The notes under the pieces were generated by a model. That model had not been told where the DNA came from, ran no database searches, and saw only the letters and a list, made by a program, of their open reading frames with translations. The translations under genes and the position numbers were made by a program. This document shows positions 1-64,000 of a DNA stretch of 64,000 bases, piece by piece. The stretch comes from Candidatus Gastranaerophilales bacterium (GTDB lineage: Bacteria > Cyanobacteriota > Vampirovibrionia > Gastranaerophilales > Gastranaerophilaceae), in assembly GCA_944326605.1 (NCBI GenBank), contig CALVEM010000006.1, positions 1-64,000 on the forward strand, in the 5' to 3' direction. Every line of letters begins with the position of its first letter. Position 1 is the stretch's first letter.

Positions 1-335
1 TCAGGTGCATTAATTACTAAACGGGATGATGTGTCGGTATTTTCTGCTCTTTCCTGACCGAGCATAGCGACCTGTGCGTCACCTAAGGCATAATATGCAT
101 CTGATCCGTTACTTGCCCACTGCCAGGGGGAAGATTGGTCAATCTTATTTCTTGTTGTCATGACCGGTGCCATCGCTGCCATAATAATACTCAAAATCAG
201 CATTACTACCATCATTTCCGCTAATGTGAAGGCAGGGTGTTTCAAGCCGGTAAAATTACAACAATCTTTACGTGTAATATCACAATTACATAACCCCAAA
301 AAATCTGCAAATGCAGAAAACTTACTATTGTTCAT
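1..335 (-). CDS. type IV prepilin-like protein (3' end outside window)
   Basis: The reading frame opens at an ATG preceded by AGAGGT and runs off the left edge after 111 codons. Residues 30-62 read as a class III prepilin signal: a basic/polar leader, then KHPAFTLAEMMVVM with cleavage expected before the Phe of FTLAE, then about 20 hydrophobic residues. The mature part begins TTRNKIDQSSPWQWAS and looks like the pseudopilins common in gut Melainabacteria. The leader is unusually long (about 34 residues) and holds four Cys. Role inferred: pilus, secretion or surface pseudopilin processed by prepilin peptidase. The C-terminal domain is not visible, so the subtype cannot be named. Confidence 0.8.
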   Translation of the reverse strand, partial: MNNSKFSAFADFLGLCNCDITRKDCCNFTGLKHPAFTLAEMMVVMLILSIIMAAMAPVMTTRNKIDQSSPWQWASNGSDAYYALGDAQVAMLGQERAENTDTSSRLVINAP

Positions 336-400
336 TAAGTTACCTCTTTTGTTTATTTTAACATTCCTTAAATACATTATAAACTATATTCTTATGTTTT

Positions 401-1045
401 TCAACAGTTTAATAAAATTTCATTATAAGTTTTAAAATGAGCTTTACAAACTTCCTTTAATTTTTCTTTCCCGTATTTTTTTACAAATTCAACAGCATCA
501 GCCTTAACAAGATTTGAACAGCCTTTTTGAAATTTTATACCGTAAGTATTCTCCATAGACTGTATTTTCTGAACAAATGCGGCACGCGCAAGAACAGATG
601 CTGCAGCAACCGCAATATCGCTTTCCGCCTTGCACATTTGCTCTAACCTTATACTTCTGCCATTTTTCATCAAGGCGGATTTGATTAAACTTTCATCCCC
701 GAACTTGTCAGACAGAGCATACTCACAGGTACTGCTGTTTAATATATTCTCTATCGCTCTTGCATGCCCCCAGGCAAGAAGCCTGTTAAGGTTTCCTATC
801 TTTGTATAAAGTTCGTTATATCTGGTATTTGTAATCATTATTATTGAATGCGGTGCGTGCTGTTTTATTTCAACAGAAAGAGAAAGCATTTTTTTATCAG
901 TCAGCTTTTTACTGTCTTTAATACCTAAATCTTTAAAAAGTTCCGCATTCTTTTCATCAACAAGCACGCCTGCAATTACAAGAGGACCGAAAAAATCTCC
1001 CTTGCCCGATTCATCTGTTCCGATATGAGCCGTAAAATCTGTCAT
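401..1045 (-). CDS. rnhC: ribonuclease HIII
   Basis: This 214-residue RNase H type 2 fold enzyme would cleave the RNA strand of RNA:DNA hybrids. The N-terminal GTDESGKGDFFGPL carries the first two acidic catalytic residues and is the HIII-type signature; IKDSKKLTDKK supplies the third acidic position, and ALSDKF and AAASVLAR follow. Start chosen at the ATG preceded by GGGAGG; a longer frame upstream has no ribosome site and overlaps the preceding gene. The N-terminal TBP-like substrate-binding domain of Firmicutes RNase HIII is absent, so the protein is short for that family. It sits 16 nt after the PBP1A gene on the same strand and is probably co-transcribed. Confidence 0.82.
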   Translation of the reverse strand: MTDFTAHIGTDESGKGDFFGPLVIAGVLVDEKNAELFKDLGIKDSKKLTDKKMLSLSVEIKQHAPHSIIMITNTRYNELYTKIGNLNRLLAWGHARAIENILNSSTCEYALSDKFGDESLIKSALMKNGRSIRLEQMCKAESDIAVAAASVLARAAFVQKIQSMENTYGIKFQKGCSNLVKADAVEFVKKYGKEKLKEVCKAHFKTYNEILLNC

Positions 1046-1061
1046 AATACCTCCCATAAAA

Positions 1062-3239
1062 CTAGTGAAGTGAATCCGGAACAGCCATAGGTATAGGAGC
1101 TGAAGCCGGTTTGGACGGAACAACAGGCTTTGCGGCAGGAAGCGGTGTCGGCTGCTGCTGTTTCACCGGTTCAGCTTTTTTACCGGCATTAATAGTTTTT
1201 ACAACATTTTGAACAGCTTCCTGAGCAGTTTGCGCGGTTTGTTCATCAAGAGTGTTAGAATTATTTGTCGCTTGCTCTGTTGTTTCCTGAGCTTCTTCCT
1301 CCTCGCCAATAATTTTTACGTTAGAGCCGGCGGCAAAAGGCATTAATTTAACTTCCGGATAATTAAATTCAGCTTTCCCGTAAGGTTCTGTAGCAACTTT
1401 CATCATATCCCGCCAGATAAGAGCAGGAACAGTACCGCCCTGAACACCTTTTGTCATAACCGTATTATCGTCATTACCAACCCAGACGCCCGCTACAATA
1501 TGCGGTGTATACCCTACAAAATAAGCATCTTTGTTATCATCGGTCGTTCCGGTTTTACCTGCGGCGGGTTTGCCGATATTAGCAGCTCTACCCGTTCCGT
1601 TTGTTATAACGGTTCTCATCATAGCCGTCATTTCAGCAGCGGTATTCATACTCAACTGATGTGAAATTTTTGTTTTCGGTGCTCTATAAATGACTTTACC
1701 GCGCGAAGTTTCCACTCTTTCTACAGAATAAGGCTGAACAACGTACCCGCCGTTTGCAAATGCTCCGTATGCCCTCGTAAACTCAAAAAGTTTTACGCCG
1801 TTTGAACCGAGTGCAATTGTGTAGTCATATTCCAGAGGTGTTTCTATTCCTAAAACCCTTGCTATTTGAATAACAGAACGTATTCCAACTTCTTTGATAA
1901 GTCTTGCGGCACAAACGTTTGATGATACCATCAAAGCTGTATAAACAGGAATATTACCCCTGTATTTGTTACCGTAGTTATGCGGAGACCACTGACCGAT
2001 TGTTATCGGTCTGTCTTCAATCATATCGTTAGGGCTTATACCTTTCTCCATTGCAGCAGCATAAACTATAGGTTTAAATGCAGATCCCGGAGGTCTAACT
2101 GCCTGCGTAACCCTGTCATACTGGCTCTTTGTATAATCTTTTCCGCCTGAATAAACAAGTATTTTCCCGTCTATCGGGCTGTATGCAAATACGGCAGCCT
2201 GATTTTTTTCTCCACGTAATCCCCAGTTGATAAGATTTTTACGAATAGCTTCATCAGCAGCTTTTTGAGCTTTATAATCCAATGTAGTTACGACTTTGTA
2301 GCCGCCTTGAGAAATTTCAGCTTCATCAAAGCCTAAACTTTCAAGTTCTTTCAGCACGTAGTCACAAAAGTATGGGGCTTTATTTGTTGTATAGAACTGG
2401 GGAACTTTTGCGAGATGAACTTTTTCTTCTTTAGCTTTTTCATATTCATCTTTTGTAATATAGCGCATTTTAAACATTCTCAAGAGCACCTGATTACGTC
2501 TTTGTACAGCCAGATCCATGTTATTAAACGGATTATAAACCGAAGGAGCCTGAGGCAAACCTGCAATCAGTGCAAGTTCCGCTAAATTACAGTCTTTTAA
2601 GTGCTTGTCAAAATATATCTGAGCGGCAGCCTCCACACCGTAAGCGCCTGCTCCGAGATAAACATTATTCATATACATTTCCAAAATTTGATCTTTGGAA
2701 ATTGTTTTTTCAATTCTTGCAGCAATAAAAAGTTCCTTTAACTTTCTGTCAAAAGTTCTTTCATTATTCAAAAACAAAACTCTTGCAAGCTGCTGTGTAA
2801 TAGTACTTGCACCCTGTACAACACGGCCTGCTATAACGTTTTGCACCATTGAACGCGCCAGACCTGTCAGGTCATAACCGTGGTGGCGGTAAAAGTTTTT
2901 ATCCTCGGTTGCAATCAAAGCTTTTTTTAAATTATCCGGAATATCTTTAAGCTCTATTTTTTCATAAGTATATGCAGTAAATGTTTTTATAATCTCATCA
3001 TCAGAGGAATAAATTTTTGTAACAATATTCGGCTTAAATTGCTCTAAATTATTAATGGGCGGAAGCGATGACAGGTAAAGCTCCAGCGAAGCAACTCCCG
3101 CAAGCAGACACGCACATCCCATTATAAAAATAAACTTTAACGTCGAAAAAAATCCGCCGCTCTTTTTTGAATTCTTTGATATATTAGCTTTTGCCATTTC
3201 TTTTGCTTTTGAATTTCTGTTTACATAGTATTTTGTCAT
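1062..3239 (-). CDS. penicillin-binding protein 1A, bifunctional glycosyltransferase/transpeptidase
   Basis: This 725-residue class A PBP polymerises and crosslinks peptidoglycan at the cytoplasmic membrane. It has a cytoplasmic basic tail and one TM segment near residues 33-53. The GT51 domain shows EDKNFYRHHG, GASTITQQ and ILEMYMNNVYLG. The transpeptidase domain shows the SAFK active-site Ser/Lys, SSN and KTGTT. The C-terminal ~90 residues are low-complexity, acidic then Pro/Ala/Lys-rich, which may reach into the wall. Start: ATG with GGGAG at good distance; a TTG one codon upstream is too close to the ribosome site. It diverges from the Cys-cluster gene and leads into rnhC. Confidence 0.95.
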   Translation of the reverse strand: MTKYYVNRNSKAKEMAKANISKNSKKSGGFFSTLKFIFIMGCACLLAGVASLELYLSSLPPINNLEQFKPNIVTKIYSSDDEIIKTFTAYTYEKIELKDIPDNLKKALIATEDKNFYRHHGYDLTGLARSMVQNVIAGRVVQGASTITQQLARVLFLNNERTFDRKLKELFIAARIEKTISKDQILEMYMNNVYLGAGAYGVEAAAQIYFDKHLKDCNLAELALIAGLPQAPSVYNPFNNMDLAVQRRNQVLLRMFKMRYITKDEYEKAKEEKVHLAKVPQFYTTNKAPYFCDYVLKELESLGFDEAEISQGGYKVVTTLDYKAQKAADEAIRKNLINWGLRGEKNQAAVFAYSPIDGKILVYSGGKDYTKSQYDRVTQAVRPPGSAFKPIVYAAAMEKGISPNDMIEDRPITIGQWSPHNYGNKYRGNIPVYTALMVSSNVCAARLIKEVGIRSVIQIARVLGIETPLEYDYTIALGSNGVKLFEFTRAYGAFANGGYVVQPYSVERVETSRGKVIYRAPKTKISHQLSMNTAAEMTAMMRTVITNGTGRAANIGKPAAGKTGTTDDNKDAYFVGYTPHIVAGVWVGNDDNTVMTKGVQGGTVPALIWRDMMKVATEPYGKAEFNYPEVKLMPFAAGSNVKIIGEEEEAQETTEQATNNSNTLDEQTAQTAQEAVQNVVKTINAGKKAEPVKQQQPTPLPAAKPVVPSKPASAPIPMAVPDSLH

Positions 3240-3315
3240 CAATACTCCCTCATCAACTTTATAATTCTATTATAAAATAATTTTATTGGCAAATATAATG
3301 TGATATTATAGAATT

Positions 3316-3705
3316 ATGTTTGATTTCTTATTCGTAATTATAAACGAAATCCGCTCATACTTTGTACCGGAAAAAGTAACTTATGAAATTACCGGAGAAT
3401 GTAAAAAATGCGGTAAATGCTGCAATTATATGTACAGCTATGACACTTACACCGAAAAAGAATTCAAAATAATGCAATTTATTTTTCCTGCATACCGAAG
3501 ATTTTATATAAAAGGCAAAGATGAAGAAGGCAATCTTATTTTTGCCTGCAAGCTTGTTACAAAAGAAGGTTTATGCTCTGATTACGAACACAGACTCCCG
3601 ATGTGCAGAAAATACCCCGCAAAAAAAATATTTTACCCCGGCAAACTTCACGAAGGCTGCGGGTATAAAGTTAATATAAAAAGTTTTGATGATTATTTGA
3701 AATAA
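3316..3705 (+). CDS. YkgJ-type cysteine cluster protein (UPF0153)
   Basis: A 129-residue protein of the YkgJ family. The signature CKKCGKCC (residues 29-36) is followed by CKLVTKEGLCSDYEHR, MCRKYPAKK and EGCGYK, giving the eight Cys expected of this predicted metal or Fe-S binding fold. The N-terminal ~20 residues are hydrophobic. Its function is not established for the family. TATTAT ends 6 nt before the ATG, with TG one base upstream (extended -10) and no Shine-Dalgarno, so the message is probably leaderless. It diverges from PBP1A and converges with the XRE gene that follows. Confidence 0.85.
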   Translation: MFDFLFVIINEIRSYFVPEKVTYEITGECKKCGKCCNYMYSYDTYTEKEFKIMQFIFPAYRRFYIKGKDEEGNLIFACKLVTKEGLCSDYEHRLPMCRKYPAKKIFYPGKLHEGCGYKVNIKSFDDYLK

Positions 3706-3715
3706 ATTTTTTGTA

Positions 3716-3988
3716 TTACTCATCTATCAGGTTAAAATCTTCACCCAAATTGCTCTCTATATGAGCAAATAATTCAGACACACTCCAATTAAATCCGTTA
3801 GCAATTTTTTTCAAAGCAACGACACCGCATTCACTCTGCCCCTGCTCAATCCGTGAAAGAGTTGAACGAGGGATATCGTTTTCATAAGCAAACATACACA
3901 AACTTTTGTCTGTGTATTGCTGTCTTAGACTTCTTATAACAGATCCTACAGCCTTATAATATTCTTTTTCTTTTTCTTGATTTGCCAT
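3716..3988 (-). CDS. XRE-family HTH regulator
   Basis: A 90-residue protein with a single helix-turn-helix of the XRE type: SLCMFAYENDIPRSTLSRIEQGQSE is the turn and recognition region. The C-terminus ESNLGEDFNLIDE is acidic and closely matches the tail of another XRE protein in this window (DDLPDDFTLIDR, ending at 39107), so the two are paralogues with a conserved acidic tail. Target unknown. It diverges from a DUF1796-like gene, with an inverted repeat between them that may be its operator. No ribosome site is visible before its ATG. Confidence 0.85.
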   Translation of the reverse strand: MANQEKEKEYYKAVGSVIRSLRQQYTDKSLCMFAYENDIPRSTLSRIEQGQSECGVVALKKIANGFNWSVSELFAHIESNLGEDFNLIDE

Positions 3989-4066
3989 ATCAAATGTAAA
4001 AAATCAATTTCCTGACTTAACATTTTGTTCCATATTCGGGATTATAAAAGTATAATTTTTGTGTTG

Positions 4067-4084
4067 TATCCCAAAAATGGGATA
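4067..4084. promoter_or_regulatory. inverted repeat between XRE gene and DUF1796-like gene
   Basis: TATCCCA and TGGGATA form a 7-bp inverted repeat with a 4-nt centre. It lies 10 nt downstream of a TATAAT at 4051-4056 and just before the DUF1796-like gene. Position and symmetry suggest an operator, possibly for the divergent XRE protein. No second copy was found nearby. Confidence 0.4.
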
Positions 4085-4095
4085 AGGATTATTTT

Positions 4096-4857
4096 ATGTA
4101 TTTTCTCCTCAAATTCAAAAAAATTATATCTAAGCTTCTTACCTGTTGGATTTTGTCCAAAAAAGCCCGGAAAAATGCCAGAAATTTTCTGTTTTATTTT
4201 TCCTTGGCGGATTATATCCGCTTTAAAAAACCAAATTTCTACATTGTATCCCTCGGACATAACTGTCTGCCGCGTGTGCTTGCAACAGTAGTTAAATTAA
4301 AACCACGAAAAATGTACGGTGAAAAAACATGCCCGTTTGATTTGAGCTTAAACTTTGATATAAATAAAATTGCGGAATTAATTAACAATAATTTCGAAAA
4401 CTTTTTTGATAATTTAGAATTTAATGAAACTGATAAAAGATGGGAAAACAAATATTTAAATTCAATATATGTTCACGATTCAAAACTCAGCAGAAAACAA
4501 TTCCAAGTAAGATACAGCAAAAGAATAAACAATTTTTTGAATATTATAAATTCAGATAAAATAATCTATTTTATTTATTATCCGCATTCTAATGAATCAT
4601 TAACAAAAGAGAATATTTTAACTTTATACAATGCCTTATTCAAACGCCGGAATAATAAACCGTTTAAACTTATCATCATAGTTCCAGAATTTATTAATGA
4701 CATAAACGAACAAAACATCTGTCAAATTGTTGAAAGCTGCGATCTTGAGCCTGACTGGTTAAATGCATTTATAAACGAGTACGGAGAAATAAACAATAAA
4801 TATACACAATTTGTCCAACAGGCAGGGAACAAACTGAAAAACATCATACTAAATTAA
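4096..4857 (+). CDS. DUF1796-like putative cysteine peptidase
   Basis: A 253-residue protein. From residue 48 it reads IVSLGHNCLPRVLAT, followed by the CPFDLSLNFD block, which matches the DUF1796 / papain-like putative cysteine peptidase pattern (SLGxNC ... PFDW) found near glycan-transfer genes. The Cys of GHNC would be the nucleophile. The N-terminal 40 residues are basic and hydrophobic and do not resemble a clean signal peptide. AAGGA lies 7 nt upstream of the ATG. Its stop overlaps the convergent dnaB stop by 4 nt. The family assignment rests on motif resemblance only; substrate unknown. Confidence 0.6.
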   Translation: MYFLLKFKKIISKLLTCWILSKKARKNARNFLFYFSLADYIRFKKPNFYIVSLGHNCLPRVLATVVKLKPRKMYGEKTCPFDLSLNFDINKIAELINNNFENFFDNLEFNETDKRWENKYLNSIYVHDSKLSRKQFQVRYSKRINNFLNIINSDKIIYFIYYPHSNESLTKENILTLYNALFKRRNNKPFKLIIIVPEFINDINEQNICQIVESCDLEPDWLNAFINEYGEINNKYTQFVQQAGNKLKNIILN

Positions 4858-6230
4858 AACACATCAGTCTTAATAGGGTTTTTAAATTTCGTAATATTGC
4901 CCTGAAACAGAAGTTTAACAGTTCCGACAGAACCGTTTCTGTGTTTTGCGATTATTACTTCCGACTCCCCTTTGGAAGCAGCCTTTGCCGCAATATCTTC
5001 TTCACCGTCTTCGGCTTTTCTGTAATATTCATCACGGTAAATAAACATTACAATATCAGCATCCTGCTCGATTGATCCTGATTCTCTCAAATCTGACAGC
5101 ATAGGACGTTTGTCTGTTCTGGATTCAACTGCACGCGACAATTGAGAAAGCGCAAGAACCGGAACATCAAGTTCTTTTGCAAGAATTTTCAAGCCTCTTG
5201 AAATAGCCGATATCTGCTGCATTCTGTCTTCCCTTCCGGCACTTTCCATCAATTGCAGATAATCAATCAAAACAAGCCCGAGATTTTTTTCTTCCATTTT
5301 TAATCTTCTGCATTTTGCGCGAATATCTGTTATTGTACAGCCTGAAGTATCATCAATATATATTGGTGCCTGAGCAAAGGCGTTCATTGCAGTTGCAAGT
5401 TTTTCCCAATCTTTGCTCTGCATATTGCCTGTTTTTACCCTTTGCGAATCTATTTCAGCCTCAGAACACAACATACGCTGCATCAACTGATCCTTAGACA
5501 TTTCAAGAGAAAATACAGCTACAGGGGTTTTAGCTTTCAACGCAACATTCTGTGCAATATTTAACGCAAGTGCGGTTTTTCCCATTGCAGGACGCGCCGC
5601 AAGAATTATCAAATCAGATTTTTGCAGACCGTTTAAAATAGCATCAAGTTCGTAAAAACCCGTCGGAACACCCGTCAATTCATCCTTATGCTCATATCGG
5701 TATTCAATCTTTTCATAAGTATTCAAAACCAAATCTTTTACATGAACCAGATCTGACGTCGCTTTTTTAGATGCAATATCAAATATCAGCTTTTCCGCAT
5801 TATCAAGAGACTGGTCAATCGGATTTACGTCATATCCGAAAGAAACAATTTCCGAACCCGCATTAATAAGTGCACGCTTTATCGCTTTTTCCTGAACAAT
5901 TTTTGCATAATATTCAATATTTGACGTTGTAATTGTTTTATAGCAAAGATCATTTACAAAAGCACGTCCGCCTATTGTTTCCAGCTTTGAATTGTAGCTT
6001 AAAACATCAGAAACCGATACTATGTCAATTCTTTCATTAGTATTAAACAACTGCAGCATTGCATCATAAATATATCTGTGGGCTGGTTTGTAAAAACTTT
6101 CCGGTTTCAAAATTTCAACAACCTTTGTTATCACATTCGGATTAACTAAAATTGCGCCCAGTACAGCTTCTTCCGCCTCAATATTTTGAGGAAGCATCCC
6201 GAAATTATTTTCTTTTTCTTTTACTGCCAT
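4854..6230 (-). CDS. dnaB: replicative DNA helicase DnaB
   Basis: A 458-residue hexameric 5'-3' helicase of the replication fork. The N-terminal domain (LPQNIEAEEAVLGAIL, YIYDAMLQLF) recruits primase. The RecA-like domain carries Walker A AARPAMGKTAL near residue 208, Walker B VLIDYLQLM, and the SQLSRAVESR arginine-finger region. It ends with HRNGSVGTVKLLF as is usual. No intein is present. GGAGA precedes the ATG. Convergent with the DUF1796-like gene. Confidence 0.97.
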   Translation of the reverse strand: MAVKEKENNFGMLPQNIEAEEAVLGAILVNPNVITKVVEILKPESFYKPAHRYIYDAMLQLFNTNERIDIVSVSDVLSYNSKLETIGGRAFVNDLCYKTITTSNIEYYAKIVQEKAIKRALINAGSEIVSFGYDVNPIDQSLDNAEKLIFDIASKKATSDLVHVKDLVLNTYEKIEYRYEHKDELTGVPTGFYELDAILNGLQKSDLIILAARPAMGKTALALNIAQNVALKAKTPVAVFSLEMSKDQLMQRMLCSEAEIDSQRVKTGNMQSKDWEKLATAMNAFAQAPIYIDDTSGCTITDIRAKCRRLKMEEKNLGLVLIDYLQLMESAGREDRMQQISAISRGLKILAKELDVPVLALSQLSRAVESRTDKRPMLSDLRESGSIEQDADIVMFIYRDEYYRKAEDGEEDIAAKAASKGESEVIIAKHRNGSVGTVKLLFQGNITKFKNPIKTDVF

Positions 6231-6329
6231 GCTTTTATTTTCTCCTGTTGCTACATGATATTACATAAAAAATAAATTTGCATGTAAAATTTTATTGACA
6301 AATAAAATTTATAAAACAAAATCAAATAT

Positions 6330-6851
6330 ATGATAAAAACTATTTTGAACCTAAAAGCATTTTTATTGAGTATAAAATCTGATACACATGAAAAAATAGG
6401 AAAAATTCTGTTGAGAAATGCACTGAAAATATCGACTGCAGAATCATGTACAGGCGGACTTATAAGTTCCAGATTAACGGATGTTGCCGGCAGTTCAGCC
6501 TATATCCATGCAAATTTTGTAACTTATTCAAACGAGGCAAAAAGCAGATTTCTTAATGTGTCCGGCGAAACACTAAACCAATACGGTGCAGTAAGCGCCG
6601 AATGCGCCCGAGAAATGGCAGAAGGACTTTTAAAACTTACCGGGAGCGACATTGTTCTTTGCACAACAGGAGTAGCCGGACCTGCATCAAGCGAACAGAA
6701 ACCGGTAGGATTAATGTTTGCCGCATGCGGGTATAATAATAATATAAGCATTAAAGAATTTAGGCTTAACCCTGATTATAACCGTAAAAATATGAAATTT
6801 ATGTTTTCCGAAGAAGCTCTAAATTTTTTGCTTACTACATTGAACACGTGA
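6330..6851 (+). CDS. pncC: CinA C-terminal domain protein (nicotinamide-nucleotide amidase type)
   Basis: A 173-residue stand-alone CinA_C/PncC domain, which in characterised members deamidates nicotinamide mononucleotide to nicotinate mononucleotide in NAD salvage. TAESCTGGLISSRLTDVAGSS contains the catalytic Ser/Thr region; VTYSNEAK, AVSAECAREMA and CTTGVAGPAS follow in family order. The N-terminal CinA molybdopterin-like domain is absent. TTGACA (6295-6300), a 16-nt spacer and CAAAAT lie 7 nt from the ATG with no Shine-Dalgarno, so this mRNA may be leaderless. The 3' end overlaps the convergent LuxR-type gene by 33 nt. Confidence 0.88.
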   Translation: MIKTILNLKAFLLSIKSDTHEKIGKILLRNALKISTAESCTGGLISSRLTDVAGSSAYIHANFVTYSNEAKSRFLNVSGETLNQYGAVSAECAREMAEGLLKLTGSDIVLCTTGVAGPASSEQKPVGLMFAACGYNNNISIKEFRLNPDYNRKNMKFMFSEEALNFLLTTLNT

Positions 6852-7058
6852 CATTTTGCCCTTTAACAGCCCTGTATAAGCAGCTATAAAAACAGCCTGT
6901 GCTCTGTTTCTGGAGTTTAATTTGCGTAAAATTCCGGTTACAAGAACTTTAATAGTATGAGGGCTCAAAAATAAAACAGCTGCAATTTCAGCATTAGAAT
7001 GTCCATTAGCTATTAAATACAAAATCTCAAGTTCTCTGGATGTTAACTCTTTTGACAT
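6819..7058 (-). CDS. small LuxR/GerE-type HTH protein
   Basis: A 79-residue stand-alone GerE domain: LTSRELEILYLIANGHSNAEIA, then LFLSPHTIKVLVTGILRKL, which is the LuxR four-helix DNA-binding unit. There is no receiver or ligand domain. Start: ATG at MSKELT; an in-frame GTG 15 nt upstream is possible, and neither has a ribosome site. The short intergenic region shared with the divergent XRE gene carries three direct TTATAAGT repeats (7060, 7089, 7112), possible binding sites. Confidence 0.8.
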   Translation of the reverse strand: MSKELTSRELEILYLIANGHSNAEIAAVLFLSPHTIKVLVTGILRKLNSRNRAQAVFIAAYTGLLKGKMSRVQCSKQKI

Positions 7059-7159
7059 TTTATAAGTACTCACTAACTAAATAGATATTTATAAGTATCC
7101 TCTGTGTATAATTATAAGTTACAAGTAAAATCTTGTCAACATCTGTAAAATAGGCATAT

Positions 7160-7378
7160 ATGTATAACGATAAAGAAATATTAAAACAATTTGGCAGAAA
7201 CGTAAAAGCAGAGAGAGTCCGGCTCGGTTACTCTCAGGAAACACTTGCGGAGAAAATGAGTGTTAATCGGGAATATATCAGTCGTATTGAACGCGGAATG
7301 CAAAACATGTCACTTGCAAGAATTACTATTCTGGCAAATTACCTTGAAACAAATATTAATAACCTTTTAAGATTTTAA
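7160..7378 (+). CDS. small XRE-family HTH regulator
   Basis: A 72-residue protein that is little more than an XRE helix-turn-helix (GYSQETLAEKMSVNREYISRIERG) followed by the usual fifth helix. It resembles the 73-residue XRE protein ending the gene at 56971 in length and layout (TQEVLAEKIDCSVNYLSLIENG). Divergent from the LuxR-type gene and convergent with the helical-repeat gene. Targets unknown; probably a chromosomal regulator rather than a phage repressor. Confidence 0.85.
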   Translation: MYNDKEILKQFGRNVKAERVRLGYSQETLAEKMSVNREYISRIERGMQNMSLARITILANYLETNINNLLRF

Positions 7379-7389
7379 AAAAATTAATA

Positions 7390-8301
7390 CTATTTCATAA
7401 TTATATCAGCCATAACTTCCGGAAATTCATTCATTAAAATTTCCGCAAATTTTTCCGTATCAATTTGAGTAATAACGATTGACAAAAGATCATTCGGCAA
7501 TTCTTCAATCATTTTTTGAATATGTTCGGGCTCAATTACCGACATTGCCTTAATAACCTCAGGTTTTTGTTTTTCACGGTTGATAATCGTTGTATAAGCG
7601 TGTGCATCAAATAACTGAAACCATTCGTTATGTTCTTTTGCTAACGAAAGTACAAGCTGTTGTTTTTGAGTCGGCTGAAAAGCTTTCAGTGCATCTTTAT
7701 ATTCAAGAGGATTAAGCTCGCCGAACTGCTTGCTCAAATCAATACTGTTCATACTCTCAACAGCTTCTCCGGTAATCTGCTCAAGCACTTGAGCGACATA
7801 TTCTTCCGGAATAGATTGAATATGTTTTAAAATTTTATTTTTATCAATGTCACTGCTTGTTAAAAATTTATCCAGCTGCTCATCAGGCATCAATTGAACA
7901 ATTTCCTCCTGAGAAAACATTTCAAAAACAGTATTGACCAACTGCTCAGGCGGTAATTCTTCAAGCATTTTCATTAATTTATCATCCGTAAAGAAATACA
8001 AACCCTGCAATAAGTCTTTTTCCTCCATCTGAGGTAAAAATTGACGAAGCTGTAATGCTGTCATTTCGCTTAAAATCATAAACTTATTGTTTGTATCCGC
8101 AAGATCAAACAACTCCATAACAAGGTTAACATTAGAAGTCAATTCTTGAGCAAGTTCTATTGCAAGCTGATTACCTGCAGCAGCTTCTGCTTCAATAATT
8201 TCTTCAACAGACATATTTGCATATTCTTCCTGAAATTTGACTGCACTAATATGCAAAGCCGTTTGCAGATATTCAACATTAGAATCAATAACTAAGCTCA
8301 T
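7390..8301 (-). CDS. helical-repeat protein, MgtE_N/FliG-like architecture, function unknown
   Basis: A 303-residue acidic, all-helical soluble protein. It repeats a ~35-40 residue unit with Leu-Pro turns (LEELPPEQLVNTVFEMF, IQSIPEEYVAQVLEQIT, IEELPNDLLSIVITQI), the pattern of MgtE N-terminal or FliG-like superhelices. There are no membrane segments and no catalytic motif. Start at the ATG preceded by AGGAG 4 nt away; the longer frame upstream lacks one. It stands alone, convergent with the XRE gene and divergent from the EF-hand protein. I do not recognise the family. Confidence 0.75.
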   Translation of the reverse strand: MSLVIDSNVEYLQTALHISAVKFQEEYANMSVEEIIEAEAAAGNQLAIELAQELTSNVNLVMELFDLADTNNKFMILSEMTALQLRQFLPQMEEKDLLQGLYFFTDDKLMKMLEELPPEQLVNTVFEMFSQEEIVQLMPDEQLDKFLTSSDIDKNKILKHIQSIPEEYVAQVLEQITGEAVESMNSIDLSKQFGELNPLEYKDALKAFQPTQKQQLVLSLAKEHNEWFQLFDAHAYTTIINREKQKPEVIKAMSVIEPEHIQKMIEELPNDLLSIVITQIDTEKFAEILMNEFPEVMADIIMK

Positions 8302-8537
8302 AATACTCCTGATATTTATACTAAAAGTATTAACGGCAATAAATTTCAAAAACTTTAAAGATTGTAACTTTTGTTAATAATGTAAAATATTATTAAATTT
8401 TTCACATTTTTCACATTTTTTCCAAAGTTTTTTTAATTTAAACCGATATTAACCAAAAAGGTTAAAAATATGGCTAAATTTCAAATATTAATCAAAAATT
8501 TATAAAATTATTTTCATTTATTAATAAGGAAGGTAAA

Positions 8538-9893
8538 GTGGATGATATCAACACTTACTACGGACAAAAATGGAGCAATGTAAAAACAGATAATAAAACA
8601 TTAAATTCCATTTTTAATGCTGTTGATAACGGAGACGGAATTGTTCAGGCAGAAGAATTAAATCTGTTGAATAAAATATTAAACTATATTGATAACCTGT
8701 CAAATAAGGATGAAATTATAGATAAACAGGAAATAGAAAAGTTCCAAAAACAACTTGATAAAGGTACAACCAGTATTGAAAAAATAAAAAACAACCGGGA
8801 AAAATCTCCGAAAATAAGCTGGTCAGAAGGTTTAGATCGAAATATTACGACAATTCAACTAAGTAATCAATCTGAAAAAAATTCAATGAAAATTATTGAA
8901 AATGAACTTAAAGCAATTGGCGAAGAACAGGGATTTACGGTTGAAAAAATTAACAGCGGGGAAAATATTTGGATTGAAGATACCAGCATAAGAAGAGCTG
9001 ACGGGAAAATTTATGTTCCCTACCACTCCTCGCCGGAAGAAGAAAAAGCAACTCCGGAAGGGGCATTTACAAGTATTAGAGGAAATGAAAATGCAACCGG
9101 ACAGGGAACTATTTTGGAAAACGGCAACGCATTTGATATAACAGTGAATACAAATGACAAATACTACGGCACAAGTTATCTGGAAGGCGGTAATGTTTTA
9201 AACACAAAACTCAAAGACGGAACTCCGGCAGCAATAGTCGGAGAAGGTTCTATAGGAATGACTTTAGAGGTAATGGGACTTGAAAAAACACCTGAAAATA
9301 TTAAAACGGTGAAAAAACAAATTGCTACAGATCTTGGTTTAGAAGAGGATCAAGTAACATTTATTCCGCAGCATGAATTCCATATTGATATGATTTACAG
9401 ACCGCTGCATAACGGAGAAGTTGCAATTCCGGATTATGAACAGGGTATAGCTGTTCTTAAAAATCTTAGAGATGAAGTACAACAATCTTTCACAGAACAA
9501 AGTGACAGTACTTCTCATCAAAAGATACTTACACAAAGGAAATTACATAAATTAAACAAACAAATTGACCAATTACAGGAGCTTTCTGATAATACAAAAG
9601 AACTAAGACAAGAAGCCAATGATAATTTAACAGCCGCTGGATACAAAATTGTAAAACTACCTTGTTTTACAGCCAATTCAAATGACAAGACCAATTTTAT
9701 GAACGGGGTTGGCGGGACATCTGCCAAAACAGGACAAACTTTTTATATAACCAACAAATCTGAATTCCCTGAATTAGAAAGTGTTATTGAAGAATCCTTA
9801 AAAAAAGCAGGTATTGACAAAGTATATTTTGTATCAACACAGCACGCTCTATCCTCAAAAGGAGGACTTGACTGCCTTACTCAAGAGAAATAA
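8538..9893 (+). CDS. EF-hand plus peptidylarginine/agmatine deiminase-like (GME superfamily) protein
   Basis: A 451-residue protein. Residues 27-41 (NAVDNGDGIVQAEEL) are an EF-hand-like calcium loop, with a second possible one at SNKDEIIDKQEI. The C-terminal half resembles guanidino-group modifying enzymes: EGGNVL (Glu), HEFHIDM (His-x-Asp) and GGLDCLTQE with a Cys near the C-terminus, in the order seen in agmatine and peptidylarginine deiminases. A coiled-coil-like insertion (~310-350) separates the His and Cys motifs. No signal peptide is visible. Start is GTG, fixed by AGGAAGG 4 nt upstream. Predicted hydrolysis of a guanidino group is inference; the substrate is unknown. Confidence 0.65.
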   Translation: MDDINTYYGQKWSNVKTDNKTLNSIFNAVDNGDGIVQAEELNLLNKILNYIDNLSNKDEIIDKQEIEKFQKQLDKGTTSIEKIKNNREKSPKISWSEGLDRNITTIQLSNQSEKNSMKIIENELKAIGEEQGFTVEKINSGENIWIEDTSIRRADGKIYVPYHSSPEEEKATPEGAFTSIRGNENATGQGTILENGNAFDITVNTNDKYYGTSYLEGGNVLNTKLKDGTPAAIVGEGSIGMTLEVMGLEKTPENIKTVKKQIATDLGLEEDQVTFIPQHEFHIDMIYRPLHNGEVAIPDYEQGIAVLKNLRDEVQQSFTEQSDSTSHQKILTQRKLHKLNKQIDQLQELSDNTKELRQEANDNLTAAGYKIVKLPCFTANSNDKTNFMNGVGGTSAKTGQTFYITNKSEFPELESVIEESLKKAGIDKVYFVSTQHALSSKGGLDCLTQEK

Positions 9894-9905
9894 GAACCCT
9901 TTTTA

Positions 9906-9978
9906 TGGAGCGTAGGGGATTCGAACCCCTGACCCCGACACTGCCAGTGTCGTGCGCTACCAGCTGCGCTAACGCCCC
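9906..9978 (-). tRNA. tRNA-Ala(GGC)
   Basis: Read on the minus strand, a 73-nt cloverleaf starts GGGGCGT and ends ACGCTCC plus discriminator A. The D arm is GCGCAGCTGGTAGCGC, the anticodon stem-loop CGACACTGGCAGTGTCG gives GGC, and the T arm is CAGGGGTTCGAATCCCCT. CCA is not encoded. It marks the left edge of the accessory region. Confidence 0.95.
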
Positions 9979-10246
9979 GGATAATAAAATTTCCCAAAAT
10001 TATTATACTACAAATTTAGAGAAATATTACACAAAATATTAAAACATTATCAAATTTTTGTAATAAAAAAGAACGGTGAAATTCAGTCCTAACTTTTATA
10101 TGGGTGCGCAGCGGACTGTCTTGCTCACTCGCATTTAACGGCTATTCCGCATTTTATTTTCAGTGATTTAATCACTTCAAACAAAACTGCTCCAGCCTCA
10201 GCTCGTTAGCGCTCAAACCACAATAGTGCTTCTCGTCCTGCTGCAG
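9979..10246. other. non-coding stretch beside tRNA-Ala
   Basis: No supportable gene. The stretch from about 10100 to 10246 is noticeably richer in G+C than its surroundings and includes TGCTCACTCGC, whose complement GCGAGTGAGCA recurs at about 41240, also next to repeats. It may be debris of a dispersed repeat. Confidence 0.4.
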
Positions 10247-10287
10247 ATATTAAAAAAGACAGGTATAAAACCTGTCTTTTTTAATAT
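10247..10287. terminator. bidirectional intrinsic terminator
   Basis: A perfect 18-bp inverted repeat around a 5-nt loop: stem core AAAAAAGACAGGT / ACCTGTCTTTTTT with flanking ATATT/AATAT. It has a T-run on either strand. It would end the fic transcript coming from the right. Confidence 0.85.
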
Positions 10288-10408
10288 GGACTGTACGTGT
10301 AGAAAATCGAACTTTTTGAAGTATATCAAAGAGTTGATAGAAGAACTCAAACGGTCTGAAACTGTCTTATTTTTAAAGTATTATGAAATTATCCTCAAAT
10401 CTAAGTTT

Positions 10409-11584
10409 TTATTCAAACAGTGAAATATATTTTGTAAAGCATATTGCAGAATGTTTACGATTTAATTTTTCAGCTTTGAGTTTTATTGAACAAGCTTCCA
10501 CCATTCTTAAATTAATTAAATCTTGTGCCAAACTTTTGGCAGTAGGCATTGTTATATTTAATTTTTTAGCAATTTCACTAATAGCCAAAATTGGAGTATT
10601 GTATAATTCATCTAAAAGTTTTTGTGCATTTTGGGCTTTTGCTCCCAGTTTGATAATTTGATCATTACATTCTTTTTGTAATTCATTAAAATCGTGATAA
10701 ATTTTATAAGTATTTTGTGCTGCACTATTTAAAGAATCAATAAAGAACAATATCCAAGATTCAATATCACCTGTAGTATTTGCATTTTTTAAAGCATTTG
10801 TATAATTATCTTTATTTCGTTCAAATATATATGAAACATTAAACCATGGTTTTATTAACTGTTTTGCATCTAATAATTGAGCTAAAATAAGCAAACGACC
10901 TATTCTTCCATTTCCATCTTCAAAAGGGTGAATTGTTTCAAACTGATAATGAAATAAAGCCATTTTTACAAGTATCGGTAACTTTAAACTATCATTATGC
11001 CAAAATTTGTATAAATCGTCTAATAATAGAGGTAATTCACTCCAGTGAGGTGGAATAAATTTTGCACTCTTAATAGAATTGCCACCAATCCAATTTTGCA
11101 CCTTTCTAATACAACCAGGTTTTTTATCAGCACCTCTGACACTATTTAAAAGAGTTTTGTGTAAATTACACATAAAACGTTCACTTATAGGGAGTTTTTC
11201 AAGTAAATCACTCATCTCAAAAGTCGCTTTAACATAGTTTAAAACTTCTTCTCTATCTTTTGTTTTTTCAACATCTTTTATGATTTGTTCAGGTAATAAT
11301 ATTTCACTAAAAGTTGTCCTTGTTCCTTCTATTGAGGATGATTTTACTGCTTCTTGCTTTACAATCATTCGCAAGAAAACATCAATATTTTTCAAATTTT
11401 TGGAATCCGCATTTAACTCTGCAATTGTTTTTATTGCATTCTCAGATAAAAGATATATATCTGGATTCATGATTTTAAAACCACTATTTAATAAATGTGG
11501 GAAAAAATATTCATAAGATATTCTTTCATACTCATTTTTTTCATTTCTGAATAGCTCTTGTGCCTTTTTTATTTCACCATACAT
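10409..11584 (-). CDS. Fic family protein (class II inhibitory motif)
   Basis: A 391-residue protein of the Fic/DOC fold, which usually AMPylates a protein hydroxyl. The active-site loop is HPFEDGNGRIGR (about residues 215-226). The N-terminal SSSIEGTR contains the (S/T)xxxE(G/N) inhibitory helix, so activity should be self-restrained. The C-terminus (ISEIAKKLNITMPTAKSLAQDL) is a winged-helix/HTH, as in many chromosomal Fic proteins with DNA-binding tails. It is a single gene without a separate antitoxin gene. An upstream inverted repeat may be its own operator. Confidence 0.9.
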   Translation of the reverse strand: MYGEIKKAQELFRNEKNEYERISYEYFFPHLLNSGFKIMNPDIYLLSENAIKTIAELNADSKNLKNIDVFLRMIVKQEAVKSSSIEGTRTTFSEILLPEQIIKDVEKTKDREEVLNYVKATFEMSDLLEKLPISERFMCNLHKTLLNSVRGADKKPGCIRKVQNWIGGNSIKSAKFIPPHWSELPLLLDDLYKFWHNDSLKLPILVKMALFHYQFETIHPFEDGNGRIGRLLILAQLLDAKQLIKPWFNVSYIFERNKDNYTNALKNANTTGDIESWILFFIDSLNSAAQNTYKIYHDFNELQKECNDQIIKLGAKAQNAQKLLDELYNTPILAISEIAKKLNITMPTAKSLAQDLINLRMVEACSIKLKAEKLNRKHSAICFTKYISLFE

Positions 11585-11618
11585 AAAATTTTTCCATTAA
11601 ATTTTTCACATTGCTACC

Positions 11619-11654
11619 ACTCATTAAAATTTTAGACAATAAATTTTAATGAGT
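11619..11654. promoter_or_regulatory. 14-bp inverted repeat upstream of fic
   Basis: ACTCATTAAAATTT and its exact reverse complement are separated by 8 nt, 35 nt upstream of the fic ATG. There is no T-run, so an operator is more likely than a terminator. The HTH tail of the Fic protein is one candidate ligand. Confidence 0.5.
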
Positions 11655-11700
11655 CAATATATAATTAAAATTTTTTAATTCAAATTATTATGAAATTTTA

Positions 11701-11859
11701 TTTATAAAAAAAACAAGTTTTCTTTTGTCTAGACTTTTCTCTGTATTAACAAGAATTGCAGAAAAAGAAATCCCTGTAGAGTATATACAGAAGGTGTTTT
11801 CACCCGATTTTTGTAAAAAATTAAACTCCAAAATGGACTCGAACTCTGAAAATAGTTAG
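11701..11859 (+). other. possible coding remnant with a tRNA T-arm-like segment
   Basis: An open frame ends at 11859 and reads RIAEKEIPVEYIQKVF ... KMDSNSENS without a convincing start (an in-frame TTG at 11725 is the only candidate). The segment TGGACTCGAAC (11834-11844) is identical to the T-arm of the tRNA-Ile at 37527-37600. It could be the tail of a lost integration module carrying an attachment-site fragment, or chance. No other gene is visible in the ~500 bp between fic and hipB. Confidence 0.2.
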
Positions 11860-11977
11860 TACAAAAGACTTTTGACGATTTTTAAAAATTTGATTAAAAA
11901 TTTTCAATCGCCGATTGAAATAAACGATCATTATAAGATTCAAAACACAAGAAGATGAGATTGATTTAAAAAAATAA

Positions 11978-12096
11978 AATTTACCGTACGGTAAATTATG
12001 CGGTAAAAATTGTTCCTAAGTATGTATTTTTTACCGTTCGGGAAAAAATGTTGATTTTTCTATGAAAATATTGTAAAATTTTACCGATAGGTAAAA
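11978..12096. promoter_or_regulatory. three-palindrome operator array of the first hipBA
   Basis: Three related palindromes: AATTTACCGTACGGTAAATT (perfect, centre 11987.5), TTTTTTACCG-TT-CGGGAAAAAA (two mismatches, centre 12037.5) and TTTTACCGATAGGTAAAA (one mismatch, centre 12087.5). The centres are exactly 50 bp apart. An extra half site CGGTAAA lies at 12001. The third palindrome covers the TAGG ribosome site and ends one base before the hipB ATG, so binding could block translation start as well as transcription. Confidence 0.8.
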
Positions 12097-12097
12097 A

Positions 12098-12319
12098 ATG
12101 AATATAACAGATACTAAAAAACTGGGAACATATATTAAAAATGCCCGTAAGGAACAACATCTTACACAAGCAGATTTGGCGATTGCTGCTAATGTCGGTG
12201 TAAGGTTTCTTGTTGATCTGGAAAACGGGAAAGAGACTGCACAAATTGGGAAAGTCATAAATGTTTGTCGTGCCTTGGGGATTACAATAGATGTAAAATC
12301 TCCTTATGAAAAAATTTAA
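12098..12319 (+). CDS. hipB: HipB-type antitoxin/repressor
   Basis: A 73-residue XRE protein of the HipB type: KKLGTYIKNARKEQHLTQADLAIAANVGVRFL, then DLENGKETAQIGKVINVCRALGI, a sequence order typical of HipB/Y4mF antitoxins. It should dimerise on the palindromes directly upstream and neutralise HipA. Its stop lies 7 nt before the hipA ATG. The operator array and gene order support autoregulation. Confidence 0.9.
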   Translation: MNITDTKKLGTYIKNARKEQHLTQADLAIAANVGVRFLVDLENGKETAQIGKVINVCRALGITIDVKSPYEKI

Positions 12320-12326
12320 GGGGTAA

Positions 12327-13568
12327 ATGTTGGGTAATTCTTTGAATGTATTTTTGAATGATAAACATATCGGAATATTAGAAAAAGACGGCAATGGCGG
12401 CGTAATTTTTCAATACTCGACCAATGCGGATAGAATCTTATCTTTGAGTTTGCCAATTCAAAAAGCCCCTTTTGATAATAAGCAATGCAGAGGATTTTTT
12501 AACGGATTGCTGCCTGAAAGCGAACATACAAGAATTGCTATCGGGAAAAAATACGGGATTAATCCAAAAAACGATTTTTCAATTTTGCAAGCAATAGGTT
12601 ATGACTGTGCGGGTGCTGTTTCATTTTTTGACAGTTCTGATGAACAAACACCTTCAAAATACTTGCAAGAAGCTTATGAAATTGATTATACGGCATTAGA
12701 AGAAAATGCACTTGAAAAATTGATAAACGAACTTCCCCAAAAACCATTGGCAACAGGTGTTGAAGATATGCGCTTATCTTTAGCCGGCGCACAGGATAAA
12801 ACCTCTGTAATAGTTGTTGACGGGCAAATAGGAATTCCAAAAAGTAATGTGCCGACAAGCCATATTTTGAAACCGGCAATAAACGGATTTAATGAAACTA
12901 TTGAAAATGAATTTATATGCATAAAAACCGCGAAAGTTTTGGGCATAAATGTTCCCGATGTCAAAATCGGCTATGCAAATAAGACAAAATACTTTTTAAT
13001 TCAAAGATATGATAGAGAAATAATTAATAACAAAATAAAAAGAATTCATCAAGAAGATTTTTGTCAGGCCTCCAACATTCCAAGCGCATACAAATACCAA
13101 TTTGAAGGCGGGGTTGATTTTAAAAGATGTTTTGAAATTTTAAGAGCCACATCTCAACCAGCAGTTGCAATTAACCAGTTTATTCAATTAATGATTTTTA
13201 ATTACTTGATAGGAAATAATGATGCCCATGGCAAGAATTTTTCTATACTGCATTATGACAATGGAGAAATAAAATTTGCACCTGCATACGATATTTTATG
13301 CTCTCAAGTTTATCCTGAATTATCAAATAAAATGGCAATGAAAATCAGCGGACATTATAAACATGATGAGATTTTATTGAGGCATTTTGAAAAATTAGCA
13401 AATGAAAATGATATAAGTTTTACTCAGTTAAAAAAGGTTATAAAAAAACAATGTGAAAATCTTCCAATTATTGTTGAGAGTGTGATAAGCAGTTTAGACA
13501 ATAAAATAGGAAAAGATATTTTATCTGTTGTACAAAAAAATTGTACTAAAATGTTAAAAGAATTTTAG
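12327..13568 (+). CDS. hipA: HipA-type Ser/Thr kinase toxin
   Basis: A 413-residue protein. The N-subdomain covers residues 1-100 (LSLSLPIQKAPFDNKQCRGFFNGLLPE). The kinase core shows LSLAGAQDKTSV (ATP-loop region), NEFICIKTAKVLG, LIQRYDR, GNNDAHGKNFS (catalytic Asp) and APAYDILC (metal-binding Asp). Known HipA kinases phosphorylate glutamyl-tRNA synthetase or related targets and cause growth arrest; the target here is unknown. AAGGGG precedes the ATG. All motifs look intact. It converges with a second hipA, the stops overlapping by 4 nt. Confidence 0.92.
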   Translation: MLGNSLNVFLNDKHIGILEKDGNGGVIFQYSTNADRILSLSLPIQKAPFDNKQCRGFFNGLLPESEHTRIAIGKKYGINPKNDFSILQAIGYDCAGAVSFFDSSDEQTPSKYLQEAYEIDYTALEENALEKLINELPQKPLATGVEDMRLSLAGAQDKTSVIVVDGQIGIPKSNVPTSHILKPAINGFNETIENEFICIKTAKVLGINVPDVKIGYANKTKYFLIQRYDREIINNKIKRIHQEDFCQASNIPSAYKYQFEGGVDFKRCFEILRATSQPAVAINQFIQLMIFNYLIGNNDAHGKNFSILHYDNGEIKFAPAYDILCSQVYPELSNKMAMKISGHYKHDEILLRHFEKLANENDISFTQLKKVIKKQCENLPIIVESVISSLDNKIGKDILSVVQKNCTKMLKEF

Positions 13569-14674
13569 TTTGAGTACAACTTTTTGCATTTTTCCTGAAT
13601 ATCTAAGGCAATATCTTTAGCAGATTTTTCCTTAAACCCTATATTTTTTGCAACCGCTAAAATATCATCCAAATCAGGATTTTTGCCTTCGCCGTTAATC
13701 GTTGTTGCATGTTCTCCGTTAAAAGAAGAACTGTAAGTCAGGTCATACGCGGGAGATAGGTGCCATTCTTTTTTATTGCCATCGTAAAGATAAGAAAAAT
13801 TCTTTGAATGGTCATCTCTATTATGTGCAAACACATTGAAACACATCAGCCTGAATAAGTGCTCAATATCTTCATAATTTCTTGTAAGCTCAAGCGTAAG
13901 TTTCATCAATATATTATAATCAAGGTTAGGGAGTCTGTGGCTTGTTTCTAATAGCCCGCTTGCCGATACCATATGAACTTTTTTACAGTTTTTGCGGTCA
14001 AACCTTTGGACTCCAAAATACCCCGAACAAATTTTTGACGAAAAGAGGCGCGTTTCCGGCATATATATTCCGCAATCTTTTGCACACAAAGAATATTGAT
14101 ACTCTTTTTCGCCAATATTTTTAGGGTCAACAGATGACGGGAATTTAATTATCCAGTCTTCATCATTTATAGAAGTCAAAATCTTTGGTCTTGCACCGCC
14201 GGAGGAGCCTCCCAGTTGAAAAAGTTCATCTAAATTGTCCGAATCCTGCGATTCCAGTATTTTTGAACACTCTTGAGCAAGAATGTCATAATCACAAATT
14301 TTGTTTTCAGTTTCAAATATATGTTCAGGCTTATAAGTCAAAGCTCCCATTCCGCTTTGCTGAACAACTGCAAGACGATTAAGATTATCAATTTCGGCAG
14401 GGTCTATTTTGTTTTTCAAAAACAATCTGTCAACCAGTAATCGCCCCCAGCCGTCTGGTAAACTGTCATTAAAAACACCGAATAGCCCGCCAAATGGTTC
14501 ATATTTAGGGATAAAAACTTTTTTGATGAGGGGCAGGCTAAAAGGTGAAATGCTAAAACCGTTATTCAACCAATCCGAATCATATTCAAATGCAACAACC
14601 ATTTCGGGAGTTTTTGCAAGAGTTCCGACTAAAATATCGTTATAAAAGACTTTTAAATATTTATAATTATCCAT
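13565..14674 (-). CDS. second HipA-family kinase, divergent subtype
   Basis: A 369-residue HipA-like protein, different from its neighbour. Its N-subdomain reads FSLPLIKKVFIPKYEPFGGLFGVFNDSLPDGWG. Kinase motifs: GGSSGGARPKI (loop), WIIKFPSS, GVQRFDR, FAHNRDDHSKNFS (catalytic Asp) and LSPAYDLTYS. The start overlaps the end of the upstream XRE gene by 8 nt, so the pair is translationally coupled in antitoxin-toxin order. All catalytic residues appear present. Confidence 0.9.
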   Translation of the reverse strand: MDNYKYLKVFYNDILVGTLAKTPEMVVAFEYDSDWLNNGFSISPFSLPLIKKVFIPKYEPFGGLFGVFNDSLPDGWGRLLVDRLFLKNKIDPAEIDNLNRLAVVQQSGMGALTYKPEHIFETENKICDYDILAQECSKILESQDSDNLDELFQLGGSSGGARPKILTSINDEDWIIKFPSSVDPKNIGEKEYQYSLCAKDCGIYMPETRLFSSKICSGYFGVQRFDRKNCKKVHMVSASGLLETSHRLPNLDYNILMKLTLELTRNYEDIEHLFRLMCFNVFAHNRDDHSKNFSYLYDGNKKEWHLSPAYDLTYSSSFNGEHATTINGEGKNPDLDDILAVAKNIGFKEKSAKDIALDIQEKCKKLYSN

Positions 14675-14945
14675 TTATGACCTCATCAATGGAAGCATAG
14701 TTTTTTTGCGTAAACAAATTTTCTAAATCCCTTTCTAAATTGAGAGCAATCAGAATTTTTATAAAAGAATTCAAAGAAATTTCATACTTTGATTCAAACC
14801 TTTTGATAGAGCCAAGGCTAACACCTGATTTTGCAGCAAGCTGAATTTGTGAAATTTTAAGCTTTTTTCGCTGCTGCTTAATTTTTTCAACCAATTCTTT
14901 TGCTATTTCATTAGGAGTTTTAGGGTTAAACAAAAAACTGTTCAT
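14667..14945 (-). CDS. HipB-like XRE antitoxin/repressor
   Basis: A 92-residue XRE protein: KKLKISQIQLAAKSGVSLGSIKRFESKYEISL is the HTH. The C-terminal 20 residues (LENLFTQKNYASIDEVING) resemble the short tail of HipB-like antitoxins that contacts the kinase. It shares no close sequence with the first HipB, and its upstream palindromes are different, so the two modules should not cross-regulate. It is coupled to the divergent HipA-type gene. Confidence 0.88.
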   Translation of the reverse strand: MNSFLFNPKTPNEIAKELVEKIKQQRKKLKISQIQLAAKSGVSLGSIKRFESKYEISLNSFIKILIALNLERDLENLFTQKNYASIDEVING

Positions 14946-15005
14946 AGATAATATATTATACTATTTTTATTAAAAAGTCAATATTTAGATAATATATTAT
15001 CTAAA
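14945..15005. promoter_or_regulatory. palindromic operators of the second hipBA
   Basis: A perfect 22-bp palindrome (TTTAGATAATA plus its reverse complement, centre 14994.5) and a weaker copy around GATAATATATTAT (centre 14953.5) lie 41 bp apart. The inner copy begins at the antitoxin start codon. Autorepression is the simple reading. Confidence 0.7.
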
Positions 15006-15122
15006 AAGATATACAATCTTCCCCAAAACAAAATACAACAAAATGAAGTTGTGTTGTATTTTTGGGGTAAATGTATAAGGGTAGTGTAAATAGATTTTTT
15101 GCAGGCGGAAGTTTTTGAATGC

Positions 15123-15168
15123 TATTTAAACGATATTTAAACGCTGTTTAAATGGTGTTTAAATTTTG
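15123..15168 (+). repeat. four 11-bp-phased TTTAAA repeats
   Basis: TTTAAA starts at 15125, 15136, 15147 and 15158, a strict 11-bp period with consensus TRTTTAAAYG. It sits ~75 nt upstream of the recombinase gene and is followed by TTTGTGTC. A similar four-unit array occurs at 28621. Likely a protein-binding array. Confidence 0.7.
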
Positions 15169-15233
15169 TGTCATAAGACTTTACTTTTTATAGGAAAGAA
15201 GCAATCATTGTCTGTGATTAAGCGAGTTTAAAA

Positions 15234-15773
15234 ATGAATGTAGTACAACCTATAAAAAAGATAGAAGATATTCAAAAGATTAAAAAATATTTGGCAAAGA
15301 AGCCAAGAGATGCACTGCTTTTTAGTTTTGGGATAAATACGGGACTCAGAATATCTGATATATTATCGCTTGATGTTGGGGATGTAAAAGGCAGGGATTA
15401 TATTGAAATTAGAGAGAAAAAGACGAATAAGTATAAGAAATTTCCGCTTAATAGGTTTTTGAAAGAGGAGATTGATTTATTTGTTGAAGGATTGCCGAGT
15501 GAGCAACCGCTTTTTTATACTCAAAAACATTGCAGGTTGGATAGGGCACAGGCGTATAGAATTTTGAATAAGGCAGCACAAGCCGTTGGGGTGAAGGAGA
15601 GAATTGGAACACATACACTGAGAAAGACATTCGGATATCATCATTATAAAAAATATAATGATATAGTACTCCTGCAAAAAATCTTTAACCACTCTTCACC
15701 ATCAGTAACACTTCGCTACATTGGCATTGAACAAGACACAATCGACGAAAGTTATATGAATTTCTATTTATGA
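15234..15773 (+). CDS. short tyrosine recombinase (catalytic domain only)
   Basis: A 179-residue integrase of the phage/Xer family. Catalytic residues in order: Arg in NTGLRISDIL, Lys in EKKTNKYKKFP, HTLRKTFG (His-x-x-Arg), NHSS, and the Tyr in TLRYIGI. The N-terminal core-binding (SAM-like) domain of full-length integrases is missing; the protein begins directly with IQKIKKYL. Such short recombinases exist in Gram-positive elements and invert or integrate DNA. It precedes the type I restriction operon and could mobilise it or invert specificity segments, but no inverted hsdS cassettes are seen here. Confidence 0.88.
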   Translation: MNVVQPIKKIEDIQKIKKYLAKKPRDALLFSFGINTGLRISDILSLDVGDVKGRDYIEIREKKTNKYKKFPLNRFLKEEIDLFVEGLPSEQPLFYTQKHCRLDRAQAYRILNKAAQAVGVKERIGTHTLRKTFGYHHYKKYNDIVLLQKIFNHSSPSVTLRYIGIEQDTIDESYMNFYL

Positions 15774-15879
15774 AAAATACTTTACAAAATGTGGTGTAAT
15801 GAATGTTCTTGAATTTGCCTGTAGATTTATATTAAAACAGCAATTTTTATGCTAGTATAAATATAGTGCAGGGGTTTCT

Positions 15880-18800
15880 ATGAGCAATTTTGAATTCTTA
15901 AAAAATGAATATCCTGAATTGGCTGAACTTGGAGCTATAGCAGAGGAGTTAATAGATACTGATGCTGCATCTTGTCTTACAAAATTGCGTTTAATTGCAG
16001 AATATATCGCAAAAGATATTTATTTTAGATATTTCCACGAGAAGTCATATGAAAAACAAATAGATCTTTTAAAAGAATTAGAACCCTATATTGATTCTAA
16101 ATATATGGATGTGTTTCATATTATAAGAAAAAAGGGGAATTCAGCAACTCATGCAAATATTGGAAGTAAAGAAAATGCTCATATTCTTCTAAAATATGCT
16201 TGGGGATTGTGTGTTTGGCATTATGTAACTAACTGTGGCGGAGAGAGCTCTCTTATCAAGCCTTATGAAAGACCTGTAAGTAGAAAACTTTTACTTGAAA
16301 AAGAGCTTGAGGAAGCTAAAAAAAGAAGTGCTGAACTTGAAGCAGAACTAAAAGTTAAAGAAGAGCAGTTAAGTAAAGTAACAGCTTCATCTAAAGAAGA
16401 ATTTATAAATAATCAAAACGAAAACAGAGAAACTACCGATAGACTTTGTGATTTAACTGAAGCTCAAACAAGAAACTATATAATTGATGAAATGCTTATT
16501 GAAGCTGGTTGGAACATCAAAAAAGTTGAAAATATTAATAAAGAGATCAAAGAATACGATACAGAAGAAGTTAAACGTGAAGTTGCAGTAAGCAATTTGC
16601 CAAATACTCCTTCCGGAAAAGGTTATATTGATTATGCTTTATATGATTCAACTGGTAAAATTATCGCAATTATAGAAGCTAAAAAGACTAGGAGAGATCC
16701 AAAAGAAGGTAAAACACAAGCCTTCTATTATGCAAATTCTGTTGAAATGGAAACTGGTTTTAGACCATTAATATTCTATACAAACGGTTTTGAGACGTAT
16801 TTCTGGGATGATATTAATTATTCTCCTAGACGCATTTATGGAATGTTTTCTAAAGATGATATTGAAACAAGACTTTTCCAAAGGCAAAACCGTATGCCGT
16901 TAGAAAACGTTGAAATTGATACATCAATAACAAACAGAGATTATCAAATTTCTGCTATCAGAAAGACCTATGAAGCTTTTAGCGTAGGTCAAAGAAAAGC
17001 ACTTATTGTAATGGCAACAGGAACAGGTAAAACCAGAACTGCAATGTCAACTATTAAAGGCTTGGTTAATGCTAATTGGGTTAAAAGAATTCTATTTTTA
17101 GTAGATAGAGATGAATTAAGGAAACAAGCTGATAGAGCTTTTAACAAACATTTAAACTCATTATCAAGAGTTCTATTGAATTCTGAAACTAGAGGCAATA
17201 TGAATTCAAAAGTCTATATTGCAACTTATCCTGCAATGCAAAAGGCTTATCAACTATATACACCAGGATTTTTTGATTTAATAATTGCAGATGAATCACA
17301 TCGTTCAATTTATAATGTGTATGGCGAAATCTTCAAATATTTTGATGCTTTTCAAATCGGCTTAACTGCAACGCCTGTTGATTATATATCAAGAAACACA
17401 TTCTCAATGTTTGACACAGAAGATGGAAATCCGACTTTCAGCTACGAACTTGATGATGCGATCAAGGAAAAATATCTTGTGCCTTATAAAGTTCAAAAGG
17501 TTCAAACTCAGTTTCTTGAAAGAGGTATCAAATATTCTGACCTAAGCCAAAAACAAAAACAGGAATTAGCTGAACAAGTCGAAGATCCTGAAAAATTTGA
17601 TTTTGAAAGTAGTGAACTTGAATCTCAAATAACAAATAAAGATACCAATAGAAAAATCATAAAGAACCTTATGGATAATGGTCTAAAAGATTCCAATGGT
17701 AGACTTGGTAAAACAATAATTTTTGCAAGAAACCATAAACACGGTGAAATTCTTGAAGATTTATTTAATCAAATGTACCCTGAATATAAGGGAAAATATG
17801 CAAGACTAATTGATTCACACGATCCTAATGCATCGCTTTTACTTGATGATTTTAAAGGAGAAGAACAAGAGAATAATATCAATATTGCGATTTCTGTTTC
17901 TATGCTAGATACAGGTGTTGACGTCCCTGAGATTTTGAACCTTGTATTTGCCAAGCCTATATATTCAAAAGTTAAATTCTGGCAGATGATAGGTAGAGGC
18001 ACAAGGCTTTGCGAAAACTTACTTGGTCCCAGCAAAGATAAAGAATACTTTGTAATTTTTGATCATTATTCTAATTTTGAATTCTTTGGAGAAAATCCGG
18101 AAGGTTATGTTCCAAAAGAACAGCTATCCTTGTATGAAAGACTTTTTATGTCAAGAATTTCTCTAGCAGTAACTGCAAAAGAATTAGGCGATGAACATAT
18201 TCTGAATAAGACCGTTGAACAGTTAAAAAATGATATAAAAACACTGCCTAAAAAATCAGTTGATGTTCAAGAACACGCAATGAAACTTGATGAAATCTTA
18301 AAAACAGATTACTATTGGCAAGATTTGGATGATGATTTTTTACATGTTCTTGATACTATTGTAAGACCATTGATGAAAAGACATCAAACAACATTTTCGC
18401 AAGATAGAGCAATGCAGTTTGAAATTAATGTAATTCAACTGGAAGTGTTGGAGCTTGAAAGGTTAATTCTTCAACAAAGACAAATTGAAACAACGCAACA
18501 AGATAAAAAAATAGAACTTGTAAAAAATAAAATAAGAAAATCAGTTTTCCATCTCAGAGAACCTATTAACAAGGTCAAGGAAAAAACTGAGACGATAAAC
18601 AAAGTTAAATCTCAAAATTTTGGTACACCTTTTAATTTTGATGAAATGGAAACTATCAAAGATGAACTAGCTCCGATTATGCAGTATAGTCAAAGAAGTG
18701 CATTGGATGATGATATTATAGAAATTGATATTACTGATGATGTCGAGATTAATGAAGAACTTCAACTAAATCTTTTTACAGCTTTTGGCGAAGGCTTTAA

Positions 18801-19257
18801 ATATAATATAGAACAATTCTTGAATAAAATAGCGAGTGAAAATATAGTTCTTCAAAAAATCAAAAGAGGGCAAAAAACAACAGAACAAGATATTCAATCA
18901 CTTGTTTCAATTGTTCTTGAACAAAACCCGCATTTTACATTGAAGCAACTGGAAAAGCTATACCCGGATAAAGCTCAAGATATAAATTTGCTAATCCGCT
19001 CAATTATTGGCGTTGATGAGAATGAAGTTCATTCAAGAATAAAGAATTTTATTGAAAACCATACAACACTGACATCTGTACAACTACAATGTCTAAAACT
19101 AATTGAAAACCAATTAAAAGCAAATAATTACTTCAATCTCGCCTGTTTATATGAGCAACCATTTACAAGGTTAGGTTATGATATCTTTACGGAAGAAGAG
19201 CTAAACGAACTAATGCAAGCATTAGATGGCTATGTAGTAAAACAACAAGTTGGTTAA
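15880..19257 (+). CDS. hsdR: type I restriction enzyme, R (motor/nuclease) subunit
   Basis: A 1125-residue HsdR. Residues 1-115 form a DUF4145-type N-terminal domain, then a coiled coil (145-185). The nuclease core shows Asp251 (GYIDYAL) and EAK at 266-268. Superfamily 2 helicase motifs: ATGTGKT (389), DESHRS (471), GLTATP, and motif VI IGRGTRLC. The C-terminal ~400 residues are the EcoEI-type HsdM-contact region. It is first of six overlapping or abutting genes. GCAGGGG precedes the ATG. The complex translocates DNA and cuts unmethylated targets at a distance. Confidence 0.95.
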   Translation: MSNFEFLKNEYPELAELGAIAEELIDTDAASCLTKLRLIAEYIAKDIYFRYFHEKSYEKQIDLLKELEPYIDSKYMDVFHIIRKKGNSATHANIGSKENAHILLKYAWGLCVWHYVTNCGGESSLIKPYERPVSRKLLLEKELEEAKKRSAELEAELKVKEEQLSKVTASSKEEFINNQNENRETTDRLCDLTEAQTRNYIIDEMLIEAGWNIKKVENINKEIKEYDTEEVKREVAVSNLPNTPSGKGYIDYALYDSTGKIIAIIEAKKTRRDPKEGKTQAFYYANSVEMETGFRPLIFYTNGFETYFWDDINYSPRRIYGMFSKDDIETRLFQRQNRMPLENVEIDTSITNRDYQISAIRKTYEAFSVGQRKALIVMATGTGKTRTAMSTIKGLVNANWVKRILFLVDRDELRKQADRAFNKHLNSLSRVLLNSETRGNMNSKVYIATYPAMQKAYQLYTPGFFDLIIADESHRSIYNVYGEIFKYFDAFQIGLTATPVDYISRNTFSMFDTEDGNPTFSYELDDAIKEKYLVPYKVQKVQTQFLERGIKYSDLSQKQKQELAEQVEDPEKFDFESSELESQITNKDTNRKIIKNLMDNGLKDSNGRLGKTIIFARNHKHGEILEDLFNQMYPEYKGKYARLIDSHDPNASLLLDDFKGEEQENNINIAISVSMLDTGVDVPEILNLVFAKPIYSKVKFWQMIGRGTRLCENLLGPSKDKEYFVIFDHYSNFEFFGENPEGYVPKEQLSLYERLFMSRISLAVTAKELGDEHILNKTVEQLKNDIKTLPKKSVDVQEHAMKLDEILKTDYYWQDLDDDFLHVLDTIVRPLMKRHQTTFSQDRAMQFEINVIQLEVLELERLILQQRQIETTQQDKKIELVKNKIRKSVFHLREPINKVKEKTETINKVKSQNFGTPFNFDEMETIKDELAPIMQYSQRSALDDDIIEIDITDDVEINEELQLNLFTAFGEGFKYNIEQFLNKIASENIVLQKIKRGQKTTEQDIQSLVSIVLEQNPHFTLKQLEKLYPDKAQDINLLIRSIIGVDENEVHSRIKNFIENHTTLTSVQLQCLKLIENQLKANNYFNLACLYEQPFTRLGYDIFTEEELNELMQALDGYVVKQQVG

Positions 19258-19260
19258 GTT

Positions 19261-20718
19261 ATGACAGATAAAGAATTTAAAGCGATTATTGACGAATTAT
19301 GGGACAAATTTTGGTCCTCAGGGATAAGTAACCCAATATCAGTAGTAGAACAAATGACCTACTTGATATTTTTTAAGATGTTTGAATCTCAAGAGGATTT
19401 GAAAGATAAAAAAGCAAAACATTTCGGCAAAACAAGAAAATCCTTTTTTGAGGATAGAGAAAACTTGAGATGGAGCAATTTCAAACAGCTATCTGCTGAT
19501 GAAATGCTAAAAACTTATCGTGAAAAAGTTTTTCCACTCTTAGGCGAAATCAATCCTGCACTAAAAGATTCTGTTTGTTTAATTACAAAACCGTCACTAC
19601 TTGATACCGCAGTCCAAACCCTTGATAAAATGGATTTTTCTGACGGGAACGACAGAAAAGGCGATATTTATGAATATATGCTAAAAAAAATTTCAACAGC
19701 TGGCGATAATGGACAGTTTAGGACCCCTCGCCATATTATTGAAATGATGGTAAAACTGGTGCAACCAGCACCACAAGACAAAATTTGTGACCCAGCATGT
19801 GGTACAGGTGGTTTTTTGTGTGGTGCTTACAGATATATTTTAGAACAAGGTACATCTGATGATTTCAAAGAAATTTCTCCTATCTTTGGAGACATGCTGA
19901 GTGATGAAGATAGAAAAAACATCGATGATAACGTCTTTTTCGGCAATGAATTTGACCCTAATATGTATAAAATTGGTCTTATGAATATGATTTTACATAA
20001 CATAAAACCTAAAAATATAAAATTGCAAGATTCTTTATCAAAAGACGCTGATGAAAAAGATAAATATACTCTGGTACTTGCAAATCCACCATTTAGCGGA
20101 AGCTTAGATGAAAATGATGTATCAGATAAATTAACATCAATCGTAAAAACTAAAAAGACAGAACTCCTTTTTATGGCAAAATTTATGCGAATGCTTGATA
20201 TCGGAGGCAGAGCTGCTGTAATTATTCCAACAGGTGTTTTATCTACTGATTCAAAAGCTCATAAAACATTGAGAGAAAAACTCATTGAGCAAAATAGGCT
20301 TGATGCAGTAATTTCTATGCCATCTGGAGTTTTTAAACCCTATGCAGGTGTAGCAACCGCAGTTCTTATTTTTACTAAAGGTGAACCAACTAAATCAACT
20401 TGGTTCTACGAAATGGAAAATGATGGCTATACTCTTGATGATAAAAGAAATGAAATCGAAGAAAACGATATTCCTGATATCATTGAAAAATACAAAACAA
20501 AAGCAGAATCAAACAAATCTTTCAATGTCTCAATAGAAGATTTGAGAGAAAAAGAATACAATCTGCTCCCATCAAGATACAAAAAAATAGAATATACTCC
20601 GCCAACTTTTGAGCACACGCCGCTAGAGTACGTTCAAATTCTTTTGGATTCAGAAAGAAAATCAATTGAACTTCTTGAATCCCTAAAAGAAAAACTTGGA
20701 GGGAAACTAAATGTTTGA
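19261..20718 (+). CDS. hsdM: type I modification methyltransferase, M subunit
   Basis: A 485-residue N6-adenine methyltransferase subunit. It has a helical HsdM N-terminal domain, SAM motif I DPACGTGGF (residues 177-185) and catalytic motif IV NPPF (275-278), all intact. It starts 3 nt after hsdR and overlaps hsdS by 8 nt. It forms M2S with HsdS for methylation and is needed in the R2M2S restriction complex. Confidence 0.96.
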   Translation: MTDKEFKAIIDELWDKFWSSGISNPISVVEQMTYLIFFKMFESQEDLKDKKAKHFGKTRKSFFEDRENLRWSNFKQLSADEMLKTYREKVFPLLGEINPALKDSVCLITKPSLLDTAVQTLDKMDFSDGNDRKGDIYEYMLKKISTAGDNGQFRTPRHIIEMMVKLVQPAPQDKICDPACGTGGFLCGAYRYILEQGTSDDFKEISPIFGDMLSDEDRKNIDDNVFFGNEFDPNMYKIGLMNMILHNIKPKNIKLQDSLSKDADEKDKYTLVLANPPFSGSLDENDVSDKLTSIVKTKKTELLFMAKFMRMLDIGGRAAVIIPTGVLSTDSKAHKTLREKLIEQNRLDAVISMPSGVFKPYAGVATAVLIFTKGEPTKSTWFYEMENDGYTLDDKRNEIEENDIPDIIEKYKTKAESNKSFNVSIEDLREKEYNLLPSRYKKIEYTPPTFEHTPLEYVQILLDSERKSIELLESLKEKLGGKLNV

Positions 20719-21826
20719 AAAAATTAAGTTAAAAAATTTAGTAGACCTACGTGCAGGGATTGGATTTCCAAATAAATATCAGGGAAATAAAAATGGTAAT
20801 ATTCCATTTTATAAAGTTGGAGATATATCAAGAGAGTTTCAAAAGTGTAACTTTTATATAAATAATGCCGATAATTATATAACAGCTGAAATTTTAGCAG
20901 AATTAAAAGGCAAATTATTTGATGAAGGAACTATAATATTTGCAAAAGTAGGTGAAGCCTTAAAATTAAATAGAAGAATTATATTAACCCAAAAAGCAAT
21001 GATTGATAATAATATTTTTGGAATAAAATCTAACAATCCTCGTTTAAATAATAAGTATTTGTTTTATTTTTTATTACAGTACGATTTAGGTAATATTTGT
21101 AAAACAGGAGCAGTACCATCAGTAAACCAATCTGATATATATTCTATTTCTATTCCACTTCCATCAACATTGGAAGAGCAACAAGAGATAGTAGATGTAT
21201 TAGATGCAGCGAGTGAAATAATTCGTTTACGTACTGCCTGTATCGAAAGTGCCCAATCCCTCATCCCCGCCCTCTTCCAAGAAATGTTTGGAGACCTAGA
21301 ACACGATACAACTTTAAACACACTAATTTCATTAGAGTACGGAAAAGCTTTAAAGGCTGAGGATAGAAATAATGATGGAGAATATCCGGTTTATGGTTCT
21401 AATGGGATTGTTGGCTATCACGATTCTTACATAGTAGAGGGACAAACAATCATAGTTGGTAGAAAAGGATCTTGTGGAAAGTTAAATTTAACACAGAAAT
21501 CTTGTTATCCAATTGATACTTGTTTTTATATAAAACAAAAAATTAATATTGATTGGACTTATTTATTTTACGCTTTACAGGAATTGAATGTTGAAAATAT
21601 GCTTAAAGATGCAGTTATTCCAGGTATTAATAGAAATGACTACTTGAGAAATAAAATTAGACTAGCCTCAGAACCACAACAAAAATTGTTTGCAGCAAAA
21701 GTGCAAGAGATAGAGACATATATAAAAACACAACAAGCTGAACTGGAAAATGCCAAAACCATGTTCCAATCTCTCCTCCACCACTCCTTCACCGGCGAAC
21801 TAACAAGGAGAGCTTATGGAGAATAA
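20711..21826 (+). CDS. hsdS: type I specificity subunit
   Basis: A 371-residue HsdS with two target-recognition domains. TRD1 is about 1-150 (KIKLKNLVDLRAGIGFP ... SISIPLPSTLEEQQEIV) and TRD2 about 195-330 (GYHDSYIVEGQTIIVGRKGSCG). Each is followed by a conserved helical spacer (LDAASEIIRLRTACIESA; FAAKVQEIETYIKTQQAELENA). The recognition site would be bipartite and cannot be read from sequence. The start overlaps hsdM by 8 nt and the stop overlaps the next gene by 11 nt. Confidence 0.93.
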   Translation: MFEKIKLKNLVDLRAGIGFPNKYQGNKNGNIPFYKVGDISREFQKCNFYINNADNYITAEILAELKGKLFDEGTIIFAKVGEALKLNRRIILTQKAMIDNNIFGIKSNNPRLNNKYLFYFLLQYDLGNICKTGAVPSVNQSDIYSISIPLPSTLEEQQEIVDVLDAASEIIRLRTACIESAQSLIPALFQEMFGDLEHDTTLNTLISLEYGKALKAEDRNNDGEYPVYGSNGIVGYHDSYIVEGQTIIVGRKGSCGKLNLTQKSCYPIDTCFYIKQKINIDWTYLFYALQELNVENMLKDAVIPGINRNDYLRNKIRLASEPQQKLFAAKVQEIETYIKTQQAELENAKTMFQSLLHHSFTGELTRRAYGE

Positions 21827-23723
21827 AGATGTACTAAAATTAATATATATAATATCTGAAATTTTCTATAAGAATGGCAAATATGGCTTAGAACGTATTT
21901 CATTAATTTGTAGAATAATTAAACAAGTTAATGATTGTAAAAAATTTGGTACATTTGATATTTCACAAGATATTCAAAGGCTTGACGATTTTGAAATTAA
22001 GGCTTTGCTAGAAGATTTATATGAAGATTTATTTAAGATATTTAACCGAGTGCAAATTAGAGAACTCCTATATTACATTATTGAATTAATTAAAAATTTT
22101 TCTCCAAAAGATATCGCACAAGCAATTCAACAATTAGTTGATAATGATTCAAAGTCATCAAATCTTATCCCAACGGATGATTTCTCAATAAAAATCATGC
22201 AAGCATTTGCAAAAGAAATGAATAGTGGATATTATATTGATCCTTGCGTAGGTTCAGGAAGATTGCTTTCTGGATTAAATGCAAAAAGCTTGATTGGTTA
22301 TGATATTAATACATATTGCAAAGATATTGCTGAAACTTATTTAGGTTTATTAGAAAATACAGAAGAAAAAAATAGATTTAGCTTAAATTTATCTACTGAA
22401 AATTTTTTATATTTAAATTTAAGATTAAATAATAGTTTTATAGGAAGAACATTTATATTTGATCCTCCACTTAATGACCAATTAGAACTATATGGAGAAA
22501 TGTATCAAAATTTGAGTGCAAATAACATATATAGTGCAAATAACAATATTCCTTCTGAGTATGCGTTTTTATCCAAAATATTATTTAGCGTTCCGGATAA
22601 AGAAAACACTAGTTTTATATGCGTATTTGCAAACAACTTTTTATCTGCCCAAGATAAATTTAAAATGACATTTAGACGATATTTAATGGATAAATCATTA
22701 ATAGCTGTAATACAATCTAATTTTTCAGAAAATAATAAAATTCAAAAATTAATTTTAGTTGGAAAAAACAAATTAGATAATCCACAAAATAGCTTACGAT
22801 ATTTCATAACACCAAAAGATAAAAATATTTCAGAAGATGATATTTCAAGAATTGTTCAAAAATGCCTAAATAATGAGACTTTTGATGAAAAAGAATTTTA
22901 TAATATAGCAAAAATCAAAGCTTATACATTACAAGAAATAAGAGAAAATGATTATCAGATTTCAATGCCTCAATATTTTGAGGATGAAATAAATCCAAAT
23001 GAAATAAAATCATTAACTGAAATTGTTGATGATTTAAAAATTTCAAACCAAAACTTAATGGATGCATCAATTGATTTAGAAAAATTATTAAACAACTTAC
23101 GAAAAGGGGAGAAAAATAATAAAAAGCCTACTATACCGCAACAAAATAAATATACAACAAAAGGTAAAAAATGGTACGAAATAGAAAAATCAGAAGAAGC
23201 TACTGTTCTAAAAGAAATAATTGATAAAGCCCAAGTAATAAACGAAGACAAAAACTTAATAGAAGTATGTTTTGATGTAGAAAAAAATTCTATAAAACAA
23301 ATACTTGCAGGAATAAAAATATTAAATAAATATAATAGAATTTGTACAAAACCAGACAGATTATATATTGATATTTCCAAAAAATGTAATAAAAATAAAG
23401 AAAGACTGTATAGTATTATAAAAAGATATTATGAGAAAAAAACAGAATTTCTATCTGAAAAACAATTTAATATATATAAAACATTAGTTTACTATTATTT
23501 AAATTATAAATTTAATAATAATAAACATACATTAAGTTTAGAACACTATTTTGAGAGTGATATTTATTCAACATTATATACTTTAAAAACACTTGGAATT
23601 TTGCAACAAATTCCAGTTTCTAACAAGAACATTAATATAAAAGATCTTGATTTATTATCGGAAATGTATTTACCTTTCAAAGGAATAATGTATTGGCATG
23701 ATTTTGAGGAAGGAGAAAAATAG
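21816..23723 (+). CDS. degenerate N6-methyltransferase-like protein fused to an unknown C-terminal domain
   Basis: A 635-residue protein. The N-terminal ~120 residues are helical. A Rossmann methyltransferase core follows, with motif I as DPCVGSGR (142-149) and YDIN. Motif IV reads FDPPLND (about 215-221): the aromatic residue that stacks on the flipped base in N/DPP(Y/F) is replaced by Leu. A coiled coil (~395-425) leads to a C-terminal half (430-635) I do not recognise, with helical and winged-helix-like character. It overlaps hsdS by 11 nt and the ATPase gene by 1 nt, so it is made with both. A sensor or scaffold built from a second HsdM-like subunit is inference. Confidence 0.7.
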   Translation: MENKDVLKLIYIISEIFYKNGKYGLERISLICRIIKQVNDCKKFGTFDISQDIQRLDDFEIKALLEDLYEDLFKIFNRVQIRELLYYIIELIKNFSPKDIAQAIQQLVDNDSKSSNLIPTDDFSIKIMQAFAKEMNSGYYIDPCVGSGRLLSGLNAKSLIGYDINTYCKDIAETYLGLLENTEEKNRFSLNLSTENFLYLNLRLNNSFIGRTFIFDPPLNDQLELYGEMYQNLSANNIYSANNNIPSEYAFLSKILFSVPDKENTSFICVFANNFLSAQDKFKMTFRRYLMDKSLIAVIQSNFSENNKIQKLILVGKNKLDNPQNSLRYFITPKDKNISEDDISRIVQKCLNNETFDEKEFYNIAKIKAYTLQEIRENDYQISMPQYFEDEINPNEIKSLTEIVDDLKISNQNLMDASIDLEKLLNNLRKGEKNNKKPTIPQQNKYTTKGKKWYEIEKSEEATVLKEIIDKAQVINEDKNLIEVCFDVEKNSIKQILAGIKILNKYNRICTKPDRLYIDISKKCNKNKERLYSIIKRYYEKKTEFLSEKQFNIYKTLVYYYLNYKFNNNKHTLSLEHYFESDIYSTLYTLKTLGILQQIPVSNKNINIKDLDLLSEMYLPFKGIMYWHDFEEGEK

Positions 23724-25045
23724 TGGAACAAATTACTGAAATATTTATTAAAGATTTTAGGTGCTTAAAATATTTTTCTTTAGAACTTTCTCCGAAGGAT
23801 AAACTAAATATAAATGTTTTTGTTGGCAAAAATGGTTCAGGGAAAAGTACATTACTTGATGCTTTATTTGAAATAGGGAGTAATTTTAAAAGTCCAACAA
23901 CAAAATTTGCATTTTACATAAAAAATAAAGACAAAATTATACTCGGCAATAGAACCGAAAATAATTTAGATAATGTTGAAGAAACTGAACTTAAAAATGA
24001 AATTTGGAATAAAGTTTTTCGTTTTTACACAGGTGGGACTGAACGCTGTCTTGAAATAAGAGAGAATATTAATAAAAATGCAATATCATTTCAGGGCAAT
24101 AATTTAAAATGGATTTTATTTTCAACACTTTTATCTGGGGCATGGAAAAATCCTCAAAATGAAAAATTAATAGAAAAATTCAATTCATTATTATTAGATT
24201 TAAAAGGATTTACTTTAAAAAACATATATGTTGATATTAAAAATGAAGAAAAAAATGAAGATATTTTAAATTTGATAAAATTAGCTGAAACAACAGATAA
24301 ACTTTCAGATAATGTTACTAGATACATTATAAAATGGGATGATATAAAATATGAAAAAGATTTTTCTACATCAATATTAGAAACTTTTACAAGAAATGAT
24401 AATGTTCTTGATACAGGTTTTTGGTATACAAAGTTACATTCGGGGTTATTACATAGTGAAACATTATCAGATGGTGAATTGGGTTTAATAAGAAGATTTT
24501 CTCTCATTTTGTTACTTAAAGAATTAAAAAGAGAAGAAGAAAGATCTTTAGTTTTACTGGATGAACCAGAAACTCACTTTAACGAAAACTGGAAAAGGCA
24601 TTTTATTTATTTAATAGAAGAGGCGCTCAAAGATACATACCACGATGTTTTTATAGCTACACATTCTGCTATGTTAATTACTGATGTAAAACGAGATGAA
24701 CTATATCACTTTGAACTTGTAAATGATAAAATCAAAACATTCCCTGTAAGTTTAAATACATATGCAACAAATATTGTTGATATAGGTAAAGCTTTATTTG
24801 ACCTTGAAGCAGATATTGGAGAACGATCAAAAAATGAATTAGAAAATTTAATTAAAGGAATTGATAAAACTACAAATCAAAGATTTAAAACTATTGATAA
24901 ACATAAACAAGCTTTACTGAATAAATTAAAAGAAGTAGGACCTGGTGAATGGCGTTGGAAAATCAGAAGTAAAATTAATCAATTAGAAAAAGCTGATAGC
25001 TGTTGTAATTATAAAAATAAGGAAAACAATGATCATGACAGCTAA
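23723..25045 (+). CDS. AAA/ABC-type ATPase, Septu PtuA-like
   Basis: A 440-residue SMC/OLD-related ATPase. Walker A GKNGSGKST is at residues 35-43, the ABC signature-like TLSDGELGLIRR at about 248-259, Walker B VLLDEPETHF follows, and the H-loop is ATHSAM. There is no TOPRIM domain, unlike OLD nucleases. ATPases of this type paired with an HNH nuclease define Septu (PtuAB). Start is GTG with AAGGAG 7 nt upstream, sharing one base with the previous stop; the 3' end overlaps the HNH gene by 17 nt. Expected to gate the nuclease, possibly by ATP depletion sensing as described for Septu. Confidence 0.8.
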   Translation: MEQITEIFIKDFRCLKYFSLELSPKDKLNINVFVGKNGSGKSTLLDALFEIGSNFKSPTTKFAFYIKNKDKIILGNRTENNLDNVEETELKNEIWNKVFRFYTGGTERCLEIRENINKNAISFQGNNLKWILFSTLLSGAWKNPQNEKLIEKFNSLLLDLKGFTLKNIYVDIKNEEKNEDILNLIKLAETTDKLSDNVTRYIIKWDDIKYEKDFSTSILETFTRNDNVLDTGFWYTKLHSGLLHSETLSDGELGLIRRFSLILLLKELKREEERSLVLLDEPETHFNENWKRHFIYLIEEALKDTYHDVFIATHSAMLITDVKRDELYHFELVNDKIKTFPVSLNTYATNIVDIGKALFDLEADIGERSKNELENLIKGIDKTTNQRFKTIDKHKQALLNKLKEVGPGEWRWKIRSKINQLEKADSCCNYKNKENNDHDS

Positions 25046-25922
25046 AAATAAAATTTTAGGAATTGCTGATGAAATAATTAATAAATTTAAGCTTTTATCT
25101 ATTGATGAAAAAGAACTTGCAATATCTGATTATGAACACGACAATACTTATTTTAAATCGCTTTCATGCGATTTCTTATTTACGCGAGATAAATCAGATG
25201 CTCATGATAAATTGAGTTCTATGTTAATTGATGGATATGAGAAACTTTCATCTGATATTAAAAAAGAATTCAAAAGAGATTTTTTTAGAAATGTAGAAAA
25301 ACGCTGTCCGTTTTGTGGTCAATTACTTGAAACATCTGGGAAATCGGCTTCCGATGTGCCAACAGCTGACCTTGATCATTTTTTTCCAAAACATAAATAT
25401 CCTCAATTTGCATTAAATCCGCAAAATCTAATACCAACTTGCATGGAATGCAATAGAATAGAAAAACATATTAAAACGATTACTCCTCGTGAATTTAAAG
25501 AAGCATTAGAAAATCTAAAATTATATAAAGCCTTTCAAAAACATCCTGAATCTCATTTCAAAATATATAATGCATTACATTATGACTGCAATAGTCCTAA
25601 TATTATAAATGAGAAAAACGTATCGGTTCTAAAACTTATTGATTTGTATGGTTTAGAGGATAGATACAGAAACATAAAAAACAAGTCTTTTAATATATTA
25701 TTAAATATATTAAGAAATTTTAAAATTAACACTCCAGAATCTTTAGAACGATTGCTTGAAAATATGGCCTCAAGCAATTGGCATGAAATTAATGATGGAT
25801 ATTCTTTAAATAATAGTCCACAAATTTGGCAAGAATTTATTGAAAATATTTTGTATGATGAATGCAAACTTATGGCTCTTTGGGACGAAATAAAATCTAT
25901 AAATATGAGTATTTTAATTTGA
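25029..25922 (+). CDS. HNH endonuclease, Septu PtuB-like
   Basis: A 297-residue nuclease. The metal finger reads RCPFCGQLL (CxxC), ADLDHFFPKHKYP (HNH His pair), NPQNLIPTCMECN (Asn plus second CxxC), the TIGR02646-like arrangement seen in PtuB and retron-associated HNH proteins. The N-terminal ~90 residues and C-terminal ~130 residues are helical and probably bind the ATPase. AAGGA precedes the ATG. It is the last gene of the six-gene run and is followed by a convergent small gene. Confidence 0.82.
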   Translation: MIMTAKNKILGIADEIINKFKLLSIDEKELAISDYEHDNTYFKSLSCDFLFTRDKSDAHDKLSSMLIDGYEKLSSDIKKEFKRDFFRNVEKRCPFCGQLLETSGKSASDVPTADLDHFFPKHKYPQFALNPQNLIPTCMECNRIEKHIKTITPREFKEALENLKLYKAFQKHPESHFKIYNALHYDCNSPNIINEKNVSVLKLIDLYGLEDRYRNIKNKSFNILLNILRNFKINTPESLERLLENMASSNWHEINDGYSLNNSPQIWQEFIENILYDECKLMALWDEIKSINMSILI

Positions 25923-25923
25923 A

Positions 25924-26244
25924 CTAATAAAATTTTTCAATCATAAGTTTACACCAAGCACATTTTTCTCTATTTTGTCTTTTGGTTTTCTCATCTGCAT
26001 TAAAATTTTCTATTTCTTCAAGAACATCAAAAGCTTGTTTGCACAATTCTTTATCTGGTCTTCTGTCATTTATACCATTTGTAGCTTTAATCATTGATTT
26101 AAATACTGATAATGCATTTCGATATATTTCTAAATTACAATCAAAATGGTTTTCAATAAAACAAATAATATAATTCAATGTTTCTAAAAACATTTCTTTA
26201 GTTACAGTTTGATTGCCATATTTTATTGGGAATTTTATATTCAT
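25924..26244 (-). CDS. small hypothetical protein with C-terminal CxxC
   Basis: A 106-residue protein, mostly helical, ending REKCAWCKLMIEKFY, so a CxxC lies eleven residues from the end. No family recognised. AAGGAG precedes the ATG and a TATAAT lies ~20 nt further upstream on the same strand, so it is probably expressed on its own promoter, convergent with the HNH gene and divergent from tcmP. Confidence 0.6.
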   Translation of the reverse strand: MNIKFPIKYGNQTVTKEMFLETLNYIICFIENHFDCNLEIYRNALSVFKSMIKATNGINDRRPDKELCKQAFDVLEEIENFNADEKTKRQNREKCAWCKLMIEKFY

Positions 26245-26309
26245 AAGGATCTCCTTCTACTAATTATACCATATTGATAACAATAAAAATTAAAAATTTG
26301 TTTACAAAA

Positions 26310-26338
26310 TTCAAGTTAAGAACAACTTCTGCTATAAT
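26310..26338 (+). promoter_or_regulatory. extended -10 promoter of tcmP, leaderless arrangement
   Basis: TGC-TATAAT at 26330-26338, with a weak TTCAAG 17 nt upstream. The -10 ends 6 nt before the ATG and no ribosome site is present, so transcription should begin at or near the A of the start codon. Confidence 0.65.
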
Positions 26339-26344
26339 TGTCAT

Positions 26345-27580
26345 ATGAAAAATACTGCAAAAGCCCACTTTTCAGAAAAAGAAAAGAAACACACCAAAAT
26401 AAAGCATGATTTATTTACAGAAGCTCTTAAAACAAGTTTGAGTATTGCAAATTCTTTGAATTATAAAGATAACTCCAATATTCCATTTATGTATATTGAC
26501 TTATATGCAGGTGCAGGTAAGTTCAACAATGATAAAGAAGGCTCCCCATTAATTGCTCTTAATTTAATTTCTGAATATTTGGATAAACGATCATTTGAGC
26601 ATTTTGAATATATTGTTGCTGAGAATGACGAACATAATGCTAAATGTCTGGATGCAAATATTGAGAAAAAAAGAAAAGACCTAAATATAACAGATAAAGA
26701 CTTAAAAATTGCATTATATTGTGGGCATTGGGAAGATTTAACGAATGAATTATCCGACTACGTACAAGCACGAAAATGGGGATTTGTATTTGTTGACCCT
26801 TTTTCTTTAGAATTAAATTTAGAAGAATTAATTAAGGTTCTTAATCATAATATTTATTATAAAGATATCATGATTTTGATTAATAAAAATGCACAAGAAA
26901 GAGTATTGGGTAAGCCGGAAAGTCCAGATATACAGAAGATATGTAAATATTTCAATATTGAAGAAAAAGCATTACAAAGATTAATAAATCATATAAAGAA
27001 GAATCAAAAAGGAACTAACGAAGATATTATTCAATATTTAACTCAAAAAGCACTTAAAAATGTAGATAAAGATTTCAAAATATATGCAGGTATTTCTAGA
27101 ACCCGTGAAGGAGAATTGGAAAATGCTGATCGATTTTATTTAGCTTTATTAACAAGTTCAATAGGTGTAGCTGATAGCTTTTTATATAAATATGCAGAAT
27201 TGCTTGAAGAAAAAGAATTTAACAATAAAGGTGGGCAACAAAGCTTATTTGATACCTCCCCACAAACAAAATATACAAACTTAGAAGAAACCGTACAAAA
27301 TATTATTTATCAAAATACAGAAATATCCTTATATAAGTTAACTAAAACATTGTTTAATGTTTTTCTTTCATGGAAATATACAGAAGATAACGAAATTCCG
27401 CATAGGCGAGCGTTAACTGTTGCATTAAATAATTTATTAAGCGAAAATAAGATTCAGTTTGAAGTAATTGGTAATTTGCCAACTGGATGTGTTAATACTA
27501 CTAGAAATACAGTATTAGCAAAGGCTTTTAATTCAAAAGAAAATTTAAAACACATCAAGATTAAAGTTTTAAACAGGTAA
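26345..27580 (+). CDS. tcmP: three-Cys-motif partner protein TcmP
   Basis: A 411-residue protein of the TcmP family, always found beside a three-Cys-motif (DUF5131) gene. The N-terminal half looks like a Rossmann methyltransferase: YIDLYAGAGKF (50-60) followed by GSPLIAL, and FVFVDPFSLEL as the motif IV equivalent. The C-terminal half has winged-helix character (ISLYKLTKTLFNVF, PHRRALTVALNNLL). The family's biochemical role is not established. It converges with its partner gene, the 3' ends overlapping by 12 nt. Confidence 0.85.
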   Translation: MKNTAKAHFSEKEKKHTKIKHDLFTEALKTSLSIANSLNYKDNSNIPFMYIDLYAGAGKFNNDKEGSPLIALNLISEYLDKRSFEHFEYIVAENDEHNAKCLDANIEKKRKDLNITDKDLKIALYCGHWEDLTNELSDYVQARKWGFVFVDPFSLELNLEELIKVLNHNIYYKDIMILINKNAQERVLGKPESPDIQKICKYFNIEEKALQRLINHIKKNQKGTNEDIIQYLTQKALKNVDKDFKIYAGISRTREGELENADRFYLALLTSSIGVADSFLYKYAELLEEKEFNNKGGQQSLFDTSPQTKYTNLEETVQNIIYQNTEISLYKLTKTLFNVFLSWKYTEDNEIPHRRALTVALNNLLSENKIQFEVIGNLPTGCVNTTRNTVLAKAFNSKENLKHIKIKVLNR

Positions 27581-28276
27581 TTCTTTCCATTGACGACCTT
27601 GGAGAGTACACCCCGCAAGTTTTTTATTAACTCCACCCCATTGTTTAAAAAAGAATGGTATATTATGTTCTATGCAATTATCCCTTATAGATGTTACCCA
27701 GTTTTCTTGTATTGGGCGAGCCCCTGGCCCACTTTCTCCACCAACTATAACCCAATTAATATTTTCTAATGATAAATCTTTAATTTCTGTTATCATTGGT
27801 TCTATAGATAAATATTTGATATGTGCTGGTGTATTTATCAAATAAGGAATACGTTTTTTTTGTTTATCAGATTCAACTGTTACTCCTAGCCATATATTTT
27901 GTGTCCATTTAAGTTTTGGAGCTATGAGTTCCAACCTTTCTGCTCTTTTGGTAAGAACCTGAAAAGTATGCCAATGTGCTTTGTTCATTACATCAAAGAC
28001 TTTTATTATAAATTCATCAGGAACATTTTTATGAAATAAATCACTCATGGAACAAACAAAAATTATTTGAGGCTTTTTCCAAGTTAATGGTTCATTAAGA
28101 CAATCTTCATGCATAGTAACTTGAAAACAATTTTTATATTTTTCTTGTCCCATTGCATGTAAACGCCTAGCCATTCTTTCCGCATAGCAGTGTTTACAAC
28201 CTTCACTAATTTTTGTACACCCAGTTACAGGATTCCAAGTTGATTCTGTCCATTCAATTTTTGACTTTTCTGCCAT
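27569..28276 (-). CDS. DUF5131 / phage Gp37-Gp68-like three-Cys-motif protein
   Basis: A 235-residue protein. It begins SKIEWTESTWNPVTGCTKISEGCKHCYAE: the Cys spacing C-x6-C-x2-C (20, 27, 30) is the three-Cys motif, a likely Fe-S site in a radical-SAM-like barrel (FVCSMSDLFH, VLTKRAERL, GGESGPGARP). Start placed at MAEKSK; the longer frame has no support. TATAAT boxes lie 9 and 18 nt upstream and there is no ribosome site. Its partner is tcmP. Substrate unknown. Confidence 0.85.
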   Translation of the reverse strand: MAEKSKIEWTESTWNPVTGCTKISEGCKHCYAERMARRLHAMGQEKYKNCFQVTMHEDCLNEPLTWKKPQIIFVCSMSDLFHKNVPDEFIIKVFDVMNKAHWHTFQVLTKRAERLELIAPKLKWTQNIWLGVTVESDKQKKRIPYLINTPAHIKYLSIEPMITEIKDLSLENINWVIVGGESGPGARPIQENWVTSIRDNCIEHNIPFFFKQWGGVNKKLAGCTLQGRQWKELPV

Positions 28277-28335
28277 AATATAACAATTATATTTATTATA
28301 CAAAAGTATTAAACCATCGTTTATATGAAATTTAA

Positions 28336-28366
28336 CTTGATTTTATTCCGACTTTAAGTGATGAAT
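28336..28366 (+). promoter_or_regulatory. element-type promoter motif, copy 1
   Basis: CTTGAT, 15 nt, AGTGATGAAT, then 23 nt to the ATG of the next gene. Exactly the same layout occurs at 28700-28730, and the motif with the same 15-nt spacing occurs on the minus strand at 35878-35908 before the transposase gene. Confidence 0.65.
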
Positions 28367-28389
28367 ACGACACCTAAAAAGGAGGTCGT

Positions 28390-28614
28390 ATGAGTAAAAG
28401 TAAAAAATATCGCATTAAACAAAAAGATTTTAGGAAGTTAGAAAAATTAGCTGAGCGGATTTACAACACAGTCACTGTAATTGATTATTTTTGCAGGACA
28501 CAACAAGAAATTGAAGAGCTATATAATCTTGCCACAATCGTAGAAAATTTAAGGCGAGATACTGATACAGTAAACGCATTTTTTATAAATTATCCTGACA
28601 ACAAGAATTTTTAA
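28390..28614 (+). CDS. small helical protein of the Mu-like element
   Basis: A 74-residue basic-then-acidic helical protein (FRKLEKLAERIYNTVTVIDY, EIEELYNLATIVENL). Family not recognised. It has a perfect AAGGAGG ribosome site. TACGAC before the site can pair with GTCGTA spanning its end and the A of the ATG (28366-28371 with 28385-28390), so translation may be controlled by a hairpin. It carries the element-type promoter motif upstream. Confidence 0.65.
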   Translation: MSKSKKYRIKQKDFRKLEKLAERIYNTVTVIDYFCRTQQEIEELYNLATIVENLRRDTDTVNAFFINYPDNKNF

Positions 28615-28620
28615 GTGGTA

Positions 28621-28659
28621 TTTAAAAGTTGTTTAAATACCGTTCCAAAAGTGTTCAAA
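28621..28659 (+). repeat. four 11-bp-phased repeats, second array
   Basis: TTTAAA at 28621 and 28632, then TTCCAA at 28643 and TTCAAA at 28654: the same 11-bp period and copy number as the array before the recombinase at 15125, and likewise followed shortly by TTTGTGTC (28666). The last two units have drifted. Confidence 0.55.
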
Positions 28660-28699
28660 AAATGATTTGTGTCTGAATGATACGTTTTGCGTGGCCTCG

Positions 28700-28730
28700 C
28701 TTGATATTCAATTCGTTTAGAGTGATGAAT
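28700..28730 (+). promoter_or_regulatory. element-type promoter motif, copy 2
   Basis: CTTGAT, 15 nt, AGTGATGAAT, 23 nt to ATG. Identical in all spacings to the copy at 28336. Confidence 0.65.
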
Positions 28731-28753
28731 GTCATTGCTGATAAGAGGTAACA

Positions 28754-28969
28754 ATGATTGAATTAGGCAAAAAATACAAGCTTAAAAAGATTAAAGGTTT
28801 TAAGAGCTCTGATAATGAGTATTACAAAGTAATTGGCTTCTACAATTTCGACACTGTAATTTGCGAAAACACTTGCGGAGAAAGGTTTGTATTTATGAAA
28901 GAGTTTTTAATAGACCCACAAAAGCCTGATGATATCTATTCAGATTTGATACTTGAAAGGAAAGAATGA
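28754..28969 (+). CDS. small hypothetical protein of the Mu-like element
   Basis: A 71-residue protein with SH3-like beta character (IELGKKYKLKKIKGF, YYKVIGFYNFDTVICE). Family not recognised. AGAGGT precedes its ATG, and the conserved promoter-like motif stands 23 nt upstream. Its stop overlaps the next start (ATGATGA). Confidence 0.55.
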   Translation: MIELGKKYKLKKIKGFKSSDNEYYKVIGFYNFDTVICENTCGERFVFMKEFLIDPQKPDDIYSDLILERKE

Positions 28970-29169
28970 TGACAGAGAAAGACTATGCACTTTTTGGTAC
29001 AAAGGTTTTGAATTTAAAAACACAAGAAATCGGTTTACTGATTTGTATTTGGAAAAATAAATTTGCCGATGCTGAGATAGATTACGCAACTTGCGTTGAT
29101 AAACAAGGCAAAAGATACAATATAGAACTTGATAGTATAAGAGGGTTTGAAGATGATTTTGAAAAATAA
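28966..29169 (+). CDS. small hypothetical protein of the Mu-like element
   Basis: A 67-residue protein, also short and beta-rich (YALFGTKVLNLKTQEIGLLICIW). It is coupled by overlap to the preceding gene, and its own end overlaps the following one by 17 nt. No family recognised. The tight packing is phage-like. Confidence 0.55.
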   Translation: MMTEKDYALFGTKVLNLKTQEIGLLICIWKNKFADAEIDYATCVDKQGKRYNIELDSIRGFEDDFEK

Positions 29170-29386
29170 ACTAACAAGAGAAACCTTAGAGATAACTTAT
29201 CCTGAATTTAGAAAAAAGTTTGCAAAAGAACTACAAACAGCTTTTGAAAGTTATCGCAAAACACAATTAAATAAGTATTCTTATAACTTTAAAGATGACA
29301 ACTCTATGGAATACAATTTTTATTTTCAATTACTATGGAATTTTAACCATTTTGGAAATTCTAATTGGTATATTGAGAAAATTTGA
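29153..29386 (+). CDS. small hypothetical protein of the Mu-like element
   Basis: A 77-residue protein (MILKNKLTRETLEITYPEFRK) with helix-rich, aromatic character. Start set at the ATG 7 nt after GAGGG; a TTG two codons earlier is too close to that site. It is the last of three overlapping small genes and converges with the HNH gene, 2 nt apart. Confidence 0.5.
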   Translation: MILKNKLTRETLEITYPEFRKKFAKELQTAFESYRKTQLNKYSYNFKDDNSMEYNFYFQLLWNFNHFGNSNWYIEKI

Positions 29387-29388
29387 TG

Positions 29389-30519
29389 TTACTTGATAAA
29401 AATATTTTCTCTATGGTATTTTAGATATTCTTTTTGCTTATCAGAAACAATGCTTATACAACTATCTTCATTTATATTCACAAGAGCCTGCTCCTCTTCA
29501 TTTAATTCTTTTGAGATTAAAATTTTTCCATTATCATCAAAAGAGATTAAACCTTTATCAAACAAGGCATCATGCATTGAACAAAGTAACAGTATATTTG
29601 CATTATCTAGCTTTTCAAAATTATCCGATTTTGCCCAAGGTTTAATATGACTTGCTATTAATAATTTATTATGGCTTAGCCCACAAATTTCACACTCACC
29701 TTTTATTTTAATAATGTCTTCTCTTAGTTTGGAATGACCAAGACGGACTTTTATTAGGGCTTGTTTTTCTGTCTCTTTTTCTTCTGAATGTTCAATTTCT
29801 TCTATTATTTTTTTATTTTCTTTTTCTCTAAAAGTATTTATAAATTTGCTAAATTGAAAATGATTTAATTCATATTTATTATTTTGGTTTATATCTATAC
29901 CCCATTCCGGTTCTGATTTTAATCCTTCATAATCTCTGTCTTTAAGAATATTCCATTTACCTGTATTCCATTCAGATATTGGAATTAAATATAAACTTAT
30001 AGGCTGTTCATTTTGCCATTCCACAAGGGCAATTAAAACATTCTCTGATAATTCAGGGATTTCTGATTTGGTTACGAATGTATAGTTATTATTATAAGTT
30101 CTACATTTTAATAAATATTTGTTATCACTAAGGTTTATCTCATAAAAAGAATTTTTTAGGCTTTTATATTCAATATTATTTTTTGATAATTGCTTTTTTA
30201 AAAATTCGTTTGATATTTTGTTTTTGCTTTCGGTTTTATTTATATTAGCCAATTCTTCAGCCAAAATTTTCTTACATTCGTGTATTGTTTCTATTGGGAC
30301 ATTTGAATTTGATATTATTTTGAGAGCCTCAATATTCCAACTATTGTTAAAAATCATTCTTGCATGACCAGTACGAGAACGTTTTGATTTTTCAGTATAA
30401 TCTTCTTCAATAATATCAACTATATCTGATACTGAATAATTTCTACTATCTTTAAAATAATAGTAATATTTTACAAATATTTGTTTACCAACAGCTTTAA
30501 ACAATTCTTGTAAATTCAT
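29389..30519 (-). CDS. HNH endonuclease (HNH_2 type)
   Basis: A 376-residue protein. The C-terminal third holds an HNH_2-type module: GHSKLREDIIKIKGECEIC, then LLIASHIKPWAK (His) and NILLLCSMHDALFDKGLISF (second His). The N-terminal ~250 residues are helical and then beta, probably target-binding. AGAGGT precedes the ATG. It follows the DUF262 gene by 16 nt in the same direction, so the two form an operon, which suggests a two-component restriction-like cassette carried by the Mu-like element. Confidence 0.8.
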   Translation of the reverse strand: MNLQELFKAVGKQIFVKYYYYFKDSRNYSVSDIVDIIEEDYTEKSKRSRTGHARMIFNNSWNIEALKIISNSNVPIETIHECKKILAEELANINKTESKNKISNEFLKKQLSKNNIEYKSLKNSFYEINLSDNKYLLKCRTYNNNYTFVTKSEIPELSENVLIALVEWQNEQPISLYLIPISEWNTGKWNILKDRDYEGLKSEPEWGIDINQNNKYELNHFQFSKFINTFREKENKKIIEEIEHSEEKETEKQALIKVRLGHSKLREDIIKIKGECEICGLSHNKLLIASHIKPWAKSDNFEKLDNANILLLCSMHDALFDKGLISFDDNGKILISKELNEEEQALVNINEDSCISIVSDKQKEYLKYHRENIFIK

Positions 30520-30535
30520 AAAACCTCTTAAATTA

Positions 30536-32347
30536 TTAAATCGAATAATAATAATTTTTAATTTTTTCTGCCATCATTTTTCGACGTTCTTGTAAAAAGG
30601 TTTCATAATCCCCTGCTTGCATTGTATAAATACCCTCCGGAATACAATTAATTTTTAAATTATTCATTAAGTCGTATTCATTTAAGATTGTACCAATACA
30701 ACATTGCCCATTTAGGCATTGCTCCTTAGCTTGTGCAAAATATTCATTTGGTGCTTTTTTGCCAATGGAAATATTTACACCTGTATCAAGATAAGTATAG
30801 TTTGCAACTTGATTATATTTTGCCTTATCTTCATATCCATTTTGTTTTAAATATTCTTTTGGGAAAATATGATGTACATCACCCATAACCGAAATTAAAT
30901 CAGCAACTTTTGTTGTATTTGAAAATAACGAAGCTTCAGCATTCCATACTTGTGCAGCGATGTAAGTATTAAAATATGGACTATTAATAGAAGAAGTCTC
31001 TAAATTCTGTACTAAACCAACTGTCCAAAATGTTTCAGATAATTCAGCTTCTTCTACTTCCCTAAAATATTCTTTGAAGCCTTTGGCTGCAATACTTCTC
31101 AAATCTTTATCCATTTGAGATTCTGGAGAGCCTATGTATCTACTTGTCAATGTTGACATAATAAACCATTTTTGGACAAGACGTTTTACTTCAATTTTAT
31201 CAATATCTTTTGAATTACTTAGCAGTAAATATAATGTATATGCGAAATCTAAAGTCATTTGAGAATTTAGTAATTTTTCGCTTATAAATCCGCAACCTTT
31301 TATAGCTAAAACAAAATTTTTAAAATTATATTCATTCATGAAATTTTTAACGCCTGCTGTTAACTTTGCAAAACTTTCATCAGCAATTTCTTCTTTGTAT
31401 GTTCTTGTTTCAAAATCTCTACCTGAAAGCAAACTTACTAAATCACCTAATTTACCTCTACCAAATTTATGCATTAAGCAAACTCTCAACATATCATTAT
31501 ATTCAGGATCATAGATTGCTTCTTTATCGTCTTTTAACCATTTTAATGAACCTGCAAATTCGGATTTCATAAATTCATCATCTGTTGCAGATAATTTTTC
31601 ATAAAAATTAGGATCGACAGCTAGGTGACAGAAATAATCAATCGCTTTTCTAAGAATATTACCACCATATTTTGAGTCAGCAGCAATTTTTGACATTGCA
31701 AAGTCTGCTTCATTCAGACGCTTACCTTGAGAGTTGATTCTTACAAATATTTCAGTAACTTCATTTATATCCAAGTCAGGAACTAAAATAATCGTACCCA
31801 TTTGACAGGTTCTGATATCCAATAATTTTTGAATAGCTCTATTTATAACATCACTTGATGTTTCTGGGTTGTTTTGAATATATTCATTTATAAAATTAAA
31901 AGCATTAAAATCAGGTTTAAAGACTACTGAAATATCCGGAATCCAATTTTTACTTTTTACATGAGCAGGAGTTTGAACGGCAAAACGTTCTTCATCATCA
32001 TTAGCTAAAGGATTAAACGCTATTTTATATGCTTTTTGTTCATAATCCTCTGTTAAAATTTGTTGTCCAGCAAGTGCAGTCATTAACGCAGTGACACGTT
32101 GCTGTCCATCAATTAATATTTTTGTTCCGCCTGCTTCTCTGCCATCTTTTAAGCGTACAGTTGGATTTTGCCATATGATTAAATATCCCGTCGGATAACC
32201 ATTATACAAAGAATCAACCAAATCTCTTACGTTCTTAGGTTTCCAAACAAATGGTCTTTGAATTTCAGGAATAGAAATTTCCCCGCTATTAATAAAACCT
32301 AATATGTTATCTACTGAATATTGTGCGACAGAATATTTGTTAACCAT
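30536..32347 (-). CDS. DUF262/GmrSD-like nuclease
   Basis: A 603-residue protein. The N-terminal DUF262 domain shows EIQRPFVWKPKNV and ILIDGQQRVTALM (the DGQQR nucleotide-handling motif). The C-terminal DUF1524-like region shows DVHHIFPKEYL, the His-Ile-Phe-Pro metal finger of GmrD-type nucleases. GmrSD relatives are type IV restriction systems acting on modified phage DNA, and others act with phosphorothioate or BREX systems. AAAGGAG precedes the ATG. Paired with the downstream HNH gene. Confidence 0.85.
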   Translation of the reverse strand: MVNKYSVAQYSVDNILGFINSGEISIPEIQRPFVWKPKNVRDLVDSLYNGYPTGYLIIWQNPTVRLKDGREAGGTKILIDGQQRVTALMTALAGQQILTEDYEQKAYKIAFNPLANDDEERFAVQTPAHVKSKNWIPDISVVFKPDFNAFNFINEYIQNNPETSSDVINRAIQKLLDIRTCQMGTIILVPDLDINEVTEIFVRINSQGKRLNEADFAMSKIAADSKYGGNILRKAIDYFCHLAVDPNFYEKLSATDDEFMKSEFAGSLKWLKDDKEAIYDPEYNDMLRVCLMHKFGRGKLGDLVSLLSGRDFETRTYKEEIADESFAKLTAGVKNFMNEYNFKNFVLAIKGCGFISEKLLNSQMTLDFAYTLYLLLSNSKDIDKIEVKRLVQKWFIMSTLTSRYIGSPESQMDKDLRSIAAKGFKEYFREVEEAELSETFWTVGLVQNLETSSINSPYFNTYIAAQVWNAEASLFSNTTKVADLISVMGDVHHIFPKEYLKQNGYEDKAKYNQVANYTYLDTGVNISIGKKAPNEYFAQAKEQCLNGQCCIGTILNEYDLMNNLKINCIPEGIYTMQAGDYETFLQERRKMMAEKIKNYYYSI

Positions 32348-32391
32348 ACTTCACTCCTTTTCTACAAGCATAGCATAAAAATTTGCAGGAG

Positions 32392-32790
32392 CTACTCTAT
32401 ACCTAAAATTTCACGCTCGATTTGGCGGATGAAGTCCGGAGAAAGTTCGGTTTTTATTTGTGGTATTTCGTTTTGGGTATTATTTTCTTTCAATTCAGGG
32501 AGAAAGTTCAAAATATTCACAAGGGAATAGTATTCTGCTTGGCTTATCTGGCAGTTAGTTTTATTACTGTTTGCAATTTTATCCATAAGTTTCTGAGCAA
32601 ACTTTTGCAAATCCTCTTTGAACTGGGATTTATCATACATTGATTCTTTTCGCTTTTTATCCCAATCATATTGCTTTTTCCAGTAAAACAAAGTTCTTTT
32701 TGCAATTCCAAGATCTAAAGAGATTTCACTAACGGTCAAACCTTTTAAATACATTTGCTCTGCTTGTTTAAATAATTTCATTTTGCTCAT
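32392..32790 (-). CDS. terminase-small-subunit-like HTH protein (DUF1804-like)
   Basis: A 132-residue protein. The N-terminal HTH is typical of phage packaging or Mu-type regulatory proteins: AEQMYLKGLTVSEISLDLGIAKRTLFYWKKQYDWDKKR. The rest is helical and acidic. Its ATG overlaps the stop of the preceding gene (TAATG), so it is coupled to the transposition operon. No large terminase or structural genes are nearby, so a regulatory role is as likely as packaging. Confidence 0.65.
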   Translation of the reverse strand: MSKMKLFKQAEQMYLKGLTVSEISLDLGIAKRTLFYWKKQYDWDKKRKESMYDKSQFKEDLQKFAQKLMDKIANSNKTNCQISQAEYYSLVNILNFLPELKENNTQNEIPQIKTELSPDFIRQIEREILGIE

Positions 32791-33350
32791 TAAAATCCCT
32801 CAAAAATTAAGTTTTCTATTCCAAAATGGTTTTTGTCTTGTACTTTTTTAACCTGATAAACGCAACTTCTATCAATCACTCCAAGGTGTTGGAAATATTT
32901 TATCAGCTGATTTAGAAGTGCCATTGTGTTTTTAATTCTGCGGGGCTTTAGGCGTCTTAATTCGCAGACTTTAAAAAGTTCTTTTATCGACTCAATATCA
33001 ATTTCATGCAGGTAATAGCAGTTTATAAACGGTATAATATTAAAATTAAAAATCGCGTTATAGTTCCTATAAGTCTCGAATTTGCAGTATTTTTCAACAT
33101 AATTTTTCATGAAATATTCTTTTGCATCTTCTATGCTAATTTTTATCTGTTTATTCTTTAGCGGGCTGAATATTTCATAATTTTCACCCGTTTTCGTTTC
33201 TTCATTGTATTTATAAATTCCATTTTCAAAAAGTATTTTATTGCTGTTCAAAAGCTGTTCAAGCTCTGTTTTGCAATCACATTCTGCAATCATTTCGATT
33301 TCATCAAGGGTAAATTCTTTTAATCTTTTTGCTAATTTTTCAATATTCAT
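32790..33350 (-). CDS. integrase core-binding-domain-like protein without catalytic domain
   Basis: A 186-residue protein. Residues ~75-165 resemble the SAM-like core-binding domain of tyrosine integrases (YFMKNYVEKYCKFETYRNY ... LKPRRIKNTMALLNQLIKYFQHLGVI), yet no Arg/His/Tyr catalytic domain follows before the stop. It overlaps the MuB-like gene by 4 nt (ATGA). A DNA-binding accessory factor for the transposase is the simplest reading; the assignment is from pattern only. Confidence 0.5.
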   Translation of the reverse strand: MNIEKLAKRLKEFTLDEIEMIAECDCKTELEQLLNSNKILFENGIYKYNEETKTGENYEIFSPLKNKQIKISIEDAKEYFMKNYVEKYCKFETYRNYNAIFNFNIIPFINCYYLHEIDIESIKELFKVCELRRLKPRRIKNTMALLNQLIKYFQHLGVIDRSCVYQVKKVQDKNHFGIENLIFEGF

Positions 33351-34027
33351 AGTACCTGCTCCACTATTTCTTTCGTAATCTCGGTTAAATTATTATCTTT
33401 GGCAAATATTTCCATTTGATTTATAAGCTGTACTATTTGTCTGAATCTATTGTATTTTTTGTGGATGTATTCTATTGAATCAGGTGTAAACGGGATTTCA
33501 GAGAGTTGACTAAAAATTTGACTCAAATCTTCTATTTCAAAGGTCTCAAATTTTACAATCTCACTAAATCTGTCATACAGGTGCTTGTATCTTTCAAGTT
33601 TTCTAAGAGCCAAGCCCATTCCGACAAAGATTATCGGACAATCGGTTTTATCGTGGATGTCTCTTAGGGTTTCAACACTTTTGTAATTGTTCATCAGGTA
33701 GTCGATTTCATCTACAAAAATAATTTTTGGCTTTTGAATAAGTTTGCTAATCACGACATTAAAGTTGTCCGAGGTCAAATACCGAGGAAGTTCATCCATT
33801 TCTCTAACAATTTCTTCAACAAGCCACCTGCTTGTCATAAGATTTGAGGCTCGAATATAAATCCCGTCATATTTGCAGGCTAGCCAAAGTGCCGTTTGAG
33901 ATTTTCCAAGCCCCGGCTCGCCATATATAAGTCCCATTTTAGGAATGTTTTTGGGTTTGCTTTTCAGGGCTTCAACTAAGCCTATAAAATTCCTTACATT
34001 TCGAGTTCTGACAAATGTTTTATTCAT
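33347..34027 (-). CDS. MuB/TniB-like AAA+ ATPase
   Basis: A 226-residue AAA+ ATPase for target capture in MuA-type transposition. Walker A is GEPGLGKSQ, Walker B IIFVDEIDYL, sensor-like VGMGLALRK. Start chosen at the ATG (MNKTFVRTRN) that overlaps the transposase stop by 8 nt and has AAAGGAG 12 nt upstream; a longer frame lies within the transposase gene. There is no N-terminal HTH as in phage Mu B. Confidence 0.85.
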   Translation of the reverse strand: MNKTFVRTRNVRNFIGLVEALKSKPKNIPKMGLIYGEPGLGKSQTALWLACKYDGIYIRASNLMTSRWLVEEIVREMDELPRYLTSDNFNVVISKLIQKPKIIFVDEIDYLMNNYKSVETLRDIHDKTDCPIIFVGMGLALRKLERYKHLYDRFSEIVKFETFEIEDLSQIFSQLSEIPFTPDSIEYIHKKYNRFRQIVQLINQMEIFAKDNNLTEITKEIVEQVL

Positions 34028-35843
34028 ATAACAGTTTGTACTCCTTTGTTTGTTTAAATTCTGCAATCCAAGTGTCGCTTGGGTTATGTTTTATCAAATA
34101 TTCGTACTTTTCTGAATTGTTTTTGAAAATCGGGAGTGATTTTTCTCCGTTGTTTATTTTTTGAACCCCATTTGAACGAGGTTTGAATTCTTTTTGAAAA
34201 TTGTTAGAATTTTCCATTTCTTCTTGGTTCGACCTTGCTTCAATCAGTTTTATTTCATCATTAGTTAATAATTTTTTAACCGAGTTTATAGTTTTTCGTT
34301 TAAGTTTTTGTTGTTTTTGGATTTTTTGTTTGTAATCCTCTAAATCCTCGACCGTTCCTAAAATCTTTGCCATCGGGTGAGTTTCGGTTACTCGCTCTGC
34401 TGTGCATAAGTATTCACCTTTCGGAGTAAAAATTTTTACATTAGTTAGATCAAACAGGTTGTATTTTACTAAAACTTTTCCTCTAAGCCCGTATAATCTT
34501 TCGTCAAAATAGTCGCAGTTTAGGAACCTTACACCATTTCGCTGAATTGTTTTAACTTCAGTTGCTAGCATCAAACCGTCAAGCAAGCTTTTATCAATAT
34601 TTTGTTTCTTTCGATTTTCCAAAACCTCTGCGATTGTCATATTCGGTGCATTTGTGCAGGGCTGAGAGTTTTTGAACTTAAGCCACATATCAATCATTTT
34701 GATTGTTTCTTCTATAGTTGGGATGTAGCGGATTGGCGGCAGAGGGCTGGAGTCAGCTCCGCTGCGTGCCCGTTTAACGCCGCCAACCAAGAGGGCATTA
34801 TGCAGGTTGGAGTGGAATTTTTCGTTTCGTTTCAAGTATGCGGGTTTGTTGATAATTGATGAACCAACATAACTTGGCATTAGTTTTTCAAATCCTTCTT
34901 GAAATTCTTTAAAGAACCTCTCAATAACCTTTGACCTTGCGTTATAAGGTCTTGCAAATACCGTTTCAATCCCAAGTTTGGCATAAAGCCCATAAAAGCC
35001 TAATTCACCAAATCCTTTGTCATCTGTAAAATATTTTGCTCTAAATGCTCTGCCGTTGTCTTGATAGACAATTTTAGGTATCATATCTAGACTTATTATT
35101 GCGTTTCTTAGGGCACTTGCAATACATTGTGTGTTTTCTTCAAGCATAATTTCGTACCCGACCAGTGCTGTTGATTTCCAGTCTAAAAATCCGACTAAAG
35201 TCGCCCGACAAGGCTTGCCCGTAAACGGATTAATCACTTGAAACGCCAGCTTATGCCCGTCTGCGACTAAAATATCCCCAACATCAAGCAGGCTCGCGTC
35301 TCTTTTAATATAAGGCTCGACTTTGTCAGAAAGTGCTTTTTCACCGTCTCGAGCGAGGACCCATTTATCGTAATTGTTGTCCTTAAACCATTTCGCATAG
35401 CGTCTGAATGTAATATCTGCAGGGATAAAACTTTGACCTTGCTCTTTGAGCTTATATTTTGTAAGTGCTATTGCTTTGCCGATACAAATTCTATTCGGGT
35501 GCAGGAGCAAGCCCATAAATATTTTAATTTCTTCATCCGTTAGACATGTTCTATATTCATTTACAGAAACGTATTTGTAATTAGGAATTAGCCTTGTGTA
35601 ATCCTCTGTTCCGTCTAAACTGGCTTTCCAACGATGCAGGCTTCCTCGTGAGATTTTACCTAAAACACTGAAAAGGTAAGAATCTGAACTGTTATGCAGT
35701 TTGACAAAATCATAGTCTGCTTGAAGTTTGTTGAAAGCTTTACGGCGAAATTCTTGCCATTTGCGGATTAAATCAAGTTTTGCAAGAGCGTTTTGTTTTG
35801 CCTTCTCAGGGGTGTATTTGATTGTCTCAACGTAGTTTTCCAT
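34020..35843 (-). CDS. MuA-like DDE transposase
   Basis: A 607-residue transposase. The N-terminal helical DNA-binding part runs to about 170. The retroviral-integrase-type core has Asp in ILVADGHK, Asp in VYQDNGRAF and Glu in VIERFFKEFQE, the full DDE triad. A Mu_transpos_C-type barrel (RGKVLVKYNLFDLTNVKIF) follows, then a charged tail that should contact the MuB-like ATPase. Start at an ATG with AAGGA 9 nt upstream; an ATG 36 nt earlier is in frame but has no ribosome site. Overlaps the ATPase gene. The element-type promoter motif precedes it. Confidence 0.9.
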   Translation of the reverse strand: MENYVETIKYTPEKAKQNALAKLDLIRKWQEFRRKAFNKLQADYDFVKLHNSSDSYLFSVLGKISRGSLHRWKASLDGTEDYTRLIPNYKYVSVNEYRTCLTDEEIKIFMGLLLHPNRICIGKAIALTKYKLKEQGQSFIPADITFRRYAKWFKDNNYDKWVLARDGEKALSDKVEPYIKRDASLLDVGDILVADGHKLAFQVINPFTGKPCRATLVGFLDWKSTALVGYEIMLEENTQCIASALRNAIISLDMIPKIVYQDNGRAFRAKYFTDDKGFGELGFYGLYAKLGIETVFARPYNARSKVIERFFKEFQEGFEKLMPSYVGSSIINKPAYLKRNEKFHSNLHNALLVGGVKRARSGADSSPLPPIRYIPTIEETIKMIDMWLKFKNSQPCTNAPNMTIAEVLENRKKQNIDKSLLDGLMLATEVKTIQRNGVRFLNCDYFDERLYGLRGKVLVKYNLFDLTNVKIFTPKGEYLCTAERVTETHPMAKILGTVEDLEDYKQKIQKQQKLKRKTINSVKKLLTNDEIKLIEARSNQEEMENSNNFQKEFKPRSNGVQKINNGEKSLPIFKNNSEKYEYLIKHNPSDTWIAEFKQTKEYKLLYE

Positions 35844-35877
35844 CGTCTCAAAATCCTTGTAATGCTTTGTGCAACAC

Positions 35878-35908
35878 ATTCATCACTCGTTTTGAGACAG
35901 AAGTCAAG
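35878..35908 (-). promoter_or_regulatory. element-type promoter motif, copy 3 (before transposase)
   Basis: Read on the minus strand: CTTGAC, 15 nt, AGTGATGAAT. Same motif and internal spacing as at 28336 and 28700. Here the motif lies 34 nt before the chosen ATG instead of 23. Confidence 0.65.
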
Positions 35909-35941
35909 TGTTAAAATTTTTATAATTCTATTTGCGTATAC

Positions 35942-35959
35942 ATTATTACATGTAATAAT
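35942..35959. promoter_or_regulatory. 18-bp perfect palindrome
   Basis: ATTATTACATGTAATAAT lies between the divergent transposase operon and the secreted-protein gene. Likely an operator for an element repressor, or part of an element end. Confidence 0.5.
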
Positions 35960-35990
35960 TAATTCTAATAAAAGAACTAAGGAGTTATAA

Positions 35991-36971
35991 ATGTTTAAAC
36001 AAACAACAAAAATAATAATAGCTATAATTATATTTTTTAATCTTAATACGATTGCAAATGGGGCTGAAACAATTTGTGGTAGTTTGACACAATTTGTTTA
36101 TTTCCCTAATTCATATCCTCCTAAAATGGGATGTTTGTACATATATAATCCATATGATAATATGAATCCATTAACATTAAGAGTTTTGCAGTCTATTAAT
36201 GGTGGTATTTTAGTTTCTGCTGATCATTTATATTATGGTCCAACTTTCCCGGATACAAAAAATATTTTTATTCAAACATCTAAACAATTTGTTGATGGGC
36301 AGTTATTAAGAGATAAGGAAATTGTAAAATACGTTGGTTATTATGATTATATAAGTGCGTTCGGTGTTAAACGAAAAGTTTATAAATTTTACAGATATGG
36401 GAAATATGAAATTGAAAAAAATGTGGATAAATCTGCTTTAAAAAATTATCAATATGAGCAAAATCCAATAAAAACTATAAATAATACAAAGGATTATATA
36501 AGCACATACGAAGTCGATGAATATTTTAAGTCTTTAAAAATAGCTGAAAATGAATTTAAAAATACTATAGATAAAATTCCAACAAGAGCAAATGATGAGA
36601 AATTTAGAATATTTTTATTTAAATATTATGAAGTTATTGAAAATCTTAATAATTTTGTTCAAGATGGTATAAACCAGTTAACTTATGAAGATGCAAATAA
36701 TACAGACAATTTTGATGATTGGAGTATAAGAGCAAAAAAAATAGTGAAATATTATGAAGAACATGGTGTTTCTGTTGTATTTATTGAAGGGACTTTTGTT
36801 GCAACTGCTAAAACTGATTATTTGACATCATTTTATAAATATTTAACACCACAATACAAAAAATGGTTAAATTTTGAAAAAAAATTAAATACTGAAATTG
36901 GTATAGTTGATAATAGTCAAAATAAATTATATGAAATTGTAAAAGAAGGAAAAGATTATTATAAGAATTAA
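35991..36971 (+). CDS. secreted protein of unknown function (element cargo)
   Basis: A 326-residue protein. It has a clear signal peptide (FKQTTKIIIAIIIFFNLNTIANGA), then a Cys-containing beta-rich region (ETICGSLTQFVYFP ... GCLYIYNP) and a helical, acidic C-terminal half. AAGGAGTT precedes the ATG. Very AT-rich codon use compared with the core genes suggests recent acquisition. No family recognised. It lies between the transposase and the 181-bp repeats, so it is probably carried by the element. Confidence 0.7.
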   Translation: MFKQTTKIIIAIIIFFNLNTIANGAETICGSLTQFVYFPNSYPPKMGCLYIYNPYDNMNPLTLRVLQSINGGILVSADHLYYGPTFPDTKNIFIQTSKQFVDGQLLRDKEIVKYVGYYDYISAFGVKRKVYKFYRYGKYEIEKNVDKSALKNYQYEQNPIKTINNTKDYISTYEVDEYFKSLKIAENEFKNTIDKIPTRANDEKFRIFLFKYYEVIENLNNFVQDGINQLTYEDANNTDNFDDWSIRAKKIVKYYEEHGVSVVFIEGTFVATAKTDYLTSFYKYLTPQYKKWLNFEKKLNTEIGIVDNSQNKLYEIVKEGKDYYKN

Positions 36972-37035
36972 AAAGTATCTATATCCACATCTTATTGATA
37001 ATTCGAGCTATCCTAATTTGCAAGTGAAAATAAAA

Positions 37036-37437
37036 TTGCACTTTTTTGCACTGGCTTTAACTTCAAACACCAAGGCGATTTGAGCCTAATGTGGTTTTAA
37101 AATTTTGCAAATGGAGTGCAAAAGAGTGCAAAAAATGAGTAGTTGAGTGCAAGAAAAGACCCATACATCTCAATACTAAAAAACAGCCTCAATCGTGCTG
37201 TCTGTTTGATTTTTTATTAAATTTTTCTCTGTCTCAATGTCCCAGAAACCTATTAGCCATTTTAGTCTGATGTGGTTTTAAAATTTTGCAAATGGAGTGC
37301 AAAAGAGTGCAAGAAAAGAGTACTTGAGTGCAAAAAATGTCCCATACATCTCAATACTAAAAAACAGCCTCAATCGTGCTGTCTGTTTGATTTTTTATTA
37401 AATTTTCTCCGTCTCAATGTCCCAGAAACCTATTAGC
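37036..37437 (+). repeat. 181-bp tandem repeat with phased AGTGCAA sites
   Basis: Two copies (37083-37257 and 37264-37437), offset 181 bp and near-identical apart from a variable ~35-bp patch. Each copy carries three GAGTGCA sites at 10- and 21-bp spacing (37114, 37124, 37145; 37295, 37305, 37326). Two inverted copies (TTGCACT at 37036 and 37046) lie just left. The helical phasing suggests an ordered protein-binding array such as transposase end sites. Nothing coding is seen between 36972 and 37490. Confidence 0.75.
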
Positions 37438-37490
37438 AGCACTACACAAATATTACACAAAACTCTAAAAAAGTCCCAAATTTTTGCAAT

Positions 37491-37518
37491 AAAAAAGACC
37501 CCTTAAACTAGGAGTCTT
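37491..37518 (-). terminator. intrinsic terminator after tRNA-Ile
   Basis: On the minus strand, AAGACTCC and GGGGTCTT pair through one G.U wobble around an 8-nt loop and are followed by a T-run. Confidence 0.8.
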
Positions 37519-37526
37519 CTTTAATC

Positions 37527-37600
<74 letters not shown>

Positions 37601-37660
37601 GTAACCGTTATTTTCTATTTTATTGTATTAATTTGTCAAATCAATTATTGTTTGTTTTGC

Positions 37661-37749
37661 GTGACCCTTATCAGGCCTCTCGCAACACGTGACATTTAGT
37701 CACCTTTTGCTCGGCACAGTGCTCTAACCACCTGAGCTGGCAACTCGCA
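37661..37749 (-). pseudogene. scrambled tRNA-Ile-like fragment
   Basis: Minus strand: GAGTTGCCAGCTCAGGTGGTTAGAGC matches the 5' and D-arm part of the neighbouring tRNA-Ile, and CCTGATAAGGG matches its anticodon arm. Between them are ~45 nt, including a GTGAC-ATTTA-GTCAC hairpin, in place of the normal few bases, and there is no T arm. It looks like a broken tRNA copy left by recombination at the locus. Confidence 0.6.
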
Positions 37750-37825
37750 ACTTCGTCAGCAAAATTAAATCTATCATGAACATTTTTTAAAATCAACCCT
37801 TTTGTTGAATTCATAATTTTTATAC

Positions 37826-37850
37826 AAAAAGGCAGGGTATAAACCCTGCC
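37826..37850 (-). terminator. intrinsic terminator of hsp20
   Basis: GGCAGGGT / ACCCTGCC form an 8-bp stem with a 4-nt loop. Reading on the minus strand it is followed by five T residues. Confidence 0.85.
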
Positions 37851-37876
37851 CTGACATATATCTAATGCCTGTGAAA

Positions 37877-38332
37877 TTATTTTACGGTTAATTTCTTTTT
37901 AGCTTCTTTGTCAGCATATTTCTTAGGTGCATGGATTTTTAATACACCGTGTTCAAGTTTTGCTTCTGTCTTATCAACATCTATTTCTTCAGGGAAGTAA
38001 ACAGTTCTTGAAAATTCACCGTATCTGAATTCTGATTTCTTATAAGATTGTTCGTCTTCTGTTTTTTCTTCCTCTTTTTTAGCATTGATTACAATGTAAT
38101 TTTTGTCAATGTCGATATCCAGATCTTCTTTTTTTACACCCGGGAGTTCTGCTTTAACTTCATAATCACGACCTTTATCAGACATTTCTACAGGCATTGA
38201 ATATTTATCCATTTCTTCCCAGTAAGCTGCTTCCGGGAAATAGCTGTCAAAATGTCTGTTCAATAAAGAACTTATTTCATCATTTACCGTTCTTATAAAG
38301 TTCTCCGGAGCTTTTCTAACTAAAAATTTCAT
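37877..38332 (-). CDS. Hsp20 small heat-shock protein
   Basis: A 151-residue sHSP, an ATP-independent holdase. The alpha-crystallin domain runs from about 50 to 140: YEVKAELPGVKKEDLDIDI, FSRTVYFPEEID, and the GVL signature in LEHGVLKIHAPK. The C-terminal I-x-I motif is not evident. Start at ATG with AAAGGAAG 8 nt upstream rather than the GTG directly abutting that site. Monocistronic with its own terminator. Confidence 0.92.
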   Translation of the reverse strand: MKFLVRKAPENFIRTVNDEISSLLNRHFDSYFPEAAYWEEMDKYSMPVEMSDKGRDYEVKAELPGVKKEDLDIDIDKNYIVINAKKEEEKTEDEQSYKKSEFRYGEFSRTVYFPEEIDVDKTEAKLEHGVLKIHAPKKYADKEAKKKLTVK

Positions 38333-38437
38333 ATCTAACACTTCCTTTCAAATAACTTATTATCAATTACATTTACATTATTTACCCTATTTGAAAGAAA
38401 TCCCGTTTTTTTAACCAAAATTTAACAATTATAAAAA

Positions 38438-38779
38438 CTACTTTTTATACCAGACTTCAAAATTTTCAATATCTTGAAAAAGGTCATTATAATTGCCGTT
38501 AAAACATACACATCTGTCGTCAACAAACAACCAGCAAAGCTCTTTTGTATTTGTAACCCCGCTTATAAATTCGTTTAAATTATTTTCAAGCAGCCACATG
38601 GCTGCCAGCATTTTATTACGGGTTGTAAAAAGTTTTATTTTATATTTTGCGGAAAGTTTTTCGACAAACTGCCTTGCTCCATCGCGTAACGGAGGAATAT
38701 AATCAGAGTTATAATCCCCGCTATAAGTATTTATAACTCCGTCTAAATCAAGAAGAATTGTCTTTTTTCTATCTGTCAT
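38438..38779 (-). CDS. small HAD-type phosphatase-like protein
   Basis: A 113-residue protein. HAD motif I LLDLDGVINTY is at the N-terminus, motif II KLFTTRN lies in the middle, and a motif IV-like LFVDDRCVCF near the end. It lacks a cap domain and is short for the superfamily. GGAG precedes the ATG. Divergent from an XRE gene. Substrate unknown. Confidence 0.75.
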   Translation of the reverse strand: MTDRKKTILLDLDGVINTYSGDYNSDYIPPLRDGARQFVEKLSAKYKIKLFTTRNKMLAAMWLLENNLNEFISGVTNTKELCWLFVDDRCVCFNGNYNDLFQDIENFEVWYKK

Positions 38780-38843
38780 ATTAACTCCGCTTATTATCTT
38801 GTTCGCGAAAGCGATATTTCAAATATACATTTAAAATAAAAAA

Positions 38844-39107
38844 ATGCAAATTGATGAGAAAAAACAAAAAATTTTAAACTCACTTGCAAAAATAATAAAA
38901 AAGTTAAGAGGCAGACAAAGCCAGTTTATGCTTGCAAGTGAGAATGATATTTCAACATCAATCATCAGCACGGTTGAACGTGCACTGAAAGATCCGCAGA
39001 TGACAACTTTTTTCAAACTTGCGGAAGCTTTAAATATTAAACCGTATAAATTAATGAAAATGATTGAAGATGATCTGCCCGACGATTTTACATTAATTGA
39101 CAGATAA
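38844..39107 (+). CDS. XRE-family HTH regulator
   Basis: An 87-residue protein: RGRQSQFMLASENDISTSIISTVERALKDPQ is the HTH region and EDDLPDDFTLIDR the acidic tail shared with the XRE protein at 3716. TAAAAT lies exactly 6 nt upstream of the ATG with no ribosome site. It is followed 23 nt later by the thioesterase gene in the same direction. Confidence 0.85.
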   Translation: MQIDEKKQKILNSLAKIIKKLRGRQSQFMLASENDISTSIISTVERALKDPQMTTFFKLAEALNIKPYKLMKMIEDDLPDDFTLIDR

Positions 39108-39130
39108 CCGCTGTGTGCTAAAATAAATTT

Positions 39131-39865
39131 ATGATTTTTGAAGAGCAAATTAAAGTTAAATATTCCGAAATGGATTATAAACTTGCTTTAAAACCATCGT
39201 CTCTTTTAAACTTTTTACAGGATCTGGCAAGCGCAAATGCCGAAAGTCTTGGATTTGGATATTCATATATAACACCGAAAAATCTCGGGTGGTTTTTGCT
39301 TAAATACAGAATGGAATTTAATGATTATCCCGTGTCTGTATATGATTTGACCTTAAAAACAGAACCCCGCGGATGCCAGAAATTATTTGCATACCGTGAT
39401 TTTTATATTTATGAAGGTGAAAAACTTCTCGGCAAAATTTCAAGTATATGGGCTGTCGTTGATATGACTACAAAAGCTCTTGTGCCTGTTCAGCCTGCAC
39501 TTAATAACGAATACATGCCGCTTTACCAGAAAAGAGAAGATGATTTAGCATTCAAAAAACTAAGGGCATTGGAAAAAGTTGATATTGAAAAAATTTTTGA
39601 AGTGCGATATGAAGATATAGACGTAAATTCTCATGCTAATAACGGAAACTACATAATCTGGGCATTTGAACCTTTGAATTTTGATTTTAGAAGCACTCAT
39701 AAAATAAAAACACTCGATATACAGTTCAAAAAAGAAATAAAATATGGTGCACAAGTAGTATCGCAAATAGAATTTTTAAACGATTTGACAACCCTGCATT
39801 CAATAAAAAACATACAAACTAATGAAGATTTATGCCTATTGGAAGTTTCGTGGGAAAAAGAATGA
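39131..39865 (+). CDS. acyl-ACP thioesterase (FatA/TE14 type)
   Basis: A 244-residue double-hotdog acyl-ACP thioesterase releasing fatty acids from acyl carrier protein. The N-terminal hotdog is IKVKYSEMDYKLALKPSSLLNFLQD; the second hotdog has DIDVNSHANNGNY, the Asp/Asn/His catalytic block of the family. Extended -10 TGCTAAAAT ends 6 nt from the ATG; no Shine-Dalgarno. Confidence 0.88.
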   Translation: MIFEEQIKVKYSEMDYKLALKPSSLLNFLQDLASANAESLGFGYSYITPKNLGWFLLKYRMEFNDYPVSVYDLTLKTEPRGCQKLFAYRDFYIYEGEKLLGKISSIWAVVDMTTKALVPVQPALNNEYMPLYQKREDDLAFKKLRALEKVDIEKIFEVRYEDIDVNSHANNGNYIIWAFEPLNFDFRSTHKIKTLDIQFKKEIKYGAQVVSQIEFLNDLTTLHSIKNIQTNEDLCLLEVSWEKE

Positions 39866-39911
39866 CAAAAAAATTTTTTTTTATGTTTTGGTAATATTAC
39901 TTAAAAAATCA

Positions 39912-39940
39912 TTGAGGTTGACGCCTTAAAATACTATAAT
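39912..39940 (+). promoter_or_regulatory. promoter of prs
   Basis: TTGAGG, a 17-nt spacer and TATAAT lie 31 nt upstream of the chosen ATG. This promoter has a normal leader with AAAGGA, unlike the leaderless neighbours. Confidence 0.7.
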
Positions 39941-39971
39941 AATAAAGCACTAAAACTTGAAAGGAATTATG

Positions 39972-40985
39972 ATGGTTGCAGAAATGACATTTCCTCAGTT
40001 AGAACGAACAATTAACCCGACACATGACATAAAACTTTTTGCAGGGCGTTCTAATATAAAACTTGCGCAGGAAATTGCGGATTATCTTGGCACAACAATA
40101 GGTCCTATGATTGTAAAAAACTTTGCTGACGGAGAAATTTACGTTCAGGTAAAAGAAAGTGTCAGAGGAGATGATGTTTTTATTATCCAACCTTTGTGCA
40201 ACCCCGTTAACGAAAATTTAATGGAACTTTTGATAATAATCGACGCTTTCAAAAGAGCCAGCGCAAAAACAATTACGGCAGTAATTCCATATTACGGATA
40301 TGCAAGACAGGACAGAAAAACCTCCGGACGTGAAGCAATTACCGCAAAACTTGTTGCGGATTTATTGACTACCGCAGGTGCTGACAGAATTCTTGCTATG
40401 GATTTACATACGGGACAAATTCAAGGGTTCTTTAATATTCTTGTTGACCACATTTTTGCAACATCAATTTTAACTAATTATATTAAAAGTTTAAACATCA
40501 ACCCTGATGATATGGTTGCCGTAAGCCCTGATACGGGTGGAGTTCAGAGAACAAGACATTTTGCCAAAGCAATCGGATGCCCTCTTGCGATTATTGACAA
40601 ACGACGTGACAAACATAACGAAGCAATCGCATCACACGTAATCGGCGACGTTAAAGATAAAATCTGCGTTATGTTTGACGATATGATTGACACGGCAGGC
40701 ACTATCTGCGAAGCTTCAAAACTTCTGAAAAAAGAAGGCGCAAAAGATATATATGTTTGTGCTGTTCACCCTGTATTTTCAGGTCCGGCTATCGAAAGGC
40801 TTGCAAACGCACCGATAAAAGAATGTATTGTGACAAATACAATTCCTTTAGATATGGACAAAATGCCTTCTAATATCAAACAGCTTTCTGTAGCACCGCT
40901 TTTAGGAGCTGCCATTGCAAGAATTCATGACGATGAGTCTGTCAGTTCGCTGTTTGGTTTTGAAAAAGAAATGCAAGTGCAATAG
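39972..40985 (+). CDS. prs: ribose-phosphate pyrophosphokinase
   Basis: A 337-residue PRPP synthetase, making PRPP from ribose 5-phosphate and ATP for nucleotide, His and Trp synthesis. Motifs: FADGEIYVQVKESVRGDDVF, YYGYARQDRK (ATP), MDLHTGQIQGFF, VSPDTGGVQR (ribose 5-phosphate loop) and MFDDMIDTAGTI (PRPP loop). Start: the second of two adjacent ATGs, 6 nt after AAAGGA. A REP-like repeat begins directly at its stop codon. Confidence 0.95.
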   Translation: MVAEMTFPQLERTINPTHDIKLFAGRSNIKLAQEIADYLGTTIGPMIVKNFADGEIYVQVKESVRGDDVFIIQPLCNPVNENLMELLIIIDAFKRASAKTITAVIPYYGYARQDRKTSGREAITAKLVADLLTTAGADRILAMDLHTGQIQGFFNILVDHIFATSILTNYIKSLNINPDDMVAVSPDTGGVQRTRHFAKAIGCPLAIIDKRRDKHNEAIASHVIGDVKDKICVMFDDMIDTAGTICEASKLLKKEGAKDIYVCAVHPVFSGPAIERLANAPIKECIVTNTIPLDMDKMPSNIKQLSVAPLLGAAIARIHDDESVSSLFGFEKEMQVQ

Positions 40986-41091
40986 GAGCGTAGCCGCTTC
41001 ACCCATAACAGCTTACGGGATTGCATGAGAAGTAGGTTGGGCTTTCAGCCCAACATTAAATGATTTTGTTGGGGTAGAAACCCCAACCTAC
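40986..41091 (+). repeat. REP-like composite repeat
   Basis: It begins GAGCGTAGCCGCTTC one base after the prs stop, then CCCATAACAGCTTACGGGATTGC. A 60-bp unit at 41032-41091 has outer arms GTAGGTTGGG/CCCAACCTAC and inner hairpins TTGGGCTTTCAGCCCAA and GTTGGGGTAGAAACCCCAAC. The 60-bp unit is identical to the one at 47344-47403. From 41092 to 41410 more degenerate GC-richer repeat debris follows, including a second copy of the CCCATAACAGCTTACGGGATTGCAT segment at about 41338; no gene is seen there. Confidence 0.85.
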
Positions 41092-41411
41092 TAACTACTA
41101 ACTTCTTAAAGATATTCTTGTTATCGCTTTGTTCAGGTAATGCACTCGGGTAGTATTGTCATTCCGAACTTGTTTCGGAATCTCCTTATCACTTGCATCT
41201 GTTTTGCTTTATATAAATTGATAACGTAAGAAAAAGCGTAGCGCGAGTGAGCAGAGGGCGAAGGAAGCACACGGCGGCGATGAGCCGGCGGAGCATTCCG
41301 TAGTCCCGTTTATCGCGATACGAGCAAGAGGCCGCTCCACCCATAACAGCTTACGGGATTGCATAGAACAGCTTTTCACGTTTAATGCAAACCTATGCGT
41401 CTAAACACAAA

Positions 41412-41494
41412 GTGTAAAAAAAAGCCATTCTTTTTAATGAAGAACGGCTACCAGACTTGGGGAGGAGGTATGAAAAACGATATGTTTTTCATAT
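41412..41494 (-). ncRNA. candidate small RNA with C-rich loop region
   Basis: Read on the minus strand: a 10-bp hairpin (TATGAAAAAC/GTTTTTCATA, loop ATATC), then a single-stranded CCTCCTCCCCAAGTCTGG, then a terminator with stem AGCCGTTCTT/AAGAATGGCT and eight T. One stem pair is G.U on this strand but an A-C mismatch on the other, so the RNA runs minus. The C-rich part is complementary to Shine-Dalgarno sequences, as in Gram-positive C-rich regulatory sRNAs. The promoter was not pinned down. Confidence 0.5.
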
Positions 41495-41640
41495 CTAATG
41501 ATTTTTTACACGACAGAAGAAAAATAAAACTTTCGTTCTTTATAAAAATCTCATACAAATGATGTAGAATTATTTCCGGCAAATATTTAAAAAAGATTAA
41601 TTTTTCTAATACAAAATAAAAACTCTGTTATAATACGTTT

Positions 41641-42360
41641 ATGAATGATAAAGATTATGAAGATTTTATATCAACGGTAAGCCATGAATTAAGAACGCCT
41701 TTGACATCTATCAGAGGATTTTCGGAAACCATGCTTTCGTCATGGGATAAACTGGATGATGACAGCAAAAAAAAATTCTTGAAAATTATTGTTGAACAGT
41801 CAAACAGACTTATCAATCTTGTTGAAAACATGCTTTCAGTTACAAAGCTGCAAAACACAAAAGGTTCTCTTATTTTAAAAGAAATTCAGATAAAGCCTGT
41901 TGTTGAAACTATAGTTTCAATTGTAAAAAATCAATATAAAGACAAAAATTTCGTTCTTGAAATAAATTCTAATACTTTGCCAATTCTTGCCGACAAAGAC
42001 AAATTTGAGCAGATTTTAACAAATATTATAGAAAATGCGGCAAAATACGGTGATGAAAATTCTACAATTGTTATAAATGCGGATAATTCAGACAATTCGG
42101 TTTTAATAAAAGTAACAAACAAAGGAATAGAAATTAAACAGGAAGATTACGAAAAAATCTTCACGAAATTTTCAAGAATAGATAACCCGCTTACACGCAA
42201 AGTTCAGGGCAGCGGTCTCGGGTTATACATCACAAAAAATCTGGTCGAAAAAATGGGCGGAAAAATCACCGTAAAATCAGAACACCATACCACAACTTTT
42301 GAAATAACTCTGCCTGCATCAAATATTGAACTTCAAGCGAGGGAAAAATGCAGCCGGTAA
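41641..42360 (+). CDS. soluble histidine kinase without sensor domain
   Basis: A 239-residue cytoplasmic kinase. HisKA H-box VSHELRTPLTSIRGF is at residues ~13-27. HATPase_c: N-box IIENAAKYG, F-box FTKFSR, G2 GSGLGLYI. The G1 box reads VTNKGIEI where D-x-G-x-G is expected, so ATP binding may be weakened. There are no membrane segments or input domain. TGT-TATAAT ends 6 nt before the ATG (leaderless). It overlaps the next gene by 13 nt, so kinase and regulator form a pair. Confidence 0.88.
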   Translation: MNDKDYEDFISTVSHELRTPLTSIRGFSETMLSSWDKLDDDSKKKFLKIIVEQSNRLINLVENMLSVTKLQNTKGSLILKEIQIKPVVETIVSIVKNQYKDKNFVLEINSNTLPILADKDKFEQILTNIIENAAKYGDENSTIVINADNSDNSVLIKVTNKGIEIKQEDYEKIFTKFSRIDNPLTRKVQGSGLGLYITKNLVEKMGGKITVKSEHHTTTFEITLPASNIELQAREKCSR

Positions 42361-43631
42361 CGCTTATTATTGATAAAAGACGCGAAATTTCCGTCAAATA
42401 CAGAAAGCTTTTGAAAAGCAGTAATAACTCGGTTATTATTACAAAAAATCTTTTGTCTGCGCTGAAAATAATTCAGGATAAAGAACCTGATTTAATAATA
42501 ATTTCCGACAGTATAGACAGTAACCTTGCGGATTTTTGCAAGAAAATCAGAGCGCTTACATACAATATGCGACCTGTTATTATTGCAACTTCAAAATCTG
42601 CTGAACTTTCAGACAAAATTGCGGTACTGGACAGCGGTGCGGACGATTTTATATCGGAACCTGTTAATCAAGAAGAATTTTTGATGCGTATAAAAGCTCA
42701 TCTCAGACGTGAATTTGAGTCAAATATGAATACGAAAGTATGCCTGCCCGCCAAAAATTACTCTCTGCGCGCCCTGAAAAGAATTCTTTCAGAAAACACT
42801 CTCTGGGCTGTAATGTATATAACTATAGAGAATTTCAATAATTACAAAGAAACTTACACAGAACTTGCCTCGGATAAATTGATGCAAACTTACTGCGCGA
42901 TCATGAATTCCGTACTCTCGGAGGCTGATTATCTCGGAATGATTTCTGATAATGAATTTATAATTATCACAGACGGTCTGAAAGCCGAAAAAATAGCTAA
43001 TTTTTTAACTTTTGCGTTTGATTCTGTTGCTTCTAAATTTTACTCGGCACAGGATAACAGACGCGGATTTATGATTATGCGGGGAGACGAAATCGCCGGA
43101 AGGCGTTCAAATTTTGTACATACAACAATAGGAATTATTACAAATGAATTTATTCAGTACAAAAATTCCGGTCAGCTGACTTCTGCCCTTTTACATATTC
43201 ACAGAATGGCTGACATGCCTGACAGGTCAAACTATTTAATAGAAAGACCTAGAATTACTGCAGAAAATGCAATTGATGATGAAGTAAACAACAGAATATT
43301 CATAATTGAAGAAGACGAAGCAACAAGGGTTCTTTTGACAACAATACTGGAACTTCAGGGATTTGATGTAACAGTATTGCAAAATATTTCAGAAATTACC
43401 ACAATTCCTGCCATGATAATTCTTGATGCAGGAGATACGGACGATTTTAAAGGACTGGAAATCTGTAAACAGTTAAGGGAAAATGCTGAATACAACAGGA
43501 CAAAATTAATAGTCACCTCATCAATTCATGATAAAGAACTGGTATTGAGTGCAGGCGCAGATCTATACATTCCGAAACCTTATGAAATTTCCAATCTTAT
43601 CCAATGGGTGCAAAAACTTTTTCGGGATTAA
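42348..43631 (+). CDS. response regulator, REC - degenerate GGDEF - REC
   Basis: A 427-residue regulator. REC1 (1-115) has its likely phospho-acceptor in IISDS (Asp54). The middle domain (~135-300) resembles GGDEF but the signature is SDNEF (200-204), so it should not make cyclic-di-GMP. REC2 (~315-427) has ILDAG as phospho-site region and the Lys in YIPKPYE. Both receivers could be addressed by the overlapping kinase. Output probably by protein contact, since there is no DNA-binding domain. Confidence 0.8.
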   Translation: MQPVTLIIDKRREISVKYRKLLKSSNNSVIITKNLLSALKIIQDKEPDLIIISDSIDSNLADFCKKIRALTYNMRPVIIATSKSAELSDKIAVLDSGADDFISEPVNQEEFLMRIKAHLRREFESNMNTKVCLPAKNYSLRALKRILSENTLWAVMYITIENFNNYKETYTELASDKLMQTYCAIMNSVLSEADYLGMISDNEFIIITDGLKAEKIANFLTFAFDSVASKFYSAQDNRRGFMIMRGDEIAGRRSNFVHTTIGIITNEFIQYKNSGQLTSALLHIHRMADMPDRSNYLIERPRITAENAIDDEVNNRIFIIEEDEATRVLLTTILELQGFDVTVLQNISEITTIPAMIILDAGDTDDFKGLEICKQLRENAEYNRTKLIVTSSIHDKELVLSAGADLYIPKPYEISNLIQWVQKLFRD

Positions 43632-43813
43632 CCGATTAAATTTTCAAGAAATTCCGCATCTTTTTCCGCTTTTTGCGTGTTAATATTTGAACGTTTCATA
43701 TAAGATCTCAAAGCTTCGCGGATAAGTTCACTTCTGGTTCTCTGTTCATTAACCGCAACATTATCAATCTTATGTAAAAACGCATCAGGCATAGTTACTA
43801 AAATCTTAGCCAT
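43628..43813 (-). CDS. ribbon-helix-helix (CopG-like) protein
   Basis: A 61-residue RHH protein: KILVTMPDAFLHKIDNVA is the strand-helix and RTRSELIREALRSYM the second helix. It resembles CopG/ParD-type repressors or antitoxins, but no toxin gene adjoins it. Start at the second ATG, 7 nt after GGAG. Convergent with the response regulator (stops overlap by 4 nt). Confidence 0.8.
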   Translation of the reverse strand: MAKILVTMPDAFLHKIDNVAVNEQRTRSELIREALRSYMKRSNINTQKAEKDAEFLENLIG

Positions 43814-43967
43814 AATCATACTCCGTTAATAAAAACTTCACACTTGTTACTATCATAATAACACAGGTAATCCTTTTTTTCAAGTGTATTAGCCCGATTA
43901 TACAGTTGACATAAAAACATAACTTTTTATACTTGTATTTGTAAATTATAACGAAAGGAGTTTCTAA

Positions 43968-44537
43968 ATGGAAGAAAACAACTATAGACATGAGGACTTT
44001 GATGACTGTTTCCTATGCAAACATCCCGCATTAAGACATGTTTTAACAGGGTTGCTTGTATTTTTAGGTTCATTTCTGGCATTTTATGTAGTAGCCGACT
44101 GGCATTTCAAACGGATTTTAGACCCGTCATTCTATATGAGAAGAGTAGACAGAGCTGTTATGCAGCGCGAGAAAAATTTTGACAAAATGGAACGCAGAGC
44201 ACTAAAACAGCAGGAATGGCTTGACAAAAGAACAATGAAAATGCAGCAAAAAATGGCAGATCAGGCTTCACAATTTATACATGTAGAAAAAAACGACGAC
44301 GCATATAAAATTATTATTGATTTAAGACCTTTTGACAATAATGAAAAAAATGTTGAAGTTAAAACAGACGGTAACACAGTTATAATCAATGCAGCAGGAG
44401 AAAAGAACAGCCATCACAGACAGGAAATTGTAAAATACAGTCAGGCATTTGCATTCGGGGATAATGTTGATACATCGGAAATAACAAAAGTCCGCGAAGG
44501 TGACAAATATATCATAACAATTCCGTTAGATGATTAG
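43968..44537 (+). CDS. membrane-anchored Hsp20-like protein
   Basis: A 189-residue protein. A short acidic N-terminus with CFLCKH, one TM segment (about 27-46: VLTGLLVFLGSFLAFYVVA), a charged coiled coil (55-100, rich in Met and Gln), and a C-terminal alpha-crystallin-like domain (DAYKIIIDLRPFDNNEKNVEVK ... EGDKYIITIPLDD). AAAGGAG precedes the ATG. A small heat-shock-like domain tethered to the membrane is unusual; a periplasmic or envelope holdase is inference. Confidence 0.7.
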   Translation: MEENNYRHEDFDDCFLCKHPALRHVLTGLLVFLGSFLAFYVVADWHFKRILDPSFYMRRVDRAVMQREKNFDKMERRALKQQEWLDKRTMKMQQKMADQASQFIHVEKNDDAYKIIIDLRPFDNNEKNVEVKTDGNTVIINAAGEKNSHHRQEIVKYSQAFAFGDNVDTSEITKVREGDKYIITIPLDD

Positions 44538-44545
44538 AATTTGCA

Positions 44546-44576
44546 AATAAGCGGTAACAAAATGTTACCGCTTATT
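44546..44576. terminator. bidirectional terminator
   Basis: AATAAGCGGTAACA pairs perfectly with TGTTACCGCTTATT around three A residues, between two convergent genes. Confidence 0.9.
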
Positions 44577-44581
44577 TTATC

Positions 44582-45673
44582 TTAATCAAGTATTGCCCAG
44601 GATGTATAATTTCTGTCATCTATCTGCGGGTAATACTGTGCATTTTTACGTATCCTGACAATAAACGTTATATAATCAAGATCAATTTCTCCGGGCAGCG
44701 GTTTAAATACCAGCTTTTTATAAGCTTCCATCAACTTTTTATCATAAGATTTTGAAGAGGTACTTTCAAGCAATTTTATATTTTTAAGTTTTCCCGCTTT
44801 TGAAACAGTAACTTCGAGTGCTACAGTAGTAGGCTTAAAAGACATCGAAAAAGGAGTTTCATAATAAATAAGTCTTTCAATACTCCTTCTGTATTTATTC
44901 AAAGCGTCATATTTTTCCTGTTTTAACGGTTTTGCAGTAAATATAAAGTTTAAATCCTTTAGTGCAATACTTTTATCCGGAACTTCAAAAGTATGATTTT
45001 TTATTTTGTCAATATAGTACGCATCATATTCCTCAGAACCGCATGACTGCAAAATTATTGCGTCATCAACCTTACCGTCTTGATTAATTTTTACATAAGC
45101 ATGAATTGTTTTTGTTTTGAACGAATTCCACGGATTTAATTCTCTATTTATGACATCTGCTTCCTTATCAATAGCTTTGATATATTTTTTTAATTCATCA
45201 TTGTTTATATTAACAGAATTTGTATTATAAATTATGTTATTTGCATCTGTTATGTCAGTAACGAAAAAATTCTTGCGATTAATAACCATTCTATCAATAT
45301 CGCCTTTAGAAATAGCATTTTTTTCATAAAGATTTACTATTGATCTTGTAATTTCATCACCTATATATTTTTTAGTTTTTAAGGCGCTATTCACAGTTCC
45401 GTTCTCAAGATAGCCGAGATTATTAAAAACCTGCTGCACAGCTAAATCAAAATCTTCCCCGCCGGAACGCAAAAATTTTATATCCTCTGTTTTTCCGTCA
45501 TATCCAATACTGTATGCAACAGTAGCGCTTGCAGGAACTAAAGATTGATAATTCAAATTTGATTGAATAGTAAAATCAAAACTAAAATCAGGATTTTTAG
45601 CACTTGTAACTCTTGCATAACAGCAGTTTGCAAAAATTACCATTACAGAACACAAATAAAGTATCTTTTTCAT
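44582..45673 (-). CDS. secreted protein with three TonB C-terminal-like repeats
   Basis: A 363-residue protein with signal peptide (KKILYLCSVMVIFANCCYA). Three units share the TonB_C pattern of strand, DGK turn, strand, helix: ATVAYSIGYDGKTEDIKFL, IHAYVKINQDGKVDDAIIL and VALEVTVSKAGKLKNIKLL, each followed by a helix and, in the last, VFKPLPG. No TM anchor or Pro-rich linker, so it is not a normal TonB. Possibly an envelope binding protein. AAAGGAG precedes the ATG. Confidence 0.7.
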   Translation of the reverse strand: MKKILYLCSVMVIFANCCYARVTSAKNPDFSFDFTIQSNLNYQSLVPASATVAYSIGYDGKTEDIKFLRSGGEDFDLAVQQVFNNLGYLENGTVNSALKTKKYIGDEITRSIVNLYEKNAISKGDIDRMVINRKNFFVTDITDANNIIYNTNSVNINNDELKKYIKAIDKEADVINRELNPWNSFKTKTIHAYVKINQDGKVDDAIILQSCGSEEYDAYYIDKIKNHTFEVPDKSIALKDLNFIFTAKPLKQEKYDALNKYRRSIERLIYYETPFSMSFKPTTVALEVTVSKAGKLKNIKLLESTSSKSYDKKLMEAYKKLVFKPLPGEIDLDYITFIVRIRKNAQYYPQIDDRNYTSWAILD

Positions 45674-45704
45674 AAAACTCCTTTCCTAATAAATTAGGCA
45701 CAGT

Positions 45705-47135
45705 TCATTTAAAACGACGCATCATTTTCATGGCTTTGTTCATGGCATGTTTTCCCATTTTGCCTTTAAAACCGCCCAATCCGCCAAGATTTCCCATCCG
45801 GCTTAAATCCGGCATACCACCTGCCATTTTGCCGAACAAACCTTTCATATCGGTCATGCCTTTCATCATTACCCGCATTTGTTCGAATTGTTTTATGAAC
45901 GCATTCAATTCCGCATAATCCATACCGCAGCCTTTTGCAATACGTTTTTTACGGCTTGTATTGAGTAAATCAGGATTTGCACGCTCTTCAGGAGTCATGC
46001 TTGATATAAAAACTTCCATTTTCTTAAACTGCTTTTCACCCTCGTGAGATATTTTATCCCTATCATCCTTTCCTATATTTAACCCTAGCATGCCAAGCAT
46101 ATTTCCCATTGAACCAAACGCCTGCATTTGCTTTTGCATTTTTAAAAAGTCATTAAAAGAAAAGTTGTTTTTGCTCATCTTTTCTTCAAGCTCGCGTGCC
46201 TGTTTCTCATCAAAAACTTCCTGTGCGCGCTCAACCAGCGATACAATATCACCCATGCCAAGAATTCTTGTTGCCATGCGCTCAGGATAAAAATCTTCAA
46301 GAGCGTTAAGTTTTTCGCCAGTCCCTGTTAATTTAATCGGTTTTCCTGTGCAGTAAGAAACGCTCAAGGCGGAGCCCCCGCGGCTGTCACCGTCAAGTTT
46401 AGTTAAAACCAGACCGGTCAAACCCAACTGTGCATCAAAATTTTCAGCAACATTAACAGCCTCTTGACCTGTCATGGCATCTATTACAAGAAGTTTTTCC
46501 GCAGGATGAAAAATTCTGTCAATTAAAAGAAGTTCCGCCATCATGTCAGTATCAATCTGCAAACGACCTGCAGTATCTAAAATTATAGTATTAAAGCCGT
46601 TTATGTTTGCATAATCAATTGCACCCTGAACGATTTTTTGAACATCAGTACAGTCAGGTATTGTAAAAACATCCGTTTCAATTTCTTTTCCCAAAGTCTG
46701 CAACTGCGAAATTGCAGCGGGTCTGTAAACATCACATGCGGCAAGGAGAGGTTTTCTGCCTTCTTTTTTAAGCTTGACAGCCAACTTCGCTGAGGAAGTT
46801 GTTTTACCAGAGCCTTGCAACCCGAGCATCATAATTATATTTGGATGACCCGAAAAATCAAGCGGCTTTTGCTCTTTACCAAGAAGATTTACAAGTTCGT
46901 CATGAACGATTTTAATTAACTGCTGTGAAGGATCAACACCTTCAAGAACTTTTTCACCTTCCGCCTTATCTTTGACAGATGAAATAAAAGCTTTTACAAC
47001 ACGCAAATTAACATCAGCTTCCAAAAGTGCACGCCTGATTTCACGCAGAGCTTCCTGCATATTGTCCTGCGTAAGTTCCTGATTGCGCGTTCTGCTTATA
47101 ATCCCTTGTAATTTTTCGCTTAAACTGTCGAACAT
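45705..47135 (-). CDS. ffh: signal recognition particle GTPase Ffh
   Basis: A 476-residue SRP54 protein targeting nascent membrane proteins to FtsY. N domain, then G domain with GLQGSGKTTSSAKLA (G1), DTAGRL (G3), TKLDGD (G4). The Met-rich M domain (FLKMQKQMQAFGSMGNMLGMLG ... AMNKAMKMMRRFK) binds SRP RNA and signal peptides. Start at MFDSLSEKL; TGC-TATAAT ends 6 nt before this ATG and no ribosome site exists, so the message should be leaderless. Short in-frame extension upstream overlaps the promoter and was rejected. Confidence 0.96.
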   Translation of the reverse strand: MFDSLSEKLQGIISRTRNQELTQDNMQEALREIRRALLEADVNLRVVKAFISSVKDKAEGEKVLEGVDPSQQLIKIVHDELVNLLGKEQKPLDFSGHPNIIMMLGLQGSGKTTSSAKLAVKLKKEGRKPLLAACDVYRPAAISQLQTLGKEIETDVFTIPDCTDVQKIVQGAIDYANINGFNTIILDTAGRLQIDTDMMAELLLIDRIFHPAEKLLVIDAMTGQEAVNVAENFDAQLGLTGLVLTKLDGDSRGGSALSVSYCTGKPIKLTGTGEKLNALEDFYPERMATRILGMGDIVSLVERAQEVFDEKQARELEEKMSKNNFSFNDFLKMQKQMQAFGSMGNMLGMLGLNIGKDDRDKISHEGEKQFKKMEVFISSMTPEERANPDLLNTSRKKRIAKGCGMDYAELNAFIKQFEQMRVMMKGMTDMKGLFGKMAGGMPDLSRMGNLGGLGGFKGKMGKHAMNKAMKMMRRFK

Positions 47136-47214
47136 AATGTAATTATAGCACAAATTTTAAAACATCATACAAATTTATGATTTCATTTCAAATTTCGTCT
47201 GCTAATATATAACC

Positions 47215-47288
47215 ATACTCCTTAGAGAACTAAGATACACATATCCCTAATCAACAGCTATGCACTTCAATGTACATAGCTTTTTTTT
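47215..47288 (+). ncRNA. candidate small RNA divergent from ffh
   Basis: Extended -10 TGC-TAATAT at 47200-47208, then CTTAG-AGAA-CTAAG (5-bp hairpin with tetraloop), a ~20-nt single strand containing TATCCCTAA, and a terminator hairpin AGCTATG(CAC)/(GTA)CATAGCT with eight T. Length about 74 nt. No ORF fits. It has the same layout (hairpin, C-containing linker, terminator) as the candidate at 41412. Confidence 0.45.
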
Positions 47289-47343
47289 GGGAACGTAGCC
47301 GTTCCACCCAACACTTAGGTTTTGCATAAATTTGTACAGAGAA

Positions 47344-47403
47344 GTAGGTTGGGCTTTCAGCCCAACATTAAATGATTTTGTTGGGGTAGAAACCCCAACC
47401 TAC
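47344..47403 (+). repeat. REP-like 60-bp unit
   Basis: Identical to 41032-41091, with a related prefix (GGAACGTAGCCGTTCC at about 47290) and a CACTTAGGTTTTGCAT segment shared with the copy at 56800. The region 47404-47600 that follows has no gene; it holds an imperfect GC-rich stretch and the tRNA-Ser promoter. Confidence 0.85.
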
Positions 47404-47608
47404 TAACTAACTAACTTAATATAAACTGAAAATATGAGAAAAAGCGCAGCCGCACGATTGCTGATCAGCTACGCTTTCCGCAATGACGAAAACTGTTTAT
47501 GGGTAATTAAGCTTAGTTTCATACTCTCTTATCTTACTATCTTCTAAATAAACCTGCCCTCCTGCCTTCCTGACATCAGAGCTTCCGACTAGTTTCTTTT
47601 ATACCTGC

Positions 47609-47636
47609 TTGACAACAAAAATTTATTACATACAAT
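47609..47636 (+). promoter_or_regulatory. promoter of tRNA-Ser
   Basis: TTGACA, a 16-nt spacer and TACAAT, 22 nt before the tRNA 5' end. Confidence 0.7.
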
Positions 47637-47658
47637 AGAATACATCCGACAACTGTAT

Positions 47659-47748
47659 GGAGGAGTGCCAGAGCGGTTGATTGGAGCAGTCTTGAAAACT
47701 GTCGTACGTTCACGCGTACCGTGGGTTCGAATCCCACCTCCTCCTCCA
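47659..47748 (+). tRNA. tRNA-Ser(TGA)
   Basis: Class II tRNA with long variable arm (GTACGTTCACGCGTAC). Acceptor GGAGGAG/CTCCTCC, anticodon loop CTTGAAA (TGA), T arm GTGGGTTCGAATCCCAC. It is followed by TCCA, so CCA is encoded here (unlike the other two tRNAs) and the discriminator would be U, unusual because G is normal for Ser. Confidence 0.93.
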
Positions 47749-47753
47749 TTTTG

Positions 47754-47778
47754 AAAGAGCCTGAAAAGGCTCTTTTTT
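47754..47778 (+). terminator. terminator of tRNA-Ser
   Basis: AAAGAGCC / GGCTCTTT with a 6-nt loop and a run of T, 6 nt after the tRNA. Confidence 0.9.
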
Positions 47779-47828
47779 AGTCCGTTTCTGTCCTGTCCCC
47801 GTGTATTTTGTAATGAAGTTTGTAGTTT

Positions 47829-47915
47829 GTAGGTTGGGGTTTCTACCCCAACTAATATCAAAAAAATTTTAGAGTCCGATTAATGTCCAATTTATTGTTG
47901 GGCTAAAAGCCCAAC
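47829..47915 (+). repeat. REP-like element, inverted layout
   Basis: GTAGGTTGGGGTTTCTACCCCAAC, a ~45-bp spacer (TAATATCAAA ... AGAGTCCGATTAATG) and GTTGGGCTAAAAGCCCAAC. A diverged copy with the same spacer is at 48427-48510; the two flank the GNAT gene. Confidence 0.8.
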
Positions 47916-47921
47916 CAAAGG

Positions 47922-48368
47922 CTATAATTTCATATATAATAATGGATAAGGGTTACCCTGCTCATCTGTTTGTGTTCTTTTATACACCTGAAAACCATTC
48001 TTTTCATAAAATCTTTTGGCATTTGGATTCTGCTCATTAACTGTCAATTCATTTATAGAACATTCTTTAATCCCATACTGAATTAACTTTGTGCCAATCC
48101 CTTTTCCCCTTTCTTCAGCTCTTACAAATAACATTTCAAGTTTTTTGTTTGTAATCCCCATAAAAGCAATAGGAATATTGGTCTCATTTACAACTACGAT
48201 TAAATATTTAACTTCTTTTAGTGCTTGAGGAACGTATTGTTTAATATTTTTAATTTCACGTTCAGACAAAAATGAATGCGTTGCTTTTACAGAATCTTCC
48301 CATACCACAGTAAGTTGCTCAATCAACTTCTGTGATCTTCTGTTTTTATCAATATTCTTAATTTCCAT
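47922..48368 (-). CDS. GNAT acetyltransferase
   Basis: A 148-residue N-acetyltransferase. IPIAFMGITNKKLEMLFV leads to the acetyl-CoA loop RAEERGKGIGTKLIQYG (the R/Q-x-x-G-x-G/A motif), then NEQNPNAKRFYEKNGFQVY, typical of the family. Acceptor unknown. Start set at MEIKNID; upstream in-frame codons come from the flanking REP-like repeat. TATAAT ends 7 nt before the ATG with no ribosome site. Enclosed by two direct repeat copies, so it may have moved as a unit. Confidence 0.85.
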   Translation of the reverse strand: MEIKNIDKNRRSQKLIEQLTVVWEDSVKATHSFLSEREIKNIKQYVPQALKEVKYLIVVVNETNIPIAFMGITNKKLEMLFVRAEERGKGIGTKLIQYGIKECSINELTVNEQNPNAKRFYEKNGFQVYKRTQTDEQGNPYPLLYMKL

Positions 48369-48426
48369 ATTATAAATTATACTACAATACGATTGATACG
48401 AAACCGACATAAAGACAAGTTTGCAG

Positions 48427-48510
48427 ATTAGGGTTTCTACCTCAACTAATATCAAAAAAAATTTAGAGTCCGATTAATGACCAATTTTATTGTTGGACTG
48501 AAAGACCAAC
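48427..48510 (+). repeat. diverged REP-like element
   Basis: A copy of 47829-47915 with hairpin decay (GGGTTTCTACCTCAAC; GTTGGACTGAAAGACCAAC). The spacer is nearly identical. It ends directly at the broken 5' end of the glycosyltransferase. Confidence 0.75.
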
Positions 48511-48514
48511 TAAA

Positions 48515-49279
48515 TCACATCTTTTATTGGATTTAGTAAACTGTGATTATGGAATATCTCCGACAGAATGGCAAAAATCTCAATTTCCGAAAGAATTTCA
48601 GCATAAAATTCGTGTAATACATGAAGGAATTGATACAGAAATATGTTCTCCTGATGAAAATGCCGAATTTAAATTTAAAGGAAAAGTATTTACAAGAAAA
48701 GATGAAGTTTTAACCTATGCAACACGCGGTATGGAAGAATACAGAGGTTTTCCCGAATTTATGAAAGCTGTTGAAAAATTACAGAAAACAAGGCCTGATT
48801 TGCAGGTAATAATTGGCGGAGAAGACAGAGTTTGTTACGGACGACGTTTAATAAATGATACTTTTAAACAAAAAATGTTGAGAGAACTGGATTTAGATTT
48901 ATCTAGAATTCATTTTGTCGGGAATTTATCTTATCCTGAATATATAAAACTACTGCAGATTTCAAGGTGCCATGTTTATTTGACTTATCCATTTGTTTTG
49001 TCGTGGTCGTTACTTGAAGCTATGTCTGTCGGCTGCTGTGTTGTTGCATCTGATACAGCACCGGTAAAAGAAGTGATACAAGATAGTTTCAACGGTATTT
49101 TAACAGATTTTTATAATATAGATTTACTTGCACAAAAAATAAATTCTGTTCTTGAAGAACCTGAAAAGTATTCAAATATACGGGTTTCAGCTAGAAAAAC
49201 AATAAAAGAAAAATATGAATTACAAAAATTGTTAAAGGAACAGATTGATTTCTTAAATAGCTGTAAAATACGAGCTTGA
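48515..49279 (+). pseudogene. 5'-truncated GT4 glycosyltransferase
   Basis: The frame opens inside a repeat and becomes protein-like at HLLLDLVNCDYGISPTEWQKSQFP, which corresponds to the middle of GT-B glycosyltransferases; IRVIHEGIDTE, then the C-terminal Rossmann domain (LTYATRGMEEYRGF, HFVGNLSYPEYIKLL, SWSLLEAMSVGCCVVASD) follow intact. About 130-150 N-terminal residues are missing. A TTG at 48527 could start a 250-residue product, but no ribosome site is present. Probably non-functional as a glycosyltransferase. Confidence 0.75.
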
Positions 49280-49308
49280 CAAAGTTTTCGGCATATAGTA
49301 TCGTGTAC

Positions 49309-49377
49309 TCAAACATACTTCAAAAAAAATATAGACCTTTGGCTAATAGACATATATTTTGTTTGAAGTATGTTTGA
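49309..49377. repeat. long imperfect hairpin (MITE-like)
   Basis: TCAAACATACTTCAAA and its exact reverse complement enclose A/T-rich inner arms (CAAAAAAAATATA/TATATTTTG) and a loop of about 19 nt. No T-run and no adjoining gene to terminate, so a small palindromic element is possible. Confidence 0.5.
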
Positions 49378-49499
49378 ATAATGGGTAAGAAGTAGAATGG
49401 AATGTTTATTATTTTAGGTATCAAAATGTGAACTTATAGGTTCTAGTCATGACTTAAAATATATTTTATTCTATTTAAAACTGGGTTAATGAATAAGTG

Positions 49500-50834
49500 A
49501 TGAAAAAAATTAAAAGTTTAATAAGTATAGTATTATTAATTTTTGGAATATGCTTTATATTTCCAAATATTGCTGTTGCTTTGGATTATGAAAATGGACA
49601 TTTTGAAAAAATTCAAACTAATTTAGAAATAAAAGGCTGTCCTTTAAAATTAAAGGATGGTAGGATATTAATTTTAGATACTAATAGAAATTATATTTTT
49701 AATCCAAAAAATAATACTTTTCGAGAAACAACTCCCACTCCATTTGGCTTTTCATATGTCTCTAATGGTGGGATGTTTCCTGCTGTTGTTTTAAATAATG
49801 GAAAAGTTTTTATAATAGGAAAGATATTAGAACCACCCTTTGATAAGTTTAAAGATGAATTATATGAACCCATAAAGGCTATATTTACACGTGATGAGCT
49901 TAGGAATAATCCTAAATTTGCTAGTTTAAGTGCGGAAGAACGCAATAGTATAATTGTGTCACGTTGGAAGAACTTTAGAAAGCTTCCTGAAAACGAAAAG
50001 GAGCAAGTGTATCTTCCTATAATAAGAAAAAATTCTGATTTATTAAATCGTTATAATCAATATTGTCAATTAAGGGAAAAATCAAGAAAACCTTTATTAT
50101 TTGATCCAATTTCAGAAACTTACAAAACTATTGAAAAACTAAGACTTAATGGGGACTATTCAACCTTATATACTCCATTTGTTAAATCAAATAATGAAAT
50201 TTTAATTTTTTCTAATCATGGTGAAATTTACGAATATAATCTTATTAATAACGATTTTACTATAATAAATTCAAATAAAAATCTTGGTAATATAAAATAT
50301 GTACAACAATTGAACAATAATGAACTTATATTAATATCATATGGAAATAAATACTGTATTTACAATCTGAATACAAATCAATATTCAAATATTTATGAAC
50401 TGCAAACCCCATTAATAACTGATATTATAAAATTACCAAATAACAAATTCTTGTTATTTGGTAATAGAGATGACCAAAAAATATATGAATATGATATTTT
50501 TAGTAAAGAAATAAAACCAATATATACTTTTTTATTTAAGCGTGCATTGGCCTCTTATTTCCCATTAAGACCTATAATTCTTGATGAAAACCTAATGATT
50601 ATTTTCGGTGGGTTTAAAGATGAATATAATCCAGGATTATTTAATACCAGTTATAAAATATCTAATAAAGCAGAGATAATAAATTTGCAAACTTATAAAT
50701 CAAAATTACAAAATATGCATTATATGCATGCTAGTAATCCGAGTGTAATATTAGATGACGGTAGAATTTTAATATATGCTGGTAAAAATAGTGAGTTATA
50801 CATTCCAAAAGGGTACAAAAAGGATTGTTTATGA
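49500..50834 (+). CDS. secreted Kelch-like beta-propeller protein
   Basis: A 444-residue protein. Signal peptide (KKIKSLISIVLLIFGICFIFPNIAVA), then Kelch-like blades (LKDGRILILDTNRNYIFNPK, LNNGKVFIIG, LPNNKFLLFGNRDDQKIYEYD, LDDGRILIYAGKNSELY). A helical insertion of ~80 residues (LSAEERNSIIVSRWKNFRKLPENEKEQ) breaks the propeller after the second blade. Very AT-rich codon use. No ribosome site is evident. Its end overlaps the next gene by 4 nt (ATGA). Ligand unknown. Confidence 0.65.
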   Translation: MKKIKSLISIVLLIFGICFIFPNIAVALDYENGHFEKIQTNLEIKGCPLKLKDGRILILDTNRNYIFNPKNNTFRETTPTPFGFSYVSNGGMFPAVVLNNGKVFIIGKILEPPFDKFKDELYEPIKAIFTRDELRNNPKFASLSAEERNSIIVSRWKNFRKLPENEKEQVYLPIIRKNSDLLNRYNQYCQLREKSRKPLLFDPISETYKTIEKLRLNGDYSTLYTPFVKSNNEILIFSNHGEIYEYNLINNDFTIINSNKNLGNIKYVQQLNNNELILISYGNKYCIYNLNTNQYSNIYELQTPLITDIIKLPNNKFLLFGNRDDQKIYEYDIFSKEIKPIYTFLFKRALASYFPLRPIILDENLMIIFGGFKDEYNPGLFNTSYKISNKAEIINLQTYKSKLQNMHYMHASNPSVILDDGRILIYAGKNSELYIPKGYKKDCL

Positions 50835-51367
50835 TTTTTAATAATATAGAAAAACTATATATATATTGTTTTATATTGATTATTTATTTTGAATACTTCT
50901 TTATTAGATATAATAAAAAATTTATATTAAACTACATTAAAGTGAATTATCCTAATGAATATATCATATTAAATATGCATTTACATCCACTAATTTATAT
51001 TTTCCCGTTTGTTATTTTTATAGCAACTTGTTACTATTTTCAAATATATCATTTTATCAGCCCCCAAAACGCTTTTATCATTGGGATATTGCTTATATTC
51101 TTGTATTTGAGCAGTATAATATCACTTTCGCTTTCTTTATGTCTTACTAATAAGAGAATTCTAAAAATTTATTCTATTAATATATTCAAATATTTAGGTT
51201 CTGAAATTAATTTGGCATACGAAAATATAAATAAGTTAAGGATTTACAAATACGGATATAGTACAGAAATATTAATAGATGACAATAACAAAAAACGATA
51301 TCGAATTGGTGGAATTAGTAATATAGATAATGTATACAAAAATATAAAAAAACTAAGAAAGGAGTAA
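50831..51367 (+). CDS. membrane protein with PH-like domain
   Basis: A 178-residue protein. Hydrophobic segments near residues 10-25, 52-72 and 80-103, then a bPH2-like domain: CLTNKRILKIYSINIFKYLG ... EINLAYENINKLRIYKYG, with the LTNKRI start of YdbT/YdbS-type domains. AAAAGG lies 7 nt before the ATG. Coupled to the secreted Kelch-like gene; the pair may act together at the envelope. Confidence 0.65.
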   Translation: MIFNNIEKLYIYCFILIIYFEYFFIRYNKKFILNYIKVNYPNEYIILNMHLHPLIYIFPFVIFIATCYYFQIYHFISPQNAFIIGILLIFLYLSSIISLSLSLCLTNKRILKIYSINIFKYLGSEINLAYENINKLRIYKYGYSTEILIDDNNKKRYRIGGISNIDNVYKNIKKLRKE

Positions 51368-51371
51368 GTTT

Positions 51372-51395
51372 GTAGGTTGGGGTTTCTACCCCAAC
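51372..51395 (+). repeat. REP-like hairpin upstream of RAYT gene
   Basis: GTAGGTTGGGGTTTCTACC followed by CCAAC: the minimal hairpin of the family, 26 nt before the RAYT start codon. This is the expected position for a REP recognised by its own transposase. Confidence 0.8.
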
Positions 51396-51421
51396 AAAAA
51401 TATTTGATGTAAAATTATAGA

Positions 51422-51952
51422 ATGAATTACAGACGTGTTTTTATACCAAACAGTTATCTGCATTTAATTATTGTCTCTTACAACAGAAAAAATATATTTA
51501 TTAATAACATTGAATTATTAAAACATGCATTTAAAAATGCAAAACAATTTTTTTGTTTTGAAATTATTGCAATTTGTGTTTTGCCGGATCATATACATGT
51601 AATACTGAATCCTAAAAATATTAAAGAATATCCTAAAATTATTACCTCAATAAAATATTATTTTTCCAAAAATTATAATGTCGGAGTAGAAATCCCAACC
51701 TACGGTTATGTTAATAAAGGTGAAAAAGGGATATTCCAACGCAGATTTTTTGAACACACTATTACATCTCAAGAAGACTTAATTAATCAAATAAATTATG
51801 TTCACTACAATCCAGTTAAACACAGACTTGTTAACAAAGTAAAAGACTGGAAGTATTCCTCTTTTCATAAATTTGTAAAGCAGGGTTTATATGAAAATGA
51901 CTGGGGAAATGTAAAAGATGTTGAACATATTATTGATTTAAATTTTGAATAG
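51422..51952 (+). CDS. REP-associated tyrosine transposase (RAYT, Y1_Tnp)
   Basis: A 176-residue HuH single-strand nuclease of the IS200/IS605-related RAYT family. HuH motif is LPDHIHVIL (His-x-His near residues 60-62); the catalytic Tyr lies in NYVHYNPVKHRLV. QRRFFEHTI is the usual RAYT middle motif. Residues VGVEIPTY (~89-96) are encoded by a REP-like sequence at 51683-51703 inside the frame, so the gene seems to have absorbed a repeat. TAAAAT lies 6 nt before the ATG. Likely mobiliser of the palindromes scattered from 41 to 57 kb. Confidence 0.9.
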   Translation: MNYRRVFIPNSYLHLIIVSYNRKNIFINNIELLKHAFKNAKQFFCFEIIAICVLPDHIHVILNPKNIKEYPKIITSIKYYFSKNYNVGVEIPTYGYVNKGEKGIFQRRFFEHTITSQEDLINQINYVHYNPVKHRLVNKVKDWKYSSFHKFVKQGLYENDWGNVKDVEHIIDLNFE

Positions 51953-52019
51953 GATTTATCCCTTTTACTTTCCATCAAACCAACTGTTAATTTACATTCT
52001 AATCAGAAAGGAAACATAA

Positions 52020-52817
52020 GTGAACAAAACATTTAAAAATATTATAGATGAATTTAAGCACTTCCCACAGGTACAAGCTATTGCTGTCGGCGGCTCGCAA
52101 AAAGCAAATACCGCAGATAAAAAATCGGATATAGATATTTATGTTTTTACTGATAGTGATATCCCGGTCAAAGACAGGTTAGCATTAATAAAAAACTACT
52201 CCTCAAAATATGAAGCAGGATGCGAATATTTTGGCGCCGGTGACGAATTTTTTGTTGATAAAATGAAGCAGCAGCTTGATGTTATGTATTTTAATCAAAA
52301 ATGGATGGAAGATACAGTCGAAAATATCTGGAAAAAACATTATCCTTCTAACGGATACACTACCTGTTTTTTGTTTACATTAAAAAATTGTGAACCTGTC
52401 TATGACAAAGCAGGCTGGCTTGCAGGGCTTAAAGAGCAATTGAACACACCCTATCCGCAAGAATTAAAACAAAATATTATCAAAAGAAATTTAATGCTTT
52501 TAAAAGACAAACCTTTCGCATCATATTATGATCAAATAGAAAAAGCCCTTGAAAGAAATGATTTGAACAGTGTTAATCATAGAATTGCAGCCTTTATGGC
52601 AAGCTATTTTGATATCATATTTGCATATAATGAACTGCTGCACCCGGGAGAGAAAAAACTCGTTAAATATGCACAGGAACATTGCAAAATTCTTCCGGAA
52701 GATTTTGCCGAAAATATAAACAAATTACTCACACAGCCCAACCATCAAACTTTAAAAATATTAGATGATATGATTGAAAAGTTAAAAAAGAGTTTATCAA
52801 AAGTTGTAAACCGGTAA
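52020..52817 (+). CDS. nucleotidyltransferase with DUF4037-like domain
   Basis: A 265-residue protein. The nucleotidyltransferase core reads VQAIAVGGSQKANTADKKSDIDIYVF: GGS plus Asp-x-Asp metal ligands are intact, with a third Asp likely in QQLDVMYF. A helical DUF4037-like C-terminal domain follows. It resembles small-molecule or antibiotic nucleotidyltransferases. Start is GTG, decided by AAAGGA 6 nt upstream. Substrate unknown. Confidence 0.8.
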   Translation: MNKTFKNIIDEFKHFPQVQAIAVGGSQKANTADKKSDIDIYVFTDSDIPVKDRLALIKNYSSKYEAGCEYFGAGDEFFVDKMKQQLDVMYFNQKWMEDTVENIWKKHYPSNGYTTCFLFTLKNCEPVYDKAGWLAGLKEQLNTPYPQELKQNIIKRNLMLLKDKPFASYYDQIEKALERNDLNSVNHRIAAFMASYFDIIFAYNELLHPGEKKLVKYAQEHCKILPEDFAENINKLLTQPNHQTLKILDDMIEKLKKSLSKVVNR

Positions 52818-52945
52818 ACGTGATTTAATGATATTATGCTCATCAGGTATTTTTAAATATTTAATATAAGTATTTGCTATTTAAAAAAAATAGTAAATAA
52901 TGAAAAATAAAGAAAAGTTTTTTTGAATATAGAAACGAGGTGAAA

Positions 52946-53983
52946 ATGATAAAAAAACTTTTAATTTGTTTATCGGCACTTATGTTAATTCTTGGAGGTA
53001 CAACAATGAGTTTTGCAAAAAACAATACAGACGATAGCTGGGACAAAACTTTTAAAAAGAGCGGCAAAGTTAACGTTCAAAAAGTAAGTTTCAAAAACAG
53101 GTATGGAATAACACTTACCGGAGATTTATATACCCCGAAAGAAAAAACAGATGAAAAACTGGCGGCAATTGCAATAAGCGGTCCTTTCGGTGCGGTAAAA
53201 GAACAGGCATCCGGGCTTTATGCTCAAACTTTAGCAGAACGCGGATTTATAACACTCGCATTTGACCCTTCTTATACCGGAGAAAGTTCCGGTGAACCGA
53301 GAAACGTTGCATCACCGGATATTAATACGGAAGACTTTTCGGCGGCCATTGATTTTTTAAGCAATCAAAAATATGTCGCCCCTGAAAGAGTAGGAATTCT
53401 TGGCATTTGTGGATTTGGCGGCTTCGGTTTGAATGCGGCTGCAATGGATACAAGAATTAAAGCAACCGTTGCCGTTACAATGTATGACATGACAAGAGTA
53501 AGCGCTAAAGGCTACTTTGATACAATGGATGCAAAAGCAAGATATGAACTGAAACAATCTCTTAACAAACAAAGAACCGAAGACTTTAAAAACGGTACTT
53601 ATGCAAAAGCTCCGGGACTTCCTGAAAAATTGACAGGGAACGAACCGCAATTTGTACAAGATTACTACGGATATTACAAAACTCCGCGAGGATTTCATAA
53701 ACGTTCAATAAACTCAAACGGCAACTGGAATACAACATCATCACTGTCATTAATCAATATGCCTATACTTGCATACAGCGATGAAATCCAAAATGCTGTA
53801 ATGATAGTTCACGGAGAAAAAGCTCACAGCAGATATTTTGGAGAAGACGCTTTTAAAAAACTCAAAGGTGATAACAAAAAACTGTTGATTGTAAAAGATG
53901 CAAATCACGTTGATTTATACGACAATATGGAAAAAATTCCTTTTGACGATATTGAAGCCTTCTTTAGAGAGTATTTGAAATAA
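52946..53983 (+). CDS. secreted alpha/beta hydrolase, dienelactone-hydrolase-like
   Basis: A 345-residue protein. Signal peptide (IKKLLICLSALMLILGGTTMSFA), then an alpha/beta hydrolase. The nucleophile elbow is GICGFGG: Cys in place of Ser, as in dienelactone hydrolases. The other triad members are likely Asp near MIVHGEKAH and His in DANHVDLYD. Start at ATG with GAGG 5 nt upstream; a GTG two codons earlier lies inside that site. Cys nucleophile chemistry is inferred from the motif. Confidence 0.8.
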   Translation: MIKKLLICLSALMLILGGTTMSFAKNNTDDSWDKTFKKSGKVNVQKVSFKNRYGITLTGDLYTPKEKTDEKLAAIAISGPFGAVKEQASGLYAQTLAERGFITLAFDPSYTGESSGEPRNVASPDINTEDFSAAIDFLSNQKYVAPERVGILGICGFGGFGLNAAAMDTRIKATVAVTMYDMTRVSAKGYFDTMDAKARYELKQSLNKQRTEDFKNGTYAKAPGLPEKLTGNEPQFVQDYYGYYKTPRGFHKRSINSNGNWNTTSSLSLINMPILAYSDEIQNAVMIVHGEKAHSRYFGEDAFKKLKGDNKKLLIVKDANHVDLYDNMEKIPFDDIEAFFREYLK

Positions 53984-53998
53984 TAAAACTTCAAGCAA

Positions 53999-54030
53999 AA
54001 GAAGCGGAAATAAATTTATTTCCGCTTCTT
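53999..54030. terminator. bidirectional terminator, 32-bp perfect palindrome
   Basis: AAGAAGCGGAAATAAA plus its exact reverse complement, between the convergent hydrolase and cupin genes. Confidence 0.9.
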
Positions 54031-54044
54031 AATTTTTCAAAACT

Positions 54045-54422
54045 CTAACAAAGTTCCGCATCACCGAGCCCGAATTGCTCAAGAGAATTTGTTTTTGCCT
54101 GAACACAAATAAACTGAAATTCTCCATCCGATGTATTTTCTATAGTTCTTGAAGCTTCCGGAAGGATTTTAACAACCGAACCTTCTTTTACGTTTACCGC
54201 AATACCGTCAACAGTAATTATCCCTTCACCTTTGAGAATGATATAAACTTCTTCATTTTGTTTGTGTTTATGGTTAAACTGCACCTTAAAATCTTTACCT
54301 GTTGTATTAACCGAAATTTCACAGCCTGTCAAATCAAGTAAATCATGCAAAAATACCTTTCCGTTTTCTTGATTGATAAGATCATGAATTTTTCCGAGTT
54401 CTGTTGTTTTGTAGTTAGTCAT
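54045..54422 (-). CDS. cupin-domain protein
   Basis: A 125-residue single-cupin protein. FNHKHKQNEEVYIILKGEG holds the first cupin motif with His and Glu metal ligands; VKEGSVVKILPEASRTIEN is the second motif, with the usual His not obvious. AAAGGAGG precedes the ATG. It lies downstream of a MarR gene in the same direction and shares a 14-bp upstream motif with it, so it is probably MarR-controlled. Confidence 0.85.
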   Translation of the reverse strand: MTNYKTTELGKIHDLINQENGKVFLHDLLDLTGCEISVNTTGKDFKVQFNHKHKQNEEVYIILKGEGIITVDGIAVNVKEGSVVKILPEASRTIENTSDGEFQFICVQAKTNSLEQFGLGDAELC

Positions 54423-54443
54423 ATTTACCTCCTTTTTTAATTC

Positions 54444-54457
54444 GATATCTAACTATT
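54444..54457. promoter_or_regulatory. MarR-box copy upstream of cupin gene
   Basis: GATATCTAACTATT, identical to 54911-54924 upstream of the marR gene, located 22 nt before the cupin ATG. Confidence 0.65.
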
Positions 54458-54481
54458 TATCCAAAAATTTTTTGGTTTTAT

Positions 54482-54889
54482 TTAAATCATTTTTTCCAAC
54501 AATTTGTCTATTATTTGAGCCTCTTCTTGTGTTAAATTTTTGTATAGCAGCTTAGTTAAATCTTTTGAAATATTATCAAATAGCGGCCTGAACTGTCTGC
54601 CTTTTTCTGTCAATGTGATATATGTAATTCTGTTATCATCTAAAGACTTTCTTCTTTCGACATATCCGAGTTTTTCAAGTTTATCAGCAAGCACAGTTAC
54701 TGTCGGTTTTGTACGATGAATTTTATCAGCAATATCCTTCATAGTTAATTTTTCATATTTGTATAACAGAACCAAAATATCGCCATGGCTCGGCACAAGA
54801 CCTTCTATACCGTTTTCTTTCAACCGTTCAACTATAAAACGGTTACCTTTTTCGTGTATTTTTGATATTAAAGACAGTGCTTTTTTCAT
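54482..54889 (-). CDS. MarR-family regulator
   Basis: A 135-residue winged-helix regulator: YKYEKLTMKDIADKIHRTKPTVTVLADKLEKLGYVERRKSLDDNR is the MarR DNA-binding unit with the DxR wing motif. The N- and C-terminal helices form the dimer interface. The promoter region holds TTAGATATCTAA, whose right half extends into the 14-mer also found before the cupin gene, indicating autoregulation. Inducer unknown. Confidence 0.92.
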   Translation of the reverse strand: MKKALSLISKIHEKGNRFIVERLKENGIEGLVPSHGDILVLLYKYEKLTMKDIADKIHRTKPTVTVLADKLEKLGYVERRKSLDDNRITYITLTEKGRQFRPLFDNISKDLTKLLYKNLTQEEAQIIDKLLEKMI

Positions 54890-54907
54890 GATACAAAATT
54901 ATTATAA

Positions 54908-54924
54908 TTAGATATCTAACTATT
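54908..54924. promoter_or_regulatory. MarR-box upstream of marR
   Basis: Perfect palindrome TTAGATATCTAA extended by CTATT. It lies next to a TATAAT (minus strand, 54901-54906), so bound protein would block the promoter. Confidence 0.7.
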
Positions 54925-54954
54925 GTCAAGTTTTTATTTTTTTGCTGATTTTAT

Positions 54955-54983
54955 TTGACAATTAGCCCTCAAATTTATATAAT
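54955..54983 (+). promoter_or_regulatory. consensus promoter of hisS, leaderless
   Basis: TTGACA, exactly 17 nt, TATAAT, then 6 nt to ATG. This is the clearest instance of the leaderless arrangement in the window because both hexamers match consensus fully. Confidence 0.85.
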
Positions 54984-54989
54984 AACTTT

Positions 54990-56228
54990 ATGACAAAAAT
55001 GATTAAAGTACTCAAAGGAACAAAAGACATTTTACCTCAGGAAGCCGGACAGTGGCAAAAGTTAGAGCAGAATGCTCTTGAAATTTTTACCAAATACGGC
55101 TATAAAGAAATCAGAACTCCGATTTTGGAAGCTACGGAACTTTTTGCCCGCGGTGTCGGCGATACAACCGATATAGTAAACAAAGAAATGTATACATTTG
55201 AAAAAAGCGACCGCTCAATTACACTGCGTCCCGAAAATACGGCAGGTGTTGTCCGTTCATTTATTGAAAACGGCATGGCAAGACTGTCAGCTCCTGTCAA
55301 ACTCTGGTACAAAGGTCCGATGTTCAGGTACGAACGTCCGCAGGCAGGCAGACAAAGACAATTCCATCAGGTAGGTGTTGAAATGTTCGGAATTAAAGAG
55401 CCGACAGCCGATGCGGAAGTTATTCTTCTCGCTGTAGATTATTTAAAATCACTCGGCCTGAACGCTCTGGAAGTTGAGATAAATTCTTTAGGATGCCCGA
55501 AATGCCGCGAGGAATATAAAAAGAGAATTAAAGAAGTTTTAAAACCCGAATTTGAAAACCTTTGCGAGGATTGCCAAAACCGTTATGAAAAAAATCCTCT
55601 AAGACTTTTAGACTGCAAAGTAGAATCCTGTAAAGAAATTTTTGCCAAACCGGAAATCCAAAAAGTTATCCAGTCAGATTTTATATGCGAAGAATGTGCA
55701 AAACATTACAGTGACTTAAAATTATACTTAAAAAGACTAAATGTTCCGTACATTGAAAATAAACTTTTAGTCAGAGGTCTGGATTACTATAACAGAACGG
55801 TTTTTGAGATAAAATCAAACAATTTAGGCTCGCAAAACGCTGTCTGCGGCGGCGGGAGATATGACAGTTTAGTTAAAAATCTCGGCGGGGAAGACACTCC
55901 TGCCGTCGGCTGGGCAATGGGTATGGAAAGATTAAATTCGCTTCTGCCTGACGTTGAACCGGCAAAACTTAACGCATATATTGTCTGCAATTCCCCCTCT
56001 GATGCGTTTGAATTTGCACAAGACCTCAGAGAAGAAGGGATTAAAGTTGAATTTGATCTTGCGAATAAAAAATTTACCAAACAGCTTGAAAAAGCTTCAA
56101 AAGTTGCCAAATATGCACTTATTTTAGGTGAAGACGAAATTAAATCAAATAAAGTTTCAATCAAAAATCTTGAAACATCCGAACAGGTTAGTGTTGACAG
56201 AAATGATGTTGTAAATAATATAGGATAA
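54990..56228 (+). CDS. hisS: histidyl-tRNA synthetase
   Basis: A 412-residue class II synthetase charging tRNA-His. Class II motif 2 region LWYKGPMFRYERPQ(A)GR and FHQVGVE; HisA motif LVRGLDYYNRTVFEI; motif 3 GWAMGMERL; anticodon-binding domain at the C-terminus. The insertion domain carries CPKC, CEDC and CEEC pairs as in Firmicutes-type enzymes. Leaderless promoter directly upstream. Confidence 0.96.
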   Translation: MTKMIKVLKGTKDILPQEAGQWQKLEQNALEIFTKYGYKEIRTPILEATELFARGVGDTTDIVNKEMYTFEKSDRSITLRPENTAGVVRSFIENGMARLSAPVKLWYKGPMFRYERPQAGRQRQFHQVGVEMFGIKEPTADAEVILLAVDYLKSLGLNALEVEINSLGCPKCREEYKKRIKEVLKPEFENLCEDCQNRYEKNPLRLLDCKVESCKEIFAKPEIQKVIQSDFICEECAKHYSDLKLYLKRLNVPYIENKLLVRGLDYYNRTVFEIKSNNLGSQNAVCGGGRYDSLVKNLGGEDTPAVGWAMGMERLNSLLPDVEPAKLNAYIVCNSPSDAFEFAQDLREEGIKVEFDLANKKFTKQLEKASKVAKYALILGEDEIKSNKVSIKNLETSEQVSVDRNDVVNNIG

Positions 56229-56233
56229 TTGTT

Positions 56234-56566
56234 ATGGCGAATTCGGTTGATGAAGTAATTGTAAGACTATCTGCAGCTTTTAATCGTATATTCAACGATT
56301 TCAAAGGGATGTATCTTTTCGGCATTCACACTGACGGGCAGATGCATGAAGACGAAGATATTGAACTTGCAGGGATTTTTGATATTGAAGATAAGTCAAA
56401 ACGCGAGCAGATATGGCCGATTATCGGAAAAATTGAAACAGATATGGATGTTTGTATAGATTTTTATCCGTATACCGAAACAAGCTTTAAACAGGATGAA
56501 GAAATATACGAAGAAGTAATGCAAAATGGTATATATTTTGACAAAAATGGAAAAAGAATGAAATAA
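56234..56566 (+). CDS. small nucleotidyltransferase-fold protein
   Basis: A 110-residue protein resembling a minimal nucleotidyltransferase: GMYLFGIHTDGQMHEDEDIEL parallels LFGS-x-x-x-G...D-x-D, and DVCIDFYPY supplies the third strand. The canonical GS is GI, so activity is uncertain. It follows hisS by 5 nt with AGGA overlapping the hisS end, so it is probably co-transcribed. Confidence 0.55.
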   Translation: MANSVDEVIVRLSAAFNRIFNDFKGMYLFGIHTDGQMHEDEDIELAGIFDIEDKSKREQIWPIIGKIETDMDVCIDFYPYTETSFKQDEEIYEEVMQNGIYFDKNGKRMK

Positions 56567-56582
56567 AAAGGAGAAACTGAAA

Positions 56583-56786
56583 ATGGAAAAAGTAACAATC
56601 CGTTCAGACAGAAAAGACGATTACAAATTTTATTACAAAGGCGAAGAAGTTATACTCGGCGCCGGAAAGATTATCGGTATAGCAACAGGGTTGAATGATG
56701 TTGTTCTTCCGACCTGTGCTATGAAAATTATTAATAACCTGATAGTTATTAAAGAAGATGTAAAACACCACAAAGAGGAAGCGTAG
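56583..56786 (+). CDS. small hypothetical protein
   Basis: A 67-residue protein (VTIRSDRKDDYKFYYKGEEVILGAGKII), beta-rich. No family recognised. AAAAGGAG precedes the ATG. Its last codons and TAG stop (GAAGCGTAG) lie in a REP-like repeat, so the natural C-terminus may have been replaced. Confidence 0.5.
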   Translation: MEKVTIRSDRKDDYKFYYKGEEVILGAGKIIGIATGLNDVVLPTCAMKIINNLIVIKEDVKHHKEEA

Positions 56787-56946
56787 CCGCTTCACCCAAC
56801 ACTTAGGTTTTGCATTAATTTGTACAGTCTATATAGCCGCTTCATCCATGACAGCTTACGACTTTGCATGAGAAGTAGAAGTAGGTTGGGCTTTCAGCCC
56901 AACATTAAATGATTTTGATTTTGTTGGGGTAGAAATCCCAACCTAC
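56776..56946 (+). repeat. REP-like composite repeat
   Basis: GAAGCGTAGCCGCTTC hairpin, the CACTTAGGTTTTGCAT segment, a second CCGCTTCATCCATGACAGC segment, and the hairpin unit (56881-56946) with a 6-bp duplication in its spacer compared with 41032-41091. Confidence 0.85.
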
Positions 56947-56970
56947 TAACTCCACCACAATAGCAAAAAA

Positions 56971-57192
56971 TTAATCCTCTACATCAAATATTTTTGATGC
57001 GCTTATATCCAGTGCTGTCGAAATTCTGTATATCATTTTAAGACTGATATTTTTACGTCCGTTTTCAATTAAACTCAAATAGTTGACTGAACAATCTATT
57101 TTTTCAGCTAACACCTCTTGTGTTAAATCTCTTAGATTTCTGTAAAATTTTATTTTTAGACCTATATGTTTTTTAAATTTTTCAAAATTCAT
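56971..57192 (-). CDS. small XRE-family HTH regulator
   Basis: A 73-residue XRE protein: DLTQEVLAEKIDCSVNYLSLIENGRKNISLKMIYRIS. Similar in size and layout to the protein at 7160. It diverges from a possible small gene on the other strand. No ribosome site is seen. Targets unknown. Confidence 0.85.
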   Translation of the reverse strand: MNFEKFKKHIGLKIKFYRNLRDLTQEVLAEKIDCSVNYLSLIENGRKNISLKMIYRISTALDISASKIFDVED

Positions 57193-57272
57193 TATTTAAA
57201 ATTTAATATATTTTATAGTCTAATTTAATTCTACTATAGTATGTATAAATTTGACTAATAAACAAATAATAA

Positions 57273-57464
57273 GTACTAACAGACAAGATAGGACTTTATA
57301 TAACACAAACAAAAGATAAATACAAAGAGATTGAAAAAAGTATTATAATAATTCAGGAAGCATTAAGCAATATTGTTGAAGTTAACAGTGAAGCAGTTGT
57401 TGAAGCCCGTTCTAAATTAGATTACATAAAATATTTGCTAAAATGCAGTGAAGAGAACATATAA
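57273..57464 (+). other. possible small gene or remnant without a standard start
   Basis: The frame encodes YITQTKDKYKEIEKSIII, then QEALSNIVEVNSEAVVEARS and KLDYIKYLLKCSEENI before a stop 2 nt from the convergent porin stop. The amphipathic, charged composition looks like real coding sequence, but no ATG, GTG or TTG occurs in frame after the preceding stop at 57270. A decayed gene, or one using ATA/ATT, are both possible. Confidence 0.35.
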
Positions 57465-57465
57465 T

Positions 57466-58797
57466 TTATAAAAGTATTTGCGTCCCTAAAATAATTCTGT
57501 GGCTGTCCTCTGTGTTTTCATTGTCGCAGAAAACATAATTGAGAATTAGCCTTAATGCCTGACCTTTAATAAAATAATTTAAACCAACCGAATATTCACG
57601 ACGGTTATTATCCGCAATATCGCGGTTCGGGTCAAACTGGTCATAACGAGCCAGAATATGCAGTTTTTGAGTAATTCTGTAAGCAATTGTTGTATAAAAA
57701 CCCTCTGCTTTATCAGTACTTCTATATGTTCCGTTGTAGCCGTCGGCTATTGCATATTCAAAATTTGCCATAAATTTTTTGTACCTGTAACTTGCATAAG
57801 CACCGCCGACAGTGTAATCAGTATCATTGTGCCCTGCATTTAAACCGCCGCCCAGAACAAGTATTCCGTACTTTCCGTCAGTTTTGCCGAGAGGTTTAAA
57901 GTTCACCCAGCCCGTGAATTCCGCACCCGGGAAAAAAGATTTAAAAAATCTGTCCGAACTGTTCAATGCTAAACTGTAGTCTACTAAATCATAGTCGCCT
58001 ACAACCCTCAGACCGAGCGCCCTTGTGTTGCCGAAAGTTCTTGAAATCTGCGAACGCATTGCAAAAGGAAGTACATAAGATCCCATACCGCCCTCAAAAC
58101 CAACCTGATTTCTGGAATTGCCGACAATGATTTTATGGTGCGGGATGCGGGTGTTCATTATGTAAGCATCTGTCACAAGTCCTTGAAGATATGTTCTGTT
58201 TTCACCCGGTTTAAAATTGAATTGTAACTTAAAGTCAGTGTTTTTGTCTTTAAAATCACCGACAACACCTGCTTCCATAAACCCGAAACCGTAATCAGTG
58301 TCGTAATCTGCACCTTCAAAGTCAAAACCGAAATTCCCCTGATATGCACCGTAAAATTGTACTCTGTCTACCGGTCCTTTTTTATATTTGAATGTAAGTT
58401 CATCCTGTAAAAGGAATGAGGGAATAGATGTTCTCTCCAGTTTTTTCTTATAAATCCTGCCAAACAAAGATTCTTCCTCAAACTTGAACGGATGATCAAA
58501 GTCTTTGTCCGTATCAAAAAGATGATCAAATATAGAGAACTCTGTATCAACGTTATCTCTGATAATGTCTTTCTGTACCCAGTCGTTATTCTTTCGGGTA
58601 TCATCATCAGCAGCTTGTTCCGTCTCATTTTTTGTAACATCAAGATGAATGACTTCCTGTTTTTCAGCAGGTTTAACATCTCCGTGTTTATTTTTTCCGA
58701 ATGCAAACACAGGCGGGGCACATAAAAGCAGCAAATATATTACAGCTGTTCTTAAAAAATAGTTCACAAATATTAATGTAACACAAAATATGTGCAA
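57466..58797 (-). CDS. outer-membrane porin (OprP/OprO-like)
   Basis: A 443-residue protein. Signal peptide region ends near PPVFAFG. An acidic, disordered stretch (~40-100) precedes a beta-barrel with alternating strands: FKLQFNFKPGENRTY, KIIVGNSRNQVGFEGG, ISRTFGNTRALGLRVVGDY, YSVGLNYFIKGQALRLILNY, ending ILGTQILL. The order resembles Porin_O_P (phosphate-selective) proteins. It shows that the organism has an outer membrane. Specificity is not readable. Confidence 0.8.
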   Translation of the reverse strand: MHIFCVTLIFVNYFLRTAVIYLLLLCAPPVFAFGKNKHGDVKPAEKQEVIHLDVTKNETEQAADDDTRKNNDWVQKDIIRDNVDTEFSIFDHLFDTDKDFDHPFKFEEESLFGRIYKKKLERTSIPSFLLQDELTFKYKKGPVDRVQFYGAYQGNFGFDFEGADYDTDYGFGFMEAGVVGDFKDKNTDFKLQFNFKPGENRTYLQGLVTDAYIMNTRIPHHKIIVGNSRNQVGFEGGMGSYVLPFAMRSQISRTFGNTRALGLRVVGDYDLVDYSLALNSSDRFFKSFFPGAEFTGWVNFKPLGKTDGKYGILVLGGGLNAGHNDTDYTVGGAYASYRYKKFMANFEYAIADGYNGTYRSTDKAEGFYTTIAYRITQKLHILARYDQFDPNRDIADNNRREYSVGLNYFIKGQALRLILNYVFCDNENTEDSHRIILGTQILL

Positions 58798-58828
58798 AAA
58801 AAAATTTTTTTAGTGTATATTAATTATT

Positions 58829-60274
58829 ATGACAAATGTAACAAAAAAAGCTATGAAGAAAACTTCAGAAAATAAATATACAAAAGTTAAAGCCCCGATT
58901 GTAGAAGCCCTGAAAAAAGCTTATGAAACCCCGTCTTATCAGTTTCATATCCCAGGTCACACAAGGGGAAACGGTTCTTTGCCCGAATTCAAAAAACTTA
59001 TCGGAGCAAAAGCTCTTTCAATTGATACAACGGATGAATTTGACGGTCTGGGAACACTTCATCCTGCAACAGGTCCGATAAAAGATGCACAGGAACTTGC
59101 AGCTCAAGCTTTCGGAGCTAAAAAAACTTTCTTTTTACTTAACGGTTCAACAGCCGGGAATCTTGCTCTTGCAATGGCTTTGACCGGTAAAGGCAAAAAA
59201 ATTATAACAAACCGCAACTGCCACCGCTCAATTTTAACAGGTATGATAATTTCAGGTGCGGAACCTTTATGGCTTATCCCGAAAAAGTTTGACGAATGGG
59301 GTATATGGGGCAATGTTACACCCGAGAGCGTTGAAGAAATGCTTGACAAAAACCCGGATGCCTCAATGGTATGGATTACCAACCCGACCTATGAAGGTGT
59401 TGTATCGGATATAAAATCCATATCGGAAATTTGTAAAAAACACAACGTTCCGTTAATTGTCGATGAAGCACACGCATGTCTTTGGAACTTTAACAATCAT
59501 CTGCCGACATCTGCTCTGAAATTAGGTGCCGATGCGGTTGTTCATTCACTTCACAAGACAGGCGGAAGTATGAGCCAGAGTTCTATGCTTCATATTGCCG
59601 AAAATTCAATAATTGATTGCGATGCTGTTGAAAAAGCTTTGAAATTGCTGCATACAACAAGTCCTTCATTAATGCTTCTTGCAAGTTTAGACGCTGCGCG
59701 TGCGAATTTAGACAGCCAAAGAGGCAGAAAACAGCTTGAACGTGCGGTGCAGAACGCAAAATATTTACGCCGCGAAATCGACAAACTTGAACATATTCAT
59801 CATCTCCAGCCTGATTTCGGCTACAAAACAGATATTACAAAGGTGTTTATACGTGATGACAGATTATCAGGGAAACGTCTGGAATCAATTCTTGAAATAG
59901 ACTTTAACATAGAAGTTGAAAGCGCATCTGACGCCGGACTTTTGATACTTTCAAATATCGGCAACACAAGAGCTGATATGCAGTATCTTGCAAAATGCTT
60001 ACAGCAGATTGATAAAACGAATTACACAGACATCTGCTATCTGGAAAAGAAAAAACACATGCCGATGCTGGAACCGATTATCAAAATGACACTTAGAGAA
60101 GCTTTTTATTCACATAAAGAAGTTATCCCGAAAGAACACGCTGTCGGACGTATTGCGGCAGAAGTAATTGCCGAATGTCCTCCCGGGATTGCGGTACTGC
60201 TTCCGGGGGAATTGATAACGGAAGAACATCTGCCATATCTTGTGGATTACGACACGATTGAAGTTATAAAGTAA
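58829..60274 (+). CDS. Orn/Lys/Arg decarboxylase (fold-type I, PLP)
   Basis: A 481-residue PLP enzyme of the SpeA/YaaO-type family. FHIPGHTRGNG and DTTDEFDGLGTLH open the family; LLNGSTAGNLALAMA binds the PLP phosphate; VDEAHACLW contains the PLP-binding Asp; HSLHKTGGSMSQSS contains the Schiff-base Lys. The C-terminal AVGRIAAEVIAECPPGIAVLLPGE is typical. Probably arginine or lysine decarboxylase for polyamine synthesis; the substrate cannot be fixed from sequence. TATATT lies 7 nt before the ATG. Confidence 0.92.
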   Translation: MTNVTKKAMKKTSENKYTKVKAPIVEALKKAYETPSYQFHIPGHTRGNGSLPEFKKLIGAKALSIDTTDEFDGLGTLHPATGPIKDAQELAAQAFGAKKTFFLLNGSTAGNLALAMALTGKGKKIITNRNCHRSILTGMIISGAEPLWLIPKKFDEWGIWGNVTPESVEEMLDKNPDASMVWITNPTYEGVVSDIKSISEICKKHNVPLIVDEAHACLWNFNNHLPTSALKLGADAVVHSLHKTGGSMSQSSMLHIAENSIIDCDAVEKALKLLHTTSPSLMLLASLDAARANLDSQRGRKQLERAVQNAKYLRREIDKLEHIHHLQPDFGYKTDITKVFIRDDRLSGKRLESILEIDFNIEVESASDAGLLILSNIGNTRADMQYLAKCLQQIDKTNYTDICYLEKKKHMPMLEPIIKMTLREAFYSHKEVIPKEHAVGRIAAEVIAECPPGIAVLLPGELITEEHLPYLVDYDTIEVIK

Positions 60275-60282
60275 AAATATTT

Positions 60283-61194
60283 ATGATTATAAAAAATAAT
60301 CCGAGAGAATATTCCAAATTAGCCGTTGTATTTTTTCTTACAGCAGGAGTAATTGTAACAGCCGGACTTATGCTGTTATACAACTATTTGAATTTTCTGG
60401 CTATAGGACATTATACTCTGGATGGTTTTGTCGGTTGGTTCGGAATATTTCTTCTATTCCCTGCTATTTTATATATTTGTGGAATTATTGCATTAATAAA
60501 AAGACACCAGCTGATTAAAAAATCATTTTCAAAGAAAAATCTTACATCCATAGATTTTTTACCAGATAGAATAAAATTTAATTTTGTTGACAGCAAATAC
60601 AATTTTGTTGCTGCATATAAAGATCTGGAGCTGCTTTTAAAAATAGAGACAAAATTTGTCTCAAGTCCAAGTTATCGTGAATTAAAATCTTATATCATAA
60701 GCGCAGTTAATCTTACTTTTAACATTAGAAATCAGGCATTAGCACGAATAATAGGAGAAAGTATTTCTTTGAGAAATTCTTCCACATTCAGAAAAATGAA
60801 ACTTATTTATCAAATTATTGATTATGAAAAAAAGTTTGAAAAATTTAATTACTATATTTCAGATCCCGGACCGCGTGCAAGTATTACAGAACAAATAGAA
60901 ACTTATCGCAAAACAAAACACAAACAAATATTTACCTGAGCTGACAGAAGAATTCTTAAATATCTCTCAATATCTATATTTGTATTGTTAATGGTTGGCA
61001 ACTTTCTTATGAAAAAAGATTTGAATTTGGAAACAGATTTTGCATTCTTTACTGTATTTATCTCAGCTCCAATATTAACATTCATTTTAGACACCTTTAT
61101 GCTTTTGGACAGGTCTAATGAAAATGATAAGTTTTTTATAAGAAATATTATAATGTTTAAGATTATCCTGCTTGTAATATATGCTATTTATTAA
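60283..61194 (+). pseudogene. membrane protein interrupted by one in-frame TGA
   Basis: The frame gives 218 residues (two TM segments, then a soluble part with SIDFLPDRIKFNF), a TGA at 60937-60939, and continues in the same frame for 85 codons (ADRRILKYLS ... two TM segments) to 61194. The 298-residue protein at 62830 matches both halves in order (KSVDFLPDRVKFNF; then TM-TM at its C-terminus), so this was one gene. A TTG at 60985 could restart translation. Nonsense mutation is likely; readthrough is not excluded. Confidence 0.8.
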
Positions 61195-61268
61195 AGATGT
61201 ATATTTAGTCTAAATATATGATTACAAGACATTTTACATAACCTATAATTTTTGAGGAGGTTATGATA

Positions 61269-61592
61269 ATGATTTTAACAAACATTGAGTCTGTTCCCGG
61301 AATGGTAATTACCGCACAATACGGTCTTGTTGCAGGAAGCACCGTGCGGGCAAAAAATGCGATTAAAGATTTTGGCGCAGGTTTGAAAAACATGGTAGGC
61401 GGAGAATTAAAAAGTTATACCGAACTTTTGACCGAAGCCCGTAAAGAAGCTGTTTCACGTATGGAACAGCAGGCACAGAGAATGGGCGCTAATGCCGTTA
61501 TTAACGTAAGATTTGCAACATCTTCGGTTACAGTCGGCGCTGCAGAAGTTTACGCTTACGGTACAGCCGTCAAAGTGCAACCGAAAGGATAA
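61269..61592 (+). CDS. YbjQ-family (UPF0145) protein
   Basis: A 107-residue protein with the YbjQ fold: VPGMVITAQYGLVAGSTVRA, FGAGLKNMVGGELKSYTELL, ARKEAVSRMEQQAQRMGANAVINVRF. Members form pentamers, and a role in metal or envelope stress has been suggested. GAGGAGG lies 8 nt before the chosen ATG; an ATG two codons earlier is too close. First of a run of co-directional genes. Confidence 0.9.
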   Translation: MILTNIESVPGMVITAQYGLVAGSTVRAKNAIKDFGAGLKNMVGGELKSYTELLTEARKEAVSRMEQQAQRMGANAVINVRFATSSVTVGAAEVYAYGTAVKVQPKG

Positions 61593-61596
61593 TCTA

Positions 61597-62046
61597 ATGG
61601 GCGATGTATTATTACTGCTGATTATTCTCGGATTTACGTTTATGACCGGCACAATTATTGAAAAGAGACATTTCGAAAATATTAAAAAACGAGAAATCGC
61701 ACTTATTAAAAAACCGATTATAAACTTTGGCGCAAAAAAGTGGGATACTAACAGAAAAATTAAAAAAATTGAACTTGTTACGGGTGAATGCGTTATAAGC
61801 GGAGACTATTTTAAGAATTTTGTTGCAGGATTAAAAAATTTGTTCGGCGGAAGGCTTACGACGTTTGAATCCGTACTGGACAGAGGCAGACGCGAAGCAA
61901 TCCTGAAAATGCGGGAAAAAGCCCGCGGGGCTAATTTTATAATAAATGCACGTATAGAATCTGTTATGCTAAATGATACTTACGGGCAGGAAAGTGTTCC
62001 TCAATGCGCGATAATTGCGTACGGAACAGCCGTAACCTATGAATAA
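61597..62046 (+). CDS. membrane-anchored YbjQ-like protein
   Basis: A 149-residue protein. One N-terminal TM segment (GDVLLLLIILGFTFMTGTII), then a YbjQ-like domain (ECVISGDYFKNFVAGLKNLFGGRLTTFESV, REAILKMREKARGANFIINARI). It parallels the upstream protein, which lacks the anchor. AAAGGA lies ahead of the ATG. Overlaps the protease gene by 8 nt, so they are coupled. Confidence 0.85.
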   Translation: MGDVLLLLIILGFTFMTGTIIEKRHFENIKKREIALIKKPIINFGAKKWDTNRKIKKIELVTGECVISGDYFKNFVAGLKNLFGGRLTTFESVLDRGRREAILKMREKARGANFIINARIESVMLNDTYGQESVPQCAIIAYGTAVTYE

Positions 62047-62824
62047 AAATTTAGAAGAAAAATATTTAAGTGTAATAGAAGATAATGTTAATGTAGGCAG
62101 CTCAAATGCCCTCACTGAATTTTTTATTCTGGTTGCCGGCATAGCAGTTATATTTTTTTTGTTATATATGTTTGCTGATGCTATCGGCAGTTTCTTTATA
62201 GACAGAATGTCAAATGAAACTCAAATGAAGATTGAAAATGCTTTTTCTTTCGGAATAAAACCTCAGGTATCGACCAAAAATGAAAATATAATAAAACTTG
62301 AAAACATAAGAGATAAAATCGTACCGCTTGATAAAAATTTACAGGGGAAATCAAAATTCCCTATTTATGAATATCCTGAAAAACAGATTAACGCGTTTAT
62401 AACACCAAACGGAAATATATTTTTTACTCAGGGGTTGCTGACTGAGGTAAAAGACGAAAAAGTTTTAACTTTCATTATGGCGCATGAACTCGGGCATTAT
62501 GCACACAGAGATCATTTAAAAAGTATGAGCAGACAAATAATTGTCGCACTTATCTCATCAATTTTTGCATCAGGAAACAATAATATAGATTTGACAGTAG
62601 GCAGTATCTCTGATTTAAACGGACTGACATATTCAAGAAAACAGGAGAGGGAAGCAGACAAATACGCAAACCAAATTGTATACAAATTGTACGGAAATAA
62701 TAAAGGTGCTGTTGAATTTTTCAAACTGCTTGAGAAAAAAGAAAAAGCACCGGAATTTCTTCAATATTTTTCAACCCATCCGTCAACAAGTCAAAGACTT
62801 AAGTTAATACAACAGGAAAGGTAA
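62039..62824 (+). CDS. M48-family membrane metalloprotease
   Basis: A 261-residue protease. One TM segment (~22-47), then a peptidase M48 domain with HELGHYAH (zinc-binding HExxH), and EREADKYA supplying the third ligand Glu, followed by STHPSTSQRL near the end. Resembles HtpX/BepA-type quality-control proteases. Coupled to the membrane YbjQ gene; the two may work together in envelope maintenance. Confidence 0.92.
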   Translation: MNKNLEEKYLSVIEDNVNVGSSNALTEFFILVAGIAVIFFLLYMFADAIGSFFIDRMSNETQMKIENAFSFGIKPQVSTKNENIIKLENIRDKIVPLDKNLQGKSKFPIYEYPEKQINAFITPNGNIFFTQGLLTEVKDEKVLTFIMAHELGHYAHRDHLKSMSRQIIVALISSIFASGNNNIDLTVGSISDLNGLTYSRKQEREADKYANQIVYKLYGNNKGAVEFFKLLEKKEKAPEFLQYFSTHPSTSQRLKLIQQER

Positions 62825-62829
62825 TTTTT

Positions 62830-63726
62830 ATGCACATAAACAATGTCTCAGCAAAAACTTCAAAAAAATACATATTACTTTTTTCATTAGCTTCAATTTT
62901 ATACACAGCCGGAATTATTCTGGCGTATGTATATCTTTCTGCGGATGTACAAAAATCAATTTCCGGATTTTTTTCGTGGGTCGCATTCTCTTTTGATGCT
63001 TTATCAATAGCAAATCCTGAGGATCCATGGATTTCCTGGATGCTTTTTATTATACTTCCTGCAATATTCTATATAGGTCTGATAATTTCAATAATTCAAA
63101 GATACGCAGGACTTAAAGAACTTGCCTCATCACTAAATCTCAAATCAGTCGACTTTTTGCCTGACAGAGTAAAATTTAATTTTAATCAACCTCAATATAA
63201 CTTTGTTTGCGGGTACGGAGAGATAAAAAAATTAGAAATGGTTTTAAATACAATCATTGTCAGAAGCAAATACAGTTCATACGTTGCATTAAGTGAAGTT
63301 GAACTGAATTTTACGGTTATGAACAATAAGAATTTTTCTTTGAAAAATACTCCTCTAAAACCTGTTAATTTTATCTATAAGGTAATTGATTACGGTAGAA
63401 TGGCAAATAGTTTTTCTTATAGATTTGCAGGTGTGGGAGAACAGGCTGATTTAAAAGAAAAAATAGAGGATTATCTGCACAAAGGTATAAAGCCTGTCCT
63501 AACAAGCACGCAAGAATTGAATTTTAAATGGATGTCAATAGTATTTTTCACTATAGGCTTAATATTTACAATAGCTTTTAAAGATACATTGGATGACTGT
63601 TTAATGAGGGGGTTCTGGGTGCCGTTCGCGTTTATCGGAGGATTTGTCGGAGTTTCATTTATATTTGATATCATCCTAATTATTGACAAAATTAAAGAAA
63701 AGAATTTCAGAGGTTACAATGGATAA
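62830..63726 (+). CDS. four-TM membrane protein, intact paralogue
   Basis: A 298-residue protein. Two N-terminal TM segments, a soluble domain (LNLKSVDFLPDRVKFNFNQPQYNFVCGYGEIKKL) and two C-terminal TM segments. Family not recognised; it is the intact version of the gene broken at 60283. It starts 5 nt after the protease gene and its end overlaps the TPR gene by 8 nt. Confidence 0.75.
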   Translation: MHINNVSAKTSKKYILLFSLASILYTAGIILAYVYLSADVQKSISGFFSWVAFSFDALSIANPEDPWISWMLFIILPAIFYIGLIISIIQRYAGLKELASSLNLKSVDFLPDRVKFNFNQPQYNFVCGYGEIKKLEMVLNTIIVRSKYSSYVALSEVELNFTVMNNKNFSLKNTPLKPVNFIYKVIDYGRMANSFSYRFAGVGEQADLKEKIEDYLHKGIKPVLTSTQELNFKWMSIVFFTIGLIFTIAFKDTLDDCLMRGFWVPFAFIGGFVGVSFIFDIILIIDKIKEKNFRGYNG

Positions 63727-64000
63727 TAATGAATTAGACGAAATTTTAGAAAATCTCGGCAACCTTGTTGAGAGCGCTAATAAAAAACCAAGCCAGCAAG
63801 AAAAACAAAAAGTTCTTGATCAAATTGACGGTTATCTTAAACAATATCCCGAAAATACCGATATACTTATGTGGAAAGCATTATATTACGAAGCAATCGG
63901 AGATTATAATAACGCAGCACATGCATACCGGTATATTTTAACAATCGCTCCTAATAATGTGCTTGCTCAAGACGGTTTAAAAAACTGTGAAGAAACCAAA
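63719..64000 (+). CDS. TPR-repeat protein (3' end outside window)
   Basis: 94 codons are visible: an acidic start (DNNELDEILENLGNLVESA), then TPR-like helices (DILMWKALYYEAIGDYNNAAHAYRYILTIAPNNVLAQDGL). AGAGGT lies 4 nt before the ATG. Overlap with the preceding membrane-protein gene suggests the same operon. The frame is open at the right edge. Confidence 0.8.
   Translation, partial: MDNNELDEILENLGNLVESANKKPSQQEKQKVLDQIDGYLKQYPENTDILMWKALYYEAIGDYNNAAHAYRYILTIAPNNVLAQDGLKNCEETK

Follow-up and report, generated by a model that had tools for sequence, protein, structure and literature searches.

Many RAYT genes of the Gastranaerophilales family studied here carry a REP of the type that also lies upstream of the same gene within their coding sequence, and this is probably the second REP of a REP-RAYT-REP arrangement, moved into the gene and kept there as a hairpin substrate of the RAYT. 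In the published description (PMC2817692), a RAYT is invariably bracketed by a pair of inverted REPs. Relative to this usual layout, the second REP in this lineage would now reside inside the gene, with none after it. As a result, the inverted pair spans only the leader and the first half of the gene, forming a unit of about 330 nt that resembles a REPIN with half a gene as its spacer. When single-stranded, the minus strand of the internal copy would present the hairpin and GTAG tag recognised and cleaved by TnpA-REP proteins.

The window, a stretch of 64,000 nt, contains a RAYT gene at 51422-51952 on the plus strand (176 amino acids). Its assignment rests on the family model NF047646 (125.7 bits against a cut-off of 80), and E. 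coli TnpA-REP (PDB 4er8) is a match with E=1e-21. Alignment to TnpA-REP places the HUH motif H57-I-H59 at 51590-51598 and the probable catalytic Tyr126 at 51797-51799, both on the plus strand, and these residues are invariant in 14 orthologues, which were drawn from Candidatus Gastranaerophilales MAGs. An upstream (left) REP, GTAGGTTGGGGTTTCTACCCCAAC, forms an intact hairpin at 51372-51395 (plus strand) with its GTAG tag facing outward, and is followed by a 26-nt leader (51396-51421, plus strand); its distance of 26 nt from the ATG is as the sequence-only reading of this DNA had given it. No downstream REP is found up to 300 nt past the stop codon. The gene is not flanked by inverted GTAG REPs on both sides; its second inverted REP is intragenic. 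Cognate REPs are dispersed through the 2.05-Mb genome, with 21 copies, the upstream REP among them, at no more than two mismatches to GGRGTAGAAAYCCCAACCTAC and none in the control, and only two RAYT matches are present in this genome, the second (L001) being of the clade C kind.

The full 24-nt internal REP, GTCGGAGTAGAAATCCCAACCTAC, occupies 51680-51703 on the minus strand (codons 87-94), where it reads GTAGGTTGGGATTTCTACTCCGAC. A match to the REP arm, GGAGTAGAAATCCCAACCTAC, had been noticed previously at 51683-51703 on the plus strand, and we confirm that it is present and encodes GVEIPTY inside the open reading frame. The GGAGTAGAAATCCCAACCTAC motif, with up to three mismatches, occurs six times in the window compared with 0.00 times expected from shuffles, and counts from shuffles and from the control rule out a chance match as the source of the internal motif. 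When the upstream REP is reverse-complemented, 21 of the 24 positions of the internal copy match it. Nevertheless, stem pairs have been lost, and the hairpin is predicted to fold at only -0.6 kcal/mol, versus -8.4 kcal/mol for the intact form. The internal REP of this genome is most likely dead or inactive through decay. The earlier suggestion that the transposase might target its own gene is therefore not supported for the window copy, which has probably ceased to be self-targeting. For relatives with an intact internal REP, self-targeting is plausible.

A survey of 288 genomes of the family, together with fetched loci, yielded 110 distinct RAYT coding sequences, about 50 of which have an internal REP, at nucleotides 252-299 of the CDS. 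Nearly all orthologues of the window gene read VGVETPTY, encoded by GTTGGGGTAGAAACCCCAACCTAC, and this segment is mostly the exact reverse complement of the upstream REP. Indeed, in these approximately 50 genes the internal REP is, with few exceptions, the upstream REP of its own gene in reverse complement, whatever the type: type A (GGGGTAGAAACCCC, peptide VGVETPTY), type B (GGGCAAGTATGCCC, VGQVCPTD/Y), type C (GGCTTAGTAAAGCC or GGATTAGTAAATCC, VGLVKPTY and VGLVNPTY) or type D (TGTGGGCACGC..GCTTTGCCCACACTAC, GHAxALPTL). The segment is thus a REP of the same type as that upstream of the same gene, kept as DNA in orthologues and in further relatives. The sequence-only reading would have been undermined had the peptide been conserved in RAYTs of genomes that lack this REP; we looked for such conservation and found that the peptide of other clades differs and spells their own REP. 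For nearly all genes with an internal REP, the upstream REP matches its own CDS far better than it matches any of 100 codon-shuffled versions. The best match always falls at the internal site, except in L066, where the copy is ruined. Moreover, the predicted folding of 42 of the 47 internal hairpins equals or comes close to that of intact REPs, and the other five, including that of the window, are weakened or decayed copies in open genes.

An internal REP is not a general feature of RAYTs, being absent from 30 cyanobacterial examples and from roughly one in two family members. Of 20 loci from other families of the class, 12 gave a readable frame, and none of these showed a mid-gene REP; in five loci (L261, L262, L264, L266 and L268) the repeat lies at the 3' terminus of the ORF. 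A separate case is L024 (3001-3597), in which the RAYT holds several in-frame REP units of two types (GVETPTYGNIETPTYGKECKLGFQPNSIIKPTYG) and further REP-like repeats follow the stop codon.

Aligned to TnpA-REP, the REP codons map to the interval between K82 and Q95, and also lie between the HUH residues (H57, H59) and Tyr126. In TnpA-REP, K82 is reported to contact the REP stem and Q95 the GTAG (PMC8266576). A predicted model of low confidence (pLDDT 49), from which the order of elements alone was used, has a helix at 67-85, a loop at 86-106 and a strand at 107-113; by comparison, the REP sits in the loop after the DNA-binding helix. The sequence-only reading regarded the segment as an insertion that adds residues. 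However, RAYTs without a REP at this site have loops of similar length, and L135 of clade C, which lacks the REP, is nearly equal in length. Similarly long loops without a REP occur in the cyanobacterial RAYTs (L174-L203). Because the REP-less loops, both cyanobacterial and from the family, are equally long, the internal REP does not just lengthen the loop. The loop is naturally variable, and it would tolerate the residues that a REP happens to spell. Given the proximity of the aligned peptide to reported stem and GTAG contacts, it is conceivable that the REP-encoded peptide, lying beside the REP-binding face, sets specificity, such that REP and peptide change together. We consider this very improbable, as the loop is unstructured in the low-confidence model and synonymous sites are conserved. 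For example, a silent GGC/GGA change on one arm of clade C internal REPs pairs with a Lys/Asn change on the other arm, as the hairpin requires.

Several observations point to constraint on the DNA itself. Across 45 genes, internal and upstream REPs are identical at 1018 of 1080 positions, a value reached by none of 20000 permutations of partners within clades (mean 990, maximum 1012). When single clades are permuted, the observed value is reached in 11 (clade A), 80 (clade C) and 460 (clade B) of 20000 trials. In clades A, B and C, synonymous divergence in the REP codons is about a quarter of that in the remaining codons, and the windows of eight codons with the lowest divergence in the gene overlap the REP. 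Among 18 distinct internal REPs, double changes have occurred at four pairs of the stem, and hairpin covariation is 0.433, compared with 0.136 after shuffling and no more than 0.089 once partners are slid. L056 and L099, two members of the A cluster, are B-type at the upstream and the internal site alike, and a third member, L064, carries its own GTAA-tagged variants at the two sites. Switches of REP type therefore affect both copies together. These features are not those of a sporadic insertion, that is, of DNA present by chance, unshared and unmaintained, as one site is used in about 50 genes and is subject to synonymous and pairing constraint. Selection on the DNA would keep the internal copy matched to its upstream partner.

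Alternatively, the same patterns could reflect concerted evolution without function, wherein a REP landed in a tolerant loop and has been overwritten since by conversion with upstream or genomic REPs. Conversion would account for the identity, the covariation and the low synonymous divergence without selection, and REPs are known inside other genes (PMC3733652). We rank this possibility above the other alternatives considered here, followed by autoregulation (see below) and then by tuning of the protein, but still regard it as rather unlikely. In G003, G141, G155 and G171, the REP type is represented solely by the RAYT gene's own pair, and both members are intact; these four genomes have no third copy to act as donor, which argues against constant overwriting by other copies. 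Conversion restricted to 24 nt within the inverted pair would need to be frequent. Furthermore, conversion does not account for the lack of a downstream REP in genes with an internal one, or for two origins having led to one place and one orientation.

The relation between internal and downstream REPs is most readily understood if the second REP was relocated. Family RAYTs without an internal REP usually have an inverted REP 5-60 nt past the stop codon. An internal REP only is found in 43 genes, a downstream REP only in 39, both in three and neither in 13. This exclusivity gives a Fisher value of 1e-12 before correction for relatedness, and the supported independent contrasts for exchange number three, too few to reach significance in a sign test (p about 0.5). 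Exceptions to the clade pattern deviate in the expected direction. L135 of clade C has no internal REP and has a downstream one, L066 of clade A combines its ruined internal copy with downstream REPs, and L131 and, by eye, L075, which adjoin group D, have a downstream REP only. In a tree built without the loop columns, with SH-aLRT as the only support measure, clades A, B and C and L114 form one cluster along with three REP-less genes; L061 was joined to this cluster by its peptide alone. Group D lies elsewhere, among genes without an internal REP, and its internal REP is translated in a different frame from that of the other groups. This separate position and different frame indicate that the internal REP arose at least twice. 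Given that REP-less RAYTs nearly always have the downstream REP and internal-REP RAYTs nearly always lack it, the second REP would have been relocated into the gene on each of these occasions.

Another role for the internal REP might be as an operator or an mRNA hairpin that limits RAYT expression. The sequence TAAAAT at 51410-51415, 12 nt before the ATG of the window RAYT, resembles a -10 box, and TANNNT occurs within the last 22 nt of 44 of the 47 leaders examined. Transcripts starting from such a box would hold the internal but not the upstream REP, and the stable hairpin in mid-gene would suit this role. However, the -10-like box is a pattern match, and a strict sigma-70 scan returned no promoter. 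In addition, TnpA-REP acts on GTAG-tagged single-stranded DNA (PMC8266576), and the tag here is on the template strand rather than in the mRNA. Since autoregulation also does not predict loss of the downstream REP, we judge it quite improbable.

RAYTs are usually thought to be immobile. Closely related RAYT genes of the family occupy different loci, and for some with a REP-less interior (L086/L103/L091/L093 and L115/L116) homology runs from the upstream GTAG to about the downstream CTAC and no further. This suggests that, for genes without an internal REP, whole REP-RAYT-REP units move. L065 and L073, likewise without an internal REP and at different loci, also have homology that stops at GTAG and CTAC. 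Among genes with an internal REP, homology reaches about 60 nt upstream, as far as the GTAG, and continues for about 45 nt beyond the stop codon, where there is no REP. Because these 45 nt are shared, the right end of the moving unit is not formed by the internal REP.

The 45-nt tail (51953-51996 in the window; L204-L233) is found after the stop codon in many RAYTs with an internal REP and ends in a conserved motif, TCAAACCAACTGTTAATTTACA (51975-51996, plus strand), that is common to such RAYTs of clades A, B and C and is also a dispersed repeat elsewhere. The tail also stands alone in the genomes, where it carries two direct TCAAAC..TGTT repeats, follows tRNA-like sequences and is often close to REPs; it could be the end of another mobile element or an insertion hot spot.

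About 18 broken genes of the internal-REP clades start or stop at the internal REP. At least four of these breaks (L027, L161, L148 and L143) are due to another IS inserted in the REP hairpin. An IS with ends ..TTTTTAGGGGGACAATTCAA and TGAAATGTCCCC.. lies in or beside the REP hairpin loop in L027, L143, L148, L161, L237 and L254, and several of its insertions are inside RAYT genes. The half genes are mostly 3' halves, and a mobile 5' half as a general element finds little support beyond L141, which stops exactly at the end of the REP. In two genomes, RAYT 3' halves with intact frames (L029 and L149) lie directly behind what seems to be the same upstream gene.

Other junctions are informative with respect to REPINs. 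In L236, the RAYT codons that follow the internal REP are fused in register to a right end of REPIN type, and L238 has the same junction with a flank of only about 25 nt. A relic in the window's own genome (L005, contig C1, about 103043) consists of a REP and 15 nt of leader joined to the codons after the internal REP. These junctions suggest that a REP-half-gene-REP can lose its middle; they fit this event but do not prove its direction. It is possible, although we think it unlikely, that the RAYT acts on the REP pair around its own 5' half, limiting the RAYT and yielding REPINs as deletion products. The pair itself differs from REPINs (PMC3116915). Both consist of two inverted REPs with GTAG tags outward, but here the spacer is about 280 nt, comprising the leader and the RAYT 5' half, and the REP-5' half-REP is not a repeated unit, the genome having only the two RAYT matches. 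Ordinary REPINs are present elsewhere in the same genome. The REPINs of this genome are asymmetric, with GTAGGTTGGGGTTTCTACCCCAAC as the left REP and an inverted REP of another type, GTTGGGCTGAAAGCCCAACCTAC, on the right (window 47383-47403, 47829-47849 and 56926-56946; also L006, L008 and L010).

The arrangement most resembles the REPtron (PMC2817692, PMC8266576), with which it shares the RAYT protein, cognate GTAG hairpins, an inverted pair, the upstream REP, a dispersed REP family and RAYT-REP coevolution. REPtrons, however, have both REPs outside the gene, whereas here the second lies in the CDS, 5' of the codon for the catalytic Tyr, and no REP follows the gene. In certain RAYT/TIRYT genes (PMC3733652, figures 8 and 9), the ORF runs at its 3' or 5' end into a flanking repeat, so that a terminal repeat likewise shares DNA with the ORF. 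That overlap covers the last codons, whereas the REP described here is in mid-gene, between the codons for the HUH motif and for the Tyr. Intragenic REPs and Rickettsia palindromic elements (PMC3733652) also place a palindromic repeat in frame in a tolerant protein segment. In contrast, the host gene here encodes the cognate transposase, the same site is used in many species, and the repeat is matched to the gene's own upstream REP with constraint at the DNA level. In the literature searched, most subscription journals lying outside it, we found no earlier account of a RAYT gene with a REP in its middle.

These genes bear on how RAYT and REP stay matched over time, since in many species of this family the partner sequence lies within the gene of the enzyme itself. 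The internal REP ties substrate and enzyme together genetically and provides a record of both changing in step, which makes RAYT-REP coevolution directly testable. It further hints at one way in which REPINs might arise.
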